From Spirosoma luteum DSM 19990 (GTDB lineage: Bacteria > Bacteroidota > Bacteroidia > Cytophagales > Spirosomataceae): a stretch of 64,000 nt of DNA. Made by a program: the position numbers and the translations under genes. Positions 1 through 64,000 of this stretch are shown here, one piece after another. Below the pieces are notes generated by a model. The model was not told where the DNA came from. It was given only the letters and a program-made list of their open reading frames with translations, and ran no database searches. The stretch spans positions 868,001 to 932,000 of the forward strand of contig NZ_KB893245.1 of NCBI RefSeq assembly GCF_000374065.1. The letters run 5' to 3'. How positions within the stretch are numbered: position 1 is the stretch's first letter; each line of letters begins with the position of its first letter.

Positions 1-360
1 ACGCTATATAGACCGGTGGCCTGGATTGACTTTACCCCTAGCCTAGAATCCAAAAACCTACCGACTCTTCTCAATAGCCTACCCAGTCGAATCGGTGCTT
101 TTTTGATTCATTACCGACAGTGGGTCAGTACGGATCATTGGTTGTTGATAACCACGGTGGGTTATTTCCGGCCCTATTCAACGGGACATGAGCTTTTTAC
201 CCCGGTCTACTCGGGCAACTGGGAGACGTACAATCTTAATTTTGTGATCCAGTTTGATCCCGTCAAAAGACAGGTTGTAGTTTTATCGGACCTGTACACC
301 ACCTTAGTCGATAAGAATTTACGAGCTGACTTCGCCACGGCTATCTTTAAGATGCTTTAG
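1..360 (+). CDS. C-terminal part of an unrecognised protein
   Basis: The frame is open from the first base and ends at the TAG at 358-360, so the gene probably begins upstream of the window; a GTG at 16 is only a possible internal start. The visible part is about 115 residues, soluble-looking and rich in aromatic residues, with no signal peptide or membrane segment. I do not recognise the family. The IS5-type element begins about ten bases after the stop, so the insertion did not cut this gene. Confidence 0.5.
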   Translation, partial: TLYRPVAWIDFTPSLESKNLPTLLNSLPSRIGAFLIHYRQWVSTDHWLLITTVGYFRPYSTGHELFTPVYSGNWETYNLNFVIQFDPVKRQVVVLSDLYTTLVDKNLRADFATAIFKML

Positions 361-502
361 ATCTAGCTTAAAACGTGTTGGGGAATTAAGTTTGGCCAAG
401 CAGTCAAATTCGTTGTAGCATGATCTGAATGTTGGCTAGATACAGCCAACTCACCGAAGAAGATAACGTGTACTCGTAATCTTTGACGATACGCCGGAAG
501 AA

Positions 503-518
503 CGGGGTCGCCCGTGCG
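503..518 (+). repeat. 16-nt GC-rich insertion a in transposase
   Basis: The sequence CGGGGTCGCCCGTGCG lies between the codons for AWTN and FFRRIVKDYEY of the transposase. Removing it restores the frame and the expected protein text. With its flank it contains a small dyad, ACGGG and CCCGT around four bases. It matches insertion c (read on the minus strand) at 13 of 16 positions. Confidence 0.7.
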
Positions 519-1044
519 ATTAGTCCACGCAATGCTCCGTTCGACTACCCACCGTTTGGCTACCGGCACAAAACCACGAGCCGATTCAGGACGCGAAGCT
601 TTCTCGAAATCAATGCTCCACGCAGCCAACGCCTGGGCAAATACCCCGTTGTATGCTTGATCCCCGTAGACCTTCTCCAACCTCTCTCCAGCCCGCCAGA
701 GTATCGTGCTGACTAAAGGAACGGCTGCTGGACCCTCGGCTTCATTAGTCCCATGCACATCGACCACCCACAAGCGGCCATCCGTATCGACGACAAACTC
801 TCGTTTTCGCCCGTTGACTCGTTTATTGACGTCCAAACCTCGATAATCGCAAATCATGGGGTTTAGTTTAATGCTCTGTGCATCAATACATAATACAGAG
901 GGGTAGGCTTGTCTATCGACCCGTTTACGGTCTAAGTGATTTAACGCTGCGTTAATTCGCTCGAAGGTGCCATCCTGCTTCCACTGATCAAAGTAGTAGT
1001 AAACGGCCTGCCAGTTGGGCCACTCTTCAGGTAGGTTACGCCAC

Positions 1045-1060
1045 CGCTCGAGCGGCCCCG
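1045..1060 (-). repeat. 16-nt GC-rich insertion c in transposase
   Basis: Read on the minus strand the insert is CGGGGCCGCTCGAGCG. It splits a glutamine codon: removing it joins CA and G and restores RTGCQWRN. It contains the palindrome CGCTCGAGCG. Its orientation is opposite to insertions a and b relative to the plus strand. Confidence 0.7.
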
Positions 1061-1150
1061 TGACAACCTGTTCGCAGAAGCCACAAAATAATGTTGATCA
1101 TCTGGCGCGGGTTATGTTTGCGCTTGCGTTTGAGATCGAAAAAAGGCGAA

Positions 1151-1166
1151 CCGGGTCGCTGGAGCG
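1151..1166 (+). repeat. 16-nt GC-rich insertion b in transposase
   Basis: The insert CCGGGTCGCTGGAGCG lies near the transposase N-terminus. Removing it restores the text AISPFFDLK. The three inserts share the pattern CnGGGyCGCysGwGCG, with 11 of 16 positions invariant. The exact boundaries of this copy could shift by a few bases; an alternative excision at 1144-1159 restores the frame as well. Confidence 0.65.
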
Positions 1167-1280
1167 ATTGCGGCCCATTGAGGGTCGGTCAGTGGCTTCC
1201 ACTGTTTGGTCATGACTCTGTAGTTTGGCGACCACAAAGTTGGCACGACTCTCAACCTTTCTCAATTCCCAAACACCCTC

Positions 1281-1679
1281 TAAAGTAAGACTTGAGCTAG
1301 CTATTTCCTTAGCGGGCTTATTTATTAGTTTGAGTAGCTTGATGGTCTATAAAGAGCTTTGGGCAGGAGTAAGTATTATCTTGGTGGTTTCCCTACTGAT
1401 TCTACACTTGTTTATGACAACACGTTATAAACTGGACAAAAATACCCTTACCATTCAATCAGGCCTTTTCTTTCACAAAGCGTTGCCCATTGCTTCCATC
1501 AAAAAGATCATCGAAACCCGAACCCTATTAGTTCACCCGCTCTCTCGCTGGATCGAATTGAATTAGTCTATAATCGATTCGATAGTGTGTTACTCTCTCC
1601 TGAGGACAAGATGGACTTCATCACTGAGCTGCTCCGTCGAAAGCCGGACATTGAAGTTCGGCTAAAGAGTAGGGTATAA
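1281..1679 (+). pseudogene. Remnant of a small PH-domain (DUF304-type) membrane protein
   Basis: The frame starts inside the IS end and reads VRLELAISLAGLF onward, with two hydrophobic segments followed by a bacterial PH-type domain (TRYKLDKNTLTIQSGLFF, then IASIKKIIETRT). After IETRT the frame ends early at 1566, but another frame continues with SSPALSLDRIELVYNRFD to a TAA at 1677-1679, which is the expected family C-terminus. A one-base deletion near 1530 explains this. The native start is missing, probably lost through the insertion element. Residual function is unlikely. Confidence 0.75.
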
Positions 1680-1948
1680 ATACAGGCACTAAGGAAGAGC
1701 TTAGGTTAACTTCAATATAGGAGTATCGCCGAACGCTCCTATGCGAGACGAAGAAACATTCGTATATCTGCTGCTTAAATTGGGCGTTTCATAGTTCACG
1801 CTGCCACCTTCGTTTGTTCTGTTTGTCAGCTTGTTTGGAGGCTTACTCGACACACTCCCAGCCGATTAGCGCCAAACATACAAAGTAGAAAAGTGGCCTA
1901 ATAGAATTTTAGAGACAGGTGCCGGAAACGCCGGCAAAAAATCTAGTG

Positions 1949-2707
1949 ATGAACTACATTTTAATCGCCGTTCTGCTTGTAACGGCGGCAGCTACCCGGT
2001 GGCAAAGTAACTCGAAGCTATCAGAAAACGCAACCGCGGTTGGAGATATCAGTGAGCCGGATATGGTCACGGTGCAGGGCGGCAGGTTTGCTATGGGTGG
2101 CTATGAGAATGATAATGAAAAGCCAATCCATAATGTTACCCTAAGCAGTTTCAAAATAGCTAAATATGAAACTACGCTGGCACATTGGCAACAGGTTATG
2201 GGCAGTAATCCTTCCGGTCGTACTGATTGTATGGATTGTCCGGTAACCGCTGTCGGCTGGGATGATATACAGGCATTTATAACAAAGTTGAATACCCTAT
2301 CCGGTAAGATCTATCGCCTGCCTACCGAAGCCGAATGGGAGTATGCTGCCAGAGGCGGTACAAAAAGCAAGGAATTTGACTATGCGGGTAGTAATGATGT
2401 CAATGCGGTAGCCTGGACGTTTGCTAACAGCGGATCAACTATTCATCCTGTTGGTCAAAAACAGGCCAATGAATTGGGCTTGTATGATATGTCGGGCAAT
2501 GTCTTTGAATGGTGCAACGATTGGTATGATGAGACCTATTATGCTAACAGTCCGGAACATGATCCCAAGGGCCCTGCCACTGGGCCGCATCGTGTTTTCC
2601 GGGGTGGTAACCGGTCCAGCGAACCCGCTAAAAGCCACGTAGCCTATCGCAACCCCTTCCGGTTGGGCTACGCCAACCTAGGGTTCCGGCTGGCTTCTTC
2701 CCTTTAG
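1949..2707 (+). CDS. SUMF1/FGE-like domain protein, exported
   Basis: This protein of about 252 residues has a formylglycine-generating-enzyme (SUMF1) type fold. I chose the ATG at 1949 because it starts a good signal sequence (MNYILIAVLLVTAAATRW); an in-frame GTG at 1919 would bury it. The domain covers roughly residues 40-250, with VTVQGGRFAMG, PTEAEWEYAARGG, DMSGNVFEWCNDWY and FRGGN as landmarks. Most bacterial members are not sulfatase activators, and the true FGE active-site Cys pair is not evident, so this is probably a periplasmic or surface domain of unknown ligand. No operon partner is adjacent, and the surroundings are decayed genes. Confidence 0.8.
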   Translation: MNYILIAVLLVTAAATRWQSNSKLSENATAVGDISEPDMVTVQGGRFAMGGYENDNEKPIHNVTLSSFKIAKYETTLAHWQQVMGSNPSGRTDCMDCPVTAVGWDDIQAFITKLNTLSGKIYRLPTEAEWEYAARGGTKSKEFDYAGSNDVNAVAWTFANSGSTIHPVGQKQANELGLYDMSGNVFEWCNDWYDETYYANSPEHDPKGPATGPHRVFRGGNRSSEPAKSHVAYRNPFRLGYANLGFRLASSL

Positions 2708-2923
2708 TAAACCGAATACCTTTGAGCTAACCTAAGGGACTGCCTACCCGGGGCTTCGTGAAGGACAGTAAAGGAAATCTTTGGCTTGTCTTTTCTCAAG
2801 AAAAGCTCTTTTTGAGAAATACTTACAAGATGCCCTTGTGGGCATATATGTTGTTTATCTTGTTCTTATGTAAACGTTCGTTTATAACAGAACGCAATTT
2901 CTTTCCTTCACCCGTTTTCAAGC

Positions 2924-3205
2924 ATGAACCACTTCAACATCAAAACCAAACGCCAGCTACTTTCTGGCATACTGGCTGGAAAGACTGATGCTTTACGAAC
3001 TTACCAGCGATAGCAGGCAGTTTCTGTTTTTCCTTTTCGATGGGTAATTGATGCGAGAGCAGTAAGCGAAGGAATTACGGCCATTGATAAGCAGGGTGAA
3101 AATATCCCGATGAGTGAACAGGAGTTTGAGCAATTACCCCGTACCGCCCTTATTTGGCGGATTGTTGACTTTACAGGCGGGTTAAATCCGCCCGGTATTG
3201 ATTAA
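2924..3205 (+). pseudogene. Small ORF interrupted by an amber codon
   Basis: An ATG at 2924 opens a frame starting MNHFNIKTKRQLL that meets a TAG at 3011-3013 and then continues in the same frame (QAVSVFPFRWVIDARAVSEG onward) to a TAA at 3203-3205, ending TGGLNPPGID. Without the stop it would be 93 residues. The downstream half has a normal, protein-like composition and is too long and regular to be likely chance. I do not recognise the family. Either it is a decayed gene or the downstream part is read separately. The 216 bases before it hold no other gene I can support, only a short hairpin (ATGCCC/GGGCAT) near 2830-2845. Confidence 0.45.
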
Positions 3206-3335
3206 TGACACAGGGGCCGTAATTAGCCCTTTTTCTTTGCCTAATCAAGCCGATTTGTCTAAACGCATTGCACATTACATTGCACACCACATAAAAAAAG
3301 CACCTAACATATTTGTTAAGTGCTTGATTGTCAGG

Positions 3336-3408
3336 AGCCTCCTATAGGACTTGAACCTACGACCCCTTCATTACGAATGAAGTGCTCTACCAACTGAGCT
3401 AAGGAGGC
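3336..3408 (-). tRNA. tRNA-Thr (anticodon CGT)
   Basis: The minus strand folds as a cloverleaf: acceptor GCCTCCT pairs with AGGAGGC, the D arm is GCTC/GAGC, the anticodon stem CTTCA/TGAAG encloses the loop TTCGTAA, and the T arm carries TTCAAGT. The anticodon is CGT. The CCA end is not encoded. A promoter lies just upstream at 3429-3460. Confidence 0.93.
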
Positions 3409-3428
3409 TTTTGGGCATTTTGAGACCG

Positions 3429-3460
3429 CAAAGATAGCGGAATCATAACATATCAGGCAA
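3429..3460 (-). promoter_or_regulatory. Bacteroidota-type promoter for tRNA-Thr
   Basis: On the minus strand there is TTG (3460-3458), 21 bases, then TATCTTTG (3436-3429), matching the TTG/TAnnTTTG consensus. It points at the tRNA-Thr gene, whose 5' end is 20 bases downstream. Confidence 0.65.
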
Positions 3461-3491
3461 GGAAACGGGCGTTTTTTCTTAATTTTGCCCT

Positions 3492-5462
3492 ATGATTTCC
3501 ATTACTAACCTGTCTTATTACCTCGGCAGCCGAGCGCTTTACGAAAATGCCTCGCTGCATATTAAGCCTAACCAGAAAATTGGCCTTATCGGTCTGAACG
3601 GAACGGGCAAATCGACGCTGCTGCGCATCATCAATGGCGATTACCAGGCCGATGGCGGCACCATATCCAAAGCGGGCGATGTTACGCTGGGTTTCCTGAA
3701 CCAGGACCTGCTTAGTTACCAGACCGACGATTCTATTCTGTCGGTGGCCATGCAGGCGTTTGAGCGGCAGAATAAATTGCAGGTTCAGATAGACGAGGTG
3801 CTCCACGAAATGGAGACCAACTATCAGGATGAACTGGTCGATAAACTCGGCAAACTCCAGGAAGAATTTGAAGCCCTCGATGGGTACACGGTGCAGTCGC
3901 GGGCGGAAGAAATTATGGAGGGACTGGGCTTCTCGACCGAGGATCTGCAAAAGCCACTCCGGCAGTTTTCAGGCGGGTGGCGGATGCGGGTAATGCTCGC
4001 GAAACTGCTGTTGCAGAAACCATCCCTGCTGATGCTGGATGAGCCGACCAACCACCTTGACCTGCCTTCGATTCAGTGGGTAGAAAAATACATTCAGACG
4101 TATGAAGGGTCCGTAATTGTGGTTTCACACGACCGGGAGTTTCTCGATAACGTGATCGACGTAACGGTGGAGGTGGCCAATGGCAAGCTGAATTATTACG
4201 CCGGTAATTACTCGTTCTACCTGGAGGAGAAAACCCTGCGCAACGAAATTCAGAAAGGTGCCTTCGAAAATCAGCAGGCCAAAATCCGGCAGACGGAGCG
4301 GTTTATCGAACGGTTTAAAGCGCAGGCAACCAAAGCTAAACAGGCGCAAAGCCGGGTAAAGCAACTGGCCCGGATGGATCGTATCGATGACGTAATCGAC
4401 GAGTCGGCGCGGGTAAACTTTAAATTCCAGTTCTCCACCCAGCCCGGTCGCCATATCCTGCACCTCGACGATATTTCGAAGGCGTACGGTCCGAAGAAAA
4501 TTCTGACCCATGCCGACATTCGGCTCGAACGGGGTGATAAAGTCGCCCTGATTGGTGCCAACGGAAAGGGTAAATCAACGTTGCTCCGTATCATTTCTGG
4601 GTCGGAGCCGGTTAGTGACGGGCAGCGCCAACTGGGGCACAATGTGTCCTTCAGTTTCTATGCTCAGCACCAACTGGAGTCGTTGAGTGTGGATGATACA
4701 TTGCTGGAAGAACTCAAACACGCCAATCCGAACAAAAGTGAAGGCGAATTGCGCGGAGTACTGGGTTGCTTTCTGTTCTCGAGCGATGATGTTTTCAAGA
4801 AAATCAAAGTGCTGTCAGGGGGAGAGAAGTCGAGAATAGCACTGGCAAAAGTGCTGCTGTCGCAGGCGAATTTCCTACTGCTTGACGAACCGACTAACCA
4901 CCTCGACATGCAGTCGGTGAATATCCTGATTCAGGCACTGGAGCAGTATGAGGGTACGTACGTGGTGGTTTCGCACGACCGCTACTTCGTGTCGCAGATT
5001 GCCAACAAAATCTGGTACATTGAAGATGAACAGATAAAGCAATATCCGGGCACCTACGATGAATACGAATGGTGGATGGAAGAGCGCAAAGCCGACGCTG
5101 CGGCCGGGCAAAAAGCAGAGGGCAAGGGGCAAAATAGTAACGGGAACGGGTCTGCTCCCAAGCCCCTCGCTCCAAGCCCCCCGCCCAGGAGTGGTAACGA
5201 CGACGAACGGAAAGAGTGGCAGCGTACACTAAAGCGCCTGAGCCAGCAGGCCGAAGAATCCGAACATAAAATTGGACAGCTGGAAGATCGTAAACAACGG
5301 CTCGAAACCGAACTCGCCGACCCGGCTACCTACGGCGACGATAAACTGATGCAGGCTAAAAACGACGAATACCGACGGGTGACAACGCAGATTAGCCAGC
5401 TTCAGGACGAGTGGGAAACGGCTATGCTCGAAGCCGAAGAGTGGGAAAAGAAACTGGCGTAA
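3492..5462 (+). CDS. ABC-F family ATPase (Uup/EttA-like)
   Basis: This 656-residue soluble protein has two ABC ATPase domains in tandem and no membrane domain, the layout of ABC-F translation factors that act on the ribosome. The first domain has Walker A GLNGTGKST at residues 34-42, signature FSGGWRMRVML and Walker B LLMLDEPTNHLD. The second has GANGKGKST, LSGGEKSRIAL and LLLDEPTNHLD. Between them is the linker rich in Gln, Lys and Arg expected of the P-site tRNA interaction motif. The C-terminus carries a low-complexity stretch followed by a coiled coil like that of Uup. It is a single-gene transcript, closed by a strong terminator 20 bases downstream. I cannot decide between Uup, YbiT and a resistance-type ABC-F from sequence alone. 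Confidence 0.93.
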   Translation: MISITNLSYYLGSRALYENASLHIKPNQKIGLIGLNGTGKSTLLRIINGDYQADGGTISKAGDVTLGFLNQDLLSYQTDDSILSVAMQAFERQNKLQVQIDEVLHEMETNYQDELVDKLGKLQEEFEALDGYTVQSRAEEIMEGLGFSTEDLQKPLRQFSGGWRMRVMLAKLLLQKPSLLMLDEPTNHLDLPSIQWVEKYIQTYEGSVIVVSHDREFLDNVIDVTVEVANGKLNYYAGNYSFYLEEKTLRNEIQKGAFENQQAKIRQTERFIERFKAQATKAKQAQSRVKQLARMDRIDDVIDESARVNFKFQFSTQPGRHILHLDDISKAYGPKKILTHADIRLERGDKVALIGANGKGKSTLLRIISGSEPVSDGQRQLGHNVSFSFYAQHQLESLSVDDTLLEELKHANPNKSEGELRGVLGCFLFSSDDVFKKIKVLSGGEKSRIALAKVLLSQANFLLLDEPTNHLDMQSVNILIQALEQYEGTYVVVSHDRYFVSQIANKIWYIEDEQIKQYPGTYDEYEWWMEERKADAAAGQKAEGKGQNSNGNGSAPKPLAPSPPPRSGNDDERKEWQRTLKRLSQQAEESEHKIGQLEDRKQRLETELADPATYGDDKLMQAKNDEYRRVTTQISQLQDEWETAMLEAEEWEKKLA

Positions 5463-5481
5463 TCAAGGGCAGTTTTCACAT

Positions 5482-5516
5482 AAAAGGCCCTACGTGTCCA
5501 ACACGTAGGGCCTTTT
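5482..5516 (+). terminator. Rho-independent terminator after ABC-F gene
   Basis: A perfect 16-bp inverted repeat (AAAAGGCCCTACGTGT and its complement) around a CCA loop ends in TTTT. The A-tract on the left also makes it usable for the convergent gene at 5564. Confidence 0.9.
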
Positions 5517-5563
5517 GCTTTACTGCATGAACTGGGTAACTTGAGGAGTGTACCCGTTTGTAC

Positions 5564-6361
5564 TTAACCGAATCGAATGTATAGAAAAATGGCTCCTCCG
5601 GAAAAAACAACCCAACTCATCAGCACCAACAGTGTAACCCCACCAGTCTTTACATACTGACTGAGCAGCCTGTAGTTTAAGAACTGATAGTAAGCGATAG
5701 TTAAGTAAATAAGTTGAAAAAGCAACAGTATACGATTAAGTAAGGGTAAGTAGGCGTTCAGCAGCAACCCCAGTATAAGAGTCAGGATGATACTGGCTAG
5801 TGAGAAAAAACTACTGAAGAAAACGTTGGCTACCAGATGTTCGGCGTAGTTGATACCGGATCGCCGGAAACACAACCAGAAGATGAAGGCGAATAGGGGG
5901 ATGGCCACCATACCAACGATATTGACATGCCTTTCGATAAACGTAGTAGCCGCGTGCTGACGTTCAGCGTAAGGGGATACTGCCTTGGGCACTGTGGGCT
6001 TTACTCCCTGCGTTGCTGATATGCCGGTATGTTCGCTGCTTGTGTAGGGGTTTACGAAGTTATTGACGGCGATGTTGAGCCCCAATACGATTAACAAAAA
6101 CGAAAAGGGATTGAAGTATTTGCTTCGCTTTCCCTCCAGAGTGTATTCCCGAGCCGTCACGCCTGGTTTACGCATCAAACTCTTGGTGAGGTACAATACA
6201 CCTTTGTCGGCATGGGTGAAAGCGTGGAAAACCTCATGTAAAATATGCGCCGGGTTAAAGCGATGAATATGGGCTTTCTGACCGCATTGGGGGCAAAACT
6301 GGTAGGATGCGTCTAAGTCTGCCGTACAATTTGGACAGGTCTTTACGGTCACTGTGGTCAT
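5564..6361 (-). CDS. DUF3667-type zinc-ribbon membrane protein
   Basis: This 265-residue protein starts with a zinc ribbon made of two CxxC pairs (Cys9/12 and Cys23/26, CPNC and CPQC). A cytoplasmic stretch with a REYTLEGKR motif before the first membrane helix is typical of DUF3667 proteins. Four to five hydrophobic segments follow. The family is common in Bacteroidota and has no established role. The gene is monocistronic and convergent with the ABC-F gene across the terminator at 5482-5516. Confidence 0.8.
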   Translation of the reverse strand: MTTVTVKTCPNCTADLDASYQFCPQCGQKAHIHRFNPAHILHEVFHAFTHADKGVLYLTKSLMRKPGVTAREYTLEGKRSKYFNPFSFLLIVLGLNIAVNNFVNPYTSSEHTGISATQGVKPTVPKAVSPYAERQHAATTFIERHVNIVGMVAIPLFAFIFWLCFRRSGINYAEHLVANVFFSSFFSLASIILTLILGLLLNAYLPLLNRILLLFQLIYLTIAYYQFLNYRLLSQYVKTGGVTLLVLMSWVVFSGGAIFLYIRFG

Positions 6362-6552
6362 GGAAGGAAGGTTAAAACAGAGAAAATGCCAAATCAGCTG
6401 GAATGATTATCGTTTATGATTCTCAGTACTTCGATGCGCGGTTACCATCAAGCCAAAGGATGTTGCAGCGACGCAATTTTACTGATTTTTCGCAACTATA
6501 CACCCATGTATGCGTTTAATAACCAGTTTCTTGCCGAAATAAACACCTGATA

Positions 6553-7869
6553 ATGATTCGTCGCCAATTCATTGCCATCGCGCTTACGGGGTTGTGTGTG
6601 TACCCATTGTTTGCGCAGAATCCACAGCTTCAGACCATCGATCATATTTACGACCCACAGGTGCAAACAGTACTCCTATACCCTCTGGTAGGAGCAAGTC
6701 CGAACGGTCAGAATGCCGTAGCACCGGCTCTGACCCTCAATCCCCCCGTTATTTCGCTGGATGAACAGGTGCCATTACAACTCGAATTTGATGATCTGAC
6801 GGCTAACTACCGCTCATTCCGGGCCCGGATTATTCACTGCAACGCCGACTGGCAGCGGTCAATCCTGAACGATATCGAGTTTACCTACGAGTACAACGAT
6901 AATCCCATTACGGACTATCAGATTTCTATCAACACAAAGATCCCCTATTTCCACTACCAGTTTACCCTGCCCAGTCTGAAACTGCCGGGCAATTATGTGC
7001 TGGTGGTGTATGACGAACGAAACCGGAACAACATCATCTTTACGCGCCGGTTTAGTACCTACCAGAATCGATTGCTCGTCAACGCGGCCGTACGTTTTTC
7101 GTCGGCTCCCGACCGGCAATTTACGGACCAGCAGCTCGACATATCAATCAACTATCGGGGGTATCAGGTTATTTCTCCCCAGGATGATTTTAAGGTCATA
7201 ATTCGTCAGAATTTTCGCGACGACCGGACCCTGACTGGTCTGCGCCCCACCAATGTGCAGGCGTTTGATCAAATCCTCGAATATCGGTTGATTGACCTGA
7301 GTAACACGATGCCGGGGGGGAATGAATTTCGCTTTTTCGACACCCGTACGGTCCTTTCCCGTGCCAACTACATTGACCGGATCGACCGGCTTGCCGACCG
7401 TAATATTGCTTACGTACAAGTCGATAAGCCCCGCAACCAGGGGGTGTATATCCAGAGTGATGATTTCAATGGTCAATTCGTAATCGACCATCGTGAAACG
7501 GGTAACGGAGCGACTAACGCGGATTATATCGAAACGATTTTCACCCTCAAAATCCCGGAAGTGCCCGATTTCAACATGTACGTGAATGGCTCGTTCAATT
7601 TCTGGCAACTGAACGAGCGTAACCAAATGGCCTATGATGCGTTGTTGGGCGCGTACCGGGCGTCGATTCTGTTGAAGCAGGGCGTTTACAATTACGACTA
7701 CACCCTCATGTCGACCGGTCCACAAAAAAAAGTGGATGAGAACTACATCGAGGGTAGTTTCTCATCCACCGAAAACGACTACGAAGTATTCGTTTACCAC
7801 CGCCCCCCCGCTTCCCGCGCCGACCAGCTGGTTGGCTACCGGCGGACGAGTGTCAATCAGCGTAAATGA
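6553..7869 (+). CDS. Type IX secretion system plug protein (DUF5103)
   Basis: This 438-residue exported protein has a signal peptide (MIRRQFIAIALTGLCVYPLF, cleavage near AQN). The body is beta-rich, with an N-terminal domain holding FRARIIHCNADWQRS and YNDNPITDYQIS and a C-terminal domain reading FNMYVNGSFNFWQLNERNQM. This matches DUF5103, the family of the plug that closes the SprA translocon of the type IX secretion system. It is expected to sit at the outer membrane on the periplasmic side. It is not next to other T9SS genes here, which is usual because those genes are scattered. It converges on ychF across a long inverted repeat. Confidence 0.88.
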   Translation: MIRRQFIAIALTGLCVYPLFAQNPQLQTIDHIYDPQVQTVLLYPLVGASPNGQNAVAPALTLNPPVISLDEQVPLQLEFDDLTANYRSFRARIIHCNADWQRSILNDIEFTYEYNDNPITDYQISINTKIPYFHYQFTLPSLKLPGNYVLVVYDERNRNNIIFTRRFSTYQNRLLVNAAVRFSSAPDRQFTDQQLDISINYRGYQVISPQDDFKVIIRQNFRDDRTLTGLRPTNVQAFDQILEYRLIDLSNTMPGGNEFRFFDTRTVLSRANYIDRIDRLADRNIAYVQVDKPRNQGVYIQSDDFNGQFVIDHRETGNGATNADYIETIFTLKIPEVPDFNMYVNGSFNFWQLNERNQMAYDALLGAYRASILLKQGVYNYDYTLMSTGPQKKVDENYIEGSFSSTENDYEVFVYHRPPASRADQLVGYRRTSVNQRK

Positions 7870-7933
7870 ATCCAGATTCCATTAGCCCCAGTTAGTTTAA
7901 ACCGGGGGCTATTAGAATTTGGATTCATTTACG
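7861..7933. terminator. Long inverted repeat shared by two convergent gene ends
   Basis: Outer arms CGTAAATGAATCC (7861-7873) and its exact complement (7921-7933) enclose inner arms TAGCCCC and GGGGGCTA. The outer arms include the last codons and stop of the T9SS plug gene and the stop region of ychF. It probably acts as a bidirectional terminator. Confidence 0.7.
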
Positions 7934-9029
7934 CGCTGTGCAGGAATTCCATGATGTCGCCGTCCTGCACGATGTATTCTTTGCCTTCTACGGCCAGTTT
8001 GCCCGCTTCACGAACACCCGCTTCTGTTTTGAACTGCGAGAAATCGGGAAGTTTCATCACCTGCGCCCGAATGAATTTCCGCTCGAAGTCGGAGTGGATA
8101 ACACCGGCTGCCTGGGGTGCTTTCCAGCCCCGGTGAATGGTCCAGGCGCGTACTTCTTTAACGCCGGCGGTGAAGTAGGTAATCAATCCCAATAGTTTGT
8201 AAGATGCTTTGATAAGCTTGCTGAGCCCCGATTCAGTCAGACTGTACTCACCCAGGAACAACTCCCGCTCTTCGGGATCTTCCATTTCGGCAATCTGCGA
8301 TTCAATACCGGCACTGATAACAATTACTTCGGCTCCTTCATTTTTTACGGCTTCCTGTAAAGCATCGGAATACGCATTTCCGTTGGGTAGCGAGCCTTCA
8401 TCTACGTTGGCGACGTAAATAACCGGCTTCACCGTGAGCAGGGAAATGTCGCCAATGGCCGCTTCGCGCTCTTCGGGTGATACCTGCACCGTACGCGCAC
8501 TCTGACCTGCTTCCAGCGCCGTTTTAAACCGCTTCAGGATTTCCAGTTCCGACTTTGCTTTGGCATCGCCTACCTGAGCCGCTTTCTGGATTTTCTGAAT
8601 TTTCTTGTCAACGGCTTCCAGGTCTTTCAACTGGAGTTCGGCATCAATAATTTCTTTATCCGAAACGGGATTAACCTTGCCTTCTACGTGAACGATGTTA
8701 TCGTCCTCAAAACACCGGATAACGTGAACGATGGCGTCCACCTCCCGAATATTGGCCAGAAATTTGTTACCCAAACCAGCTCCCTGACTGGCTCCTTTTA
8801 CCAGCCCCGCAATATCGACAAACTCAATAATGGTGGGCACCACTTTCTGGGGTTTCACCAGCCCTTCCAGGGTATCCAGCCGCTCGTCGGGAACGGTTAC
8901 GACGCCCACATTTGGTTCTATTGTGCAGAATGGATAATTGGCGGCCTCGGCCTTTCCACTCGATATTGCGTTAAACAGGGTGGATTTGCCCACGTTAGGC
9001 AAGCCCACAATTCCACATTGAAGTCCCAT
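7929..9029 (-). CDS. ychF: Ribosome-binding ATPase YchF
   Basis: This 366-residue protein has the Obg-related G domain with P-loop GLPNVGKST at residues 8-16, a DIAGLVKGA G3 motif and NVDE in place of NKxD, the change linked to ATP rather than GTP preference in YchF. A coiled-coil insert (about 130-200) and a C-terminal TGS domain (KEVRAWTIHRG onward) follow. Length and domain order fit the family exactly. In other bacteria YchF binds ribosomes and affects oxidative-stress responses. The start codon is preceded by an octamer repeat at 9041-9056, so its leader contains that repeat. Confidence 0.97.
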   Translation of the reverse strand: MGLQCGIVGLPNVGKSTLFNAISSGKAEAANYPFCTIEPNVGVVTVPDERLDTLEGLVKPQKVVPTIIEFVDIAGLVKGASQGAGLGNKFLANIREVDAIVHVIRCFEDDNIVHVEGKVNPVSDKEIIDAELQLKDLEAVDKKIQKIQKAAQVGDAKAKSELEILKRFKTALEAGQSARTVQVSPEEREAAIGDISLLTVKPVIYVANVDEGSLPNGNAYSDALQEAVKNEGAEVIVISAGIESQIAEMEDPEERELFLGEYSLTESGLSKLIKASYKLLGLITYFTAGVKEVRAWTIHRGWKAPQAAGVIHSDFERKFIRAQVMKLPDFSQFKTEAGVREAGKLAVEGKEYIVQDGDIMEFLHSA

Positions 9030-9040
9030 AAATTGTTGTG

Positions 9041-9056
9041 AAAGAGTGAATGAGTG
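9041..9056 (+). repeat. Two copies of an octamer repeat (AAAGAGTG type)
   Basis: AAAGAGTG (9041-9048) is followed directly by AATGAGTG (9049-9056). The same octamer family forms the large inverted repeats at 15155-15238 and 40189-40284. It lies 12 bases before the ychF start, read in the opposite sense. Confidence 0.6.
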
Positions 9057-9187
9057 AACGTCTGGCCTATCCGCATATCTTTTCCTGTATAGACGATCTG
9101 CTGTTCATCCGTTCAATTGTCTGCTCTTTTATTTTTCGCAAAAATACAACCGTAACGGCGGACCACCGCAACGACGAACAGCAAAAA

Positions 9188-9212
9188 AAGCCTTTGGCGT
9201 GTCCAAAGGCTT
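9188..9212 (-). terminator. Rho-independent terminator for the PUR-domain gene
   Basis: Read on the minus strand a 10-bp stem, AAGCCTTTGG with its complement, is followed by seven T residues. It lies about 70 bases after the stop of the gene at 9283-9609. Confidence 0.85.
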
Positions 9213-9282
9213 CGGGTAAGTACGGTTGGTTAATAAATTGGTTTCTAGTAAAGTCTACCTCATCTAGTGCCTGTTAGTTTAG

Positions 9283-9609
9283 TTACTCCCATTTCAATTC
9301 GCTGGCGAAGTCGTCCTGCTCGCTGCGTTCGCGCTGGGCTAGCTGCGTAAAATCTACTTCGGGCATCAGTTCCGTTTTTACGTGTTCTACGGTTTCCTGA
9401 AGGGCCTCGATAAACTTGTCGAAATCTTCCTTGTACAGAAAAATCTTGTGTTTTTCGTAGGTAAACCCCTCGCCCTGCGGATGCCGTCGGCTCTCCGTAA
9501 TGGTCAGGTAATAATCATTGGCACGGGTTGCTTTAACGTCGAAGAAATACGTTCGTTTGCCCGCCCGGACCCGATTCGAATAGATTTTTTCCCGGTCTCT
9601 TTCGTCCAC
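9283..9609 (-). CDS. PUR-alpha-like nucleic-acid-binding protein (DUF3276)
   Basis: This 108-residue protein consists essentially of one PUR repeat: KIYSNRVRAGKRTYFFDVK, then DYYLTITESRR and KHKIFLYKEDFDKFIEAL. The last 25 residues are acidic. This is the DUF3276 family, found throughout Bacteroidota; a homologue from Borrelia binds DNA and RNA. It is likely a small abundant nucleic-acid-binding regulator, but the target is unknown. The gene is monocistronic with its own terminator at 9188-9212. A near-consensus promoter (TTG, 18 bases, TACTTTAG) lies on the minus strand upstream of the start. Confidence 0.9.
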   Translation of the reverse strand: MDERDREKIYSNRVRAGKRTYFFDVKATRANDYYLTITESRRHPQGEGFTYEKHKIFLYKEDFDKFIEALQETVEHVKTELMPEVDFTQLAQRERSEQDDFASELKWE

Positions 9610-9758
9610 AATAAATAGGGTTTAATCAGTATATGACCACTAAAGTACGGGCATTCGCGAAAGAACAAAAAGATTGCTCATAAATATATTTTGGGGACAT
9701 ATAACCGCAAAAATGAATTGAGTTGTGGAGAACATTCCACAGTTTTTCGCCTGATTGC

Positions 9759-9789
9759 TTGCTCGTGAAGGGCGTAAAAGCTATCTTTG
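9759..9789 (+). promoter_or_regulatory. Bacteroidota-type promoter for rlpA
   Basis: TTG at 9759-9761, 20 bases, then TATCTTTG at 9782-9789, an exact match to TTG/TAnnTTTG. Transcription would begin near 9795, which rules out the TTG codon at 9787 as the start of the next gene. Confidence 0.75.
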
Positions 9790-9828
9790 TTTTATAGGAA
9801 TTGCACTTTTTGGAGGCAGGTAGTATGT

Positions 9829-10320
9829 ATGACGTTTATCAGCGTACGACCCGCCTATTTTTTTCACGTAACCAAAAGCTGTATGAATGTAATCATGTCC
9901 CTTATGTTGTTCTTTAGCAGCATAAGCCCGACGGGGGCCTTACCGGGCCTCATACAGAAAGGCAAAGCGTCTTTTTATGCCAAAAAGTTTACGGGTCGGA
10001 AAACGGCCTATGGCGAACGTGTCAATCCTGATGCGCTCGAAGGTGCCCACCGTCACCTGCCCCTGAACACGCTTGTTGAAGTGACCAACCTAAGCAATAA
10101 CCGTTCAGTAATTGTACGAATCAATGATAGAGGGCCATTTGCCAAAGGTCGCGTCATTGATTTAACGTATGCCGCTGCCAAGTCGCTTGGCATGATTTCA
10201 AGCGGCATTGCCACCGTATCGCTCCGGGTTGTCGACAAGGGTAAACGCGCCGTAGCGCTCGCTCCTTCCATCTTCGATGTGCCCGTAGCTTTCCAGCCCC
10301 AACTGGAACCTGCCCTGTAG
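9829..10320 (+). CDS. rlpA: RlpA-like septal-ring lytic transglycosylase family protein
   Basis: A double-psi beta-barrel domain of the RlpA type fills the second half: GKASFYAKKFTGRKTAYGE, then LPLNTLVEVTNL and IVRINDRGPFAKGRVIDL. RlpA proteins cleave peptidoglycan lacking stem peptides or bind such glycans at the septum. The ATG at 9829 follows a GGAGG at about 9813; an ATG at 9883 (MNVIMSLMLFFSSISPTGA) also makes a plausible signal peptide start. The promoter at 9759-9789 excludes earlier starts. The C-terminal SPOR domain found in longer RlpA proteins is missing, as in many Bacteroidota versions. A terminator follows at 10349-10409. Confidence 0.85.
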   Translation: MTFISVRPAYFFHVTKSCMNVIMSLMLFFSSISPTGALPGLIQKGKASFYAKKFTGRKTAYGERVNPDALEGAHRHLPLNTLVEVTNLSNNRSVIVRINDRGPFAKGRVIDLTYAAAKSLGMISSGIATVSLRVVDKGKRAVALAPSIFDVPVAFQPQLEPAL

Positions 10321-10348
10321 CCTGTCTGCCCAAACACAATCAGACCTA

Positions 10349-10409
10349 CCGAACCGTTCGCTATTTCCCCGTGCAATTCCTGTCGGAGATGTCGAACGGT
10401 TCGGTTTTT
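10349..10409 (+). terminator. Inverted-repeat terminator after rlpA
   Basis: CCGAACCGTTCG at 10349-10360 and its perfect complement at 10393-10404 are followed by TTTTT. The loop is long, 32 bases. Confidence 0.7.
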
Positions 10410-10481
10410 ACGTTAAATTGGTAGGGAAACGAAAGGCTGAATTTATCGTTCATCTCCCTTTCTTTCCACTTCGGTCTACTT

Positions 10482-11393
10482 ATGAAACAAACGCTCAATC
10501 TGGGTCAGGTACGTTCCTACGGCAACGTCGAATTTCTGGCCCGTCAGTTAGTCGAAGGTTTTATTACCGGGCTTCATAAATCGCCTTTTCACGGGTTCTC
10601 CGTCGAATTTGCCGAACACCGGCTTTATAATACCGGCGAAACAACCCGGCACATTGACTGGAAAGTGTTTGGTAAAACGGAGAAGCTGTTCGTAAAGCGC
10701 TACGAAGAAGAAACCAATCTGCGCTGTCACCTGCTCATCGATACGTCTTCTTCCATGTATTATCCGGAGGAAAATTACGGTAAAATGACCTTCAGTGTCA
10801 TGGCGGCTGCCTGCCTGGCGTATATGCTCCAGCGGCAGAAAGATGCGGTGAGCCTGACTACCTTTGCCGACCAGATTGATGTGCAGACACCCATCAAATC
10901 AACGCCTTCGCACGTTCATAAGCTATTTACACAGCTGGACCAGTTGATGCAGCAACCCAGGCCGTTGCGCCGAACGGCAGCCGCTGATGTGATTCACCAG
11001 GTAGCCGAGAAAATCAACAAACGGTCGCTGGTCGTGATTTTCAGCGATATGTTCGATAACAGCGAAAATGCCGACGCATTGTTTTCGGCACTTCAGCACC
11101 TGCGCCATAACCTGCACGAGGTACTGATTTTTCACGTAACCGATAAAAAGACGGAAGAGGAGTTTGCTTTTGATGAGCGGCCGTATGAATTCATCGACCT
11201 CGAAACGGGGGAGACGGTAAAACTCCAGCCGGGGCAGGTTCGTGACACGTACCAGCAAGCCGTAAAGTCCTACTTTCAGGAGTTGAAAATGCGGTGCGGT
11301 CAATACAAAATAGACTTCGTGGAAGCGGATATTGCGCAGGGATTCGACCAGATTCTGAATTCCTACCTGGTGAAACGCACGAAGATGAGGTAA
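10482..11393 (+). CDS. DUF58 domain protein (first of two)
   Basis: This 303-residue soluble protein carries the DUF58 core GFSVEFAEHRLYNTGE and TRHIDWKVFGKTEKLFVKRY, then a VWA-like fold with LLIDTSSSMYYP (a DxSxS metal site) and later SLVVIFSDMFDN. DUF58 proteins usually work with MoxR-type AAA ATPases in complex assembly or stress pathways. No MoxR gene lies beside this copy. A second, shorter DUF58 gene is at 20643-21503 in a Bat operon. This gene converges on the thioredoxin-like gene with a 12-base gap and no obvious terminator between them. Confidence 0.88.
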   Translation: MKQTLNLGQVRSYGNVEFLARQLVEGFITGLHKSPFHGFSVEFAEHRLYNTGETTRHIDWKVFGKTEKLFVKRYEEETNLRCHLLIDTSSSMYYPEENYGKMTFSVMAAACLAYMLQRQKDAVSLTTFADQIDVQTPIKSTPSHVHKLFTQLDQLMQQPRPLRRTAAADVIHQVAEKINKRSLVVIFSDMFDNSENADALFSALQHLRHNLHEVLIFHVTDKKTEEEFAFDERPYEFIDLETGETVKLQPGQVRDTYQQAVKSYFQELKMRCGQYKIDFVEADIAQGFDQILNSYLVKRTKMR

Positions 11394-11405
11394 TAATAGC
11401 AGAAG

Positions 11406-12890
11406 CTATTTCTTCACACTTGCCTTGGCATTGGTTGGGGCCGCATCCGTTTTCTTACCGGCCTGCTGCCGTTTCTGGAAGAGGATAAAATCCTCGATTT
11501 GTTCGGCGGGTAGTTTGTGGGCTAGTATCTTCTTGTTTTTATCGAGAACGTTGACCGTTGGCGTAGTGAACACATCGAACTGATTGCGGAAGTCATTCTT
11601 ATGGGCGAAATCGTAGCCATGGATGGCTTTGCCAAGCTTGAACTCTTTGATAAATTTCTTCCACTCTTCCGGGCTTTGGTCAATGGCAATGGCCAGTACT
11701 TCAACGCCTTTGCCTTTATAGTCATCAATCAGTTTTTTCAGCTTGGGCGCGCTTTCCCGGCAATGGCCACAGGTGGGGGAGTAGAAGAAAACAACGGTGT
11801 AGTCGGCCTTTATAGCCGAAAGGTTAATGGGTCGGCGAAGGGTGTCGCTTACAATGGGCGACTGCATCGTTTTGCCGACCAGATTGGGTTTGATGGCCGC
11901 TACCCGTTCGCCAATGGCCTTTAGAGTAGATGAATCCGATACAGTCATAATACCCGTTTTGTAATATTTCTCGAACATGTGAACAAACAGTCCTTCCGTA
12001 CCCATCACTTTGGGTTGCTCGTACTGACTTGTGATGTAGTAAATGGTGTAGTACTTGATGTCGGTGTTTTTCCCGGCAATGGCTTTATTCACGATAAAAT
12101 CTGCTTCCTTAATCAGAGAATCGGGTACCTGCACTGTCAACTCTTTGATGTACCGCTCAATTTTGCTCTGTAAAAAAGGCGTTCTGACAAAACGCTCATC
12201 GGAGAAGTCAAAATCATCCCAGAAGTGGTCTTTATAATAGTTGAAAACCCAGATGGAATCCGGACGGCCGTTGGCTGCTTTGGGAGCAGGTGGTATCTCC
12301 GGCTCGGCGGTGGCTTTAAATAGTTTAGCCGCGAAGGCGGTCGGGTTATCGGTCAAAAACTGCGCACGATACTCATTCGCCTGCTTCTGAAGGTCGCTCA
12401 GCTGCTTGTTGAGCAGAGCCGACGATGCGGCATCAGTACGCATTTTCTTCTGCATGGTGATGGCCTGCGCTTCTTCCGAAAATTTGCCTAGTTTCTGCTG
12501 ATAGGCATAGAATAATTCATTTTCTTTCGAGCCACTGATTTTCATCGCGTTGATGATAGAAGCCGTATCGGTATCAAAAGAAAACTGCTGGTCATCCGTA
12601 ATTAGCAACTGCATATAACCCTTTCCTGGAACTACGACAAGGAATAGACCCTGGGGCAGGCTTTTTTTACCGGCAAAAACCATGTTTCCGGCTCCATCTA
12701 CGCGGGCCGTGTCTTTAGGGATATACTGAGTAGCCCCAAAGTAGTGCGCCAATACGCAGGTAGTGTCTTTTAACCCCGTGATATGGCCCGTTATCTTGAA
12801 GCCGTCGGAGGGTGCCTGAGCCGTAGATTGGGCCTGCGCTACCGACAATGAAAGGAATCCGGCAAGCAAGGCCAGTAGGAGGTTCTTCAT
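11406..12890 (-). CDS. TlpA-like thiol-disulfide oxidoreductase (DUF4369/DUF5106 fusion)
   Basis: This 494-residue exported protein has a clear signal peptide (MKNLLLALLAGFLSLSVAQA). A DUF4369-type beta domain covers about residues 30-130 (FKITGHITGLKDTTCVLAHY), a helical DUF5106 region the middle, and a thioredoxin fold the end with the redox motif CGHC near residue 373 (FFYSPTCGHCRESAPKL). It probably reduces or isomerises disulfides in the periplasm. The tail is Lys/Ala rich. The gene is monocistronic. The 294 bases between its start and the pfkA end hold no gene I can support. Confidence 0.9.
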   Translation of the reverse strand: MKNLLLALLAGFLSLSVAQAQSTAQAPSDGFKITGHITGLKDTTCVLAHYFGATQYIPKDTARVDGAGNMVFAGKKSLPQGLFLVVVPGKGYMQLLITDDQQFSFDTDTASIINAMKISGSKENELFYAYQQKLGKFSEEAQAITMQKKMRTDAASSALLNKQLSDLQKQANEYRAQFLTDNPTAFAAKLFKATAEPEIPPAPKAANGRPDSIWVFNYYKDHFWDDFDFSDERFVRTPFLQSKIERYIKELTVQVPDSLIKEADFIVNKAIAGKNTDIKYYTIYYITSQYEQPKVMGTEGLFVHMFEKYYKTGIMTVSDSSTLKAIGERVAAIKPNLVGKTMQSPIVSDTLRRPINLSAIKADYTVVFFYSPTCGHCRESAPKLKKLIDDYKGKGVEVLAIAIDQSPEEWKKFIKEFKLGKAIHGYDFAHKNDFRNQFDVFTTPTVNVLDKNKKILAHKLPAEQIEDFILFQKRQQAGKKTDAAPTNAKASVKK

Positions 12891-13184
12891 ACAAGAGGGT
12901 GTATAGCCTGGTAAAAAAGAGTAAAATGGGTGGTGATACGATAGGTCTGCTGGTTAACACATTGCCTACAAAACGCTTGCCATACCGGTTATAGTCTGTG
13001 GTTTTGTTGTTTTCCGCTCCCTTATTGGTACGAATGCCGACAAGAGCACTGCCTAACAGGGTTCCATAACGCCCGGCAGTTCGGAGCCGTGCATAACAGA
13101 TAAGTCTCTTATAGACACAGAACCCGCACGCGGCCAGCCTGCTAATGGATAAAAGCGATACGCGGCTTGCCGGGCAGTGGATTA

Positions 13185-14159
13185 TTATACGGACAGAATC
13201 TTCACCATTCTGAGCAAATCTTCACTAATGGGCTTGGGTAAACGGATGGTATCGCGGAAAGGCGTATACACCAGTTCATTGTTGACAATACCGGCCATTA
13301 CGTTCTGCTCACCATTCATGAGGCCCTCCATAGCACCCAGGCCCAGGCGGCTGGCCAGAATACGATCATAGGCCGTTGGAACGCCCCCCCGCTGAATGTG
13401 CCCCAGTGTGGTCACCCGCATGTCGATGTCGGGTTGTACCTGCTGCCGGATCTTCTCGGCAATATCACTGGCGTTACCTGCTTCTTCGCCTTCCGCAATA
13501 ACCACGATGGATGATGATTTCTGGCGGCTCCACCCCGATTTCAGAATTTCAATTACCTCGGGAATGGGCGTAAGTACTTCCGGAACCATAACCATTTCGG
13601 CTCCGCCCGCAATACCTGATTGAATGGCGATATAGCCCGAATCGCGCCCCATTACCTCAATGAAAAAGATGCGGTCGTGCGAGTCGGCGGTATCGCGGAT
13701 TTTGTCGATAGCTTCCAGCGCGGTGTTAACGGCGGTATCGAAGCCAATGGTATAATCTGTACCGTAAAGGTCATTGTCAATCGTACCAGGGGCGCCAACC
13801 GTGGGTATACCGAATTCATCGAAAAAAAGGGTGGCTCCAGTAAATGTTCCATTACCACCAATGGCGACCAGGCCTTCTATGTCAAATTTTTTGAGTTGTT
13901 CGTAAGCTTTGGCCCGTCCTTCGGGAGTCATGAACTCTTTACTCCGGGCCGATTTCAGGATAGTCCCACCCCGCTGTACGATGTTACTAACCGAGTGAGA
14001 GGTCATCTGAAAAATATCACCACTTATCATTCCGTTATACCCCCGGCGGATACCAAACACTTCAATACCATGGTAAACCGCCCCCCGGACAACGGCCCGG
14101 ATGCAGGCGTTCATACCCGGTGCATCGCCACCTGAAGTAAAAACAGCTATTCGTTTCAT
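13185..14159 (-). CDS. pfkA: ATP-dependent 6-phosphofructokinase
   Basis: This 324-residue enzyme phosphorylates fructose 6-phosphate in glycolysis. Family motifs are in order: FTSGGDAPGMNACIRAVVR at the N-terminus, GGTILKSARSKEF, the GTIDNDLYGTDYTIGFDTA active-site block, MGRDSGYIA and the GHIQRGG loop. The nucleotide loop reads GGNGT where most PfkA have GGDGS or GGDGT; the Gly that follows marks ATP rather than pyrophosphate use. The Asp-to-Asn change touches the usual Mg-coordinating position. A TAAATTTG element at 14224-14231 on the minus strand may be its promoter. Confidence 0.96.
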   Translation of the reverse strand: MKRIAVFTSGGDAPGMNACIRAVVRGAVYHGIEVFGIRRGYNGMISGDIFQMTSHSVSNIVQRGGTILKSARSKEFMTPEGRAKAYEQLKKFDIEGLVAIGGNGTFTGATLFFDEFGIPTVGAPGTIDNDLYGTDYTIGFDTAVNTALEAIDKIRDTADSHDRIFFIEVMGRDSGYIAIQSGIAGGAEMVMVPEVLTPIPEVIEILKSGWSRQKSSSIVVIAEGEEAGNASDIAEKIRQQVQPDIDMRVTTLGHIQRGGVPTAYDRILASRLGLGAMEGLMNGEQNVMAGIVNNELVYTPFRDTIRLPKPISEDLLRMVKILSV

Positions 14160-14403
14160 AGGTCAAGTCAATTTTTTAACGGAATTTCACAAAAAAGATT
14201 ACGGTGTGTTCTTTTGAACCTCGCAAATTTATTCTCATTTCCCAATCTTAAGGCATTAGGCAAGGAATTATCCTGTTGTTTTCATGCAAATTTCACAAAG
14301 GAACTTTACGAAATAACTCCATACACCGCACCTGTTCAAACTGGTTAAACGGACAGGGTCAATAAAAAATAATGCGCCTGTCGGCTAACTAGATGAAATC
14401 TGC

Positions 14404-15147
14404 TCATCGGCTTTTGAACTGGTAAGCCCGCATTAGAATCCGTCCGTGATTGGCTACTGTTGTGAGCAGGCCGAAATGGGCTACCAGTACCCTGAACCGG
14501 TCGGTAAGGGAGCGACGGTGGTGCTGCACCGATAGCCCGCCCACGAGGTATTGGCACAAGACGAAGGGCAGGAATTTAACTTTCTGAGCCGCCTTCAAAC
14601 AGCGGATTTCCCAGTCCAGATCAGCACTGAGGTTATTGAGAAGGTAATCAGGGGCAATGCTGCGTCTGGCGATAAATGCCTGATGGCAAACTTTCATACC
14701 CAAAGCCATATCGGGCCAGGTCAGGTTGGGGGGGAGTATATGGGGGGTTACCTGGCTCCGTAAACCAACCGGAGGACCGTCGTTGCGTACGAACAGAGCA
14801 TCGCTGTAATACACATCTGCCGGTGATTCGTTTGTTATAGTCAGCAGGTTTGCCAACGTTTGCGAATCATGTACTGTATCCCCCGCATTCATAAACCAGA
14901 CGTACTCACCCCGCGCCCGGTGCAGCCCTTTGTTCATAGCATCGTACAGGCCCCGGTCGGGTTCAGAAATCCAGCTGGTAATGTACTCCTTATAACGTTC
15001 GATGATGTCCAGCGTCCCATCTGTTGAACCACCATCAATCACAATATATTCATAATCGGTCGCCTGCTGCCCGATAACGCTCTGAATTGTGCGCTCCAGA
15101 AAACGTTCGGCATTGTACGTGATGGTGATGATGGAGAGGGTTGGCAC
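14404..15147 (-). CDS. Family 2 glycosyltransferase
   Basis: This 247-residue GT-A fold glycosyltransferase of the WcaA type starts LSIITITYNAERFLERTIQS, carries YIVIDGGSTDGTLDII and EPDRGLYDAMNKG, and has an AGDT metal-binding turn in FMNAGDTVHD. No membrane segments are visible, so it is a cytoplasmic sugar transferase. It is the last gene of a minus-strand block with a GT4 enzyme and two FkbM methyltransferases, pointing to exopolysaccharide or lipopolysaccharide assembly. The donor and acceptor sugars cannot be read from the sequence. Confidence 0.92.
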   Translation of the reverse strand: MPTLSIITITYNAERFLERTIQSVIGQQATDYEYIVIDGGSTDGTLDIIERYKEYITSWISEPDRGLYDAMNKGLHRARGEYVWFMNAGDTVHDSQTLANLLTITNESPADVYYSDALFVRNDGPPVGLRSQVTPHILPPNLTWPDMALGMKVCHQAFIARRSIAPDYLLNNLSADLDWEIRCLKAAQKVKFLPFVLCQYLVGGLSVQHHRRSLTDRFRVLVAHFGLLTTVANHGRILMRAYQFKSR

Positions 15148-15154
15148 AATTTAT

Positions 15155-15238
15155 AAAGAGTGAAAGAGTGAAGGAGTGAAAGACTGAAAGAGTGCATTTT
15201 TGCAAACGCTCTTTCAGTCTTTCACTCCTTCACTCTTT
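15155..15238. repeat. Octamer tandem repeat forming a 30-bp perfect inverted repeat
   Basis: Five tandem octamers of the AAAGAGTG family (15155-15194) are followed by a 14-base spacer and their mirror. The arms 15163-15192 and 15209-15238 are perfect complements over 30 bases. The right arm includes the last codons of the GT4 gene ending at 15214. It can form a very stable hairpin in either transcript. Confidence 0.9.
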
Positions 15239-16533
15239 AGTTTGTAGTATAGGTCAATATGTTGCTGTGCCACTACTTCTTCCGAAAACTGAGCTTCGGC
15301 AGATTGCCGGGCGTTTTGGCGTAAAAGTTCCGGGTTGGGGTGGGTCAGTATAAAGGCCAGTCCATCGGCGAGTTGCTGGGTGGAACCCGTATCGGCCAGA
15401 AACCCCGTTGACTCGTGATCAATCATTTCGGGAATGCCGCCCGTTCGGAAACCAACCACCGGTGTTCCACAGGCCAGTGCTTCAATAACCGTGTTGGGTA
15501 GATTGTCTTCCAGTGAGGGAACAACCAGGGCGTCGGCGGCATTATAGGCGGCTACGATATCCTCTTCACTGGTCAATAGGCCGAGGTGCCGTACCGAGTA
15601 GGGTAATTCATCAAACAGATATGAACGCCCTTTCCCAAATACCAGAATTTCGGGAGCCAGTTCCGGGTGTTGCTGGTGCAGTAAGGTCAGCGCATCGGCA
15701 AAATAGCGAAACCCTTTGCGCGTGTCCGTTACGCTGGCACTGCCAAACAAAAGCCGGGCCGAACCCGTATGGTTATCATGCCGGTCCGGCAATGCGAAAT
15801 GGGTGTTCGCTTCTGCCCGCCTGATAGGACGGAAAATACGTTGATTGATGGCATAGGGAATAACCGTGAAGGGGAACCGTTGCAGCAATGTGCCTCGCTG
15901 TGCCTCCGCAGCCAGCCACTGGCTTGGTGGTGTAAAATGAATCGATGCTTCAGCAAAAAGTTTCTTCTTCTGTTCAAAAACCTGCCTGGATAAATCCTGC
16001 TCGCCCGGTTTTTTTAGATACGGACACTGATGGCAATACGTCTGAAAATGCGTGCAGCCGCGCGAATAGTGGCACCCACCCGTAAACGCCCACTGGTCAT
16101 GCAATGTCCAGACGATGGGCTTACCCAGCGCAAAAAGAGACTGTAAACCACTAAGCGACAAAAATCCGAAGTTTATCCAGTGTAAGTGCAATACATCGGC
16201 CTGCTGAATAGCGGGGTGAAAATTAAGGTTTGCCCCGAACCGGGCGGGCGAAAACTGAAACCGTACAGATGGGTCACGTTCGTGCGGCAGGAAATACAGC
16301 CGTTCGGCTACAAACCGTCCGAAAGCGGTTTGTTCGGCCAGAAAGTTATTGGCTAAATACGTTACACCCGGTGCTACCCGGTGCTTTTCCAGCCGGTTTG
16401 GGGTGCCAACCAGCAGGGTACTCTCTATTCGCTCATCACGCCATAGCTGCTTTTGCAGGGCCCGATGCAGTCGATTTGCTGCCACGGCTGCCCCGCCAAA
16501 CAGATGATAGGTACTTAGGTGCGTAACTCTCAA
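15214..16533 (-). CDS. Family 4 glycosyltransferase
   Basis: This 439-residue GT-B enzyme has a first Rossmann domain starting MRVTHLSTYHLFGGAAVAA, with DVLHLHWINFGFLS and WTLHDQWAFTGGCHYS, the pattern of GT4 enzymes acting on lipid-linked glycans. The second domain has the E-x7-E type motif in VVPSLEDNLPNTVIEALACGTPVVGF. The final residues, LKSEGVKD, are encoded by the octamer repeat that lies across the gene end, so the repeat has extended or replaced the native C-terminus. The start overlaps the stop of the upstream FkbM gene by four bases, so the two are coupled. Confidence 0.92.
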   Translation of the reverse strand: MRVTHLSTYHLFGGAAVAANRLHRALQKQLWRDERIESTLLVGTPNRLEKHRVAPGVTYLANNFLAEQTAFGRFVAERLYFLPHERDPSVRFQFSPARFGANLNFHPAIQQADVLHLHWINFGFLSLSGLQSLFALGKPIVWTLHDQWAFTGGCHYSRGCTHFQTYCHQCPYLKKPGEQDLSRQVFEQKKKLFAEASIHFTPPSQWLAAEAQRGTLLQRFPFTVIPYAINQRIFRPIRRAEANTHFALPDRHDNHTGSARLLFGSASVTDTRKGFRYFADALTLLHQQHPELAPEILVFGKGRSYLFDELPYSVRHLGLLTSEEDIVAAYNAADALVVPSLEDNLPNTVIEALACGTPVVGFRTGGIPEMIDHESTGFLADTGSTQQLADGLAFILTHPNPELLRQNARQSAEAQFSEEVVAQQHIDLYYKLKSEGVKD

Positions 16534-17501
16534 CGGCCCAGTAGTTTATCGAACTTTTTAACAACTTCCGGCCAGAACCCCAGCCCAAATACGCGCGCCC
16601 ATATGCGTTGGCGTGAGTAGTGCTCCATTTCATCAAATATGGGGTCCTGAAATCGTTCCTTCGCTTTTTGGGTCAGGATGAGGGCGAAGCCGTGCTGTTT
16701 CAGCGTGGTGGCAAATACCCAGCCCAGTAATAGATTGCGCTTGGTGAGCATAGTGTCATCCGCAAACCGGTTGAGGTAGGTCATCTCGCCCCAAACGGCG
16801 CTGTTCTTCAATGAAAAGAGCACAAATTTCCGGACGAGTGGCTGCCGCGAAAAACTATCCAGTAGGGCGGGCGTGATGCGGGGCGATCCTTTTGGCAACA
16901 GTTCTGCCAACCAGTGGCTGCCAGTTTCATCCATAAACTGTAATACCTGAAACAGTTTATCTTCGCCCTCATAAATAGAGGCTATCCCCGGCTCAAATTC
17001 GGCGGTGAGCACATGCCGGGCGCGTTCGGTACCCAGATTTCGAAACAGGCGCAGATCAGTGCCCTGCGAATCAGTTTTGAACCAGTCAATTTGCTTTATT
17101 TTCAGGTCATCGAGCGATGAACGAAGGCTGCGTGTTTTCAATTGAACGACTTTCAGCGGTTCAAACTTGGGGGCAAACGCGTACTCCTGAATCAGGTCGG
17201 GCCGGGGTTTCAGCAAACTGGAGCAGTGAGGAGATGCTGTCAGGTAGAAATCATCGGTCTCTGTTTCGGCACTAACCGTGTCTGGCCCGGTAACGATGTG
17301 GTTAAAGGTGTACAACTTCCTGAAATGGCTGGACTCACTTTCCACGTAGCCAAAATCGCGGTCGTCGGCGTCGAAAGCGATACAGACGGCGTATTTGGCA
17401 AACGCTTTCCAGCGGTTATGTAATTGCCCCGACGCGCCAATGTCCACCAGCACGGGTGGCTCAGCCTGGAATTCCGGGCGGGAAAGTATTTTATCGATCA
17501 T
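16530..17501 (-). CDS. FkbM-family methyltransferase (copy 1)
   Basis: This 323-residue SAM-dependent methyltransferase has PPVLVDIGASGQLHNRW as SAM-binding motif I, then FDADDRDFGYVES and the FkbM-type acidic block IDWFKTDSQGTDLRLFRNL. Proteins of this family methylate sugar hydroxyls in surface glycans or secondary metabolites. It overlaps the GT4 gene by four bases, which supports a joint role in glycan decoration. A long C-terminal extension beyond the FkbM core (about residues 230-323) is of unknown use. Confidence 0.85.
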   Translation of the reverse strand: MIDKILSRPEFQAEPPVLVDIGASGQLHNRWKAFAKYAVCIAFDADDRDFGYVESESSHFRKLYTFNHIVTGPDTVSAETETDDFYLTASPHCSSLLKPRPDLIQEYAFAPKFEPLKVVQLKTRSLRSSLDDLKIKQIDWFKTDSQGTDLRLFRNLGTERARHVLTAEFEPGIASIYEGEDKLFQVLQFMDETGSHWLAELLPKGSPRITPALLDSFSRQPLVRKFVLFSLKNSAVWGEMTYLNRFADDTMLTKRNLLLGWVFATTLKQHGFALILTQKAKERFQDPIFDEMEHYSRQRIWARVFGLGFWPEVVKKFDKLLGR

Positions 17502-17517
17502 TTAGTTAGGGTATACA

Positions 17518-17581
17518 GTTCACGGTTTATGGTTGGCTGGCGCAGAAAAGTTGGTGTGCCAGCCAACCATAAACCGTGAAC
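17518..17581. repeat. 24-bp perfect inverted repeat between methyltransferase genes
   Basis: The arms 17518-17541 and 17558-17581 are exact complements around 16 bases. The outer part reads AAACCGTGAAC at the right edge, ending one base before the downstream gene's stop codon. A related right-hand motif occurs at 42471-42482. It could terminate the transcript of the gene at 17582, but no T-tract follows. Confidence 0.85.
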
Positions 17582-18388
17582 TTATTTTCTATACGCAAAG
17601 ATATTCAATTGCAAATCCATGCTGTTGTTGCCTTTGTACTGATGGTTAACCAGTGGAGTATGGCGGTATTGGCTGGTGTTGAGGTAATACCGAAAGCCAC
17701 TGTCTTCCAACACCTTTATGACTTCGGCCAGGGTTTGTGGATGGTCGAGGTAAGCATGAAACTCCACAAACAGATTCTGCACGTGGGCCAGCGCATCCCG
17801 GCAGTCGGTGAGTACCGCCGTTTCGGCCCCTTCAATGTCCATCTTGAGCATGTCGATCTGGGTTTCCTGCAGCAGCCGGTCGCGCAGGCGCACGGAGGGC
17901 ACCAGCGTTCGATCCGTTTGGGAGAAGATAGACGCCGAATCGGCCTGGTCACTACCGAACAGGATACCATCCTCATTCGTCCAGACCGCTTTCGTAACGA
18001 CCTCAACCCCGGTTATTTTATTCTGTCGCAGGTTGTCCTGCAACAAGTCACTGATGCGCCTGTCGGCTTCAAATGCCACGATGCGCGCGGTGGGATACTG
18101 TTGCCGAAAATACACGACGCTGGTACCGATGTTGGTGCCGCAATCGAAAATGACAGGTGTAGTAGATGTGGTATAGAACTTATAGAACTCGTCCACAAAA
18201 ATTTCGCGGTATTGCCACACAAAGGACAGCGCATCGGGCACCCGGAATCGGTAAGGCCCAAATGTGATATCGGTTGCCTGATTGCGCGGCCGGTCACCGT
18301 AGCGCACCGCTAATCCCAGCAAACGACGACCTTCGGCTGAGCGGAGCAGGCGGGCTGTTTCGGTGAATAAAAATCTAAAAAGCCACAT
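17582..18388 (-). CDS. FkbM-family methyltransferase (copy 2)
   Basis: This 268-residue SAM-dependent methyltransferase has motif I TPVIFDCGTNIGTSVVYF, then VAFEADRRISDLLQ and the catalytic-region block IDMLKMDIEGAETAVL, a textbook FkbM pattern. It shares only the family core with the neighbour at 16530. A TACCTTTG element at 18408-18415 (minus strand) may be its -7 box; no matching -33 TTG is seen. As the first gene of the glycan block, it is separated from the next by a large inverted repeat. Confidence 0.9.
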   Translation of the reverse strand: MWLFRFLFTETARLLRSAEGRRLLGLAVRYGDRPRNQATDITFGPYRFRVPDALSFVWQYREIFVDEFYKFYTTSTTPVIFDCGTNIGTSVVYFRQQYPTARIVAFEADRRISDLLQDNLRQNKITGVEVVTKAVWTNEDGILFGSDQADSASIFSQTDRTLVPSVRLRDRLLQETQIDMLKMDIEGAETAVLTDCRDALAHVQNLFVEFHAYLDHPQTLAEVIKVLEDSGFRYYLNTSQYRHTPLVNHQYKGNNSMDLQLNIFAYRK

Positions 18389-18570
18389 GAGTGAGAGTTT
18401 TCATGGGCAAAGGTAGGCCAAAACAGAATGTAGAAATCTACTTGTCAGTTGGGTAGGGCACGTAAACCTGCCTGTAACCAAATTACTCCATGGAGCCAGC
18501 CACTCCATTTTTGACCCGAGAACTGAGGCAGGTACGTACTGCGAAAACGACAAAAGCGCGTCACGAGCCG

Positions 18571-19650
18571 TTAATCTTCCAGAACGTTGCCAAAAATGGT
18601 TGTTTTCAGGGCAAGGGCAAACAGCAGAAACGCAATTCCCCAGTACAGATAAATACGGTAATAATCCTGTACGTCTTCATAAATCCGAACCCGAACCGGT
18701 GCTTTTTCCAGGCGGTCAATCTGAGCGAATACCGTTTGCAGTCGTTTGGCATCCGTAGCCCGGAAGAAACTCCCGTTGCCAATAGTAGCGATGGTTTTCA
18801 GGACGCCTTCGTCTACCGTAACGGCAGAGGTGGCGGAGGCAACCGGGCGGCCAACGGCAATGGTATACAGGCGGATGGAAAATGCTTTGGCCAGCCGTGC
18901 CGCCGTTACCGGGTCCAGATTGCCCGCCGTATTATCCCCGTCGCTCAGCAAAATAATGATCTTACTGCGCCCTTTCTCCGGCTCTGTAACCTGTACCTGA
19001 GTGGTATCCAGCGGTGAAACCAACTGATCCCGCATCCGGTTGATGCAGCGGGCCAGGGCATCGCCAATGGCGGTTCCAGACGTGCGAATCATCTGTGTAT
19101 CGAGGTCATTCAGGTATTGTTTCAATAAGCCATAATCAGTCGTGAGGGGGCAAAGTGAAAAGGCTTCTCCCGCAAAGACGACCAGACCGATCCGGTCATT
19201 TCGGCGTCCGTTAATAAAACGCTGGGCTACCCGTCGGGCAGCCGCCAATCGGGTGGGCGGCAGATCGGCCTCCCGCATTGACTCCGATACGTCGATAGCC
19301 AGCATAATGTCGATTCCCTCCGATTGCTCATCCCGCTGTTCCCGAATAATTTGTGGGCGGGCCAGCGCAACCAGCAGTAGCCCCGTGCCAATGAATACAC
19401 TTACCGGCAATAGATAACGCAGCCAGCTCAGCCACGACCAGTACGATTGGGCACGTCCGTTCGAATCTCGGGACGTATCCAGTTGCGACAGCGATAGGGT
19501 AAGCCGTTGCTGTGTTTTCCGGTACAGGTAATAACGAAGGGCAAACAGCAACAGGATAGCCGGAATGAACGCCAGCGCCAACGGGTTCACCACCCGAAAC
19601 TGCTGCCATTGTGCCGGATCAAACCAGTGAAGCGAGTACCAGGGTTCCAT
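18571..19650 (-). CDS. VWA-domain membrane protein, BatA type
   Basis: This 359-residue protein has two N-terminal membrane helices (about residues 22-42 and 75-95), a VWA domain with a complete MIDAS (IDVSES, then SGTAIG and LLSDGDNTAG) and a last helix near 335-352, as in BatA of the Bacteroides aerotolerance operon. Such proteins are thought to work with MoxR and DUF58 partners at the inner membrane. It is third in a tight operon: DUF58 gene, BatD-like gene, this gene, with gaps of 7 and 4 bases. No MoxR gene is in the visible part. Confidence 0.9.
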   Translation of the reverse strand: MEPWYSLHWFDPAQWQQFRVVNPLALAFIPAILLLFALRYYLYRKTQQRLTLSLSQLDTSRDSNGRAQSYWSWLSWLRYLLPVSVFIGTGLLLVALARPQIIREQRDEQSEGIDIMLAIDVSESMREADLPPTRLAAARRVAQRFINGRRNDRIGLVVFAGEAFSLCPLTTDYGLLKQYLNDLDTQMIRTSGTAIGDALARCINRMRDQLVSPLDTTQVQVTEPEKGRSKIIILLSDGDNTAGNLDPVTAARLAKAFSIRLYTIAVGRPVASATSAVTVDEGVLKTIATIGNGSFFRATDAKRLQTVFAQIDRLEKAPVRVRIYEDVQDYYRIYLYWGIAFLLFALALKTTIFGNVLED

Positions 19651-19654
19651 TTAG

Positions 19655-20635
19655 TTAAGAGACAAACGGTTTTTCGGCCAGCTGGCTCGTGGGTACATTG
19701 GCGGAACCCGACTCAGTTTGTATTCGGGTACGGTAACGCTGATAGCGGTTCGTGGCTATGTTGCTCAGCAGCCTGAGAGCGGCCAATGAATCGGCGGAGA
19801 AAGTTCCTCCATAAATCATCCGGTCCGCTTCGCGCAGCGCATTTAAAACGCGGTCGTCTTTCATGCGGTCGGCCAGTTCGGGCGTTGTCAATGAACTGTA
19901 AGGCTGTGCATCAAGCCGTTCCAGATACACTTTCCACGTCATAATAGCGCGTCGGGCCGTTTCGGATGCCGAGGATGCGTTAACGCTTTGGGTAATCTGA
20001 TTGTACTCCGTCAAAAAGCGCCGGTGATTCTGACGTAGCTGAAAAAGTTGCCAGTACCGCTTAATGGTTCGTCCCAGCAAACCGTATAAGCCAAGTCCTG
20101 CCAAACCAGCCAGCAGGAAGCCCGCAACCAACGCTGTGTAGTTGAATTGCTGCTGAAGAGGAGCCAGGTTTGTTTCGGTAAGCAGCTCCGGCTCCGACCG
20201 GGATGAATCAGCCAAAACGGCTACCGGTAAGTTGGACCGCAGAAAAACGGTGTCGGTTTGTGTCCACAGCGCGGTGCAATCGGTTTCGTGAATAACCCGC
20301 ACAGGTACGCTCAATAATTGAACAGAATCCGTTTCAAACGATACCAGCGTATACACCGCACTATCCCGGCTGATGGCTCGGGCACCGGTACCGGTGGTTT
20401 GAGTGGCAAAGACCGCTACCTTCTGTACGCGGTAAGGCGCAAAGCTCCGGGCTGTATCGGGAAACAACACATCCGTTGTGGCAGGATGATGATACACCAG
20501 ACTATATTGAACGGGTCGGCCGATATCAATGCTATCCGTCAGGAACTGACCACTCAGCGCAGCATTTCGTGTGGGTGGTTGCGCCTGTATCAGCCAGGGG
20601 AAAAGGAGCAGTATGAGTCGAATGGCGTATGGCAC
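19655..20635 (-). CDS. Bat operon membrane protein with beta-rich periplasmic domain
   Basis: This 326-residue protein has a signal sequence (MPYAIRLILLLFPWLIQA), a beta-rich exported region to about residue 165, one transmembrane helix near 170-195 (ALVAGFLLAGLAGLGLYGLL) and a helical cytoplasmic part containing SSLTTPELADRMKDDRVL. This is the position and shape of the BatD/DUF4381-like member in Bacteroidota Bat operons. It lies between DUF58 and BatA genes with gaps under ten bases. The family assignment rests on context as much as sequence; the biochemical role is unknown. Confidence 0.6.
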   Translation of the reverse strand: MPYAIRLILLLFPWLIQAQPPTRNAALSGQFLTDSIDIGRPVQYSLVYHHPATTDVLFPDTARSFAPYRVQKVAVFATQTTGTGARAISRDSAVYTLVSFETDSVQLLSVPVRVIHETDCTALWTQTDTVFLRSNLPVAVLADSSRSEPELLTETNLAPLQQQFNYTALVAGFLLAGLAGLGLYGLLGRTIKRYWQLFQLRQNHRRFLTEYNQITQSVNASSASETARRAIMTWKVYLERLDAQPYSSLTTPELADRMKDDRVLNALREADRMIYGGTFSADSLAALRLLSNIATNRYQRYRTRIQTESGSANVPTSQLAEKPFVS

Positions 20636-20642
20636 GGTAGTT

Positions 20643-21503
20643 TTACTTTCTTACCCGGAACAATTCAACGAGCTTTGGTACGAAATCCTCCTGCGAATCG
20701 AGCGCGAGGTAATTGGCATTATACTGCCGGCAAAGCCGTTCCAGCTGAATTTGGTTTTGATGGAACGTATCGTGTAAAGTAGCCCGGAACGATGCCGATG
20801 AGGTATTGACCCATGCCATACGGCCCGACTCACTGTCATACACCGGAATAATGCCCAGTTTGGGCAGATTGACCTCTCGCTGGTCGTATAAGTGAATAAC
20901 GACCAGGTCGTGCTTTTTGGCTAGTGCCTTTAGATTATGTTCATAATTAGTGTCGATAAAATCGGAGAGCAGGATAACGACACTCCGGCGTTTCAGGGCG
21001 TTCAGGGTAAACAGGAGCGCATCGGCAATGCTGGTCTTGCCCGATACCGGCTGAAGTTTAAACAGGCTCATGATAAGATGATAGCCCGTTTTTATGCCAT
21101 TGGCGGGTTTGATATACCGTTCTTTCTGATCCGAAAAACAGTACATGCCCACGTTGCTGGCTTCATGAATGGCCGACAATGCCAACACGCCACACACCTC
21201 TTTGGTGGCCGTCAGTTTGTCGCGGTGCCGGTGGCCAACCTGCTGCGATGCGCTGACATCTACCACAAAAAAAACGGTCTGGTCTTTCTCTTCCCGAAAC
21301 ACTTTTACGAACGTACCGTGCCCTTTGGATGAAACGTTCCAGTCGATAGCCCGCACATCATCACCGTATTGATAAGTCCGTAAGTCGCTGAATTCCAGTC
21401 CTGTCCCCTTGAAAATGGACCGAAAGCTACCCCGCATCTGCGAGTTGACTGCCTTGCGGATGCGGATGTCGAAATTACGAAGCCGGGCTAAGAACTCGTC
21501 CAT
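20643..21503 (-). CDS. DUF58 domain protein (second, Bat operon)
   Basis: This 286-residue protein has the DUF58 core FKGTGLEFSDLRTYQYGDD and VRAIDWNVSSKGHGTFVKVF, then a VWA-like region starting FFVVDVSASQQ and later SVVILLSDFIDTNYEHN. It is the first gene of the Bat-type operon and probably the soluble partner of a MoxR ATPase. It is divergent from the DUF4296 lipoprotein gene across an 84-base region that contains an 11-bp inverted repeat. Confidence 0.9.
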   Translation of the reverse strand: MDEFLARLRNFDIRIRKAVNSQMRGSFRSIFKGTGLEFSDLRTYQYGDDVRAIDWNVSSKGHGTFVKVFREEKDQTVFFVVDVSASQQVGHRHRDKLTATKEVCGVLALSAIHEASNVGMYCFSDQKERYIKPANGIKTGYHLIMSLFKLQPVSGKTSIADALLFTLNALKRRSVVILLSDFIDTNYEHNLKALAKKHDLVVIHLYDQREVNLPKLGIIPVYDSESGRMAWVNTSSASFRATLHDTFHQNQIQLERLCRQYNANYLALDSQEDFVPKLVELFRVRK

Positions 21504-21530
21504 ACAGAATAGGCGTTATACTATTTTAAC

Positions 21531-21564
21531 AGGTAATCCCGAACTTTGCCAGCCGGGATTACCT
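21531..21564. promoter_or_regulatory. Inverted repeat in a divergent promoter region
   Basis: AGGTAATCCCG (21531-21541) and its perfect complement (21554-21564) lie between two divergent starts. It may be an operator; no T-tract follows, and both genes point away from it. Confidence 0.4.
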
Positions 21565-21587
21565 TACAAAGCTATTGATTTAACCGT

Positions 21588-21971
21588 ATGCACCGACACT
21601 CATCTTTGCGCTATCTGTGGACGTTGCTGCTTGGCGGATGGCTGGCTACTGCCTGTACAAACCCCACCGATAGCAAACCGGCTGGCCTGATTGAGGAAGG
21701 AAAGATGGCCGAGATTCTGACCGAAGTACACATGGCTGAGGCCCGAGTCAGTCGCCTTAGCCTAACCTCCCTCGACTCGTCGCAGGTAGCTTATAAACAT
21801 ATGGAAACACAGATTTTCAAAAAATTCGGGGTCGACACAGCCGCCTATCGAAAAAGCTACATCTTTTATTCGTCCCACCCCGCCAACATGGAAGTCATCT
21901 ATAAACAGGTGACACAAAGTTTACAGAAGAAAATTGACGCTGGAAACGCGAAGAGATCGAAAAAGCCATGA
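21588..21971 (+). CDS. DUF4296 lipoprotein
   Basis: This 127-residue protein has a lipoprotein signal with lipobox LATAC. The mature part reads KMAEILTEVHMAEARVS, the DUF4296 hallmark, and is predicted all helical, with FKKFGVDTAAYRKSY in the second half. The family is restricted to Bacteroidota and its function is unknown. Its stop codon overlaps the hemG start, so the two genes are translationally coupled. Confidence 0.85.
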   Translation: MHRHSSLRYLWTLLLGGWLATACTNPTDSKPAGLIEEGKMAEILTEVHMAEARVSRLSLTSLDSSQVAYKHMETQIFKKFGVDTAAYRKSYIFYSSHPANMEVIYKQVTQSLQKKIDAGNAKRSKKP

Positions 21972-23323
21972 CGGTTGGTATTATTGGCGCGGGTATTTCG
22001 GGCCTTACCCTGGCGTATGAGTTACAGAAGCAGGGTATACACTACCAGCTCTGGGAAGCCAGTGCGCAGCCCGGTGGGTATATCCAGTCGCGCCGGGAGC
22101 AGGCGGGTGCGTCATCCGGGGGCTCTTATCTACTTGAATCGGGTCCAAACTCGCTGCTTGGCGATAGTGCGCTACTGGAGTGGATTGACGAATTGGGCCT
22201 GGCGCCCGAAGTTCTGTTTAGTAAGCCGGTTAGCAAAGCGCGGTTTGTTTTCCGGGATGGCCGGTACCGCGAACTTCCCTCCGGACCTCCTTCATTGCTG
22301 TTTGGCCGTTTCTTTAGCTGGAAAACGAAGCTGGCCATCTGGCGGGAACGGTCCAATAAAACGCTGTCGCCAACGGGTGAAACGCTGGCTCAGTTCTTTC
22401 GCCGGCGTTTTTCTCAGGAACTGGTCGACTATGCACTGGGGCCTTTTGTTGCTGGTATATACGCGGGCAACCCGGAGCAACTGCTCGTATCAGAGACGTT
22501 TCCGATACTGCTTCGATACGAAAAAGAGTATGGCTCTGTAATACGCGGCCTGATAAAAAACCAATCCAAAACGGAACGCCGACAATCTTTCAGCTTTAAG
22601 AACGGGATGCAGACCCTGACTGATGGCCTGGCTGCCCGGTTAACAAACCTCTCGCTCAATACGCCCGTTGAGCAAATCGTTCCGGTACAAGCCGGGTGGC
22701 AGGTAACCGTGGGTGGTAAAACGGAGGTAGTAGACAAACTGGTCATCGCCGTTGGTACGGAGGCTGCCGCTCAACTGGTGGCACCGTATAATGACACATT
22801 CGCAACCCGGCTCCGGGCCGTTGTTTACCCACCCATGAGCGTTGTTCACTCGGTCTACAACCGTGCTGCCGTTGATCATTCACTGAATGGCTTTGGTGGG
22901 TTAAACCCCAAAATGGAGGGGCAATTTGCGGCTGGCCACATCTGGAGCAGCTCTATTTTCGATGGTCGGTGCCCGGCCGATGAGGTACTGTTTACCACCT
23001 TTGTTGGCGGAACTCAGTCGGCACGCAATGCCCGCCAGCAGGATGACGTATTGCTGTCAACTGTTCATCAGGAGCTGACGAAAGGCTTCGGTATCCGGGC
23101 CGGTAGCGGGCCGGTTTTTCAATCCGTTCGGCGGTGGGAGCGGGCTATCCCACAATATGATGCTGCCATTGTAGCCGTAAAAGAACCGGTAATACTGGCT
23201 GAAAAAGATCAGTTATTTGTCTGTGCCAACTGGTACGGGGGCGTATCATTGTCCGATTGTATTCAGAAAGCGCAAAAAATGGCCCCACAGCTGAAGAATA
23301 ACCTGATTATTGCTAATTTATAA
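21968..23323 (+). CDS. hemG: Protoporphyrinogen oxidase, HemY/PPOX type
   Basis: This 451-residue FAD enzyme oxidises protoporphyrinogen IX to protoporphyrin IX in haem synthesis. The dinucleotide-binding motif GIIGAGISGLTLAYELQKQG is at the start. Other landmarks are LESGPNSLLGDSALLEWIDE, the substrate-region FVAGIYAGNP and the C-terminal FAD contact NWYGGVSLSDCIQ. No export signal is visible, so it should lie at the cytoplasmic membrane face. ATG overlaps the previous stop by four bases. The downstream GT2 gene follows closely and may share the transcript. Confidence 0.93.
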   Translation: MTVGIIGAGISGLTLAYELQKQGIHYQLWEASAQPGGYIQSRREQAGASSGGSYLLESGPNSLLGDSALLEWIDELGLAPEVLFSKPVSKARFVFRDGRYRELPSGPPSLLFGRFFSWKTKLAIWRERSNKTLSPTGETLAQFFRRRFSQELVDYALGPFVAGIYAGNPEQLLVSETFPILLRYEKEYGSVIRGLIKNQSKTERRQSFSFKNGMQTLTDGLAARLTNLSLNTPVEQIVPVQAGWQVTVGGKTEVVDKLVIAVGTEAAAQLVAPYNDTFATRLRAVVYPPMSVVHSVYNRAAVDHSLNGFGGLNPKMEGQFAAGHIWSSSIFDGRCPADEVLFTTFVGGTQSARNARQQDDVLLSTVHQELTKGFGIRAGSGPVFQSVRRWERAIPQYDAAIVAVKEPVILAEKDQLFVCANWYGGVSLSDCIQKAQKMAPQLKNNLIIANL

Positions 23324-23396
23324 TGAATTTTTTGCACAAAAACGGCGTGCTTTGCTGTTATCTCAGTACGTCGGTCATCTAACCTATTATCTACCT

Positions 23397-24203
23397 GTGA
23401 AAGAGCGTTTGGTCGTTATCCCAACTTATAATGAAATTGAGAATATCGAGGCCATCATCCGAAAGGTGTTCAGTCTGCCGGAGTCCTTTGATTTGCTCAT
23501 TGTAGACGATGGCTCTCCTGACGGAACCGCCCGGCGTGTGCGTGATTTGCAGGAGGAGTTCTCCCCTCATGACTCGTCCCGGACTAGTGCCGCCAGCCGA
23601 TTGCACTTGTTGGAACGGCGGGGTAAAATGGGACTGGGAACGGCTTATATCGACGGGTTTAAGTGGGCATTGTCCAGAGGGTATCGGTATCTGTTCGAGA
23701 TGGATGCCGATTTCTCGCATAATCCCGAAGACCTGATTAAACTCTATCGTGCCTGCGCCGAAGACGGTGCCGATGTAGCTGTTGGCTCACGTTACATTAA
23801 TGGTGTTAACGTTGTGAACTGGCCGATGGGCCGGGTGCTGATGTCCTATTTTGCAGGGGTATACGTCCGGTTCATTACGGGCATGTCTATCATGGACCCA
23901 ACGGCCGGCTTCATTTGTTACCGCGCTGAAGTGCTGGAAGTGATTTTGCATAATCCCATCAAATTTGTGGGCTACGCTTTCCAGATTGAAATGAAATTCA
24001 CCTGCTGGAAATACGGTTTCCGTTTGAAGGAAGTCCCTATTATTTTCACCGACCGTACGCGGGGCGTTTCGAAAATGTCGTCCAAGATTTTCAAAGAAGC
24101 CGTTTTTGGGGTGCTACAAATGAAAATCAGCAGTTTCTTCCGCCACTACATCCCCCGCCACGAAACTGCCAGAAATACGCAAGAGCCGGTTAACGCGGCT
24201 TGA
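23397..24203 (+). CDS. Polyprenol-phosphate mannose synthase-like GT2
   Basis: This glycosyltransferase of about 268 residues belongs to the dolichol/polyprenol-phosphate mannosyltransferase group. I chose the GTG at 23397 because family members begin at KERLVVIPTYNEIENI; earlier in-frame codons would overlap hemG and add an atypical leader. Landmarks are LLIVDDGSPDGT, the metal-binding FEMDADFSHNPED and FQIEMKFTCWKYG with FTDRTRGVSKMS. There are no C-terminal membrane helices, so it is a soluble or peripheral enzyme that charges a lipid carrier with a hexose. Confidence 0.9.
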   Translation: MKERLVVIPTYNEIENIEAIIRKVFSLPESFDLLIVDDGSPDGTARRVRDLQEEFSPHDSSRTSAASRLHLLERRGKMGLGTAYIDGFKWALSRGYRYLFEMDADFSHNPEDLIKLYRACAEDGADVAVGSRYINGVNVVNWPMGRVLMSYFAGVYVRFITGMSIMDPTAGFICYRAEVLEVILHNPIKFVGYAFQIEMKFTCWKYGFRLKEVPIIFTDRTRGVSKMSSKIFKEAVFGVLQMKISSFFRHYIPRHETARNTQEPVNAA

Positions 24204-24302
24204 GTTCAGAATATCGATCTATACGACAGACGCTACGCTTACGCTAGTTTGGTAGTACCCATTTTTTTGAGAATAGGCTACCCGGGCTAACCTAACTGTC
24301 GC

Positions 24303-24869
24303 TCATAAAACCAATGATCGATTATATAGCCCTTGCAGTTTTCCCCGGCTTCGCTTCAGGCGCATTTTAACGGCACTAGCTTTGATGGCATACAAATCAG
24401 CAATTTTCTCAATACTCATTCCCTGTTCATACTTTAAGCTCAATAAGGTCTGTTCCTGGACCGAGAGTGCTGTCATGGCCCGGCTCACCAATTGGCGCGT
24501 TTCTTCCTGTATCTGAGCTTCCTGAGAGTCAGCAATCTCCAGATTGACCGTCTGGTCAATGGACATAAGTGGAAGCCGCTTTGCTATCCGAAGTTGATCT
24601 GAACAATAATTATAGGAAATCGAATAAAGCCAGGTTGAAAAACTCGACCGTTGCTGAAAAGTGGGCAGCTTATCGAATACTTTCAGGAAAATGTCATGGG
24701 TGAAATCGTGGGCTTTTTCCGAGTCATGGGTCATCGATAAGCAGCGCTGATAAACTTTACTCACATAGCGGCTGTAAAGCGATTCAAAGCATTGGTTGGG
24801 TTGAGTTGGTAAGATTTGCTGGATTACTTCTTCGTCGGTTAAGGAAGTGTACTTAGTAGAAAGACGCAT
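24303..24869 (-). CDS. ECF-type RNA polymerase sigma factor
   Basis: This 188-residue sigma-70 family factor has region 2 around FESLYSRYVSKVYQRCLSM and AHDFTHDIFLKVFDKLPTF with STWLYSISYNYC, then a linker, then region 4 with LSVQEQTLLSLKYEQGMSI and the helix-turn-helix IADLYAIKASAVKMRLKRSR. There is no anti-sigma gene next to it. A 528-base stretch without an intact gene lies upstream, including a 22-bp hairpin at 25054-25102. The target regulon cannot be read from this window. Confidence 0.92.
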   Translation of the reverse strand: MRLSTKYTSLTDEEVIQQILPTQPNQCFESLYSRYVSKVYQRCLSMTHDSEKAHDFTHDIFLKVFDKLPTFQQRSSFSTWLYSISYNYCSDQLRIAKRLPLMSIDQTVNLEIADSQEAQIQEETRQLVSRAMTALSVQEQTLLSLKYEQGMSIEKIADLYAIKASAVKMRLKRSRGKLQGLYNRSLVL

Positions 24870-25053
24870 ATTACTTGTAAGTGGTAGGTAAGAAAACGTA
24901 TTAAGATAGAGAGTATACGCATCTGGATACTAATTAGATGTACCTACATTAAAAGAGTAACGGCGAATGTATTAAGCGGTGTTTATGTAATCTTAAGGGT
25001 GCGGACATACTCTTTTTTTTGTTTCTTCCGATTCTGCACTGAATCCCATAGTG

Positions 25054-25102
25054 AGACCTTACTTGTTGTGTTATTCTGGGAATAGCACAACAAGTAAGGT
25101 CT
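25054..25102. repeat. 22-bp inverted repeat (hairpin) in an intergenic region
   Basis: The arms 25054-25075 and 25081-25102 match at 21 of 22 positions around a 5-base loop. On the plus strand an AT-rich run follows, but there is no true T-tract. It lies upstream of the sigma-factor gene and downstream of the gene remnant on the minus strand. Confidence 0.75.
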
Positions 25103-25127
25103 TAATTATTTATTGTATGTGTTGAAC

Positions 25128-25390
25128 TTTACCGGGAAACTGCATGTGCTACTTTCAGCAAAAAACGCTCGTATTCCTCCGGCTCCACATCGATCTCAAT
25201 CCGTTTATGCGGATTGGTGAAACTAGCTGAAATCGTTATAGTCGATTTGGTCGTCCCAATTGATTATCCAGTAATTCCCCGTTCAATTCGGTCTGGCCCA
25301 GCACACTCGGTATAGCATAACGCAACACATCGCTACCTATAATCGTAGCGATGTGTTGCGTTACAGCCAGGCTGTGCGTTAACTCCTCTA
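25128..25390 (-). pseudogene. Possible remnant of an unrecognised gene
   Basis: On the minus strand the stretch upstream of a TAA near 25133 reads KSTITISASFTNPHKRIEID and then VEPEEYERFLLKVAHAVSR, which looks like a genuine protein C-terminus. It has no start codon in frame; continuing upstream requires a frameshift near 25255, after which a second open stretch (SDVLRYAIPSVLGQTELNG) runs through the hairpin at 25318-25363. I read this as a degraded gene, but part of the upstream frame may be chance. No family is recognised. Confidence 0.35.
25318..25363. repeat. 19-bp perfect inverted repeat
   Basis: TAACGCAACACATCGCTAC at 25318-25336 has its exact complement at 25345-25363, with the 8-base loop CTATAATC. 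It lies 35 bases after the tautomerase gene stop (minus strand), so it may terminate that transcript, though no T-run follows. Confidence 0.8.
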
Positions 25391-25397
25391 CCCGTAC

Positions 25398-25787
25398 TTA
25401 TAGGCTAATCCTGTAATTCAGCTTTATCTCATCGCCGGTCATACCCCGGAAACCCCAATTGTGGACAGGACTTTCCAGAATACAGATTTCAACGTCTGTA
25501 ACGGCTAGGCCCACCTGCTCACCAAGACGCTGGTAGAGCAGATGGATTAACTTTTTCTTCGTTTCTACTGTGCGGCCTTCCAGCATTATAAACTCCAGAA
25601 TGATGTACCGCTCCGATGCCGTGTCTGGTCGGAAGAAATCGTCGTTGTCGAGGTAAAAAAAACGGTGCGCCCGTTTGTCCATCGGGAATTGTAAGGCTTC
25701 TACCACGCAGGAATGAATCACCTCCGAAAGCTGGTTCCGGATGGGTAACAGTTGCTCGCGTACACCGTATATTTTTACCTCACTCAT
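25398..25787 (-). CDS. Tautomerase-family protein
   Basis: This 129-residue protein resembles the Tautomerase_2 (4-oxalocrotonate tautomerase-like) family: FPMDKRAHRFFYLDNDDFF, then ERYIILEFIMLEGRTVETK and a C-terminal HNWGFRGMTGDEIKLNY. Unlike the short 4-OT enzymes it is a fused double-length subunit and its N-terminal Pro is not at position 2. The physiological substrate is unknown. It is downstream of the RmlD-like reductase with a 5-base gap and is probably co-transcribed. Confidence 0.8.
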   Translation of the reverse strand: MSEVKIYGVREQLLPIRNQLSEVIHSCVVEALQFPMDKRAHRFFYLDNDDFFRPDTASERYIILEFIMLEGRTVETKKKLIHLLYQRLGEQVGLAVTDVEICILESPVHNWGFRGMTGDEIKLNYRISL

Positions 25788-25792
25788 GTGCC

Positions 25793-26695
25793 TTATTTGT
25801 TGAGTTGGCTTGCCAGTACGGCAATTCCCTCTTCAAACGAGTGAGGATCATAGCCTAACACGGTCCGAGCTTTGTCCAGCACAAAACCCGTGCGCGGGGG
25901 GCGACGGGCTACCTGCGTAAAAGTGGAAGCATCGGCCTGGGCAATCAATGCTTTATCGAGACTAAAATAGTCGGCGGTTCGGATGGCCATTTCGTAGGGC
26001 GTTATCACTTCTTTCCCCGAAATATTAAATATCCCCTCCGCTTCCTGGTCGGCAATGAGGTAGCAACCCATAGCCAGGTCTTCGGCCAGCGTGGGACTGC
26101 GCCACTGGTCGGTCACGACCTTAATGTTTTTACCGTCCTCCAATGATTTTTTAACCCACAAAATAATGTTGCTGCGGCTCATGTCGTGCGCAATACCATA
26201 CACTAGTACCGTGCGGGCAATGGCCCACCGAACAGGCGAGTGCCGCACCACCGATTCTCCGGCCTGCTTGCTCCAGCCGTAAAAACTGATGGGGTTAGCT
26301 TCGGCGGTTTCGTCGTACGGACCCTCGGCACCGTCGAATATAAAATCCGTTGATACGTGGACTAGAAACGCATCTGTAGCCTTGCAGGCTTCCACGATGT
26401 ATTCGACAGCATGAACATTCTGCGACCAGCAGTCATCTTTCTGCGTTTCGCACTTATCCACATCAGTCATTGCGGCTCCGTGGATAACTACGTCCGGATG
26501 CGTTTCATTGATTACATCCAGCACCTGTTGCCGGTCGGTAATGTCCATAGAGCGGTAGGTATAACCTTCCGAAAACGGTAACCGGTTATTGCCCCGCGCG
26601 GTGGCAATCAGTTCAACGTTGGGTTGCTGCGTCAGCAAATGGACCAGCTTCTGGCCCAACAATCCGTTGGCACCCGTGATAAGAATTTTTTTCAT
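25793..26695 (-). CDS. RmlD-like SDR oxidoreductase
   Basis: This 300-residue extended short-chain dehydrogenase has the NAD(P)-binding motif ITGANGLLGQKLVHLL, then DVVIHGAAMTDVDKCE and the catalytic YxxxK in ISFYGWSKQAGE. This is the dTDP-4-dehydrorhamnose reductase group. No other rhamnose genes (rmlA, B or C) are nearby, so it may reduce another nucleotide sugar or unrelated substrate. It forms a likely operon with the tautomerase gene. Confidence 0.85.
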   Translation of the reverse strand: MKKILITGANGLLGQKLVHLLTQQPNVELIATARGNNRLPFSEGYTYRSMDITDRQQVLDVINETHPDVVIHGAAMTDVDKCETQKDDCWSQNVHAVEYIVEACKATDAFLVHVSTDFIFDGAEGPYDETAEANPISFYGWSKQAGESVVRHSPVRWAIARTVLVYGIAHDMSRSNIILWVKKSLEDGKNIKVVTDQWRSPTLAEDLAMGCYLIADQEAEGIFNISGKEVITPYEMAIRTADYFSLDKALIAQADASTFTQVARRPPRTGFVLDKARTVLGYDPHSFEEGIAVLASQLNK

Positions 26696-26728
26696 ACTGT
26701 TTGTGTAGAGACGTGAGGTATCGCGTCT

Positions 26729-27454
26729 CTACATGAATTTGTACCCGTACTTTTTTGTGATTTTCCTTTTCTTTATCCACTCGCCCGTCATGGTCATGGA
26801 AACATTGCGTTTTGGTCTGTCCAGTTCGTTTCGGGGTTGTTTGGCTATACTGTCAACAAGAGCCAACCCATCGATTACCTCGCCAAAAACGGTGTAATTG
26901 CCATCCAGATGAGGAGATCCGCCAATGGTTTCGTAGACCCGTTTTTGCTCTTCGGTAGGTATATGCCCATTCAGGGTTTTAATCCGTTCGACCTGCTTCC
27001 GGAAACCTGCTTCATCCCAAACCCGCCCTTCTACAATGTAGAACTGACAACCGCTCGATGCTTTCTCCGGATTGCCATCGCGGGCCGCAGCTAATGCCCC
27101 TTTTTTGTGAAAGAGTGTCGGCACAAACTCCGCCGGAATCTTGTAGCCGACATCCCCGTTGCCGAGTGGTTCACCGTCATCTTTTTTTCGCGAGTTTGGG
27201 TCTCCTCCCTGAATCATAAACAGCGGAATAACCCGGTGAAATAACAAGCTGTCGTAAAATTTCTGGTCAACGAGTTTGATGAAGTTTTCCTTGTGCTTCG
27301 GGGTTTGGTCATATAGTACCAGATGCATGGTTCCAAATCCCGTATTTAACGAAACGAGGTAATCTTTTTTCTTATTCCTGCGCAGTCCGCTGTCGCGGTT
27401 CTGAGCCGTCGACAGCATTGGCAGCAACAGGAAAAGTAATAAGGTCTTACACAT
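26729..27454 (-). CDS. Exported cyclophilin-type peptidyl-prolyl isomerase
   Basis: This 241-residue protein has a signal peptide (MCKTLLLFLLLPMLSTA) and a cyclophilin domain with TPKHKENFIKLVDQKFYD, the catalytic FHRVIPLFMIQGGDP and CQFYIVEGRVWDEAGF. A basic tail (RKITKKYGYKFM) follows. It should catalyse prolyl isomerisation of exported proteins in the periplasm. An insert around residues 150-175 is typical of the Bacteroidota versions. Confidence 0.92.
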   Translation of the reverse strand: MCKTLLLFLLLPMLSTAQNRDSGLRRNKKKDYLVSLNTGFGTMHLVLYDQTPKHKENFIKLVDQKFYDSLLFHRVIPLFMIQGGDPNSRKKDDGEPLGNGDVGYKIPAEFVPTLFHKKGALAAARDGNPEKASSGCQFYIVEGRVWDEAGFRKQVERIKTLNGHIPTEEQKRVYETIGGSPHLDGNYTVFGEVIDGLALVDSIAKQPRNELDRPKRNVSMTMTGEWIKKRKITKKYGYKFM

Positions 27455-27490
27455 TGGGTGAGGCTATTGAGTTGTTTGTCAGGTGAAGTG

Positions 27491-28117
27491 CTATAGATTC
27501 ACTCGGTTTTGAAAGGCATCTTTCAATCGCTGGTCGTGGGTAACTACAATAAGGCTGGCCCCAATTTGCTCCGACTGGTCGCGCAGGAGCGTTACTACCC
27601 GAGCAGTATTGTCATCGTCGAGGCTGGACGTTGGTTCATCGGCCAGGATAACGTCCGGTTGGTTCATGACCGAGCGGGCAATGCTAACCCGCTGTTGTTC
27701 ACCCTGGCTAAGCTGATGCGTTTTCTTTGCCAGCTGCTCACTGAATCCCAATTGCACAGCCAGCGCACGGGCGCGGCTCTTGTCCTGCGGTTTGTTGGCC
27801 AGGTAGTTGGCCAGCAGCAGATTATCCATTACCGACAACGCACTCACAAAGTGAGGCTTCTGGTACACAATGCCCAGATGTCGGGCACGGAAGGCAGCGG
27901 TATCGGCAACGCTGAGCCGGGTCAGGTCCGTCTGGTCAATGATAACCGAGCCACTTTTGGGTTTGAGCAGTAAGGCTAGTAAATGCAGGAACGTAGTTTT
28001 GCCCCGGCCCGACTGCCCCAGAATAAGCAGGGCTTCCCGATTGGCACAGTGTACATCCGGAAATGTAAACTGTTTGGCAGGGGTATATTCAAAAGTAAGG
28101 TGCCTGGTTTCCAGCAT
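27491..28117 (-). CDS. ABC transporter ATP-binding protein, LolD-like
   Basis: This 208-residue ATPase has Walker [11 protein letters not shown] at about residue 33, Q-loop VYQKPHF, signature [14 protein letters not shown], Walker [13 protein letters not shown] and the H-loop VVTHDQRL. Length and motif spacing fit the MacB/LolD group, which partners with FtsX-like permeases. No permease gene is adjacent on either side, so the partner must be encoded elsewhere. The glycine ring of Walker A is GQSGRGKTT, with Arg where Ser or Cys is usual. Confidence 0.9.
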
Positions 28118-28288
28118 CTGTTAGAAACGATTAGCCACAAAAATAGGCAAAAGTTGTAATTTTGGTTGAATAAGTCGGGCAGTTAGTTAGGCAGTCAATC
28201 AGTCGGTCAGTCAACCAGAACCTGACGCAGGCAGTATGAATGCGCCACCTACTGACGACTTACCTACCTCTACTACGTACAACTTATA

Positions 28289-28870
28289 TTGAAACGCATC
28301 GCTCTTTTTGCCTCCGGTTCCGGCTCGAATGCCGAAAAAATTGCCACTTATTTTGCTGATAACGCGTCGGTAGAGATTTCCCTGATTTTGTCCAATAACC
28401 CCAAAGCGGGTGTCATCGAGCGGGCCCGGCGACTGCATATTCCGGTACTGCTGTTCGACCGGGCTACCTTCTACGATACGAACCGGGTTACACAGTTTCT
28501 TATTAATCAGAAAATTGATTTACTTGTACTAGCCGGTTTTATGTGGCTGATGCCGGCTGAACTGGTACGGGCTTTCCCGAATCAAATCGTTAATATTCAC
28601 CCGGCTTTACTGCCTAAGTTTGGGGGGAAAGGCATGTACGGTCACTTTGTCCACGAAGCGGTGGTGGCGGCTCAGGAAACCAAGTCAGGTATTACCATTC
28701 ACTACGTGAACGAGCACTACGACGAGGGACAGATTATTTTTCAGGCTCATTGCCCCGTTTTACCAACGGATACGCCTACCGATGTAGCCCTGAAGGTACA
28801 GGCACTCGAACATACCCACTACCCACGCGCAGTGGCAGAAATCTTAGCTGAAACGACGCCAAAACCATGA
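28289..28870 (+). CDS. purN: Phosphoribosylglycinamide formyltransferase
   Basis: This 193-residue enzyme transfers the formyl group from 10-formyl-THF to GAR in purine synthesis. The nucleotide-binding start RIALFASGSGSNAEKIA, the LAGFMWLMPAELV region, the folate-site NIHPALLPKF and the SGITIHYVNEHYDEGQIIFQ block all match. The start codon is a TTG at 28289: the conserved beta strand begins right there and no ATG lies upstream in frame within a sensible distance. It overlaps the following lipoprotein gene by four bases. Confidence 0.95.
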   Translation: MKRIALFASGSGSNAEKIATYFADNASVEISLILSNNPKAGVIERARRLHIPVLLFDRATFYDTNRVTQFLINQKIDLLVLAGFMWLMPAELVRAFPNQIVNIHPALLPKFGGKGMYGHFVHEAVVAAQETKSGITIHYVNEHYDEGQIIFQAHCPVLPTDTPTDVALKVQALEHTHYPRAVAEILAETTPKP

Positions 28871-29280
28871 AAAAACTTTACGTGCTGTTGCTGGTAGTTC
28901 TGGTCGTAACAGGCTGTTTCAAGCCCATTGTGTATTTGCAGAACAAGCCTAATTATCCTGTCGACGTGTTCTACGACAACCAGCGTCCCGACCGCCCCTT
29001 TGCGCCGTTGCAGGACCTGGAAATAAAAGGCGAATTACCGCTGAATGAACGTCAGTCCGGTAATAAACGGATGCTCAGCCGGGGTAATGATATGCAGCAG
29101 AAAGAGTTATTGCTGGCCCGGCTCACGCTACAGGCCAAGCGCATGGGTGCCGATGCGCTGGTGTTCGTTCGCTATACTTACTACACGTCCACTACGGATA
29201 ATGGGTATGTGATGAAGGGCGTAGCGGTAAAATATAGCCAGGAAGAGGAAACGACCGTGCAATCGGACAATCAGCACTAA
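28867..29280 (+). CDS. Small lipoprotein of unknown function
   Basis: This 137-residue protein has a lipoprotein signal sequence (MKKLYVLLLVVLVVTGC). The mature part contains LLLARLTLQAKRMGADALVF and then alternating polar residues, suggesting a mixed alpha/beta fold exposed to the periplasm, reminiscent of YbjQ/DUF4156-like small lipoproteins. I cannot name the family with confidence. ATGA overlap with purN suggests translational coupling. Confidence 0.7.
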   Translation: MKKLYVLLLVVLVVTGCFKPIVYLQNKPNYPVDVFYDNQRPDRPFAPLQDLEIKGELPLNERQSGNKRMLSRGNDMQQKELLLARLTLQAKRMGADALVFVRYTYYTSTTDNGYVMKGVAVKYSQEEETTVQSDNQH

Positions 29281-29295
29281 CCCTTACCATTTATC

Positions 29296-31332
29296 ATGCG
29301 CTTACTTTTACTATCCCTGGTTTGTTTGAGCCTTACTGCACAGGCTCAATCCGGCAATAGTCAGAAACCTGTTTCGCCAACCGGCTACGTCAATAACCGA
29401 CACCCGCTCCGGCCCAATCCGTACATCGAACTACCCCTGGGAGCGATCAAGCCACAGGGCTGGCTGAGAGAAATGCTGGTTCGGCAAAAGACCGGTTCGT
29501 CCGGCCACCTCGACGAGCTTTACCCACTAGTGATGGGTAAACGCAATGGCTGGCTCGGTGGTGATGGCGACCAGTGGGAACGAGGCCCTTACTGGATTGA
29601 TGGCCTGCTTCCCCTCGCCTACATTCTGGATGATAACGAGTTGATTGCCAAAACCAAACCCTGGGTGGAGTGGGCTATTAATAGCCAGCGCCCCGATGGT
29701 TATTTTGGTCCGGCCACCGATTACGCCTACGAAAAGGGGGTGCAGCGGGATAACTGTGAGGACTGGTGGCCCAAAATGGTCGTGCTCAAAGTGCTCAAAC
29801 AGTATTACTCTGCCACCAACGATCAGCGGGTTATCAACCTGATGACCAACTACTTCAGGTATCAGTTGCAGGAACTGCCTAAACACCCACTCGACCACTG
29901 GACCTTCTGGGCGCGCTACCGGGGTGGTGATAACCTGATGGTTGTGTACTGGCTCTACAACCAAACCGGCGACAAGTTCCTGCTCGACCTGGCCGACCTG
30001 ATCCACAAGCAAACGTTCGACTATACGAATGGTTTTCTGAACACGAACATGCTGAGTCAGAAGGGGAGTATCCACTGCGTTAACCTGGCGCAGGGCATGA
30101 AAGAGCCCCTGATTTATTACCAGCAATATCCTGAACAAAAATACGCAGACGCTGTCGACAAGGGGTTGGTCGACCTTCGCCGGTACAACGGCATGGCGCA
30201 TGGCCTGTACGGGGGCGACGAGGCTTTACATGGCAACAACCCAACGCAGGGGTCGGAACTGTGTAGTGCTGTTGAAATGATGTTCAGTCTGGAGAGCGTT
30301 CTCAGCATTACCGGTCGTGTTGCCTATGCCGATCAATTAGAGAAAATTGCCTTCAATGCCCTGCCCACGCAGGTCAGCGATGATTTTATGGGCAGGCAGT
30401 ATTTCCAGCAGGCCAATCAGGTGATGCTGACACGGCACACCCGCAATTTCGACGTCAATCATAGTGGTACTGATGGTTGCATCGGCCTGCTGACAGGCTA
30501 TCCGTGTTGCACCGCCAATATGCATCAGGGCTGGCCTAAGTTCACGCAAAACCTGTGGTATGCCACCGCCGACAGGGGATTGGCAGCCCTGGTTTATTCG
30601 CCCAGCACGGTGAAAGCGTACGTAGCCGACGGTAAGCAGGTGAGTGTGACGGAAGAAACGAATTACCCATTTAGTGAAGCCATTAAATTCACGATAGCGA
30701 CCGATAAAAACGTGAAGTCAGTCAAATTCCCGTTTCATCTACGGATCCCGGAATGGTGTACTAAAGCAACGGTTTCGGTGAATGGACAGGTTTATAAAGA
30801 ATTACAGGGAAACCAGACTGTTATTATTGACCAGGTCTGGAAATCGGGGGATGTTGTGGAGTTGACACTGCCGATGCACGTTGCCAAAAGCCAGTGGTAT
30901 GAAAACTCCGTATCGGTAGAGCGGGGGCCATTGACCTACGCGCTGAAAATGGATGAAGAACGGAAACGGGTGCAAAATGAAAAAGACCCAGTAGACTACG
31001 GCAGTTCGTACGAAGAAGTTCGTTCTTCCACTCCCTGGAATTACGGGTTAGTTGAACAGGAGAAAAGCCCTATCGAGCAAAACGTGAACGTTGTGGAGAA
31101 AGGGCCAATGGCTGCCTACCCGTGGAATTTGGCTAATGCGCCGTTGGAAATCCGGCTCAAGGCAAAGCGCATCCCCTCCTGGCAACTGTATAACGAAATG
31201 ACCGGTCCTATTCCATACAGCGTTACGTACGGGCTGGAAACGGCCAATGAGGAAGAAGAAATTACGTTGATCCCTTACGGCTGCACCACATTGCGAATTT
31301 CTCAGTTTCCGGTTGTTCGAAAACGTGACTGA
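29296..31332 (+). CDS. GH127/GH146-type beta-L-arabinofuranosidase
   Basis: This 678-residue exported enzyme (signal MRLLLLSLVCLSLTAQA) belongs to the DUF1680 family of cysteine-dependent beta-L-arabinofuranosidases. The zinc and nucleophile residues are all visible: Glu321 and Cys323 in GSELCSAVEMM and the pair Cys404-Cys405 in YPCCTANMHQGWPK, equivalent to the Glu/Cys/Cys/Cys set of the Bifidobacterium enzyme. An (alpha/alpha)6 barrel comes first, beta domains follow. It should act on arabinose-containing plant polymers or glycoproteins in the periplasm. No SusCD pair is near, so it is not in an obvious polysaccharide utilisation locus. Confidence 0.9.
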   Translation: MRLLLLSLVCLSLTAQAQSGNSQKPVSPTGYVNNRHPLRPNPYIELPLGAIKPQGWLREMLVRQKTGSSGHLDELYPLVMGKRNGWLGGDGDQWERGPYWIDGLLPLAYILDDNELIAKTKPWVEWAINSQRPDGYFGPATDYAYEKGVQRDNCEDWWPKMVVLKVLKQYYSATNDQRVINLMTNYFRYQLQELPKHPLDHWTFWARYRGGDNLMVVYWLYNQTGDKFLLDLADLIHKQTFDYTNGFLNTNMLSQKGSIHCVNLAQGMKEPLIYYQQYPEQKYADAVDKGLVDLRRYNGMAHGLYGGDEALHGNNPTQGSELCSAVEMMFSLESVLSITGRVAYADQLEKIAFNALPTQVSDDFMGRQYFQQANQVMLTRHTRNFDVNHSGTDGCIGLLTGYPCCTANMHQGWPKFTQNLWYATADRGLAALVYSPSTVKAYVADGKQVSVTEETNYPFSEAIKFTIATDKNVKSVKFPFHLRIPEWCTKATVSVNGQVYKELQGNQTVIIDQVWKSGDVVELTLPMHVAKSQWYENSVSVERGPLTYALKMDEERKRVQNEKDPVDYGSSYEEVRSSTPWNYGLVEQEKSPIEQNVNVVEKGPMAAYPWNLANAPLEIRLKAKRIPSWQLYNEMTGPIPYSVTYGLETANEEEEITLIPYGCTTLRISQFPVVRKRD

Positions 31333-31341
31333 ATAGGTTTC

Positions 31342-31575
31342 TTACTTAACCTCTTCATAATCGACATACTCACCGCCTTTGTAGGGCGACGTATCATTCG
31401 TGCCGGGTCGTTTGTCAACGCGGATCTCACCTTCGCGGGTCTTGCTGCGCTTATTTTCCTGTTGTTCCTGTTGCTTCACCAACTTTCGGCCAACCAGCAA
31501 ATAAAAGACGAATCGGCGCACGGGTGGCACAAACAGAATAATCAGCGTGATGATAAACAGATATTTGAATAGCAT
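31342..31575 (-). CDS. DUF4834 small membrane protein
   Basis: This 77-residue protein has a membrane helix at residues 2-28 (LFKYLFIITLIILFVPPVRR), then a charged Gln/Glu/Lys/Arg-rich tail ending GGEYVDYEEVK. This matches DUF4834, a short Bacteroidota-only family without known function. It is convergent with the arabinofuranosidase gene nine bases away. Confidence 0.8.
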   Translation of the reverse strand: MLFKYLFIITLIILFVPPVRRFVFYLLVGRKLVKQQEQQENKRSKTREGEIRVDKRPGTNDTSPYKGGEYVDYEEVK

Positions 31576-31706
31576 GTTCGGGTGTCGTTATTAGTAGATA
31601 AACGATGAGGCAGGTCGTTTAGTTTTCCATTTTGTCGGACGGCTTTCATCCGGGTTGACCGGATGCGTTAGTGTTTCATCTAGAAGCACGTTTTTGCAAA
31701 CCTCTA

Positions 31707-33251
31707 CTACTGGCCGTACAATGCCTTTGCGGCTGGGGCATACTTATCATCCGCTGACCATTGGGGCCGCGTAGACCGGTTGGCAATCAGACGGGCCGCG
31801 TTAGCATAAGCCTGACAAAAGCGGGTGAAATAAGCGTAGTCCAGCGATTCGGGGTTGTCGATGGCCTGGTGGTAGTACTTACCGATGGCGGCATCAAACG
31901 TTTTGAATCCCGGCGAAAACGTGGGTGCCGGAACGCCTTTGGCCGCAAAACTGACATTGTCGGAACGGTCGAACAAGCCCTGTTCGGGGGCGGGTTCGGC
32001 AAATACAGTCAATCCAAACGCACGGGCAGCGGTTTCGATTTCTGTTTTTGCTCCTGTTCGCTCCAGACCAATCACCGAGACGATGGTGGTGTCGTTGTAC
32101 CCTGCTCCGTCGATATTCAGGTCGAAAATGGTTTGTTTCAGCGGCACCAGCGGATGTTCGGCATAATACCGGCTTCCCAGCAACCCTACTTCTTCACCCG
32201 TCAGGGCCAGCACCAGAATAGACCGCTTTGGCTTTTGCAGCGACAATGCTTTGGCGGCTTCCAGGATGGCTACCGTACCCATGGCATTATCCCGTGCTCC
32301 ATTGAAGATGCTATCCGCTGGCTGATAGGGTGTATTGGCCTGTTTACCCACGCCGATATGGTCGAAATGGGCTGATAGAATTACGTATTCATCCTTCAGT
32401 TTTGGGTCGGTGCCTTCAATGATACCCGCCACATTGGCTGAAGGCGTGGATGTGCGTAGCCGCCCCGACGACTGTAGGGTAACGGTTTGCCCGGCTTCTT
32501 TCAGTTGCTTATATTTATTATTGGCGTTGTTTACCCATACGTGGGCTAAGGAACCGGCCCCTTCGGTCGTAACGGGTATCGCTAGCTGTTCGCGGTTAAA
32601 ATATTGATTGACAAAGCCCCAGGGGATAGATTCGCTGTAGAGTTCAATCAGGGCAGCGGCTCCTTTTTCAGCCGCCAGTTTACGTTTTTCATTCGAGGCC
32701 CGGAAGATTTCACCCGGCCCCTTTGCTTCCGGCGACCCGCCCTGCGCTACCAGAATCCGTCCTTTCACATCCCGCCCTTTGTACCCATCCTCGCCATCCG
32801 TCAGGCCGTAGCCAACATACAGTACCTCACCCGATAAATTGGCTGCATCACCCGCCATAACCACTACTTCTTTACCCAGACGCAGGGTGTCAGTTCCCAC
32901 TACCATCATGGCCGAGCTGGCGGCTCTTACTTTTTCCAGGTTGATACGCTGCAAAAAGTTACCCTCGCTGACTGGCTTCAGCCCCAGTAACCGAAACTGC
33001 TCGGCAATGTACCGGGCCGCTACTGCATTGCCCGGCTCACCCGTGCGACGTCCCTGCAACTCGTCGGAGGCCAGAAATCGCGTGTGCGCTTCTACTTCAG
33101 CGGCAGACAGGTTGAATTCTGGCAATTTGGACGACGCTGCCGTTTCTCTTGCTGATGTAGCGGCCGGGCGGGGAAGCCGGGTTTGTGCCTGAAGTGATAG
33201 GGTAAGCAGGGTTAATACCGCGACGAGCGACGGGGTGCGTTTTGTTTGCAT
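31707..33251 (-). CDS. M28-family zinc aminopeptidase with PA domain
   Basis: This 514-residue exported peptidase starts with a signal (MQTKRTPSLVAVLTLLTLSL). A protease-associated domain inserted around residues 110-260 precedes the di-zinc core. All ligands are visible: His/Asp in ILSAHFDHIG, Asp in GARDNAMGT, the Glu pair in LTGEEVGLLG, Asp in DLNIDGAGYN and the final His in YYHQAIDNPESLDY. DELQGRRTGEPGN near the N-terminus is typical of the bacterial PA-M28 group. It should release N-terminal amino acids from peptides in the periplasm. A TACTTTTG element sits just upstream of the start on the minus strand. Confidence 0.92.
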   Translation of the reverse strand: MQTKRTPSLVAVLTLLTLSLQAQTRLPRPAATSARETAASSKLPEFNLSAAEVEAHTRFLASDELQGRRTGEPGNAVAARYIAEQFRLLGLKPVSEGNFLQRINLEKVRAASSAMMVVGTDTLRLGKEVVVMAGDAANLSGEVLYVGYGLTDGEDGYKGRDVKGRILVAQGGSPEAKGPGEIFRASNEKRKLAAEKGAAALIELYSESIPWGFVNQYFNREQLAIPVTTEGAGSLAHVWVNNANNKYKQLKEAGQTVTLQSSGRLRTSTPSANVAGIIEGTDPKLKDEYVILSAHFDHIGVGKQANTPYQPADSIFNGARDNAMGTVAILEAAKALSLQKPKRSILVLALTGEEVGLLGSRYYAEHPLVPLKQTIFDLNIDGAGYNDTTIVSVIGLERTGAKTEIETAARAFGLTVFAEPAPEQGLFDRSDNVSFAAKGVPAPTFSPGFKTFDAAIGKYYHQAIDNPESLDYAYFTRFCQAYANAARLIANRSTRPQWSADDKYAPAAKALYGQ

Positions 33252-33311
33252 GATAACTGAGTTTCTGCTACCAAAAGTACGAAAACCGGTTGGTTAGCCC
33301 TCATTCCTGAT

Positions 33312-34208
33312 TTAACCTTTCCGGTAGTGCTGCCGGGTAAACCGCATGAAGGTATCGGCAAGCCCCTCGCTAACACCCTGCATCTGAATCGAATAGAAGT
33401 CGCGCTGGATAGTAAGTCCCTGCACATCCAGAATTTTTAGCGAACCCGCCTGCAACTCGTGCTGCACCGCGAAAACCGACACGAAAGCCATACATCGAGA
33501 ACTACCGAGGTATGACTTCATGCTTTCGGTACTACCCAACTGCATCTCAATGGTTAGGTCGGTGAGCCGCAGGCCAGCGCCCCGCAGTGCATGTTCCACC
33601 ACTTCCAGCGACCCGGAACCCCGTTCGCGCAATACGATAGGGATGGCCCGTAATTCATCCAACGTAATTTCATCCCGGTCGGCCAGGGGATGGTCGGCGC
33701 GGCAGATGAGAACAAGTTCGTCTTTCACGAAGGGTGTGTACCGAATGTCGCTGTGGTGCGTCCTTCCTTCGACCAGACCCAGGTCAATCTCATCGTTCAG
33801 TAACCACTGCTCAATCCGCTCGGTATTGCCGCTCAGCAGCGAGATAGAAACGTCAGCCGATTGTTCGTGAAAGCGAGCCAGTACGGGTGGAATGACGTAT
33901 TGCGCGACGGTGGTACTGGCTCCTACCCGAAGCGTCCCCCCCGGCTCACCCTTCAGCGCGTTCATGTCGAACTCCAGTTGGCGGTAGGTAGCCATGATGG
34001 TTTCGGCATGGCGCAGGAACACGTTTCCGGCCGTAGTCAAGCTAATCTGGTTACCCCGTCTATCGAACAGCGCCGTCCCAAATTGATGTTCCAGTTCCTG
34101 AATGTGTTTGGTCACGGCGGGCTGGGTTACGTATAGTTCCGCGGCCGCCTTGGTAAAGCTAAGCCGCTTGGCAACGGTATAAAAAACGTGCAGACGAAAA
34201 TCGAGCAT
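33312..34208 (-). CDS. LysR-family transcriptional regulator
   Basis: This 298-residue regulator has an N-terminal winged helix (FYTVAKRLSFTKAAAELYVT with QPAVTKHIQELEHQFGTALF) and a periplasmic-binding-fold effector domain beginning GTLRVGASTTVAQYVIP. The effector is unknown. Unusually its start lies three bases after the stop of the DUF3226 gene on the same strand, so it probably shares the transcript of the AAA/TOPRIM pair. LysR proteins normally sit divergently from their targets, and no divergent gene exists here. Confidence 0.92.
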   Translation of the reverse strand: MLDFRLHVFYTVAKRLSFTKAAAELYVTQPAVTKHIQELEHQFGTALFDRRGNQISLTTAGNVFLRHAETIMATYRQLEFDMNALKGEPGGTLRVGASTTVAQYVIPPVLARFHEQSADVSISLLSGNTERIEQWLLNDEIDLGLVEGRTHHSDIRYTPFVKDELVLICRADHPLADRDEITLDELRAIPIVLRERGSGSLEVVEHALRGAGLRLTDLTIEMQLGSTESMKSYLGSSRCMAFVSVFAVQHELQAGSLKILDVQGLTIQRDFYSIQMQGVSEGLADTFMRFTRQHYRKG

Positions 34209-34211
34209 GGC

Positions 34212-34868
34212 TTAGTAAGGATTAAAAAGTCGGTTCAGCCAGCTGACAAAACGGAGACAGAGCTCGGCGTTATGGTCGAGATAGGTTTTAGTCAAAGCCA
34301 GGCCCATTGGCGTGCCGGGGTCTTTCTGCCAAGCTAACCAGGTATGAATAAATGCCTTCGCCCGGTGGGACTGAGGATTGTAAAGGCTATCAATATTCAG
34401 TCCTTCTATTTTTCTGAGTACCTCACCAACGTACGGACGAAGTAAGTCACTTTCTGGAATAAGGTACTGGACAAAATCTTCAAGCATTCCCAATTGTAGG
34501 TTATCGGGCATGAGCCAGATTCCTACAGTTGGATTGCGGTCAATTCCGGCGATAACGGTCCCATCTTTTTCCGGTAATTCTGGAACCTCATAATTCTCTT
34601 TACGGAGCGTATCGCGGATACTATCCCAACGAGCTTTTAAATCTTTATCTGCATCCAGTACAATACCAATTGTGTTAATCTTTGGACGCTGAAGTTTAAT
34701 CCGGGCGACAATTTGGTCAGGCATTTTGTCAATTCCTTCGCAATCAACAATCTCGAAATTATCCGGTAATTGATGGGCGTCGCGGATCGTCGCCGTTACA
34801 TACAAATCGTCTTTTCCTTCAACTAGTAGCTTGAACGAAAATTTCCTTCTACTAATATTCTCACTCAT
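34212..34868 (-). CDS. DUF3226 TOPRIM-like protein, partner of AAA ATPase
   Basis: This 218-residue protein has the features of a TOPRIM nuclease fold: the invariant Glu in LLVEGKDD (Glu17) and a DxD in GIVLDADKD (Asp72 and Asp74), followed by a conserved GIWLMPDN segment. It overlaps the upstream AAA ATPase gene by four bases, so the two are coupled. The pair resembles OLD-family nucleases split into two chains, similar in layout to the PARIS defence system (AAA ATPase plus DUF4435), though the family here is DUF3226. Function in phage defence is an inference. The gene is more AT-rich than its neighbours. Confidence 0.8.
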   Translation of the reverse strand: MSENISRRKFSFKLLVEGKDDLYVTATIRDAHQLPDNFEIVDCEGIDKMPDQIVARIKLQRPKINTIGIVLDADKDLKARWDSIRDTLRKENYEVPELPEKDGTVIAGIDRNPTVGIWLMPDNLQLGMLEDFVQYLIPESDLLRPYVGEVLRKIEGLNIDSLYNPQSHRAKAFIHTWLAWQKDPGTPMGLALTKTYLDHNAELCLRFVSWLNRLFNPY

Positions 34869-35995
34869 CGGGGATCGACGTGAACGCGGGTGGTGGATTG
34901 AATTTCGTTGGCATCGTAAACCGTTGCTTCGATATTGCCTTCGTAATTCTCAAGTCGTATCATGGTCCCGAATTCTAAATCCTGTTTTCCATTATTCAGT
35001 ACGGCGGAGAACGCTTCAATGCAATCGAGGCTATGGGTAGTAGCAAACACCTGAATGTTTAGCTTTTCGGCGAGGTAAAAGATGATCTCCCAGAGCTTTT
35101 CCTGCACGGAATAGTGTAATCCGTTTTCAAATTCGTCAATGAGCAGGTAACCACTGCTTTCACAGTTAACAGCGGCCAAGATGATAGAGAATACACGGCC
35201 TACCCCATCACCCATACTTGAAAGTGCCTGTCTTTGACCGTCACCCGTTCTGACGATTGGGCGGCCATCACCCACTAAACTAAATCTTTTTATACTTGGC
35301 TCTATAATCTGTAACGCCTTTAAAACATCATCTTCCGATTCCGTTAAGGCTACTTTATTCCAGAGTTCTGGTATTGTTTCAAGAGTCTGATTCTTAGCAT
35401 CAACAAACTGAAGGAAAACGGAAGAATTATCTTTTGCAAAGTAATGCTCGGAAAAAAGCAGTTCATCAGTCAGCGAAATTCTGTGCTGATAAATCCCCCC
35501 ATGTCTTGTCAATAGTATCTCTACACGGGACTCCCGCTTTTCGACTTGCTCCGAAGATGTAGCAATGACGTATTCATTATATTCGTTACCATTTTCGCCT
35601 GACCGACTCACTGCATAGCTGTTTACCAAAGCTATTCGCAAAATTTCATAAGCATCCTGGCCAGCTAATTCCCCTATGTAAATTCGCTTATCTTCCTGTT
35701 CATCGCTTATAAAAAAGTTCGTATTCCTATCAGTGAAAAGAGATTTTAAGGTGGTTAAGTTTGACTCTACAGAGCTATTTTGCTTCTCAAAATCAGGGTA
35801 AAATTCACCTCTCTTTCGAAGTAGCTTTCGAATCGTGGGAAGTTCATTTCCTTGTTCAGCGTGTATAGCTAATGCTTCCAGTACCGATGTTTTTCCCGTA
35901 TTGTTTTTCCCGACCAGCAAGTTCACCCGACCTAATTTTTCGATGGTCAGGTGGCGAAGATTGCGGTAGTTGCGTATTTCGAGTGAGCGTAACAT
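34865..35995 (-). CDS. AAA_15/OLD-like ATPase
   Basis: This 376-residue ABC/SMC-type ATPase starts LRSLEIRNYRNLRHLTIEKL and has Walker A GKNNTGKTS at residues 29-37. A signature-like SSMGDGVGRVFSI comes before Walker B YLLIDEFENGLH near residue 290, and FATTHSLDCIEAF holds the switch His. This is the RecF/OLD-like group (AAA_15/AAA_21) that works with TOPRIM nucleases. The DUF3226 partner overlaps its 3' end. The A+T-rich base composition compared with the flanking genes suggests acquisition by transfer. Confidence 0.88.
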   Translation of the reverse strand: MLRSLEIRNYRNLRHLTIEKLGRVNLLVGKNNTGKTSVLEALAIHAEQGNELPTIRKLLRKRGEFYPDFEKQNSSVESNLTTLKSLFTDRNTNFFISDEQEDKRIYIGELAGQDAYEILRIALVNSYAVSRSGENGNEYNEYVIATSSEQVEKRESRVEILLTRHGGIYQHRISLTDELLFSEHYFAKDNSSVFLQFVDAKNQTLETIPELWNKVALTESEDDVLKALQIIEPSIKRFSLVGDGRPIVRTGDGQRQALSSMGDGVGRVFSIILAAVNCESSGYLLIDEFENGLHYSVQEKLWEIIFYLAEKLNIQVFATTHSLDCIEAFSAVLNNGKQDLEFGTMIRLENYEGNIEATVYDANEIQSTTRVHVDPR

Positions 35996-36047
35996 GAAAG
36001 AGTGTGTTTATCGTATGCCAAAATACGAGTTTATACGGGCTTTAACC

Positions 36048-36086
36048 AAAACAGCCCGTTACCAGCTTATGGCAACGGGCTGTTTT
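36048..36086. terminator. Bidirectional rho-independent terminator
   Basis: AAAACAGCCCGTT (36048-36060) and its exact complement (36074-36086) form a 13-bp stem with A- and T-runs at the edges. It ends the DsrE/cytochrome transcript coming from the right. Confidence 0.88.
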
Positions 36087-36101
36087 TATGATTTGTAGAA
36101 C

Positions 36102-36557
36102 CTACGGGCGGATAACAGCCCAGCCGTCTTCCTGACGGATAATAAGTTCGCCGTTGGCGGTGGGGACGTAGCTGATGAAGGGGAATAACTCCTCCCGTTT
36201 GATTTTCCGCATCCGCATAGTGTTTTCGCACATGGCTAGAATAACACCCTGCTTTTGCAGATTTTGAAGTTGTTGTTCATACTGAGGCTTGTCTTTGCGG
36301 TACAGTATGTTTGCCCCACCATACACGACCAGCTCCATGTCCAGTTTTCCTTTCAGGCGTGGGTCGTTCAGGGCGTTCTGGATGTTGGCCAGGGCGTGAC
36401 TGATAACGGATGTGTCGGCCGTGTTCAACTGGTATACCGCCCGGTAGCGCGACTTGGTAGCTTCGGCCCCGTGGAAGGCACCGGTCTCACTGGTTTGCGC
36501 CATGGCCGGAGCGATAGCCAGTAACACGAGCGCGAACAGGTAGGTTAGTTTTTTCAT
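36102..36557 (-). CDS. Exported DsrE-family protein
   Basis: This 151-residue protein has a signal peptide (MKKLTYLFALVLLAIAPAMA) and a DsrE-like fold: YRAVYQLNTADTSVISHALA, then LDMELVVYGGANILYRK and LQKQGVILAMCENTMRMRK. One Cys (in AMCENTM) sits where sulfur-carrying DsrE proteins hold their reactive residue. It lies 24 bases after a TsdA-like cytochrome gene on the same strand, hinting at a role in periplasmic sulfur chemistry. A terminator follows at 36048-36086. Confidence 0.85.
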   Translation of the reverse strand: MKKLTYLFALVLLAIAPAMAQTSETGAFHGAEATKSRYRAVYQLNTADTSVISHALANIQNALNDPRLKGKLDMELVVYGGANILYRKDKPQYEQQLQNLQKQGVILAMCENTMRMRKIKREELFPFISYVPTANGELIIRQEDGWAVIRP

Positions 36558-36581
36558 GGTTGCTTTATTTTTCAGGTGAAG

Positions 36582-37502
36582 TTACTGTTTCTTTCGGGCA
36601 TCGGCAATGGGCTGAAACGGGCCAAACTTATGCTGCTGTTCCGGGAAGGCATCGGCATAGGGGCCGGTGGGGAAATCAATTGGTTTGCTGGCTACGTTAG
36701 GCCAGTCATGGCTTTGGTCTTTGTGGGGGCGGGGCATGGAGTTAATGAAGGCTCCTACATCCCAGGCTTCCTCGTCGGTTAATTGCGGATTAGCGTACGA
36801 ACTCCCAAAAGGCATGTTGTTTTTAACATACCCGGCAAAGCTGGATAAGCGGTACAGGCCCGCTCCATCATTATAACTGTTTGGCCCCCACATGGGTGGA
36901 TAAACGTATTCCGATGCTCCGGCCACTTTCGTTCCTTCGCCTTTTACGCCGTGGCAAACCTTACATTTGGCCACATATATCTGTCGGCCTTTGGTGGAAT
37001 CAGCGGCACGGTCCAGGTAGGCTACTTTTACCAGACCTACCCCCTCGGGCCGTTGCCCTTTGGCCACATCTGTACCAAGCCACCGCATATACGCTACCAT
37101 CGCCTGCATTTCCCGGCTCGCACTGTCGGGTGCTTTGCCCCCCAAACTGCGTTCAAAGCAATCGGATATGCGTTTAATGACCGTTTCTACCGCCCCCGAC
37201 CGTTCGCGAAAACGGGGATAGGTGGAAAACACGGCGGAGTAATTATTGCCCAGAACTTTGGTACCCGCTTCAAGGTGGCAGTTCTGGCAGTTCATACCGT
37301 TGGACAAATGCTTCACCGAACCATTTGGCCCCAGGTACTTAGCCGTGTGAGCAACCAGGTCGCGCCCATACCGGATTTGTTTACCCAGTGCTCCGGCCGG
37401 AATTTGGCTGTCGGCAGGCGGTTTCCAGTAAGTTGGTGGTACCAGTGCGGCCAGCGTAACTACGCAGATAAGGCCACTAAGAATGATTAAATGCTTCATC
37501 AA
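36582..37502 (-). CDS. Dihaem cytochrome c, TsdA-like thiosulfate dehydrogenase
   Basis: This 306-residue protein has an N-terminal hydrophobic signal or anchor (LIILSGLICVVTLAALVPP) and two haem-binding motifs, CQNCH at residues 72-76 and CKVCH at 180-184. Cys115 in RISDCFERSLGG corresponds to the unusual Cys axial ligand of thiosulfate dehydrogenase TsdA, and GNNYSAVFSTYPRFRERSG is typical of that family. It likely interconverts thiosulfate and tetrathionate in the periplasm. The DsrE gene downstream supports a sulfur role. The direction of the reaction cannot be told from sequence. Confidence 0.82.
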   Translation of the reverse strand: MMKHLIILSGLICVVTLAALVPPTYWKPPADSQIPAGALGKQIRYGRDLVAHTAKYLGPNGSVKHLSNGMNCQNCHLEAGTKVLGNNYSAVFSTYPRFRERSGAVETVIKRISDCFERSLGGKAPDSASREMQAMVAYMRWLGTDVAKGQRPEGVGLVKVAYLDRAADSTKGRQIYVAKCKVCHGVKGEGTKVAGASEYVYPPMWGPNSYNDGAGLYRLSSFAGYVKNNMPFGSSYANPQLTDEEAWDVGAFINSMPRPHKDQSHDWPNVASKPIDFPTGPYADAFPEQQHKFGPFQPIADARKKQ

Positions 37503-37710
37503 CTGTAAATATAGCAGTGCTTATCAATTGCCGTGAGGTGAATGGTAGCCCCTGGCAAACAATTAATTTAACGGTTGATCTAAACGACTTTAACCCGTTA
37601 ACGAATGAATAGTCATTGAGACTATCTGGTGTTATAACTGTCGCATACAGGGGAAGGGAAAAAAGTAACTATAAAGCCATCTGCCAGTAATACGCTATCT
37701 GTTTTTTTAG

Positions 37711-38616
37711 TCAATACGTCTTGGTCATATCGGCGGGAATAGCCAGCACAAAATCGGCCAGATTCCGGTTCTCCCGGTCGGGCTTGTCGGTGTCGGGCAT
37801 TTCGACGGAGGAAAGGGTCAGGATTTTCAGATTGGGCCGCTGCTGGCGCAGATACCAGCTGATACCTTCAAAGTTTTTGGAGTGATAATCGCCGTTCAGA
37901 TGCAGGAAAGTTTGGCCCGGTTTCAGGTTTTGTAGAATAAAATAGGCCATCGTGGCGTCTTTAATGGCTTGGGCACGGGCAAAATTTGCCGTCATATCCG
38001 CGTTTGCAGTCGGATGTCCACTTTTCGTTGTCCCCGAAGCTCCATGTGCCGGCCCGCTCATCATTTCCATCATGGCTTTGTAGCCCGGCAAGGTCAGGTC
38101 AACGGTGAGCGGCAGGGGAGCCATCTGGCTTTTGGCCTTTGCCGAAACCGTATCAAGGGCCGATAATCCCTGCCGCGAAACCAGACGGGCGTACTGGCGT
38201 GGCACGTTGGTGGCAATGAACGGAATACGTTGCTCGCGGGCAAAGTCCGTAATGGGTTTATAGTCGGTCTCGTAATTGGTCCAGAGCCGGGCCTGCGCAG
38301 CCAGTTCCTGTGCCGTTGTTTGCCCCTGCACGTAATTGCTTAGGGCTGTCTGGGTATCCGTCTCAAACATTTCGGCCCCCAGTACCAGATTTCCCTTTTT
38401 CTGGTACTGTAAATCTTTGGTCAGCTGGAGTTCGAGCCAGTGGCAAATGGGATTATTATGCAGTTCTCCAAACAAAACGACATCCGCATCGGCTGCCTGG
38501 CGAAGCAGTTTTGCGTAGGTAGTCGCTTTAAGCGTAGGCGTATAGAGTTGATAAGCCGGTTTGTCGGAGCGAAAGGCAACAAGCAGTAAACTAAACAGAA
38601 GCAGCGTATGACGCAT
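37711..38616 (-). CDS. ChaN-family haem-binding protein
   Basis: This 301-residue protein has a signal peptide (MRHTLLLFSLLLVAFRS) and the Cofac_haem_bdg/ChaN domain: DVVLFGELHNNPICHWLE, LVLGAEMFETDTQTALSNY and FIATNVPRQYARLVS. ChaN proteins bind haem and belong to the Tiki/EreA-like fold. No lipobox Cys is visible, so here it is probably soluble periplasmic rather than a lipoprotein. The gene is monocistronic and divergent from the histidine kinase gene. Confidence 0.85.
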   Translation of the reverse strand: MRHTLLLFSLLLVAFRSDKPAYQLYTPTLKATTYAKLLRQAADADVVLFGELHNNPICHWLELQLTKDLQYQKKGNLVLGAEMFETDTQTALSNYVQGQTTAQELAAQARLWTNYETDYKPITDFAREQRIPFIATNVPRQYARLVSRQGLSALDTVSAKAKSQMAPLPLTVDLTLPGYKAMMEMMSGPAHGASGTTKSGHPTANADMTANFARAQAIKDATMAYFILQNLKPGQTFLHLNGDYHSKNFEGISWYLRQQRPNLKILTLSSVEMPDTDKPDRENRNLADFVLAIPADMTKTY

Positions 38617-38780
38617 AGCAGAGAAAATACGTTTTAGTAAGTTAACGTCTTTTTGGTAACTAATCGCGCTTACAAATCGTTACGCATCAGGCTCTCCAAT
38701 CAGTATACTTTGCTGCATTACACTACTCTTTCACTCGATGGAGGAGCCAGGTTTTTACCCATTTTTATATTCCTTCCGGC

Positions 38781-40193
38781 ATGAATCTGTTAAAAACCCT
38801 CCACCAGTTTCCCCTCTTTGACCAGGTACCCGACGAGCAACTTCAGTGGTTTATTGACCGGGCCGAGGTTGTCTCCTTGCCCGAAGAGACCGTCATTAAC
38901 AAACCCGGCTCACCAGCCGATTACCTGATAGTGCTGCTCGACGGTCGTATTCGGATTGATGCCGGAACGGGTGGGGCCGGGGATGAGTTGCTGTCTTTTG
39001 AACCACATTCGGTGCTGGGTGTGCTGCCTTTTTCGCGCATGAAAACCAATGTAAACTGGGTAATAACCAGCTCACCAGTGCAGATGCTGCAACTGCACCG
39101 TACCCACCTGCCCGACCTGATTCATACGTGCTATGAACTGACCGAAAGCCTGGTGCATCAGATGACTACGCGGGTTCGGGACTTTACTAAACTGACCCAG
39201 CAAAATGAGAAATTAGCGTCGTTGGGTCGGTTGTCGGCGGGGTTGGCGCACGAACTGAACAACCCGGTGGCCGCCGTTGTGCGCTCGGCCGATACGCTTA
39301 GAACCCACATGCGGGCTACACCGGAAGCGTTCAAGACCATTATGCACCTCAGCCTGACCGACGAGCAGGTCGATTCAGTGAATACCGTATTCTTTAAAAA
39401 AGTAGACCAGCAGTCGGGCGCAGACCCGGCACAGCGTCTATCACTTCTGGAACGGAGTAGTCTGGAGGATGAAGTAGCCGACTGGCTCGACGATCATGGC
39501 GTTGATGATACCATGGACCTGGTTGGGCCACTGATTGACTACGGTTTTACGGTGGATGACCTGGACTGGATTCTGGAAAAAATTGGCGATGAGAATCTGG
39601 CCGGTGTAATTAACTGGCTGGTTAACAATTTGGTGACCGAAAAGCTGGTATTCGACATCAGCGAGGCATCCAAACGTATTTCTATCCTGACCGACTCCAT
39701 CAAAAACTACACGCATATGGACCGGGGTGGGGGTAAAGAAACGGTTAAACTGGCCGACGGTATTAACAATACCCTCACGCTGCTGAATCACAAAGTAAAA
39801 AGTAAACATATTACCGTGACGGTAGCCTTAGCGCCCAACCTGCCCGCCATTTGTGGCTGGCCTGGTGAATTGAATCAGGTCTGGACAAACCTGATTGATA
39901 ATGCCATCGATGCCATGCCCGACGGAGGCTCCCTCGCCATTGACAGTCAGCTTGATGAACGGCCCGACGGGTCGGCGTTTGTGCTGACCAAAGTAATCGA
40001 CAACGGGTCTGGCATTTCGGCCGATATCACCGATAAAATATTCGAGCCTTTTTTTACGACAAAGGAAATCGGCAAAGGCACCGGACTCGGACTGGACATT
40101 GTGCAGGGTATCATAAAGCATCACAACGGTTCCATAAAAGTAAAATCAGAACCGGGTCGCACCGAGTTCAGCGTATGCCTGCCCACTCAATGA
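38781..40193 (+). CDS. Histidine kinase with N-terminal cyclic-nucleotide-type domain
   Basis: This 470-residue soluble kinase starts with a CAP_ED/cNMP-binding-like domain (FPLFDQVPDEQLQWFIDRAE, then LIVLLDGRIRI) over residues 8-125. A HisKA region with the phosphorylated His in LSAGLAHELNNPVAAV follows, then an insertion of about 130 residues, then HATPase_c with the N box IDNAIDAMPDGG, ITDKIFEPFFTTK and GTGLGLDIVQGI. There is no membrane segment, so it senses an internal cue. It is followed by a receiver-domain fusion protein that is its probable target. The stop codon lies inside an octamer repeat. Confidence 0.93.
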   Translation: MNLLKTLHQFPLFDQVPDEQLQWFIDRAEVVSLPEETVINKPGSPADYLIVLLDGRIRIDAGTGGAGDELLSFEPHSVLGVLPFSRMKTNVNWVITSSPVQMLQLHRTHLPDLIHTCYELTESLVHQMTTRVRDFTKLTQQNEKLASLGRLSAGLAHELNNPVAAVVRSADTLRTHMRATPEAFKTIMHLSLTDEQVDSVNTVFFKKVDQQSGADPAQRLSLLERSSLEDEVADWLDDHGVDDTMDLVGPLIDYGFTVDDLDWILEKIGDENLAGVINWLVNNLVTEKLVFDISEASKRISILTDSIKNYTHMDRGGGKETVKLADGINNTLTLLNHKVKSKHITVTVALAPNLPAICGWPGELNQVWTNLIDNAIDAMPDGGSLAIDSQLDERPDGSAFVLTKVIDNGSGISADITDKIFEPFFTTKEIGKGTGLGLDIVQGIIKHHNGSIKVKSEPGRTEFSVCLPTQ

Positions 40194-40284
40194 GTGAATG
40201 AGCGAAAGGGTGCCAGAGCGAAAAAAAACGCCTGATACTCTTTCGCTCATCTACCCATTCGCTCATTCAATCTTTCGCTCTTTA
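40189..40284. repeat. Octamer-repeat inverted repeat between kinase and receiver genes
   Basis: Octamers of the AAnGAGyG family run from 40189 to 40220 (AATGAGTG, AATGAGCG, AAAGGGTG, CCAGAGCG), and their complements from 40239 to 40284. The arms pair imperfectly (about 24 of 29). The first unit includes the stop codon of the kinase gene. The hairpin may attenuate transcription into the next gene. Confidence 0.8.
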
Positions 40285-40292
40285 TAAAAGTT

Positions 40293-41954
40293 ATGCGTCT
40301 TCCTATCATTTTTGCCATTGACGACGACCCGCAGGTATTGCAGGCTATTCAGCATGATTTACGGCAGCAGTACCGCAAAAAATACCGTATCCTTTGCACC
40401 AGTTCGTCCCAGGAAGCCCTCGATTCGTTGCCTGAGCTAAAAAAGAAAGGCGAAGTTGTGGCCCTGTTCCTGTCGGACCAGAAGATGCCCGTTATGACGG
40501 GTGTCGAATTCCTGTCGAAGGCGCGTAAACTGTTCCCCGATGCCAAACGGGCCTTGCTGACGGCCTATTCCGACATCGACGCGGCCATACGGGCCATTAA
40601 TGAGGTACAACTGGATTACTACATCGCCAAGCCCTGGGACCCACCCGAAGAAAAACTGTACCCGGTGCTGGAAGACCTCCTTGCCGATTGGCAGGCGAAC
40701 TACCGGCCCGATTTTGATGGGTTAAAGCTGATCGGCTATCAGTTTTCCCCCCGGTCTCACGAGTTGAAAGATTTTCTGGCGGGTAACCTGTTCCCGTATC
40801 AGTGGCTCGATATAGAAACGAACCCACGGGCGCAGGAGCTGCTTGATTTGCACGGAAAGAGCCAGAGCGATTTACCCGCCGTTGTTTTTGACGATGGAAC
40901 GCTTTTGACTCAGCCCAGCCTGAGTGAAGTAGGCGAGAAACTGGGACTACAACCCAAAGCGTCTCTGGGGCTTTATGACCTGGCCATTATTGGCGCTGGT
41001 CCTGCCGGACTGGCAGCCGCTGTTTACGGGGGTTCAGAAGGGCTGAGAACGATTCTGGTCGATAAAAGAGCCCCCGGTGGGCAGGCAGGTACTAGCTCCC
41101 GCATCGAAAATTACCTCGGTTTCCCCAATGGCCTGAGCGGGTCCGACCTGACCCGGCGGGCCATTACCCAGGCACAACGGTTTGGCGTAGAGTTTCTGGC
41201 TCCGCAGGAGGTCGTTTCTATCAAGTCGCAGGGGCAGTATAAGCACATAAAAATGTCGGACGACACGGAAGTTGTAGCGCGGGCTATTGTGCTGAGCACC
41301 GGGGTATCGTACCACAAACTGGAAAACGAAAGCCTCGATAAATACACCGGAGCGGGCGTTTATTACGGCGCAGCTACTACCGAAGCTGTCGCCTTTAAAG
41401 GGAAGACTGTGTACATCGTGGGCGGGGGGAACTCGGCTGGTCAGGGAGCTATGTACCTGTCCCGTACGGCGGCCCAAGTGTTTATCTGCGTCCGGCGGCC
41501 GGACTTGTCCGAAACAATGTCGCAATACCTCATCGACCAGATTGACAAAACACCCAATATAACGGTGGTGGGCTGTACCGAAGTGGTAGAGGGGCTGGGC
41601 AATAATGAGCTGGAGTGCCTGGTGCTGGAAGATATGGATACAAAAGAGCACCGGACAGTGGAAGCCGCCGGACTGTTTATTTTTATTGGGACGAAACCCT
41701 TCACCGACTGGATAGAGATGGATATCCTGAAAGACCCGAAAGGCTTTATCGCTACGGGCCGGGATATGGCGAAGTTTGCCGAGTTCAGAAGCGTCTGGAA
41801 ACTGGGGCGGGAACCCTACCTGCTGGAAACCTGTAGCCCCGGTATTTTTGCCGCTGGCGATGTTCGGGCGGGTGCCATGAATCGGGTAGCATCGGCCGTA
41901 GGCGAAGGAGCCATGGCCGTAAGCTTCGTCCATAAATACCTGGCCGAAAACTAA
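40293..41954 (+). CDS. Receiver domain fused to a thioredoxin-reductase-like flavoprotein without CxxC
   Basis: This 553-residue protein has three parts. A response-regulator receiver domain (1-130) carries acidic Asp10-12 and the phospho-acceptor Asp62 in FLSDQKMP. A glutaredoxin-like segment (about 145-225) has SPRSHELKDFL where a redox Cys would stand. The rest is a thioredoxin-reductase fold with FAD motif IIGAGPAGLAAAVYG and NADP motif IVGGGNSAGQGA. The CATC-type redox centre just before the NADP motif is replaced by YYGAATTEAV, so it cannot reduce thioredoxin in the usual way. It probably forms a phosphorylation-controlled NAD(P)H flavoprotein working with the upstream kinase. Confidence 0.9.
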   Translation: MRLPIIFAIDDDPQVLQAIQHDLRQQYRKKYRILCTSSSQEALDSLPELKKKGEVVALFLSDQKMPVMTGVEFLSKARKLFPDAKRALLTAYSDIDAAIRAINEVQLDYYIAKPWDPPEEKLYPVLEDLLADWQANYRPDFDGLKLIGYQFSPRSHELKDFLAGNLFPYQWLDIETNPRAQELLDLHGKSQSDLPAVVFDDGTLLTQPSLSEVGEKLGLQPKASLGLYDLAIIGAGPAGLAAAVYGGSEGLRTILVDKRAPGGQAGTSSRIENYLGFPNGLSGSDLTRRAITQAQRFGVEFLAPQEVVSIKSQGQYKHIKMSDDTEVVARAIVLSTGVSYHKLENESLDKYTGAGVYYGAATTEAVAFKGKTVYIVGGGNSAGQGAMYLSRTAAQVFICVRRPDLSETMSQYLIDQIDKTPNITVVGCTEVVEGLGNNELECLVLEDMDTKEHRTVEAAGLFIFIGTKPFTDWIEMDILKDPKGFIATGRDMAKFAEFRSVWKLGREPYLLETCSPGIFAAGDVRAGAMNRVASAVGEGAMAVSFVHKYLAEN

Positions 41955-41976
41955 GAGGTGTAGGATGGTCAAAATA

Positions 41977-42007
41977 CCCAGCCCCTCCACAGTAGGGAGG
42001 GGCTGGG
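41977..42007. terminator. GC-rich hairpin, terminator-like
   Basis: CCCAGCCCCTCC (41977-41988) and its exact complement (41996-42007) around a 7-base loop. No T-tract follows, so it is at most a weak terminator or an RNA-stability element between the flavoprotein and zinc-finger genes. Confidence 0.6.
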
Positions 42008-42068
42008 GTGTACGTCATCAATCGATACTCCCTTTACCCCCTATATCATACATCATATAGCCAAAACT

Positions 42069-42341
42069 ATGCTTAAACAAACCACCTGCAACCACTTATC
42101 AGCCATCACCAATATCCGTCCGGCCACTGAATACGTTTGCGACGAATGCGTAAAAACGGGCGATACTTGGGTGCACCTGCGTACCTGCCAGACGTGCGGA
42201 ACGACGCTTTGTTGCAATTCTTCCCCCAACCAGCACGCTACGAAGCATTTTTTAGCCAGTCATCACCCGGTAGTCATCTCCGCCGAGCCGGGTGAACGGT
42301 GGCTCTGGTGTTACGCTGATGAACAAATGGCCGCATATTAA
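42069..42341 (+). CDS. UBP-type zinc finger protein
   Basis: This 90-residue protein is essentially one UBP-type zinc finger: TTCNHL at the start, VCDECVKTGDTWVHLRTC, CQTCGTTLCCNSSPNQHATK and HFLASHHPVVIS with a final WLWCY. In eukaryotes this fold binds the ubiquitin C-terminus; bacterial copies are often beside REC or thioredoxin-reductase-like genes and their ligand is unknown. It follows the kinase and flavoprotein genes on the same strand, which suggests one functional unit. The remaining 145 bases before egtB hold another inverted repeat. Confidence 0.85.
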   Translation: MLKQTTCNHLSAITNIRPATEYVCDECVKTGDTWVHLRTCQTCGTTLCCNSSPNQHATKHFLASHHPVVISAEPGERWLWCYADEQMAAY

Positions 42342-42367
42342 AACAAGGTGGTTGAGTTTACTGTTTT

Positions 42368-42482
42368 TGGTTTACGGTTTACGCTGGAGTGGTAGCGCGA
42401 AACGAACATAGCCTAAAGCCCCACAGGAACGCTCCAGTCTGCTACCCGGCCCGGCATGTACTGAATACCATAAACCGTGAAC
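42368..42482. repeat. Inverted-repeat region with AAACCGTGAAC motif
   Basis: The left edge reads GGTTTACGGTTTA and the right edge TAAACCGTGAACC, an imperfect mirror (12 of 13 paired). Inside are GCTGGAG, GGTAGC, GCTCCAG and GCTACC segments that can pair. The right edge shares the 11-mer AAACCGTGAAC with the repeat at 17518-17581. It lies directly before the egtB start. Confidence 0.55.
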
Positions 42483-42486
42483 CATT

Positions 42487-43671
42487 ATGATTGCTGAACA
42501 AACACTAACTGAACAATACCTGCGTGTACGGGCTCATTCCGAGGCCATCTGCCGGGGACTCGAAACCGAAGATTATGTTGTGCAACCCATTGCCGATGTG
42601 AGCCCGCCCAAGTGGCATTTGGGGCATACAACCTGGTTTTGGGAAACATTTCTGCTGGCTCCGAACCTCCCCGGCTATCGCGTTTTTCACGACGATTTTA
42701 GCTACGTTTTCAACAGCTATTACGAAACTGTTGGCAAGCGGGTTCTGCGTACGAACCGGGGTAATTTGAGCCGCCCAACGGTGGCGGGTGTGTATGCGTA
42801 CCGAGCGTATGTAGATGAACACATGAGTCGCTTTCTGGATACGGCTGCCTTTACGGATGATCTGCTTGCCCTGATTGACATTGGGCTAAATCATGAGCAG
42901 CAACACCAGGAACTGCTTATTACGGACATCAAGTACATTCTGGGTCATAATCCCCTGCTTCCGGCCGTGGAGATGCCTTTTGTTGAGTATCCCACGCTGA
43001 CCAACGCCCCGCCCGTTAGTCTTGAGTCGGGTATTTACACGATTGGTTTCCAACGCAACGGACGGGGGAACGGCGCATTCTGCTTTGACAATGAACTGAA
43101 TCCGCATAAGGTGTACCTCAACGACACAGTGCTGAACGGCAATCTGGTCACCAATGGGGAATATAGCGCGTTTATCGAGTCCGGTGGCTATCAAAATTTC
43201 CGATACTGGTTGTCCGATGGTTGGGCGTGGGTCAACGCAAATGGTGTTCAGGCTCCGTTGTACTGGCATAGGATTGACGGTAACTGGTGGTATTATACCT
43301 TCGACGGCTTGCAACCCGTTGACCCGGATGCGCCGGTTAGTCACGTTAGCCAATACGAAGCCGACGCGTATGCCCGCTGGAAAGGGCAGCGGCTCCCCAC
43401 CGAATTTGAGTGGGAAGCCGCTGCCCAATCGGGTGGTATCAACTGGGGAACCCGCTGGGAGTGGACAAATTCGGCTTACCTGCCTTATCCCGGTTTCGTA
43501 ACCGCCGAAGGTGCCGTGGGCGAATACAATGGTAAATTCATGAGCGGACAATTGGTATTGCGCGGTGCCTCGGTGGCCACACCCGAAGGGCACTCCCGAC
43601 CAACCTACCGCAATTTTTTTCAACCTGACAAGCAATGGCAGTTTACGGGAATACGCCTGGCGAATCTATAA
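42487..43671 (+). CDS. egtB: Ergothioneine biosynthesis protein EgtB
   Basis: This 394-residue non-haem iron enzyme joins a sulfur donor to trimethylhistidine. The N-terminal DinB-like part carries the iron ligands (KWHLGHTTWFWETFLL and LNHEQQHQELLITDI), and the C-terminal FGE-sulfatase-type part carries RLPTEFEWEAAAQSGG and VLRGASVATPEGHSRPTYRN. The start codon follows the AAACCGTGAAC repeat by four bases. Its TAA overlaps the egtD ATG, so the pathway genes are coupled. Whether it uses cysteine or gamma-glutamylcysteine is not readable here. Confidence 0.94.
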   Translation: MIAEQTLTEQYLRVRAHSEAICRGLETEDYVVQPIADVSPPKWHLGHTTWFWETFLLAPNLPGYRVFHDDFSYVFNSYYETVGKRVLRTNRGNLSRPTVAGVYAYRAYVDEHMSRFLDTAAFTDDLLALIDIGLNHEQQHQELLITDIKYILGHNPLLPAVEMPFVEYPTLTNAPPVSLESGIYTIGFQRNGRGNGAFCFDNELNPHKVYLNDTVLNGNLVTNGEYSAFIESGGYQNFRYWLSDGWAWVNANGVQAPLYWHRIDGNWWYYTFDGLQPVDPDAPVSHVSQYEADAYARWKGQRLPTEFEWEAAAQSGGINWGTRWEWTNSAYLPYPGFVTAEGAVGEYNGKFMSGQLVLRGASVATPEGHSRPTYRNFFQPDKQWQFTGIRLANL

Positions 43672-44645
43672 TGGAAACGCCTTTTATGGAGCAGCACGAA
43701 TCCGATGCGGCCCTGGTTGATGAAGTACGAACGGGGTTGCAGCAAATCCCCAAGCGGCTATCGTCACGCTTTTTTTATGATGCCGAAGGAAGCCGAATTT
43801 TTGCTGAAATAATGCACACGCCGGACTACTACCTGACCCGGTCAGAGTACGAAATTCTGGATACCCAGAAGGCCGACCTGCTGCGGTTATTCACTCCGGA
43901 CAAACGCTCGTTCGAATTGGTAGAACTGGGTGCGGGTGACGGCCTGAAAACAAAAATTCTACTGGGCTTTTTAGCCGATCAGCAAGCCGATTTTACCTAC
44001 GCTCCCGTTGATATCTCGGGCGATGCGCTGGATAAACTGGTGGCTGATGTGCAGCAACAATGGCCTGACTTGCTGCTGAATGCCCGGCATGATGATTACT
44101 TCAATGCTCTGGAGCAACTTTCCGAAGAATCCAACGCCCGGCGTATCGTGCTGTTTCTGGGTTCCAACATCGGCAATTTCACCCCCGATGAAGCTATTGA
44201 TTTTTACCGGCAGCTTCACGACCGATTGCAACCCGGTGACCTGGTTCTGACGGGTTTCGACCTGCAGAAGCACCCGGCCATTATCCATGCGGCCTACAAC
44301 GACCGGATGGGCCTGACCCGCGCTTTCAACCTGAACCTGCTCCGGCGCATCAATACCGAACTGGATGCCGACTTCAATCTGGCTGCTTTTGACCACTACG
44401 AAACCTATAACCCCGAAAGTGGTGAGGCTCGTTCGTACCTGGTTAGTCAGAAAGCGCAGACGGTTCGGATCAATGCACTCGATATGGCGGTACCATTTGA
44501 CTACGGAGAAATTATCCATACCGAAATTTCCCGCAAGTTTACCCGCGCCCAGATTGAGGAATTGGCTCGCCAAACCGGCTTTTCGGTAACCGGCTGGTTT
44601 ACCGACTGTAAAGGCTATTTCGCCGATGTAGTATTTGAGCGGTAG
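43671..44645 (+). CDS. egtD: L-histidine N-alpha-methyltransferase EgtD
   Basis: This protein of about 324 residues trimethylates histidine to hercynine, the substrate of EgtB. I chose the ATG at 43671 because it overlaps the egtB stop (TAATG) and directly precedes the conserved region; an ATG at 43635 would lie inside egtB. Landmarks are SRFFYDAEGSRIFAEIMHT, the SAM motif LVELGAGDGLKTKILL, FLGSNIGNFTPDEA and the C-terminal IHTEISRKFTRAQIEELA. With EgtB this gives a minimal two-gene ergothioneine route. A terminator follows at 44671-44707. Confidence 0.94.
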   Translation: METPFMEQHESDAALVDEVRTGLQQIPKRLSSRFFYDAEGSRIFAEIMHTPDYYLTRSEYEILDTQKADLLRLFTPDKRSFELVELGAGDGLKTKILLGFLADQQADFTYAPVDISGDALDKLVADVQQQWPDLLLNARHDDYFNALEQLSEESNARRIVLFLGSNIGNFTPDEAIDFYRQLHDRLQPGDLVLTGFDLQKHPAIIHAAYNDRMGLTRAFNLNLLRRINTELDADFNLAAFDHYETYNPESGEARSYLVSQKAQTVRINALDMAVPFDYGEIIHTEISRKFTRAQIEELARQTGFSVTGWFTDCKGYFADVVFER

Positions 44646-44670
44646 AAAAACAGCGAACTGATAAACATGA

Positions 44671-44707
44671 AAAGTGCTTCTCACAACTAATTGTGGGAAG
44701 CGCTTTT
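44671..44707 (+). terminator. Terminator after egtBD
   Basis: AAAGTGCTTCTCACAA and TTGTGGGAAGCGCTTTT form a 16-bp stem with wobble pairs around a four-base loop, followed by a T-run. Confidence 0.8.
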
Positions 44708-44730
44708 TTGTGTGCTCCGGGGAAAGGGCT

Positions 44731-45063
44731 CTATAGACCTAGCTCCAGAGCTGGGTCCCAGAACAGGGTTTTGAAATTGACTACCCGGTCATTATTTACC
44801 TGAATGCCCTCGTCTTCCAACAGTTGCTGCATAATGGTGGGGCCACCGAAAAAGTGCTTGCCCGTAAGTACGCCAACACTGTTGACCACCCGATGGGCAG
44901 GTACGTCGGTCTGGCTGTGAGAACCGTTCATGGCCCAGCCCACCATGCGGGCACCCGCTCGCAGACTCAGATAACGGGCAATCGTGCCATAGGTGGTCAC
45001 GCGGCCCTTCGGCACCAGGCGCACAACTTCATACACTTCGTCAAAATAATCCCGTTTTTCCAT
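44731..45063 (-). CDS. Alkyltransferase-like protein (ATL) of the MGMT family
   Basis: This 110-residue protein is an MGMT C-terminal domain: DEVYEVVRLVPKGRVTTYG, then ARMVGWAMNGSH and the active-site loop PAHRVVNSVG. The alkyl-acceptor Cys of the PCHRV motif is replaced by Ala, so it cannot repair O6-alkylguanine by itself. Such ATL proteins bind the lesion and flag it for nucleotide excision repair. The gene follows the DUF3109 gene by five bases and is probably in one transcript with it. Confidence 0.92.
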   Translation of the reverse strand: MEKRDYFDEVYEVVRLVPKGRVTTYGTIARYLSLRAGARMVGWAMNGSHSQTDVPAHRVVNSVGVLTGKHFFGGPTIMQQLLEDEGIQVNNDRVVNFKTLFWDPALELGL

Positions 45064-45068
45064 TCCGT

Positions 45069-45650
45069 CTACACCGGCTCCGAAGTCGGAGGATTTTCAA
45101 TGGCCTGAACCAGGCGGTTGTACCAGGTTTCTCCGTACGCCCGAATCAGGGCTTCGCGGACGAATTTGTAGATGGGTACATTCAACTGTTCGCCGAATCC
45201 GCAAGCAGGGCTACAGATGGGCCAGCGGTCGTAGTTAAGAGCATGGAATGATTCGTATTTGGTGACACGAATGGGGTATAGATGGCAGGAAATGGGTTTT
45301 TTCCAATCCACTTTGCCGTCGTTATAAGCGGCCTCGATGCCACACTTCAGGATGCCCCGATCATCCCAGGTGGCATAGACGCACTCCCGGCCACCAACGG
45401 TACTGGTCACAAAACCACCGTCACCGTCGGATTCGTAGCCGCCCTGTTGCTCAATAACCCCGATCCCTTCGGGGGAGAGATAGGGTTTTACGGATTCGTA
45501 GATTCGGTCGAGCATGGCGGGTTCGTCACCTTCCAGCGGGGCGCCCATATCGCCTTCAACACAACAGGCACCTTTGCACTTGTCGAGATTACAAACGAAA
45601 AACTTTTCGGCAACATCGTCGCTGATGCAGGTTGTATCAATGAGTATCAT
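45069..45650 (-). CDS. DUF3109 cysteine-cluster protein
   Basis: This protein of about 193 residues is rich in paired cysteines: CNLDKCKGACCVEG near the start, then GRECVYATWDDRGILKC, PISCHLYPIRV and WPICSPACGFGE. The pattern resembles the YkgJ-type zinc or iron-sulfur cluster families and matches DUF3109. I prefer the ATG at 45650 (MILIDTTCISDDV); an in-frame ATG at 45695 adds an atypical leader. The function is unknown. It is upstream of the ATL gene in the same direction. Confidence 0.82.
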   Translation of the reverse strand: MILIDTTCISDDVAEKFFVCNLDKCKGACCVEGDMGAPLEGDEPAMLDRIYESVKPYLSPEGIGVIEQQGGYESDGDGGFVTSTVGGRECVYATWDDRGILKCGIEAAYNDGKVDWKKPISCHLYPIRVTKYESFHALNYDRWPICSPACGFGEQLNVPIYKFVREALIRAYGETWYNRLVQAIENPPTSEPV

Positions 45651-45724
45651 AATGGGAGGGAGGGAAAAGGGCAGGAAGGGAAATTTGTGTGACATTCTAT
45701 TTCCTTCCTACCTTTTCGGACTCT

Positions 45725-48109
45725 TTATTCGTTCTTGATGATTTTGATTTTCTGGCCCACCTGAACCCCCGTATCCTTCAGATTATTCCATTCCTTTATC
45801 TGGTCGATACTGACACCATACTGCTGCGAAACCCGGTACATGGTTTCTCCTTTAGCAATAGTATGATAGCTTACAGTTGCTTTTGGCCCAGCTGCTGGTT
45901 TGGTTGAGGCCGACACGGCCGATTGACTCCCTGGCGTAGCTTTCACTTTCAGTTTCTTTCCTACTTCGAGCACATCATTATTCGTCAGGCTGTTGAGAGT
46001 CATTAACTCATCCACTGTCAGGCCGTACTGCCTGGAAATGCTATAGTACGTCTGGCCAGTTTCGACCGTGTGGGTCGCTGCCGACCGGTCGACGGATGCA
46101 GAAGGCGTTGCCGGGCTGTTCGTGGCTGGCGCAGGAGATACGACCGGTTTGGGTTCGGGCGTTTTAGCCACTGGCTCCGGCCTTGTGGCGGGGGTTTCTG
46201 TTTTTGGACTAACCGTGGCTGCGGGCCGGGGTGGAGCCTTGGTGGGAGGTACAGTAGACGACGTAACGATAGACCCATCGGCCTGTTGTTCGGTCGGCCC
46301 CTTATACGTACCCGTTTCGGGCCGCCCCATGTCCGTGTCCGAAACGGGAGCTTTTTTAGATTGACGGGTGTACGTATCCGCCCTTTTTACCGGTTTGGAT
46401 TCGCTCACTGCCGAATCGGTATCAGGGGTTACCCGCTCGGGGGTGGTAGCCACGGGCACTGCTTTCGTTGGTTCGGAGGCTTCGGGCGTGCGCACAATAA
46501 CGATCCGTTGGGTTCCCTCCGAACTACCACTGGCTTGCGGTGACACAGGAACGGAGCGGGTTACGGTAGGTTGTGTAACGGGCCGGACTGGCTCCGGCCG
46601 CTGGGCAGCCGCCGGTTCCGATGTTTTGTCGTCGGGTGTTACGCCACCACCTACCAGTTTGGGCTGGTACCGTTTCCGTTCCGATGCATTGCGGGGAATG
46701 TCGCTACTCCCGGCGGGGCGGGCGGGCGTATTGGCGGCTACATCGACCCGGGCTGGAGCGGGCGTGGGGGTCTGGTCATATACCGGTGGGGTAGGAGCGG
46801 TAATAATCTCGGCCGGTTTGTTGGCTGGTCTGCGTTCGCGGAGCCACATGACCCGCCCGGTGGCCAGCTTCTGCACCCGATCCAGGCGGTTGTAGCGCAT
46901 CAGTTTTTTCAGCCGGATACCGTACCGCTGCGAAATACTGCGGGCTGTTTCCCCTTCGCGAACGGTGTGGAAGGGGACAAGCGCCTTGTTCCGTTTTTTT
47001 GCCAGGTAGTACACATCATTCAGCAATACGGGGTCCCGGTCGCTCATGTCGTTGTAACGCAGAAAACTCGACAGACTGATTTTTGATCGCCGGGCCAGCG
47101 AAGCGGCATTATCGCCCTCCTGCGCCTGGATACCCGGTAAGCCATTGATTTCGTAAAGAACAGGGTCATTCTTACTGCTTAACCCGGTGGTTACCTTGCG
47201 AAGAACCGGAAAGCCAACATCCGTCTGAACAAAATCGGCCGTTGGGATGGAGGTACTGGCGGCTATCTTTTGCCGAACATCATTGATTTGATCGGTGGCT
47301 ACCGGTATCGCCAGCACATACTGGCGGTCGGTGGGCACGCCCCCATTCAGCACCCAGCGGTTGTACTTGCGTAGTTCAAACTCATCGATGCCTAATTCGT
47401 CGGCAATGGTTTTCAGGGATTTGCCCCCTCCGCTCGGGTATTCGATCAGGGCAAAACGGTTGCTGGTCTGGTGTGTTTGCAGCGCATTTTCGATGGCAAT
47501 CTTATGGGCAAAAAACCGAAGGATGTACCGGTCGGTGCGGCCGTCGAGGGCTACCTCGCGGGCGTACGACCAATCGGGTGGAATTAGTTTGGCAATCCCG
47601 CCCGCGCCCAGGTAATACGAGTACAGGGAAGCAACCCAGTTATTAAACTGGGTGTTGCTCTTTTTCAGGTATTTAGCGGCCCCGTGGGTGGAGGCTATAA
47701 TGCTTTTGCGTTCATCAATTTCATCGTCTACCCGCATTCCATTATCCGTCGCGGTCTCGCGCTTAAACTGCCAGTAACCTACTGCAGCTGACGAAGACAC
47801 GGCATCCGGTGTCAGTGAACTTTCCTGAACGGCCAGGTATTTGAAATCGGTAGGGACATCCTCATCAATCAGAATGGCTTCAATCATGGGGAAATACAGG
47901 GCAACGCGGTCGAGCTTGGCCGTCCAGTATTGCCGGTTAGCCATGAGTGCATTGACATCCTGCTGTATCAGCCGACGGGCATCGGGGTCCAATTGAACTG
48001 AAATGCCGGCAAACGTGAGCCGTTCCGGTACTGTTGGCCCATTTGTCTGAGCCGATACCGCAACGCTTATCAGGGTTAAAAGTAGGAGTAAACGCATCCG
48101 TTTTTTCAT
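45725..48109 (-). CDS. MltD-like lytic transglycosylase with several LysM domains
   Basis: This 794-residue exported protein has a signal peptide (LLLLLTLISVAVSAQT), then an SLT-type transglycosylase domain over about residues 65-215 with the catalytic Glu in KYLAVQESSLTPDAVS. At least four LysM-type repeats follow, two diverged (near 240 and 330), one at about 385 (HTVREGETARSISQRYGI) and two clear ones at the end (HTVETGQTYYSISRQYG and HTIAKGETMYRVSQQYG). A Pro/Thr/Ser/Ala-rich spacer of about 250 residues separates the third from the last two. It cleaves peptidoglycan, and the LysM repeats anchor it there. Confidence 0.93.
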   Translation of the reverse strand: MKKRMRLLLLLTLISVAVSAQTNGPTVPERLTFAGISVQLDPDARRLIQQDVNALMANRQYWTAKLDRVALYFPMIEAILIDEDVPTDFKYLAVQESSLTPDAVSSSAAVGYWQFKRETATDNGMRVDDEIDERKSIIASTHGAAKYLKKSNTQFNNWVASLYSYYLGAGGIAKLIPPDWSYAREVALDGRTDRYILRFFAHKIAIENALQTHQTSNRFALIEYPSGGGKSLKTIADELGIDEFELRKYNRWVLNGGVPTDRQYVLAIPVATDQINDVRQKIAASTSIPTADFVQTDVGFPVLRKVTTGLSSKNDPVLYEINGLPGIQAQEGDNAASLARRSKISLSSFLRYNDMSDRDPVLLNDVYYLAKKRNKALVPFHTVREGETARSISQRYGIRLKKLMRYNRLDRVQKLATGRVMWLRERRPANKPAEIITAPTPPVYDQTPTPAPARVDVAANTPARPAGSSDIPRNASERKRYQPKLVGGGVTPDDKTSEPAAAQRPEPVRPVTQPTVTRSVPVSPQASGSSEGTQRIVIVRTPEASEPTKAVPVATTPERVTPDTDSAVSESKPVKRADTYTRQSKKAPVSDTDMGRPETGTYKGPTEQQADGSIVTSSTVPPTKAPPRPAATVSPKTETPATRPEPVAKTPEPKPVVSPAPATNSPATPSASVDRSAATHTVETGQTYYSISRQYGLTVDELMTLNSLTNNDVLEVGKKLKVKATPGSQSAVSASTKPAAGPKATVSYHTIAKGETMYRVSQQYGVSIDQIKEWNNLKDTGVQVGQKIKIIKNE

Positions 48110-48152
48110 ATAGTATACCGCCCGGGCGGTGGTTCATGTTGGTCTGTCGTAC

Positions 48153-48794
48153 TTATCGTTTTCGCATCATCATTATCCCGTCCCGTACGGGCAAAAGTAC
48201 GTTCTCCACCCGTGGGTCTTCCTGTACTCGCTGGTTAAAGTCCGCAACTGCCTGGGTGTCTGCATCCCCCGCGCCAACGGGTTTTGCTACCTTGCCACTC
48301 CATAATACGTTATCGGCCAGTATGAAGCCGCCGGGGCGGAGTTTGTCCAGCACTAAATCGAAATAGACGGACAGGTTCCGCTTGTCGGCATCAATAAACG
48401 CCAGCTCGAATGATTCATCGAGCGTTGGGATGATATCCACTGCCTGCCCCAGTCGAAAATCAATTTTATCGTTCAGTGGAGACTGTGCCCAGTAGGAACG
48501 GGTGAAGGCTTCGAGTTCTTCATTATAGTCGATGGTTATCAACCGGCCCTCTTCGGCTAATCCTTCGGCCAGGCAAAGGGCCGAGTAGCCGGTGTAGGTG
48601 CCAATTTCAAGAATCCGGCGCGGCCGAATCATCCAGGACACCATCGCCAGAAAACGCCCCTGCACATGCCCCGACAACATGCGGGGAGCCATAATGTGGG
48701 CGTGGGTGTTGCGGTTCAGGCGGTGAAGCAACGCACTCTCGGGCGAGGTGTGGGCTTCGGCATAGGTGGTTATATTGGCAGGCAAAAAATCCAT
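48153..48794 (-). CDS. Class I SAM-dependent O-methyltransferase
   Basis: This protein of about 213 residues belongs to the catechol O-methyltransferase-like group: RILEIGTYTGYSALCLAEGL (SAM motif I), LITIDYNEELEAF, FELAFIDADKRNLSVYF (metal site) and GGFILADNVLWSGK. I prefer the ATG at 48794 (MDFLPANITTYAE); an in-frame start at 48887 exists but adds a leader atypical of the family. The natural acceptor is unknown. The dtd gene lies just upstream on the same strand. Confidence 0.88.
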   Translation of the reverse strand: MDFLPANITTYAEAHTSPESALLHRLNRNTHAHIMAPRMLSGHVQGRFLAMVSWMIRPRRILEIGTYTGYSALCLAEGLAEEGRLITIDYNEELEAFTRSYWAQSPLNDKIDFRLGQAVDIIPTLDESFELAFIDADKRNLSVYFDLVLDKLRPGGFILADNVLWSGKVAKPVGAGDADTQAVADFNQRVQEDPRVENVLLPVRDGIMMMRKR

Positions 48795-48890
48795 TCGGCG
48801 GTTTATCCGTATGAAATGTTGTTTCGACGGATAAGGGCTGGTTTCAGTAAAATTAACGGATAACTGGCACAAATTGGTAATTGCCAATGA

Positions 48891-49343
48891 CTAAATACGG
48901 TTTTTCGAGTCGATCAAAATCGTTATCGGCCCATCGTTCACTAGCGAGACCTGCATATCAGCTCCAAACTCGCCCGTTTGAATTGGTTTTCCCAAATCGG
49001 TTTCCAGTTGGTGTATCATAGCTTCATAGAGCGGAATGGCTATTTCGGGGCGAGCCGCTTCGGTAAAGCCGGGGCGGTTCCCTTTTTTTGTACTGGCATA
49101 GAGCGTGAACTGACTAATGAGCAGAATATCGCCACCGACAGCAGCCAGATCGAGATTCATTTTTGCCTCGGAATCATTAAAAATACGCATCCCAACAATT
49201 TTTCGACTGAGCCACGTACTGTCTTCCTGGGTATCCGTATGGGTAATGCCAAGCAGAATCAGAAAACCCGTATTGATTTTACCTTTCACCTGCTGCTCAA
49301 TCGTAACGGAAGCATGGGTAACGCGCTGAATAATAGCAATCAT
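48891..49343 (-). CDS. dtd: D-aminoacyl-tRNA deacylase
   Basis: This 150-residue enzyme removes D-amino acids (and Gly on tRNA-Ala) from tRNA. Family landmarks are IAIIQRVTHASVTIE at the start, the active-site SQFTLYAS and the NDGPITILID near the C-terminus, where the Gly-cisPro type dipeptide would be NDGP. Length is typical. It probably shares a transcript with the O-methyltransferase gene just downstream. Confidence 0.96.
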   Translation of the reverse strand: MIAIIQRVTHASVTIEQQVKGKINTGFLILLGITHTDTQEDSTWLSRKIVGMRIFNDSEAKMNLDLAAVGGDILLISQFTLYASTKKGNRPGFTEAARPEIAIPLYEAMIHQLETDLGKPIQTGEFGADMQVSLVNDGPITILIDSKNRI

Positions 49344-49629
49344 GGGCAGGGTATACGAACCATTTACTCAAAAACGTTACTATTTGCCTAATAGTACTAA
49401 CTAATTTTGCCAGAAGGGCAAAGAATTTGCTACTGTCTTATCATAACCCGATTACCAGGCTATGTTTTAGGTTGGTTGTACGGCCAAGAGGAGGAATGCG
49501 GCTTTAGCTAATTGCCCGTGCTTCGGAGATATTTGCTTAAAAAAGCCGGCTATATTAAACCTTTGCAGGGATAGGCTGTCCATTAACCAAATACGGGTAC
49601 CCTGTTCAGGTTTTGAACTAAGTTGACAA

Positions 49630-49851
49630 ATGGAAAACAAATCGACTACACTGTTGCTGATCTCTCTGGGCCTGATAACTGTTCTGGTAGCGTATGCTGG
49701 CGGGTTGTTTGACTGGATGCTGGATTATTCCACCGAAGCCGGGAACGATACATTGGATTTACTCGGAAACACAATCGGTCTGGTGGCATTGGTAGCTTAT
49801 ATATACTTCGGTATTCGGTTTTTCAACCGGTTTGTCGATTCCCGGGCGTAA
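49630..49851 (+). CDS. Small two-helix membrane protein
   Basis: This 73-residue protein has two hydrophobic segments (LLLISLGLITVLVAYAGGL and IGLVALVAYIYFGIRFF) separated by an acidic linker. I do not recognise the family. Its ATG at 49630 is the first in frame. It precedes the PhoD-like gene, which has its own promoter. Confidence 0.6.
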   Translation: MENKSTTLLLISLGLITVLVAYAGGLFDWMLDYSTEAGNDTLDLLGNTIGLVALVAYIYFGIRFFNRFVDSRA

Positions 49852-49853
49852 GG

Positions 49854-49884
49854 TTGTCTGGGCTGGCATTGCTTTTTACTTTTG
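49854..49884 (+). promoter_or_regulatory. Bacteroidota-type promoter for phoD-like gene
   Basis: TTG (49854-49856), 20 bases, TACTTTTG (49877-49884): an exact consensus match with a leader of about 25 bases to the ATG at 49915. Confidence 0.75.
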
Positions 49885-49914
49885 CTGGATAACTGAATCA
49901 GTAATCCTTCTGAA

Positions 49915-50934
49915 ATGAGAAAGCTTTTCGCACTAATGCCACTCGTTTACCTGGTCGTATCAGGTTGCCAAACGTCCAGACCAAACACGGCTGTCCCTCC
50001 CAATAAAGCCCTCACAACCATTGCCTTTGGGTCGTGTAGTGACCAGAAACGACCCCAACCCCTCTGGGACGACATCGTTGCCCAAAAACCTGATTTATGG
50101 ATTTGGCTCGGCGATAATATCTATGGCGATTCGGAAAATATGGATACGTTGCGGGCCAAATACGCCCGGCAAAAAAGTAATCCCGTTTACCAGCAGTTGC
50201 GACACTCTACTCCCGTCATCGGTGTTTGGGACGACCACGACTATGGCGTAAACGATGGTGGTAAAGAATACCCGATGCGGGTAGCCAGCCAGCAGGTGAT
50301 GCTCGATTTTCTGGATGTACCCGCCGAAAGCCCATTACGAACCCGGCAGGGAGGGTATTCAGCACACAGCTACGGCCCCAAAGGGCAGCGGGTGAAGGTC
50401 ATTTTGCTGGATGGCCGTTATTTCCGCGACCCGCTCAAAAAAGACGGTAAAGCCAATGTGCCCGACCCAACTGGCGATGTGCTGGGAGAAGCCCAGTGGC
50501 AGTGGCTGGAAAAAGAACTGACTAACTCCGATGCTGACCTGCACGTTATTGGCAGTGGTATTCAGGTGTTGCCCGAAGAGCATATTTATGAGAAATGGGC
50601 TAATTTCCCTACCGCCCGCCAGCGGTTACTGGACCTGCTGGGCAAAACAAAACCGAAAGGGGCCTTTCTACTGAGTGGTGACCGGCACATGGCGGAGGTA
50701 TCAAAAGTGGCGGTTCCGGGTTTGGGATACCCCTTGTTCGATATTACCAGCAGCGGACTAACGCACGTTTCGCCCCCGCATGAGGAACCCAACCGCCACC
50801 GGGTAGGTAATATCGTTTCCAAACTGAATTATGGCCTTATCACCATAGATTGGGCTGCTAAGCCGCTCACCGCCACCGTTCGTATCAACGGCGACGACAA
50901 GGCTACATACCTGACGCAGGCAATTACTTTTTAG
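49915..50934 (+). CDS. PhoD-like alkaline phosphatase lipoprotein
   Basis: This 339-residue protein has a lipoprotein signal with lipobox VVSGC. The PhoD-type metallophosphatase core follows: IAFGSCSDQKR, DLWIWLGDNIYGD, GVWDDHDYGVND, ILLDGRYFRDP and FLLSGDRHMAEVSK. It should hydrolyse phosphodiesters or monoesters at the outer membrane or cell surface. The N-terminal PhoD_N domain of the larger enzymes is absent. It is monocistronic, with a promoter at 49854-49884 and a terminator at 50978-51019. Confidence 0.92.
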   Translation: MRKLFALMPLVYLVVSGCQTSRPNTAVPPNKALTTIAFGSCSDQKRPQPLWDDIVAQKPDLWIWLGDNIYGDSENMDTLRAKYARQKSNPVYQQLRHSTPVIGVWDDHDYGVNDGGKEYPMRVASQQVMLDFLDVPAESPLRTRQGGYSAHSYGPKGQRVKVILLDGRYFRDPLKKDGKANVPDPTGDVLGEAQWQWLEKELTNSDADLHVIGSGIQVLPEEHIYEKWANFPTARQRLLDLLGKTKPKGAFLLSGDRHMAEVSKVAVPGLGYPLFDITSSGLTHVSPPHEEPNRHRVGNIVSKLNYGLITIDWAAKPLTATVRINGDDKATYLTQAITF

Positions 50935-50977
50935 AGTAACATTCGGCTTTGATGCGTAATTGACCTGAGGTAGACTC

Positions 50978-51019
50978 CAATAAAAAAGGGGGCATCAATG
51001 GATGCCCCCTTTTTTATTG
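50978..51019. terminator. Bidirectional rho-independent terminator
   Basis: A perfect 19-bp inverted repeat (50978-50996 and 51001-51019) with a GGGGGCATC core and A/T runs at both edges. It separates the convergent phoD-like and fabI genes. Confidence 0.93.
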
Positions 51020-51027
51020 GGATGACT

Positions 51028-51846
51028 TTATTCTCCTTTGTGAATCAGCTCCATCACTTCTTCTGAGATGCCAGTCATGGAGAATCCGCCGTCGTGGTAG
51101 AGGTTTTGCATGGTCACCATGCGGGTCAGGTCGGAGAATAGCGTAACGACGTAATCAGCGCATTGGTCGGCGTTGGCATTGCCGAGGGGTGCGGTCTTAT
51201 CGGCGAAGTCGTAAAACTTGTCGAAGCCGCCAATGCCGCCACCCGCCGTAGTGGGCGTGGGTGATTGCGAAACGGTGTTCACGCGTACCTGCCGGTATTT
51301 GCCGTAACGATACCCGAAACTACGGGCAATGGATTCCAGAATGGCTTTAGCATCGGCCATATCGGTATAGAACGGGAACGTCCGCTGGGCCGCCATATAG
51401 GTCAGTGCCACAATGGAACCTCCTGCGCTGATGGCATCGAGCTTATAGGCCGTCTGCATCATTTTGTGAAACGACAGCGCCGAGATGTCAATGCTTTGTT
51501 TGAACCAGTCGTAGTTGAGGTCGGTGTAAGCTTTTCCCTTGCGGATATTGGGACTCATGCCGATGCTGTGCAGGACAAAATCAACTTTGCCACCCAGCAC
51601 TTCCTGTGATTTGGTGAACAGGTTTTCCAGGTCTTCGACCGCCGTAGCATCGGCTGGAATTATTTCCGCGTTGCATTGCTCGGCCAGTTGTTTGATAGCG
51701 CCCATCCGCATAGCAATGGGGGCATTGGTCAGGGTGAACGTTGCCCCTTCTTCTTTCGCTTTCAACGCCACTTTCCAGGCGATTGATTTTTCGTCCAGCG
51801 CACCGGAGATGATGCCGCGTTTTCCGTTCAGTAATCCGTAAGCCAT
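51028..51846 (-). CDS. fabI: Enoyl-ACP reductase
   Basis: This protein of about 272 residues reduces enoyl-ACP in fatty-acid elongation. I prefer the ATG at 51846 (MAYGLLNGKRGIISG); an in-frame start at 51870 exists. FabI landmarks are RGIISGALDEKSIAW, LHSIGMSPNIRKGKAY, the Y-x6-K catalytic pair in PFYTDMADAKAILES and RVNTVSQSPTPTTAGGGI. A TACCTTTG element on the minus strand at 51968-51961 may be its promoter. Bacteroidota commonly have FabI as the main enoyl reductase. Confidence 0.95.
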   Translation of the reverse strand: MAYGLLNGKRGIISGALDEKSIAWKVALKAKEEGATFTLTNAPIAMRMGAIKQLAEQCNAEIIPADATAVEDLENLFTKSQEVLGGKVDFVLHSIGMSPNIRKGKAYTDLNYDWFKQSIDISALSFHKMMQTAYKLDAISAGGSIVALTYMAAQRTFPFYTDMADAKAILESIARSFGYRYGKYRQVRVNTVSQSPTPTTAGGGIGGFDKFYDFADKTAPLGNANADQCADYVVTLFSDLTRMVTMQNLYHDGGFSMTGISEEVMELIHKGE

Positions 51847-51969
51847 TTTTTTTGAATGAAGAGTGAACAATGAAAAGCGAAGAATAAAAAGAGATGATTA
51901 CAATACACTTCATCCCGCGGGCGAGCCCGTTTTCTTTCTTTACTCTTCATTAATTTTTCCAAAGGTAGG

Positions 51970-53007
51970 CTATTTTTCAGTTTGGCGGATTGTTAACTCC
52001 GTTGCCACTGGTACGATGGGCATCTTCAACACGTCTTTCATGAATGTCTCGGTAGCCTGATAAACCCCGGCCAAATCACCCGATGTGAAGTGGGAGGCAA
52101 TGACGTGCTCACCCGCATCCGGGAAATCTTTTTTCACTTTTTTTGCTGTGGGGGTACCCAGTTCATCAAACATCTCCAGCATGGCGGGCACCGATACCAC
52201 CTGGTCCTGATGGGCCTCATCTTTGTAATAGTAACCCATAAAAACCGGCTGTTTTACCTTCGCAAACTGGTCGGGAGTCATAAACTCGTCGAGCATGGTT
52301 TGCAGGGTAATCAGGCCGTTGGTGTGGTATTGTGGCGACCAGTAGCGTTCCCGTCCACCACTGTAGTGGGTGTTTTTAACGTATTCCCCGCCGAAAACCT
52401 GATCGAGAATCTGTTTTCCCCAGGGCTTGGTTACCAGCTTCAACGCCGGATTCGCCACGGCGATACAAGGAGAATACAGGATTAGCCCGTCAATTTCGGG
52501 GTGGTGCGCTGCCAGATAAAGCGTGAGCATACCGCCCGCCGATGTACCCATCACGATTACTTTATCACCCAGTGCTTTACCAATAGCCAGTGCCCGCTCG
52601 GCCGACGCGGCATACCGGGAGGGGGTTAGTTCTCTCATGGCCTCGGGCGAATCTACCCCATGCTCAGCCGTACGGGCGAGGTACAGGTTACAGCCAAAGC
52701 GTTGTGCTATCTGTTTGTGAATCGGGTCCCCTTCGGCCCAGGTGGCCGAAAAACCCGGAATGTAAACGATACTGTAGGGTGTTTTTACTTTTTGCCGGCT
52801 GTCGGCCCACACGACACGGGCTTCATTGTCGGGCCGCAGCTTCAAGGATTGTTCTGACTGAGCAATGGACTGCTCCAGCTTTACCAGGTCGGGGTCTAGC
52901 GAGAAAGTTTCATTTCTGACCGCATCGGTCTGGGCAGTCGGCCCCAGCAAATAGCCAATTACCATAACAGTAAGCAGTAGTCCAACAATAAGAAGTAACC
53001 GTTTCAT
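51970..53007 (-). CDS. Alpha/beta hydrolase, membrane-anchored or exported
   Basis: This 345-residue protein has an N-terminal hydrophobic signal or anchor (LLLIVGLLLTVMVIGYLLG). The hydrolase fold shows the nucleophile elbow VIVMGTSAGGMLTLYLA (GTSAG), a preceding SIVYIPGFSATWAEG and a late His in DAGEHVIASHF. The substrate is unknown. It overlaps the upstream RsmF-like gene by four bases, so the two are co-transcribed. Confidence 0.87.
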   Translation of the reverse strand: MKRLLLIVGLLLTVMVIGYLLGPTAQTDAVRNETFSLDPDLVKLEQSIAQSEQSLKLRPDNEARVVWADSRQKVKTPYSIVYIPGFSATWAEGDPIHKQIAQRFGCNLYLARTAEHGVDSPEAMRELTPSRYAASAERALAIGKALGDKVIVMGTSAGGMLTLYLAAHHPEIDGLILYSPCIAVANPALKLVTKPWGKQILDQVFGGEYVKNTHYSGGRERYWSPQYHTNGLITLQTMLDEFMTPDQFAKVKQPVFMGYYYKDEAHQDQVVSVPAMLEMFDELGTPTAKKVKKDFPDAGEHVIASHFTSGDLAGVYQATETFMKDVLKMPIVPVATELTIRQTEK

Positions 53008-54422
53008 ACGTATTCTTTAATATCCATTCGGATGCGCCAGTCTTTGGGCAGGTAATTATTTACCCGGTTGCCAACGCCCTTCACCCAGCCCAGGTTTAGC
53101 CCTTTATACTGAGCCAGCAACCAGCCACTTACCGGCCTATCGAACACCAGGTTTTCCTTCTTAAAGTACCGGAGGGCATTTTCTTTACTTAGTTCAATGG
53201 CCGGCAGCTGTTGGTTAATCGCGGTGCTGAGCGCCAGCGCGTGCGAAGGAATAAAGTCCTGTCCTTTAAACTGGCCCATGTCCAGACCAAACCCCTTGTT
53301 GTGCAATGCACTATCCAGAAAAAGGAACGTTTTTTCGAGGCTTTTGGGCAGAGCCATCACTGCCCCGTTGGGCTTCTCCCAGAACGAGAAATCGGCGGGA
53401 TTTTGCAGCCACTTTGACGCTGAAGCCGTGTCGCGGGTACGTAGTGCCCGGATGGTGCGAAACGTGCGGGCGTCTAGTTTTACGGCTGCGGTGAACGTCT
53501 TTTTCCGGAAAACACTGATGAAAAATCCTTCGCCCCGAACCCGGTGTGGGTAACACTGATACCCAACTGCATCGTCTGTCTCTTTCTCGACAATACCCCA
53601 GTCGTCGGGCAATGTCAGGGCGCGGTTTTGAAAGCCGTGTCCGGTCAGGTACTGCATATTGTTCCGGTTTTCCGGGTCATTGTAGGTACAGGTGCTGTAG
53701 ATGAGGGTACCCCCTTCATCGAGCAGATTGGTGGCTGCCGAAAGGATGCGTTTCTGGCGGCTCGAACAGAGCTGTACACTGGCTTCCGACCATTCCTGCA
53801 CGGCTTCCGGGTCTTTCCGGAAAAGGCCCTCCCCGGAGCAGGGCGCATCCACCAGCACGACATCGAAAAAACCGGCCAGGTTAGTCATCTCGTCCGGGTC
53901 GTGGTTAGTAATAACCACATTGGGGTAGCCCCATTTGTCCAGGTTCTCGCGTAAAACCGACACCCGGCTCCGAATAACCTCGTTGCAAACCAGCAGACTA
54001 TCCGGCGACAGAGCCGATGCCAGCAGCGTACTTTTGCCGCCCGGCGCGGCACACAAATCGAGAATCCTCATCGGTCGATTCAAATTAACAGATTGCCGGA
54101 GGGCTTCACTGAGCAGCATGGAGGCTGCCTCCTGCACGTAATAGGCACCAGCCTGAAACAGCGGGTCGAGCGTAAAGCTCGGTCGTTCGGGCAGGTAGAA
54201 CCCATCGGCACACCAGGGCACCGGGGTCAAATCCGTTGTGTCATACCCTTTCTTGTGTGGGTTCAACCGGATACTTACGGGTGTGGGCTGGGCCAGAGCT
54301 GCTTGGAAAGCCGGAAACTCCGCTGCCAGTTGCGCCTGCATCTGCTCCTCAAAAGCAGCCGGTAACGCAGGAGTCGATGCCGCTGGAGGGGATCCGGCCG
54401 ATTCCCGTTTGTTTGCATTCAT
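53004..54422 (-). CDS. RsmF-like rRNA (cytosine-C5)-methyltransferase
   Basis: This 472-residue enzyme has the NOL1/NOP2/Sun core: ILDLCAAPGGKSTLLASAL, VVITNHDPDEMTN, the catalytic VLVDAPCSGEGLFRKDPEA and the second Cys in LIYSTCTYNDPENRNN. The C-terminal RsmF-B and PUA-like part ends near KDWRIRMDIKEYV. It probably methylates 16S rRNA. The first 28 residues are low-complexity (Ala/Pro). It heads a two-gene transcript with the hydrolase gene. Confidence 0.92.
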   Translation of the reverse strand: MNANKRESAGSPPAASTPALPAAFEEQMQAQLAAEFPAFQAALAQPTPVSIRLNPHKKGYDTTDLTPVPWCADGFYLPERPSFTLDPLFQAGAYYVQEAASMLLSEALRQSVNLNRPMRILDLCAAPGGKSTLLASALSPDSLLVCNEVIRSRVSVLRENLDKWGYPNVVITNHDPDEMTNLAGFFDVVLVDAPCSGEGLFRKDPEAVQEWSEASVQLCSSRQKRILSAATNLLDEGGTLIYSTCTYNDPENRNNMQYLTGHGFQNRALTLPDDWGIVEKETDDAVGYQCYPHRVRGEGFFISVFRKKTFTAAVKLDARTFRTIRALRTRDTASASKWLQNPADFSFWEKPNGAVMALPKSLEKTFLFLDSALHNKGFGLDMGQFKGQDFIPSHALALSTAINQQLPAIELSKENALRYFKKENLVFDRPVSGWLLAQYKGLNLGWVKGVGNRVNNYLPKDWRIRMDIKEYV

Positions 54423-54469
54423 TCGGTAAAAATACGGAACAGTCGCCCGGTTTTCACTAAACTTGCGGC

Positions 54470-54994
54470 ATGGCTGCCCTACAAGACCAATTTGCCCGTA
54501 TAAAGACCTTTATTTTCGATATCGACGGTGTACTGACCGATGGTGGCATCAGCCTGCTGGCAACGGGCGAACGCTTTCGAACCGTCTCCATTCGGGATAC
54601 CTACGCTATTGAACAGGCTGTAAAAGCGGGCTACCGGGTGGCTATCGTGTCGGCATCAAATGCCGAAGGAGTACGAAACTGGTTAGCTACTATGGGGGTA
54701 ACCGATGTGTTTATGGGTGGGCCATCCGACCAGAAACTGAACGCCTACCTCGGCTACATTGCCCGCGATACCCTGAACGAATCCGAAATTCTGTACATGG
54801 GCGACGATCTGCCCGACTGCCCAATTCTGAGCCGCCCGAACGTGCTGGGTACCTGCCCCGCCGATGCGGTAGATGAAGTGCAGACCATTTGCCAGTATAT
54901 ATCACCGAAACCGGGGGGGCATGAAGCCGCCCGTGATGTCATCGAGCAAGTGATGCGGGCACAGGGCAAATGGGGTGTTATGAATGATAAATGA
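54470..54994 (+). CDS. kdsC: KDO 8-phosphate phosphatase (HAD family)
   Basis: This 174-residue HAD phosphatase has the type 0 (no cap) layout with IKTFIFDIDGVLTDGGISL, the Ser in VAIVSASNAEGV, Lys in SDQKLNAYL and ILYMGDDLPDCPILS. It removes phosphate from KDO 8-phosphate in lipopolysaccharide synthesis. Length and motifs match KdsC well. Its 3' end overlaps a possible earlier bioA start. Confidence 0.92.
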   Translation: MAALQDQFARIKTFIFDIDGVLTDGGISLLATGERFRTVSIRDTYAIEQAVKAGYRVAIVSASNAEGVRNWLATMGVTDVFMGGPSDQKLNAYLGYIARDTLNESEILYMGDDLPDCPILSRPNVLGTCPADAVDEVQTICQYISPKPGGHEAARDVIEQVMRAQGKWGVMNDK

Positions 54995-55076
54995 TGACCG
55001 GGTAGCCGGTGCGATTATAAATGATTGTCTGGATTGGCGTTCGAGTGATGAACGGGCCATTCTCCATTTTTGCTCA

Positions 55077-56351
55077 ATGATGAACAACCTAGCTGAACGG
55101 GACCGGGCCGTAATCTGGCATCCTTTTACGCAGATGCAAACGGCTCCGCTGCCCGTACCCATTGTACGGGGCGAAGGGTCGGTGCTGTACGGGGCCGATG
55201 GCCGCGAGTTCCTGGATATAATTTCGTCCTGGTGGGTTAATCTGCACGGACATGCTCACCCGCACATTGCCCGGCGGGTATCGGAGCAGTTGACTACCCT
55301 CGAACACGTTATTTTTGCGGGCTTTACGCATCAGCCCGCCGTTGAACTGGCCGAGCGATTACTGGCTATACTGCCGCCCAATCAGGCAAAGGTTTTTTAC
55401 TCCGATAATGGTTCTACCGCCGTTGAGGTAGCCCTGAAAATGGCGTTTCAGTACTGGCACAATATTGGTCAGCCGCGCCGGAAAGTAGTAGCGTTTGAGA
55501 ATGCCTACCACGGGGATACCTTCGGGGCCATGGCGGTGGGGGGGCGCAGTGCCTTTACCGCCCCGTTTGCACCTTTTCTGTTCGATGTGGACTATCTGCC
55601 CGTTCCCATTGCCGGTCAGGAAGAATCCGTTCTGAAACAGGCTGAGGCACTGTTTACCGATGAGGTAGCCGCTTTTATTGTCGAGCCCCTCGTGCAGGGG
55701 GCGGGGGGCATGGTCATGTACGAACCCGGTCCGCTGGATGCGCTGTTCAAACTCGCCCGCCAGCAGGGTACGCTCCTTATTGCCGATGAGGTAATGACCG
55801 GTTTTGGCCGTACCGGACAACTGTTTGCCTCCCATTACCTGACCGAAAAGCCCGACCTGATGTGCCTCTCCAAAGGGCTGACGGGTGGCACCATGGCCCT
55901 GGGGGTAACGACCTGTACGCAGGCCATCTACGACGAGTTTTTATCCTCCGATAAGCTCAGGACGCTTTTTCATGGTCATTCATTTACCGCCAATCCGGTG
56001 GCCTGCGCTGCTTCGCTGGCCAGTATGGACCTGTTGCTTCTGGACGAAACCCGGGCTGCCATTCAGCGTATTGGGCAGAAACATAGTACGTTTGCCCGAC
56101 AACTGGCCACGCATTCGACCGTTGAAAATATCCGGCAGCGGGGAACTCTGCTCGCCTTCGACCTGAAGGCAGACGACCAAACATCCTATTTCAACACCAT
56201 TCGGGATGTAGCTAATGATTTTTTGATTAGTCGTAACGTGCTGATGCGCCCGCTGGGCAATGTGCTGTACCTGATGCCGCCCTACTGCACCACAGATGAG
56301 CAACTCGACTACACGTACCAACAGATAATTGACTTGCTGCAAATGATTTGA
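55077..56351 (+). CDS. bioA: Adenosylmethionine-8-amino-7-oxononanoate transaminase
   Basis: This protein of about 424 residues is a PLP transaminase of biotin synthesis. I chose the ATG at 55077 (MMNNLAERDRAVIWHPFTQM) because earlier in-frame codons from 54984 add an atypical leader that overlaps kdsC. Landmarks are SWWVNLHGHAHPHIARRVSE, FYSDNGSTAVEVALKMA, LIADEVMTGFGRTGQLF and the PLP-binding Lys in MCLSKGLTGGTMALGVTT, then FHGHSFTANPVACAAS. No other bio gene is adjacent. A tRNA-Gly follows with its own promoter. Confidence 0.95.
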   Translation: MMNNLAERDRAVIWHPFTQMQTAPLPVPIVRGEGSVLYGADGREFLDIISSWWVNLHGHAHPHIARRVSEQLTTLEHVIFAGFTHQPAVELAERLLAILPPNQAKVFYSDNGSTAVEVALKMAFQYWHNIGQPRRKVVAFENAYHGDTFGAMAVGGRSAFTAPFAPFLFDVDYLPVPIAGQEESVLKQAEALFTDEVAAFIVEPLVQGAGGMVMYEPGPLDALFKLARQQGTLLIADEVMTGFGRTGQLFASHYLTEKPDLMCLSKGLTGGTMALGVTTCTQAIYDEFLSSDKLRTLFHGHSFTANPVACAASLASMDLLLLDETRAAIQRIGQKHSTFARQLATHSTVENIRQRGTLLAFDLKADDQTSYFNTIRDVANDFLISRNVLMRPLGNVLYLMPPYCTTDEQLDYTYQQIIDLLQMI

Positions 56352-56361
56352 TACGGATCAC

Positions 56362-56392
56362 TTGACATTGTGCTGGTAAACGCGCAATTTTG
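56362..56392 (+). promoter_or_regulatory. Bacteroidota-type promoter for tRNA-Gly
   Basis: TTG (56362-56364), 20 bases, CAATTTTG (56385-56392), one mismatch to TAnnTTTG. It points to the tRNA at 56407. Confidence 0.6.
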
Positions 56393-56406
56393 GTGAAGTA
56401 AAACAA

Positions 56407-56479
56407 GCGGGAGTAGCTCAGTTGGTAGAGCGGCAGCTTCCCAAGCTGCAGGCCGTGGGTTCGAACCCCATTTCCCGCT
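56407..56479 (+). tRNA. tRNA-Gly (anticodon CCC)
   Basis: A cloverleaf is visible: acceptor GCGGGAG pairs with TTCCCGC with one wobble, the D arm has GCTCAGTTGGTAGAGC, the anticodon arm GCAGC with loop TTCCCAA, and the T arm GTGGG/CCCCA with TTCGAAC. CCA is not encoded. The genes beyond it are accessory, so its 3' end may be an integration site. Confidence 0.95.
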
Positions 56480-56497
56480 CAAGTATAAATACATAAA

Positions 56498-56533
56498 AAT
56501 GAGCCGGTTAACTGAAAAGTTAACCGGCTCATT
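56498..56533 (+). terminator. Terminator after tRNA-Gly
   Basis: AATGAGCCGGTTAACT and its complement around a four-base GAAA loop (perfect 16-bp stem), followed by a T-rich stretch. Confidence 0.88.
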
Positions 56534-56967
56534 TCTTTGGTTACCGCAAGCGATTGAAACGGTGGTTGAAACACCACAGCCGGTTGGTATTTTTACAATC
56601 TGTTACAGGTCTAGTTCGTCCTTCGTTTCAACACTCATTGATTTTCACGGCTACAATTAATTGCGTAAGAGTATGCTTGGACGTTTTTCTGAACGGTGGC
56701 AATGTAGGAGGGAGGTATCCGAAAACCGGCCTTATCGCGTTCAATAAACCCGTTCAGTTTAGTGGTTCAGGTTTTGGGGCCGTAGCAAGGGTTAGTTGAA
56801 CAGTTTTATAACTGCCTGAAAGGTATTCAACCAGAATTCAGCAGGTGAAGTAATCTACAAACGCTCCTCAGCTATTGTACGATTGTCAGGCTGCAACGTT
56901 GCAGATTTTTCGGGCTGTCAGTCAGAAACCGGACCTTTGTTTCATCAGTTTAAGCAAACGACCAGCC
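56534..56967. other. Gene-poor stretch after tRNA-Gly
   Basis: These 434 bases separate the tRNA from the first accessory gene. I see no supported gene: open frames here have atypical composition. A small hairpin (GTGGT with ACCAC) lies near 56563-56577. I find no second copy of the tRNA 3' end that would mark an attachment site in this stretch. Confidence 0.5.
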
Positions 56968-57615
56968 ATGACCAACACCCCTGAACACCAGATTTTCAAC
57001 CTCATTATTCTTGATGAGAGCGGTTCGATGGAACCCATCAAGCCCGCCCTTCTGACCGGTTTTCACGAAATGGTGCAGACCATTCGGGGTGCCCAAGCTT
57101 TATACCCCGGCCAGCAACACTTTATTACGCTGGTTACCTTCAACGGCCTTGCAATCCGTACCCTGCTGGATAAACAACAGGTCGATATGCTGCAACCCAT
57201 GACAGACCAGCAGTATCAGCCGGATGCCAGCACTCCCCTGTATGATGCCATGGGGCGCAGCCTGATGCGACTGGAATGGCAAACCGAACAGCTAACTGAC
57301 TATTCGGTGCTGGTCAGCATCATGACCGATGGGCAGGAGAACGCTTCCCGGGAGTTCAGCGGCTCCGCGGTTCGGGCGCTGGTGGATCGGCTGACAAAAC
57401 TGGGCTGGTCCTTCACCTACATGGGCGCCAATCATGATGTCGAACGCACAGCTTCTTCCCTGTCAATTCCCTCTTCCCTGCGCTTTGAAAATAGCCAGGC
57501 GAGTGTGCGGGACATTTTCGATAAGGATCGTAAAGGACGAATGGCCTACTATGATAAAAAGAGTAAAGGAATGTCGAGTCGGCAGGCCGAAGAAGGTTTC
57601 TGGGAACAACCCTGA
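56968..57615 (+). CDS. VWA-domain protein, short cytoplasmic type
   Basis: This protein of about 215 residues is one VWA domain. I chose the ATG at 56968 (MTNTPEHQIFNLIILDESGS) because the first beta strand begins there. The MIDAS is complete: DESGSM, then a Thr in STPLYDAMG and an Asp in IMTDGQENAS. The tail (GRMAYYDKKSKGMSSRQAEE) is basic. It has no signal peptide or membrane segment. It heads an accessory cluster with two unrecognised genes. VWA proteins of this size accompany AAA ATPases or conflict systems, but no ATPase gene is visible until hsdR. Confidence 0.8.
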   Translation: MTNTPEHQIFNLIILDESGSMEPIKPALLTGFHEMVQTIRGAQALYPGQQHFITLVTFNGLAIRTLLDKQQVDMLQPMTDQQYQPDASTPLYDAMGRSLMRLEWQTEQLTDYSVLVSIMTDGQENASREFSGSAVRALVDRLTKLGWSFTYMGANHDVERTASSLSIPSSLRFENSQASVRDIFDKDRKGRMAYYDKKSKGMSSRQAEEGFWEQP

Positions 57616-57679
57616 CGGGAAATGAATTTTATCCGCCATTTTTACCCCGTTCGTTATTCCACCCTCGATCTGCTATCCT

Positions 57680-58810
57680 TTGCTGACTGTTCACCTCCTT
57701 CGTGCGCCTGATTATGAACCCGGCGACTATTTTGACGTCTGTTCATTACTAACCTCCCTGGACCTCCATTCTCTACAGTTTGTTGTGCCTGAAACCATCA
57801 TCGATGACGAAACCTACAACGACCTGAATCAGGGATGGGGAGGGCGGCATTTCCGGGAGCCGGTCTCTTTCAACTACCAATCTCCGGTGGGGAAAGTCAT
57901 GTACGACTCAGACAGGGGTCTTCCCCTGTCGTGGCAGGAACTGTTCCGGGTATGTAATTTTTACCGGCAGACCGGGGCTGGTACCAGCGATGCGGATGTG
58001 GTCATGCTCTTGACCAATAGGCCCAATGCGCTCAACTGGTTCAGTGCCTACGAGGGTCGTAACGTCTTTATCCACACCGCCGACTGGGCCCGGTTCATCC
58101 CTTCGCCACCGGCCTATCCGATTGCCTACCAGATTCTGGCCAACATCCTTCGCCTGCAAACGGGGTTGTCCGTTGATGATCATGGCGTGTGGCGGGTATT
58201 TCACGAGCAGGCGATTGGCTGCATGAATGATCTATGTCAGCAGAAAGACCAGATCGCGCTCAAACTGCGGACGGGTGACATTTGTGATGCCTGTTTGCGT
58301 CAGTTAAAGGAAGAGGAAGTGCCGGACTGGCTGGTGGAAACAGTCCTTTCCGGCTTCGAGAAGTTACGCAAGCAGATGTTGTTTCGGCAGGGGTTTCGGC
58401 AAACCCGGGATCCCGGACCGGTTCTAGTGAATCAGCACCATCAGATTATCTTCCCCGAACAGGGCAATCTGGAGCTGGCCATTCCCACGCTGCACCGGTT
58501 GGTTTACCTGTTTTTCCTGCAACACCCCGAAGGTGTTTCACGGCAGCAGCTGCCCGCTTATCACCCCGAACTACTCGCGCTCTACGAACGAATCAGCGGT
58601 CTGGGGGATCAGCAGATCATGCGCCAGAACGTGGACCGGCTAACGAACCGGCTGGATAATTCATTCGTAGAAAAGCGAACCCGCATTAACACAAAGCTCG
58701 TCAAAACGCTGGGTGAGACGCTGGCCAAACCCTATCAGATCACCGGAGAACGGGGTGGGCTGTATCGGATTGGGCTTCCCAGGGATAAAGTAGTGTATGT
58801 CCTTCCATGA
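57680..58810 (+). CDS. Unrecognised protein with Cys cluster and winged-helix-like C-terminus
   Basis: This 376-residue protein begins at a TTG (57680) after a stop at 57623; no ATG precedes the conserved region. Residues 1-220 include ALNWFSAYEGRNVFIHTADW and a Cys cluster CMNDLC-x15-CDAC (Cys181, 186, 202, 205), a spacing that recalls the zinc site of archaemetzincin-like proteins, but no HExxH is present. Residues 275-376 look like a winged-helix domain (LHRLVYLFFLQHPEGVSRQQ and ITGERGGLYRIGLP). I cannot name the family. Its stop overlaps the next start by four bases, so the products are coupled. Confidence 0.6.
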   Translation: MLTVHLLRAPDYEPGDYFDVCSLLTSLDLHSLQFVVPETIIDDETYNDLNQGWGGRHFREPVSFNYQSPVGKVMYDSDRGLPLSWQELFRVCNFYRQTGAGTSDADVVMLLTNRPNALNWFSAYEGRNVFIHTADWARFIPSPPAYPIAYQILANILRLQTGLSVDDHGVWRVFHEQAIGCMNDLCQQKDQIALKLRTGDICDACLRQLKEEEVPDWLVETVLSGFEKLRKQMLFRQGFRQTRDPGPVLVNQHHQIIFPEQGNLELAIPTLHRLVYLFFLQHPEGVSRQQLPAYHPELLALYERISGLGDQQIMRQNVDRLTNRLDNSFVEKRTRINTKLVKTLGETLAKPYQITGERGGLYRIGLPRDKVVYVLP

Positions 58811-59610
58811 ATATACACCGTAAAAAAATAAATCACCTTCGGTCAAATTCATCCCTTAACGCCTTCTTTATGCCTTCTCAAGCCACCAGTGCCGCGCTGG
58901 AAGCGATCCATCACCGACTCATCGATTCCTGGAAACGACAGGCGCACACAAGCCTGGTACCCATGATTTATCCGGACTTTAAGCCAGGCTCATTACTGTT
59001 TATCGGAATCAATCCCTCACTGGGTGAACGTGATATTGTCAATGTACTGAAGGGGACCGAGTTCGAGTCCTTTGTTCCCAACCGGGAGTCCGTCAGGCCT
59101 TATTTCACCTTTCAACCCGAGTTAATTCATGGTCAGGTAGCCGATTGGCAGGCGATCCAGGCGTATCACCGGCAACGGTTGCGCTACTTTCAACGGCATC
59201 GGGAACTGGCCGCAGCGGTGGGCATGCCCTGGGAGCAATTGGATTTGTTTCAACTTCGGGAATCGGCCCAGGTTAATCTGGTCACACTGCTACAGGAAAA
59301 CAGGACCGATGAATTTTTTACCGAACAGCTGACCCTGTTTTATGATCTGTTAGCGCTCATGGCACCCAGGGCCATCGTCGTTGTGAATGGCAAAACGGGC
59401 GAATTGCTTAAAAAGCGGTGGTTGATCGATCAGGCTGACGAATCTATTCTTAGCCCTACTCCCCAGGCCGATGTATTTCAGTTGACCTTACGAGGTCAGC
59501 AGATACCCGTTATTTTTAGTGTTCATCTACAATACAAACCCGTGGCTGAACGAATGCGCATTAATCAGCACGTCGTAGAGCAAGTTAAACGGTACACCTC
59601 CCTGACATAA
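58807..59610 (+). CDS. Uracil-DNA-glycosylase-like fold protein
   Basis: This protein of up to 267 residues starts at the ATG overlapping the previous stop (58807); an alternative ATG at 58870 (MPSQATSAALEA) would remove a low-complexity leader. GSLLFIGINPSLGERD resembles motif I of MUG/UDG-type glycosylases (GINP), and IVVVNGKTGELLKK plus VIFSVHLQYKP fit later strands of that fold. Catalytic identity is not established, and many members of the superfamily have lost activity. Coupling to the Cys-cluster gene suggests a joint role. Confidence 0.45.
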   Translation: MNIHRKKINHLRSNSSLNAFFMPSQATSAALEAIHHRLIDSWKRQAHTSLVPMIYPDFKPGSLLFIGINPSLGERDIVNVLKGTEFESFVPNRESVRPYFTFQPELIHGQVADWQAIQAYHRQRLRYFQRHRELAAAVGMPWEQLDLFQLRESAQVNLVTLLQENRTDEFFTEQLTLFYDLLALMAPRAIVVVNGKTGELLKKRWLIDQADESILSPTPQADVFQLTLRGQQIPVIFSVHLQYKPVAERMRINQHVVEQVKRYTSLT

Positions 59611-59728
59611 GTCAGTACCGGGACCTCCCGGCAAATAGGCTACAGGAAGACGTCTGGCTGGTAGAAGCGGGAGTAACTATCATCAACCCGATCGACAAGG
59701 GCATCTAACCGACAGTAGTAGCATCACT

Positions 59729-59762
59729 CATTTGGAAGTATGCCAAATGGCGGTTACCTTAG
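59729..59762 (+). promoter_or_regulatory. Promoter with embedded operator-like palindrome for the toxin-antitoxin pair
   Basis: CATTTGG (59729-59735) and its complement CCAAATG (59743-59749) form a 7-bp palindrome. It overlaps a promoter: TTG (59732-59734), 20 bases, TACCTTAG (59755-59762). The antitoxin start is at 59783. This is the layout expected of autoregulation by an Xre-type antitoxin. Confidence 0.55.
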
Positions 59763-59782
59763 TGACATAAAACATCAACCTC

Positions 59783-60187
59783 ATGGAGCTGACCACCGAT
59801 ACAGAATGGACAGGCGATGGCTTTGCCATCGTGGAGCAAACCCGGGCCGGGGTGAGCCGGGCCAAAGCCGATGAAATTGCCCGGCCTTTGGGCCTGACCG
59901 ATAAAGAGATGGCACGTATTCTGAATCTCTCGGAACGGACCCTGCACCGGCTGCGGCCCGATGCCCGGTTAGACAGCAATGCCTCGGAGCGACTGCTGCT
60001 GCTGGATGTCCTGATTAAGCATGGATTGGCCGTATTCGACGGGCGGATGGATGTGCTGGGCCGCTGGCTCCATGGCCCATTGCCCGAGCTTCGCCGGCAA
60101 GCTCCCGTTGCACTCCTGGATACGACCACGGGCTTTACCATGGTCCATACGGTGCTGGGTCGGATTGAACACGGCATCTACTCCTAG
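59783..60187 (+). CDS. Xre/ParS-type antitoxin with DUF2384 domain
   Basis: This 134-residue protein has an N-terminal helix-turn-helix region (LGLTDKEMARILNLSERTLH) and a C-terminal DUF2384 toxin-binding domain (ERLLLLDVLIKHGLAVFDG, then FTMVHTVLGRIEHGIYS). It should neutralise the RES toxin encoded eight bases downstream and repress their common promoter. Length and domain order are typical of Xre/MbcA/ParS antitoxins. Confidence 0.93.
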   Translation: MELTTDTEWTGDGFAIVEQTRAGVSRAKADEIARPLGLTDKEMARILNLSERTLHRLRPDARLDSNASERLLLLDVLIKHGLAVFDGRMDVLGRWLHGPLPELRRQAPVALLDTTTGFTMVHTVLGRIEHGIYS

Positions 60188-60195
60188 CTTTTTTC

Positions 60196-60699
60196 ATGGT
60201 CTCAACTGAATCGCCGGTGCGCGTGTACCGACTGATCAAAGAACGTTTTCTGAGTACCCCTCTTTCGACCGAAGGAGCCCGGCGGCTGGGCGGTCGGTGG
60301 AATCCCCCCGGTATTGGTGTGCTGTATGCATCTGCCAGCCCTGAACTGGCCTTGCTGGAACAGATGGTTCACTTGCGGTCCTTACCGTACAGCGATTTAC
60401 CCCGGTTGGTCCTGCTTACCCTGGCACTCCCGGAGCCGCCCCGGTTGCTTGGAGTGACGGAGTTGCCGGAAAACTGGCGGGACGAATCGGATTTCAGTGA
60501 GAACCGCAAACTCATTGCCCCTTGGCTGACCCGGCCCGACGTATTGACCCTGGGCGTACCGTCAGCGGTGGTACCTGATTCTTTCAACTTCCTGATCCAT
60601 CCCTTACACCCTTCTTTCGAGGGGGTGACGGTCGAACGGACATCGGCGTTTTCGGTGGATGCGCGTTTGTGGCATGAGCCGGGTGAACTAGCCAAATGA
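60196..60699 (+). CDS. RES-family NAD+ phosphorylase toxin
   Basis: This 167-residue toxin has the RES fold: VRVYRLIKERF, the conserved GGRWNPPGIGVLYAS (Arg34, Tyr44), ELALLEQMVH (Glu55) and PDSFNFLIHPLHPSF with the late Ser. Known members deplete NAD+ by phosphorolysis, stopping growth. It is downstream of its antitoxin with a gap of eight bases. The pair stands next to the restriction gene and may stabilise the island or act in defence. Confidence 0.93.
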   Translation: MVSTESPVRVYRLIKERFLSTPLSTEGARRLGGRWNPPGIGVLYASASPELALLEQMVHLRSLPYSDLPRLVLLTLALPEPPRLLGVTELPENWRDESDFSENRKLIAPWLTRPDVLTLGVPSAVVPDSFNFLIHPLHPSFEGVTVERTSAFSVDARLWHEPGELAK

Positions 60700-60876
60700 G
60701 TCGTTGCCGGACTCATGGTCAGACCAGGTCCAATCCGGACGGTATATGAATACTTTTGTATATTGCCCGGCAAAACGCAAAGGCCCTTTAACGCTTACGC
60801 GGGTAATTGGCCGGCCTGTTCGTAAGTAATTGCTTTGTTCCTTTTCGTTTGCATACCACACATCAACTTCCCGTCT

Positions 60877-63800
60877 ATGTCCTCCAACTTTTCCTTCCTT
60901 GAAAAGGAGTTTCCGCTCCTACATACAATTGGGATTGCTGCCGAGTCCTACCTACACTCCGATCCGGTCTACTGCTTGGTCAAGCTGCGGTTGTTTGGCG
61001 AAAAAATGACCGAGATCCTCTTCGATGAACACGCGCTGGATTTTCCCTCTGATAACAGCTTTCACAACCGGCTCGAATCGCTAAAGGAGGAAAAGCTACT
61101 CCCGCTGGCGGTGAAGGACTTATTCTATCTCCTCAAGAAGAAAGGTAATCAGGCCGTTCATGATAACATCGGTACCCAGGAGATAGCGAAACAGGGACTG
61201 GAGGAAGCCTTCAAAATCGCGAAGTGGTTCTACGAAACCTATTCCGAGGAGAACCAGAACATCTACATGCGCACGTTCCAGGTGCCCGAACGCACCGATG
61301 ACACGCTGGCGCTGCAAAAACTGGAAGCGGAATACAAAGCGCTGGAAACAACCCTGAATGCGCTACTGGCCGAGCGGCAAACCGATGGTCTGTCGGAGGA
61401 GAAACAGCAGGCCATTCAGCAGCGATCGGAACAGGCGGCCCGTAAAATCGAGATGTCGGAAGCCGAAACCCGCCACCTGATTGATGCGATGTTGCGAAAA
61501 GCGGGCTGGGAGGTCGATACCGAAACGATCAATTTCAAAAAGCACAAGACGCTGCCCCAGAAGGGGAAAAATCGCGCCATTGCCGAGTGGCCTGCCGGTA
61601 CGCTCTGGGCCGACTACGCCCTGTTTGTGGGCATCGACCTGTACGGCTTCGTTGAGGCCAAAAAATACGCCCAGGACATATCTACCGACCTGCGGCAAAC
61701 CAAAATATACGCCGAAACAGTACAGGCTACCCACGGGGCCACCCTGCTTGGCCAATGGGAAACGTACCGGGTACCTTTCCTGTTTTCGACCAACGGCCGA
61801 CCCTACCTGGAGCAAATCAAGACCAAGAGCGGCATCTGGTTTCTGGACGTTCGGCAGAAAACCAACCCAGCCTATCCCTTACAGGGCTGGTACTCGCCCG
61901 AGGGATTGGTGAATCTGTGGGCGCAGGATATTCAGCAGGTCAACCAGAAACTGGCGGACACCCCGCTTGATTTTCTGCAAAGCAAAGCGGGACTGGGCTT
62001 GCGTACCTATCAGATCAAAGCCATTGAGGCCGTTGAAACTAAACTCCTCCGGGAACCCGGCGACCGCAAAGCACTGGTGGCCATGGCGACCGGCACGGGC
62101 AAAACAAGAACAATTATCGGCCTGTGCTACCACCTGATCCAGACCAATCGGTTTAAACGCATTCTCTTTCTAGTCGATCGCACCCTGCTGGGCATCCAGG
62201 CGATTAATGCCTTTAAAGACAACAAGGTCGTTGACCTGAGTACGTTTGCCGATATCTACGGGGTGAAGGAGTTGAAACAGGCCCTGCCCGATGCCGAAAC
62301 CCGGCTCCAGTTTGCCACGGTACAGGGCATGGTGAAGCGGCTGTTCTATGCCGATGAGGAGGCCACTATGCCCACCGTCGATCAGTATGATTGCATCATC
62401 ATCGATGAGGCCCACCGGGGGTATCTGCTCGATAAAGAAATAGATGAAGAGGGACTCAACTTCAAAAACCAGCAGGACTACGTCAGCAAGTACCGCATGG
62501 TGCTGGACTATTTTGACGCCTACGCCATTGGGCTGACCGCTACCCCGGCCCTGCACACCACCGAAATCTTTGGCAAAGCCGTTTATACCTACTCCTACCG
62601 TGAAGCCGTCATCGACGGGTATCTGATCGACCATGACCCACCCCACCTCATCAAAACGAAGTTAGGCGAAGAGGGTATCAAGTGGAAAGCCGGGGAAAAA
62701 CCTACGGCGTTCGATCCGGAGAACAACGAGGTGGTGGAGCTGGACGAGCTGGAGGACGAGCTACAGTTCGACATCGAAGGATTTAATAAACGGGTGCTGA
62801 ACGAGAGTTTTAACCGCACGGTGGTAAAGCGGCTGGTGCAGGAACTCGATCCCGACGGTGACGAAAAGACGCTGATCTTTGCCGCCAACGACATGCACGC
62901 CGATACCATCGTGAATTTACTGAAAGAGGAATTCCGGGCCATCGGCCTGGCCATTCAGGACGATGCCATCCAGAAAATTACGGGCAAGTCCTACAATCCG
63001 CCGGAGCAGCTAAAACGCTACAAGAACGAGAAGTTTCCGACCATTGCCGTGACGGTCGATCTGTTGACGACCGGTATTGACGTACCAGCTATTTGTAACA
63101 TTGTCTTCATGCGCCGGGTCAAATCCCGGATTCTGTACGAGCAGATGCTGGGCCGGGCTACCCGCCGATGCGATGAGATCGGCAAGGAAATCTTTCAGAT
63201 CTACGATGCCGTCCGGCTTTACGAGGCCCTGGAAGATTATACCCAGATGAAACCAGTGGTGGTGAACCCCACCGCTACGTTTGAGCAGCTGGTGCACGAA
63301 CTACCGGCCATTGATTCGGAGGAGCGGGTGCAGGGGCAAATCGAACAGCTCATCGCCAAACTACAGCGTAAGAAGCACCGAATGACCAGCGACCACGAGG
63401 AATGGTTTAGCTACAATGCCGGCGGGCAACGCCCGGATGACTTTATCCAGTCGCTGCGGGAGCAACCCATTGCCCAAAGCCGGGAACAGCTGCCGAAGCT
63501 AGCCACGCTCTGGCGCTACCTGGACGAGCTGAAATTTGCAGGAAACCCGGTGTACGTATCTGAGCACGAAGATGAGTTTCTGGGCATGGAAACCGGCTAC
63601 GGGCGGGCCAGTAAACCAGCCGATTACCTGGACAGCTTCACCCGGTTCATCCAGGAGAATCAGAATAAAATTGCAGCCCTGAACATCGTTTGCACCCGGC
63701 CGGCCGAATTAAGCCGCCAGTCGTTAAAGGAATTATTGATAGCTTTGGCCCAGGATGGTTACCAGCCCAACGCGATAAAAGCCGCCTGGAAACAGGCCCG

Positions 63801-64000
63801 GAACGAAGACATTGGGGCCGACATTATTTCGATGATCCGAACGCTGGCCTTGGGCAGTACGCTGGAGAGCCACGAGGACAAGATCAAGAAGGCGGTCAAC
63901 AAGGTGCGCGCCATGCAGCCCTGGAACAAGGTGCAGCAAAAGTGGATCGACCGCTTTGAGAAGCAGCTATTGGCCGAAACGGTGTTGCAGGTAGATGACC
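60877..64000 (+). CDS. hsdR: Type I restriction enzyme R subunit (HsdR-like), partial at window end
   Basis: The frame is open from the ATG at 60877 to the window edge, 1041 codons without a stop. An N-terminal DUF4145-like region (1-110) and a coiled coil (145-200) come first, then a PD-(D/E)xK-type nuclease block near residues 243-262 (WADYALFVGIDLYGFVEAKK). A superfamily 2 motor follows with Walker A MATGTGKT near 402-409, DEAH box IIIDEAHRGY near 506, AIGLTATP and GRATRRCDE. The C-terminus resembles the HsdR helical domain. It should translocate and cut foreign DNA with HsdM and HsdS, which would be outside this window. A TACTTTTG element lies at 60751-60758. Confidence 0.9.
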   Translation, partial: MSSNFSFLEKEFPLLHTIGIAAESYLHSDPVYCLVKLRLFGEKMTEILFDEHALDFPSDNSFHNRLESLKEEKLLPLAVKDLFYLLKKKGNQAVHDNIGTQEIAKQGLEEAFKIAKWFYETYSEENQNIYMRTFQVPERTDDTLALQKLEAEYKALETTLNALLAERQTDGLSEEKQQAIQQRSEQAARKIEMSEAETRHLIDAMLRKAGWEVDTETINFKKHKTLPQKGKNRAIAEWPAGTLWADYALFVGIDLYGFVEAKKYAQDISTDLRQTKIYAETVQATHGATLLGQWETYRVPFLFSTNGRPYLEQIKTKSGIWFLDVRQKTNPAYPLQGWYSPEGLVNLWAQDIQQVNQKLADTPLDFLQSKAGLGLRTYQIKAIEAVETKLLREPGDRKALVAMATGTGKTRTIIGLCYHLIQTNRFKRILFLVDRTLLGIQAINAFKDNKVVDLSTFADIYGVKELKQALPDAETRLQFATVQGMVKRLFYADEEATMPTVDQYDCIIIDEAHRGYLLDKEIDEEGLNFKNQQDYVSKYRMVLDYFDAYAIGLTATPALHTTEIFGKAVYTYSYREAVIDGYLIDHDPPHLIKTKLGEEGIKWKAGEKPTAFDPENNEVVELDELEDELQFDIEGFNKRVLNESFNRTVVKRLVQELDPDGDEKTLIFAANDMHADTIVNLLKEEFRAIGLAIQDDAIQKITGKSYNPPEQLKRYKNEKFPTIAVTVDLLTTGIDVPAICNIVFMRRVKSRILYEQMLGRATRRCDEIGKEIFQIYDAVRLYEALEDYTQMKPVVVNPTATFEQLVHELPAIDSEERVQGQIEQLIAKLQRKKHRMTSDHEEWFSYNAGGQRPDDFIQSLREQPIAQSREQLPKLATLWRYLDELKFAGNPVYVSEHEDEFLGMETGYGRASKPADYLDSFTRFIQENQNKIAALNIVCTRPAELSRQSLKELLIALAQDGYQPNAIKAAWKQARNEDIGADIISMIRTLALGSTLESHEDKIKKAVNKVRAMQPWNKVQQKWIDRFEKQLLAETVLQVDD

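Follow-up and report, generated by a model that had tools for sequence, protein, structure and literature searches.

The locus under study raises the question of whether a kinase, a receiver-bearing flavoprotein and a UBP-type zinc finger (zf-UBP) protein encoded side by side work as one signalling unit, and on what such a unit would act. The three genes lie in a 64,000-nucleotide stretch of the Spirosoma luteum DSM 19990 genome, referred to here as the window, and the features given below are on the + strand unless stated otherwise. The first gene (38781–40193) encodes a sensor histidine kinase of 470 aa (model pLDDT 88.9), the second (40293–41954) a 553-aa protein with receiver, glutaredoxin (Grx)-like and thioredoxin reductase (TrxR)-like parts (model pLDDT 88.3), and the third (42069–42341) a zf-UBP protein of 90 aa. 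The kinase and the zf-UBP protein were identified by ORF and domain search, and the coordinates, strands and lengths of all three ORFs coincide exactly with those of the original prediction. An inverted repeat with a 12-bp stem (41977–42007, no strand assigned) lies between the flavoprotein and zf-UBP genes and carries a T-rich tail on the − strand only; promoter-like sites numbered 4 as compared to 4.9 in shuffled sequence, and terminator-like sites 9 as compared to 7.2. The matches listed by the fold search were ordinary kinase and TrxR/AhpF neighbours only. PADLOC assigned 0 defence families to the 3 window proteins and to 2 antiporter fusions, and a defence system was rejected on this result.

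The kinase displays a HATPase_c catalytic domain (80.2 bits in Pfam; 39867–40187, from Pfam and alignment), in which N374, D407, G409, G411, K428, G431, G433, G435 and G437 are conserved in 33/33 kinases. The HisKA match of 21.5 bits falls under its cut-off of 26.9; the phosphoacceptor histidine (His157, 39249–39251) is nevertheless a His in all 33 aligned kinases, so that it and the N and G boxes of two-component kinases are present throughout. Model and alignment place a helical insert (residues 180–268, 39318–39584) within the DHp hairpin, and the spacing from residue 172 to 292 is 113–127 aa in 33/33 kinases. A cNMP/Crp-like sensor domain at residues 3–106 (38787–39098) is indicated by a cNMP_binding match of 24.0 bits, under the cut-off of 27.5, by similarity of residues 7–127 to PDB 3mdp (E 3e-5) and by a confident structure model of residues 3–106. 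The kinase had been described earlier as soluble and carrying a cNMP-type domain; the domain is borne out by these three lines of evidence, and the word soluble derives from the domain list.

The flavoprotein begins with a receiver domain (residues 6–118, 40308–40646; Response_reg, 51.9 bits, and alignment) that contains the acidic residues, phosphoacceptor, Thr and Lys of a two-component receiver, as evident from the conservation of D10, D11, T90 and K113 in 34/35 aligned sequences each, D12 in 32/35 and D62 in 33/35. Asp62 (40476–40478), correctly named in advance as the receiver aspartate, is by alignment the predicted phosphorylation site. The middle domain (40722–40943), assigned by profile, model and alignment, is glutaredoxin/thioredoxin-like and lacks the catalytic Cys (SPRSHE); residues 152–217 give a weak match to mycoredoxin TIGR02200 (28.1 bits, cut-off 89.5). 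The TrxR-like FAD/NAD(P)H module (residues 228–550, 40974–41942; from profiles, model and fold search) matches Pyr_redox_2 at residues 228–539 with 108.2 bits, and its FAD/NAD(P)H motif residues G234, G236, G239, G377, N380, S381 and A382 are each kept in 35/35. At the position of the CxxC motif (41361–41378) it reads YYGAAT, with Tyr358-Gly359 in 35/35, and a CxxC occurs there in none of the aligned sequences (35 receiver type, 43 non-receiver). The absence of both the glutaredoxin Cys and the CxxC agrees with what had been noted from the sequence. The sole frequent Cys, in column 368, is found in 29/35 receiver rows and in 37/44 non-receiver rows (43 relatives and the window protein), and is Phe in the window protein. 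The equivalog score against TIGR01292 (227.9 bits) is also below the cut-off of 343.45. Because CxxC is absent, the flavoprotein is no ordinary thioredoxin reductase, and classical thioredoxin reductase and AhpF were rejected as identities on this ground and on the scores under cut-off. With the active sites intact, the suggested control of NAD(P)H oxidation by phosphorylation is plausible.

The third protein belongs to the zf-UBP family (PF02148, 49 bits; cut-off 22.7), as foreseen, and its nearest solved chains are 2ida (E 6e-26) and HDAC6 5g0f (E 7e-5). No other zf-UBP turned up in the 6.6-Mb genome. It resembles the eukaryotic HDAC6 domain in fold, in the zinc-binding Cys/His and, in most members, in a WCY motif; C24, C27, C40, C43, C48, C49, H56, H60 and H66 are conserved in 29/29 aligned sequences. 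The difference lies in the residue for the ubiquitin tail. In HDAC6 an Arg (R1155) contacts the C-terminal Gly of ubiquitin, according to the accessible part of PMC10424181; it aligns with Ser51 here, and Arg stands at that site in 0/29 bacterial members. Binding of ubiquitin tails therefore finds no support, and the identity of a ubiquitin-tail reader was rejected. Among the papers listed by the literature search, none pointed to an experimental function for a bacterial zf-UBP.

The linkage of the genes is far beyond chance. In a genome scan whose loci were not chosen by their neighbours (L125–L204, the best 80 of 141), a kinase orthologue lies ≤8 kb from 39/48 receiver-type flavoproteins and from 0/32 non-receiver ones, as judged from retrieved flanks of up to 8 kb. 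Kinase matches are counted here and below at >100 bits, and a few of them are partial (L126, L076). Over L032–L204 the kinase is near 114 of 126 receiver-type and 1 of 46 non-receiver loci, a tally biased by the plasmid loci L112–L124, hand-picked from both match lists (L114, L117, L123 and L124 via zf-UBP matches), and by L092–L100, picked for a zf-UBP missing from short flanks; L125–L204 and L032–L082 (51 of 54 places) are unbiased. The non-receiver tally includes a short fragment (L117) and an overlong start (L124), and its lone locus with a kinase is a receiver ORF that a frameshift appears to have split. A natural three-gene split at L083 was rejected as an apparent frameshift. Gene order varies by phylum. 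Most Bacteroidota loci have the kinase upstream; it lies downstream at the loci from Cyanobacteriota, Actinomycetota, Chloroflexota and Acidobacteriota, and the two Pseudomonadota loci show one on either side. From this linkage, phosphotransfer from the kinase to Asp62 would be expected.

The zf-UBP gene co-occurs with the flavoprotein gene. Among 395 Bacteroidota genomes 33 have both, 20 the flavoprotein only, 3 the zf-UBP only and 339 neither (Fisher 8.6e-31, not corrected for phylogeny); the flavoprotein is thus found in 33/36 zf-UBP genomes, and in 23 of those 33 the genes are ≤5 kb apart. Outside Bacteroidota, as judged by genome title, 22/28 genomes with the receiver type have a zf-UBP, and all three genes are co-located in Bacteroidota, Actinomycetota and one cyanobacterium. 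The claim that the three constitute one signalling unit is therefore supported, as the kinase and receiver-flavoprotein travel together across phyla and the zf-UBP gene co-occurs and co-locates with the flavoprotein; a lack of conserved linkage, named beforehand as a refuting outcome, was not what the genomes showed. Ten orphan zf-UBP loci of nearer relatives (L210–L219) have no neighbour common to all; L215–L218 share neighbours with each other, and at L214 a Kup-like K+ transporter, recognised by eye, adjoins the gene. In the non-receiver type, a cNMP-like domain is fused to the flavoprotein in 4/4 relatives scanned, and by profile this predicted sensor domain resembles the kinase's own (hhalign 99.6%, E 1.6e-24, a one-profile comparison); 10/46 non-receiver proteins have <40 residues ahead of the Grx-like domain and thus lack a sensor domain.

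The neighbourhoods of distant relatives hint at cation/proton antiport as a candidate output. In 45 of the 56 relevant Bacteroidota genomes, a cation/proton antiporter lies ≤3 kb from 23/32 zf-UBP genes, where 0.18 would be expected; 17 of these 23 are in the single family f24 (6/15 outside it), and all 23 are outside the window's class. The 9 without an antiporter at this distance come without exception from f1–f4, the family, order or class to which the window belongs, and no antiporter was near the 5 zf-UBP genes of the 11 left-out genomes in the stretches examined. In 3/3 zf-UBP-only genomes the antiporter is beside the zf-UBP or fused to it. Antiporters of two types, from three phyla in all, carry a fused zf-UBP, namely Na_H_Exchanger+TrkA_N+zf-UBP (L069, L070 and L207 in Bacteroidota, L123 in Deinococcus) and Na_H_Exchanger+zf-UBP without TrkA_N (L224, L226 in Actinomycetota). 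Antiporters adjoin the operon in relatives such as L032–L044, L046–L048, L068–L071 and L074, with TrkA_N recognised by Pfam in L032 and L068–L071. Redox parts also occur nearby: DsbA/Thioredoxin_4 is encoded between antiporter and zf-UBP in L036 and L077, and the antiporter of L068 bears a Glutaredoxin domain. Of 20 zf-UBP places in receiver-type genomes of other phyla, taken from 43 with long frames favoured, an antiporter is fused to the zf-UBP or adjoins it in 5, the operon itself accounts for 2, and 13 show neither; among these 13, one has a partial antiporter 2.5 kb off and one a kinase. By the profiles used, no antiporter was found in the 80 loci L125–L204 (best 80 of 141), receiver or non-receiver. 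One seed of the antiporter profile was a mistake, since the longest L205 ORF (identical to the L220 protein) encodes a DUF389 protein, and the matches of that profile to L205/L220 are void; the PF00999 searches, Pfam scans and single-sequence search are independent of it. The window's operon has no antiporter, and the two Na_H_Exchanger genes of its genome are both on other contigs. In the window's family, L085 has an antiporter fragment about 5.6 kb from the flavoprotein.

Taken with the intact active sites and the loss of CxxC, this linkage and these fusions suggest, tentatively and at less than an even chance, a phosphorylation-gated flavoprotein that acts via the zf-UBP on cation/proton antiport, in the manner of KefF on KefC without being a Kef member. 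It would be a two-component switch without a transcription step. The cNMP-like domain of the kinase would sense an intracellular signal, the kinase would autophosphorylate His157 and pass the phosphate to Asp62, and this may determine the posture that the TrxR-like module adopts and hence its NAD(P)H/FAD activity or a docking surface. The flavoprotein would then work with the zf-UBP as a peptide-binding adaptor, linked or fused to the antiporter in other bacteria, and the result would be a gating of monovalent cation/proton exchange in response to redox or electrophile stress. Within the window's class the operon contains no antiporter; in the family of the window it has been joined by ergothioneine genes instead. 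The phosphotransfer, the change of activity, the adaptor role, the stress signal and the antiporter target, the last above all in this organism, are what we infer. A fuller version, held with low confidence, is a phosphorelay with a redox flavoenzyme as response regulator, whose sensor domain is attached by direct fusion or via the DHp-insert kinase and whose output is post-translational antiporter gating through the zf-UBP adaptor; it would be a phosphorylation-driven counterpart of KefC–KefF on two antiporter types, tied to ergothioneine synthesis in one family.

The genes downstream of the zf-UBP admit another interpretation, somewhat less likely in our estimate, of a reductase under phospho-control that would act on the low-molecular-weight thiol pool or on thioredoxin-like partners, with the zf-UBP targeting it or protecting proteins; the partner would be ergothioneine in the window's family and Trx/DsbA-like elsewhere. 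The zf-UBP gene is followed by the ergothioneine synthesis genes egtB (42487–43671; TIGR03440, 527.9 bits, cut-off 360), a neighbour in the window's family, and egtD (histidine methyltransferase, 43635–44645; TIGR03438, 302.6 bits, cut-off 290.9), which overlaps the egtB end. Strong EgtD matches occur in 56/59 family genomes with the flavoprotein and 13/91 without (150 genomes, 4 with weak matches only being counted as EgtD-less), an association (Fisher 1.1e-24) confounded by phylogeny, and EgtD is ≤10 kb from the flavoprotein in 25/56, in both orientations. A Rhodococcus plasmid with the order dnaK-grpE-dnaJ-cbpM-clpB-trxA-zfUBP-cNMP/TrxR also fits a thiol reductase. So does ATII-TrxR, which, in the accessible text of PMC6544261, has an N-terminal Crp domain and a TrxR-like module, contains FAD, uses NADPH and NADH and reduces thioredoxin and DTNB; such reduction would fit a classical reductase and speak against antiport. 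ATII-TrxR differs in being reported there as a thioredoxin reductase, with no receiver or kinase, but likely belongs to this flavoprotein family; its closest relative listed in that text is from Cupriavidus metallidurans, and one C. metallidurans homologue (CH34, L121) has no CxxC. Against a reductase, the motif is missing from all aligned sequences and the column 368 Cys is Phe in the window; without CxxC the flavoprotein has no ordinary route for relaying dithiols to thioredoxin. Egt matches, moreover, are almost confined to the window's family, with an EgtD-cluster gene at two loci of L125–L204 (L131, L175; best 80 of 141).

The module has lost the thiol relay but retains its FAD and NAD(P)H sites, which would also suit a flavin sensor. 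Such a sensor would read NAD(P)H or the redox state and in turn act back on the phosphatase/kinase balance of the kinase, leaving the zf-UBP as the true output; the DHp insert is a possible place for partner binding. This is improbable, however, as the non-receiver module has no such kinase nearby (0/32 in the scan above) and is therefore likely to have its own output. Far less credible is a remnant of ubiquitin-like tagging, in which the zf-UBP would bind a protein tail and be regulated by the other two genes: fold and zinc ligands are conserved, but the R1155 equivalent is missing throughout, and inspection by eye of the listed clusters of recurrent neighbours revealed no E1/E2/JAB-like gene.

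Returning to antiport gating, KefF and KefG have a flavodoxin fold, and KefF is of the FMN quinone-reductase type, unrelated to the TrxR/AhpF-like flavoprotein here. The window's operon has neither an RCK-domain antiporter nor an FMN flavodoxin-fold KefF/KefG. The likeness is that of a soluble flavoprotein governing an RCK-domain antiporter, as the available portion of PMC11150392 describes KefC as a K+/H+ antiporter with an RCK domain whose full activity requires soluble KefF; KefC/KefF has no kinase, receiver or zf-UBP. Response regulators with REC-thioredoxin reductase architecture, a 'Mycobacterium-like combination' in the part of PMC5847659 at hand, share the receiver fused to a TrxR-like module; as far as that part goes, the Grx-like middle domain, the loss of CxxC, the dedicated kinase and the zf-UBP are added here. 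Mycobacterial receiver-type members with the same kinase are L154, L157–L160 and L162. A redox enzyme is, in our judgement, an unusual output for a response regulator. In 2011 Burroughs, Iyer and Aravind (Mol BioSyst) reportedly predicted that bacterial ZF-UBP domains take part in a cyclic nucleotide-dependent redox signalling system unconnected with ubiquitin; this paper aside, the literature search listed no account of the gene set. In our reading the window's set fits that definition, a cNMP-like domain, a redox flavoprotein and a zf-UBP being encoded together; the difference is that here the cNMP-like domain is on a histidine kinase and a receiver is on the flavoprotein.

Plasmid records annotate these proteins as 'FAD-dependent oxidoreductase' and 'UBP-type zinc finger domain-containing protein', and the present analysis cautions against calling such flavoproteins thioredoxin reductases. 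The gene set occurs in soil, plant-associated and clinical bacteria, and its linkage to antiporters offers a concrete and cheap route to testing its function.

Open reading frame calls and domain searches of the window yielded three genes lying exactly where the original prediction had placed them and bearing the features it described: a kinase (HK, 470 aa; 38781-40193, + strand), a receiver-flavoprotein (553 aa; 40293-41954, +) and a UBP-type zinc finger protein (zf-UBP, 90 aa; 42069-42341, +). HK matches HATPase_c well over the Pfam cut-off, and cNMP-like and HisKA domains under theirs; its residues 7-127 are matched by the solved cNMP-domain protein 3mdp (E 3e-5), and residues 3-106 form a compact, strand-rich domain in the model (pLDDT 88.9). 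The flavoprotein carries a receiver domain (residues 6-118), a Grx-like domain without Cys and a TrxR-like module (residues 228-550), in that order, and the zf-UBP is a genuine one and the only one found by searching the genome. A ChaN-like gene, divergent from the kinase gene, separates HK from a DsrE-like protein adjoining a SoxA/TsdA-like cytochrome c (36102-37502, - strand).

None of the catalytic residues varies among the 33 kinases aligned, and each of these has, inside the DHp hairpin (between positions 172 and 292), a stretch of 113-127 residues that is modelled as helices. The hairpin insert of HK (39318-39584, ~90 residues) is helical, and its length is near-constant in all 33 relatives, which come from several phyla. 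The receiver site residues are conserved in 32-34 of the 35 aligned flavoproteins, and all 35 have unchanged glycine motifs for FAD and NAD(P)H. The Foldseek matches listed for the flavoprotein are AhpF and TrxR; the CxxC position reads Y/F/W-Y-G-A/S/G in the aligned flavoproteins, and their sole recurrent Cys lies at alignment column 368. As the window protein has Phe at this column and no CxxC, a dithiol relay via a conserved Cys pair is excluded for it. The nine Cys/His residues of zf-UBP are invariant in all 29 sequences aligned, and the window protein has an extra zinc site (C7, H9, C81) that several relatives have lost. An Arg at the position of HDAC6 R1155, the ubiquitin-tail Arg according to an excerpt of PMC10424181, is absent from all 29 bacterial zf-UBP aligned.

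For the linkage analysis, an alignment of receiver-type flavoproteins (those with a receiver) from several phyla was searched against one genome per species, and the best 80 of 141 confirmed loci (L125-L204; L-numbers denote individual loci), a set not selected by neighbours, were used. Neighbours were mapped by local profiles in flanks of up to 8 kb, a kinase orthologue being a match of >100 bits, mostly full length. The prediction that the genes form one signalling unit is borne out in these best 80 of 141, as a kinase orthologue stands near 39 of 48 receiver-type loci as compared to 0 of 32 loci of relatives without receiver (non-receiver); zf-UBP occurs in the flanks of 16 of 48 and 9 of 32, respectively. 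Over loci L032-L204, 114 of 126 receiver-type flavoproteins and 1 of 46 non-receiver ones have a kinase nearby; at the single exception, which looks like a frameshift, the receiver is encoded in an overlapping reading frame of its own. For the first 30 loci of the family, the window's included, flanks of only 1.5 kb contain the kinase in 28 and zf-UBP in 19. In most Bacteroidota loci the kinase lies 5' of the flavoprotein, the exceptions being L058, L068, L069, L074 and L075, where it lies 3'. It is 5' in one Gemmatimonadota locus (L132) as well, and 3' in the loci of Cyanobacteriota, Actinomycetota, Chloroflexota and Acidobacteriota; the two Pseudomonadota loci (L118, L129) have a kinase on either side. 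Since the side differs between phyla, the two genes have stayed together despite being rearranged. The kinase and the receiver-flavoprotein very probably form a pair. Two kinase paralogues occur within 8 kb of the receiver-type flavoprotein in L118, L125, L129 and L157.

The complete three-gene set is clustered in Bacteroidota, in Actinomycetota (for example Tsukamurella L113, Streptomyces and Nocardia) and in one cyanobacterium (L126), and zf-UBP is found somewhere in the genome in 22 of 28 receiver-type genomes outside Bacteroidota in the L125-L204 scan. A survey of 395 Bacteroidota genomes gave 53 with the flavoprotein and 36 with a zf-UBP match over cut-off; 33 have both (Fisher 8.6e-31, relatedness not removed), and in 23 of these 33 the two genes lie ≤5 kb apart. 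The zf-UBP protein is likely a functional partner. Outside Bacteroidota, receiver-type genomes contain eleven zf-UBP genes (L222, L223, L230, L232, L234-L236, L238-L241) around which no flavoprotein, kinase or antiporter was detected within ~3 kb on each side. On a Rhodococcus plasmid (L114), a flavoprotein of cNMP/TrxR type sits within a chaperone operon with a thioredoxin (dnaK-grpE-dnaJ-cbpM-clpB-trxA-zfUBP-cNMP/TrxR).

Ahead of the Grx-like domain, 36 of the 46 non-receiver loci encode at least 130 residues and the other 10 encode <40. The N-domain profile of these 36 flavoproteins matches that of the kinase (hhalign 99.6%, E 1.6e-24), and cNMP_binding is over the Pfam cut-off in all four non-receiver flavoproteins scanned with Pfam; one sensor type is therefore either fused to the flavoprotein or, if the flavoprotein has a receiver, carried on the kinase. 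Judged from sequence, this sensor is cNMP-like on both proteins, with putative ligand binding, and its direct transfer between them is not proven because both N-domains belong to a large superfamily. The abstract of a paper by Burroughs, Iyer and Aravind (Mol BioSyst 2011) reportedly assigns bacterial ZF-UBP domains to a novel redox signalling system that depends on cyclic nucleotides, and the paper may already list some of the links among kinase, flavoprotein, zf-UBP and antiporter. Excerpts of the literature also note the receiver-TrxR architecture (PMC5847659) and an assay of a Crp-TrxR fusion (PMC6544261).

Neighbour clustering revealed cation/proton antiporters as an unexpected partner. 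The gene order in f24, a Bacteroidota family outside the window's class, is antiporter, often a DsbA/Thioredoxin_4 gene, zf-UBP, kinase and flavoprotein. In other Bacteroidota families the antiporter C-terminus carries a fused zf-UBP (Na_H_Exchanger+TrkA_N+zf-UBP in L069, L070 and L207; by local profile only in L074), and one antiporter (L068) has a Glutaredoxin domain. The same fusion is present on Deinococcus plasmid L123. In Actinomycetota, zf-UBP is fused to (L224, L226) or adjoins (L225, L227, L233) an antiporter type that lacks TrkA_N. Of 43 zf-UBP places from receiver-type genomes outside Bacteroidota, 20 were examined: 5, the Actinomycetota loci just named, are antiporter-fused or adjacent, 2 are the operon itself and 13 show neither. 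All three Bacteroidota genomes with zf-UBP and without flavoprotein have an antiporter beside or fused to zf-UBP. Against a background of 123 antiporters in 45 genomes (185.7 Mb), 0.18 zf-UBP genes would be expected ≤3 kb from an antiporter, and 23 of 32 are observed there (6 of 15 outside f24); for flavoprotein genes the figures at this distance are 0.24 expected and 21 of 43 observed (5 of 26 outside f24). At 8 loci (L052, L057, L087-L089, L091, L108, L174), the flavoprotein gene has another ion-transport neighbour within ~2 kb, a bestrophin-type channel gene, assigned as one cluster with Pfam Bestrophin_2 shown for L174 only.

Several results count against the antiporter link. The antiporter profiles matched nothing in the best 80 of 141 loci. 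All 9 zf-UBP genes without an antiporter ≤3 kb away come from the same family, order or class as the window, as compared to none of the 23 antiporter-linked ones, and both Na_H_Exchanger genes of the window genome lie elsewhere than the operon. In the window's family, the neighbouring place held elsewhere by the antiporter is occupied by ergothioneine genes: egtB and egtD (42487-44645), overlapping by 37 bases, follow zf-UBP 3' on the same strand. Of the family genomes, 56 of the 59 that encode the flavoprotein have a strong EgtD match vs 13 of the 91 that lack it, a co-occurrence partly due to phylogeny. In 25 of those 56 genomes EgtD lies ≤10 kb from the flavoprotein, both orientations being represented. 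This co-location is real, and it keeps alive the alternative of an enzyme serving a low-molecular-weight thiol, namely a phospho-regulated reductase of that pool or of thioredoxin-like partners. A GC-rich inverted repeat with a 12-bp stem (41977-42007), between the flavoprotein and zf-UBP genes, could partially uncouple zf-UBP-egtBD from the kinase-flavoprotein transcript.

For antiport control, Kef provides a precedent in manner of working, since KefC, according to an excerpt of PMC11150392, needs the soluble NADH-binding flavoprotein KefF for full antiporter activity; the window's set resembles Kef in this mode of action and is not a Kef member. Control of cation/proton antiport is tentatively put forward as the most likely output of the system, and would apply with lower probability to Spirosoma luteum than to its relatives.
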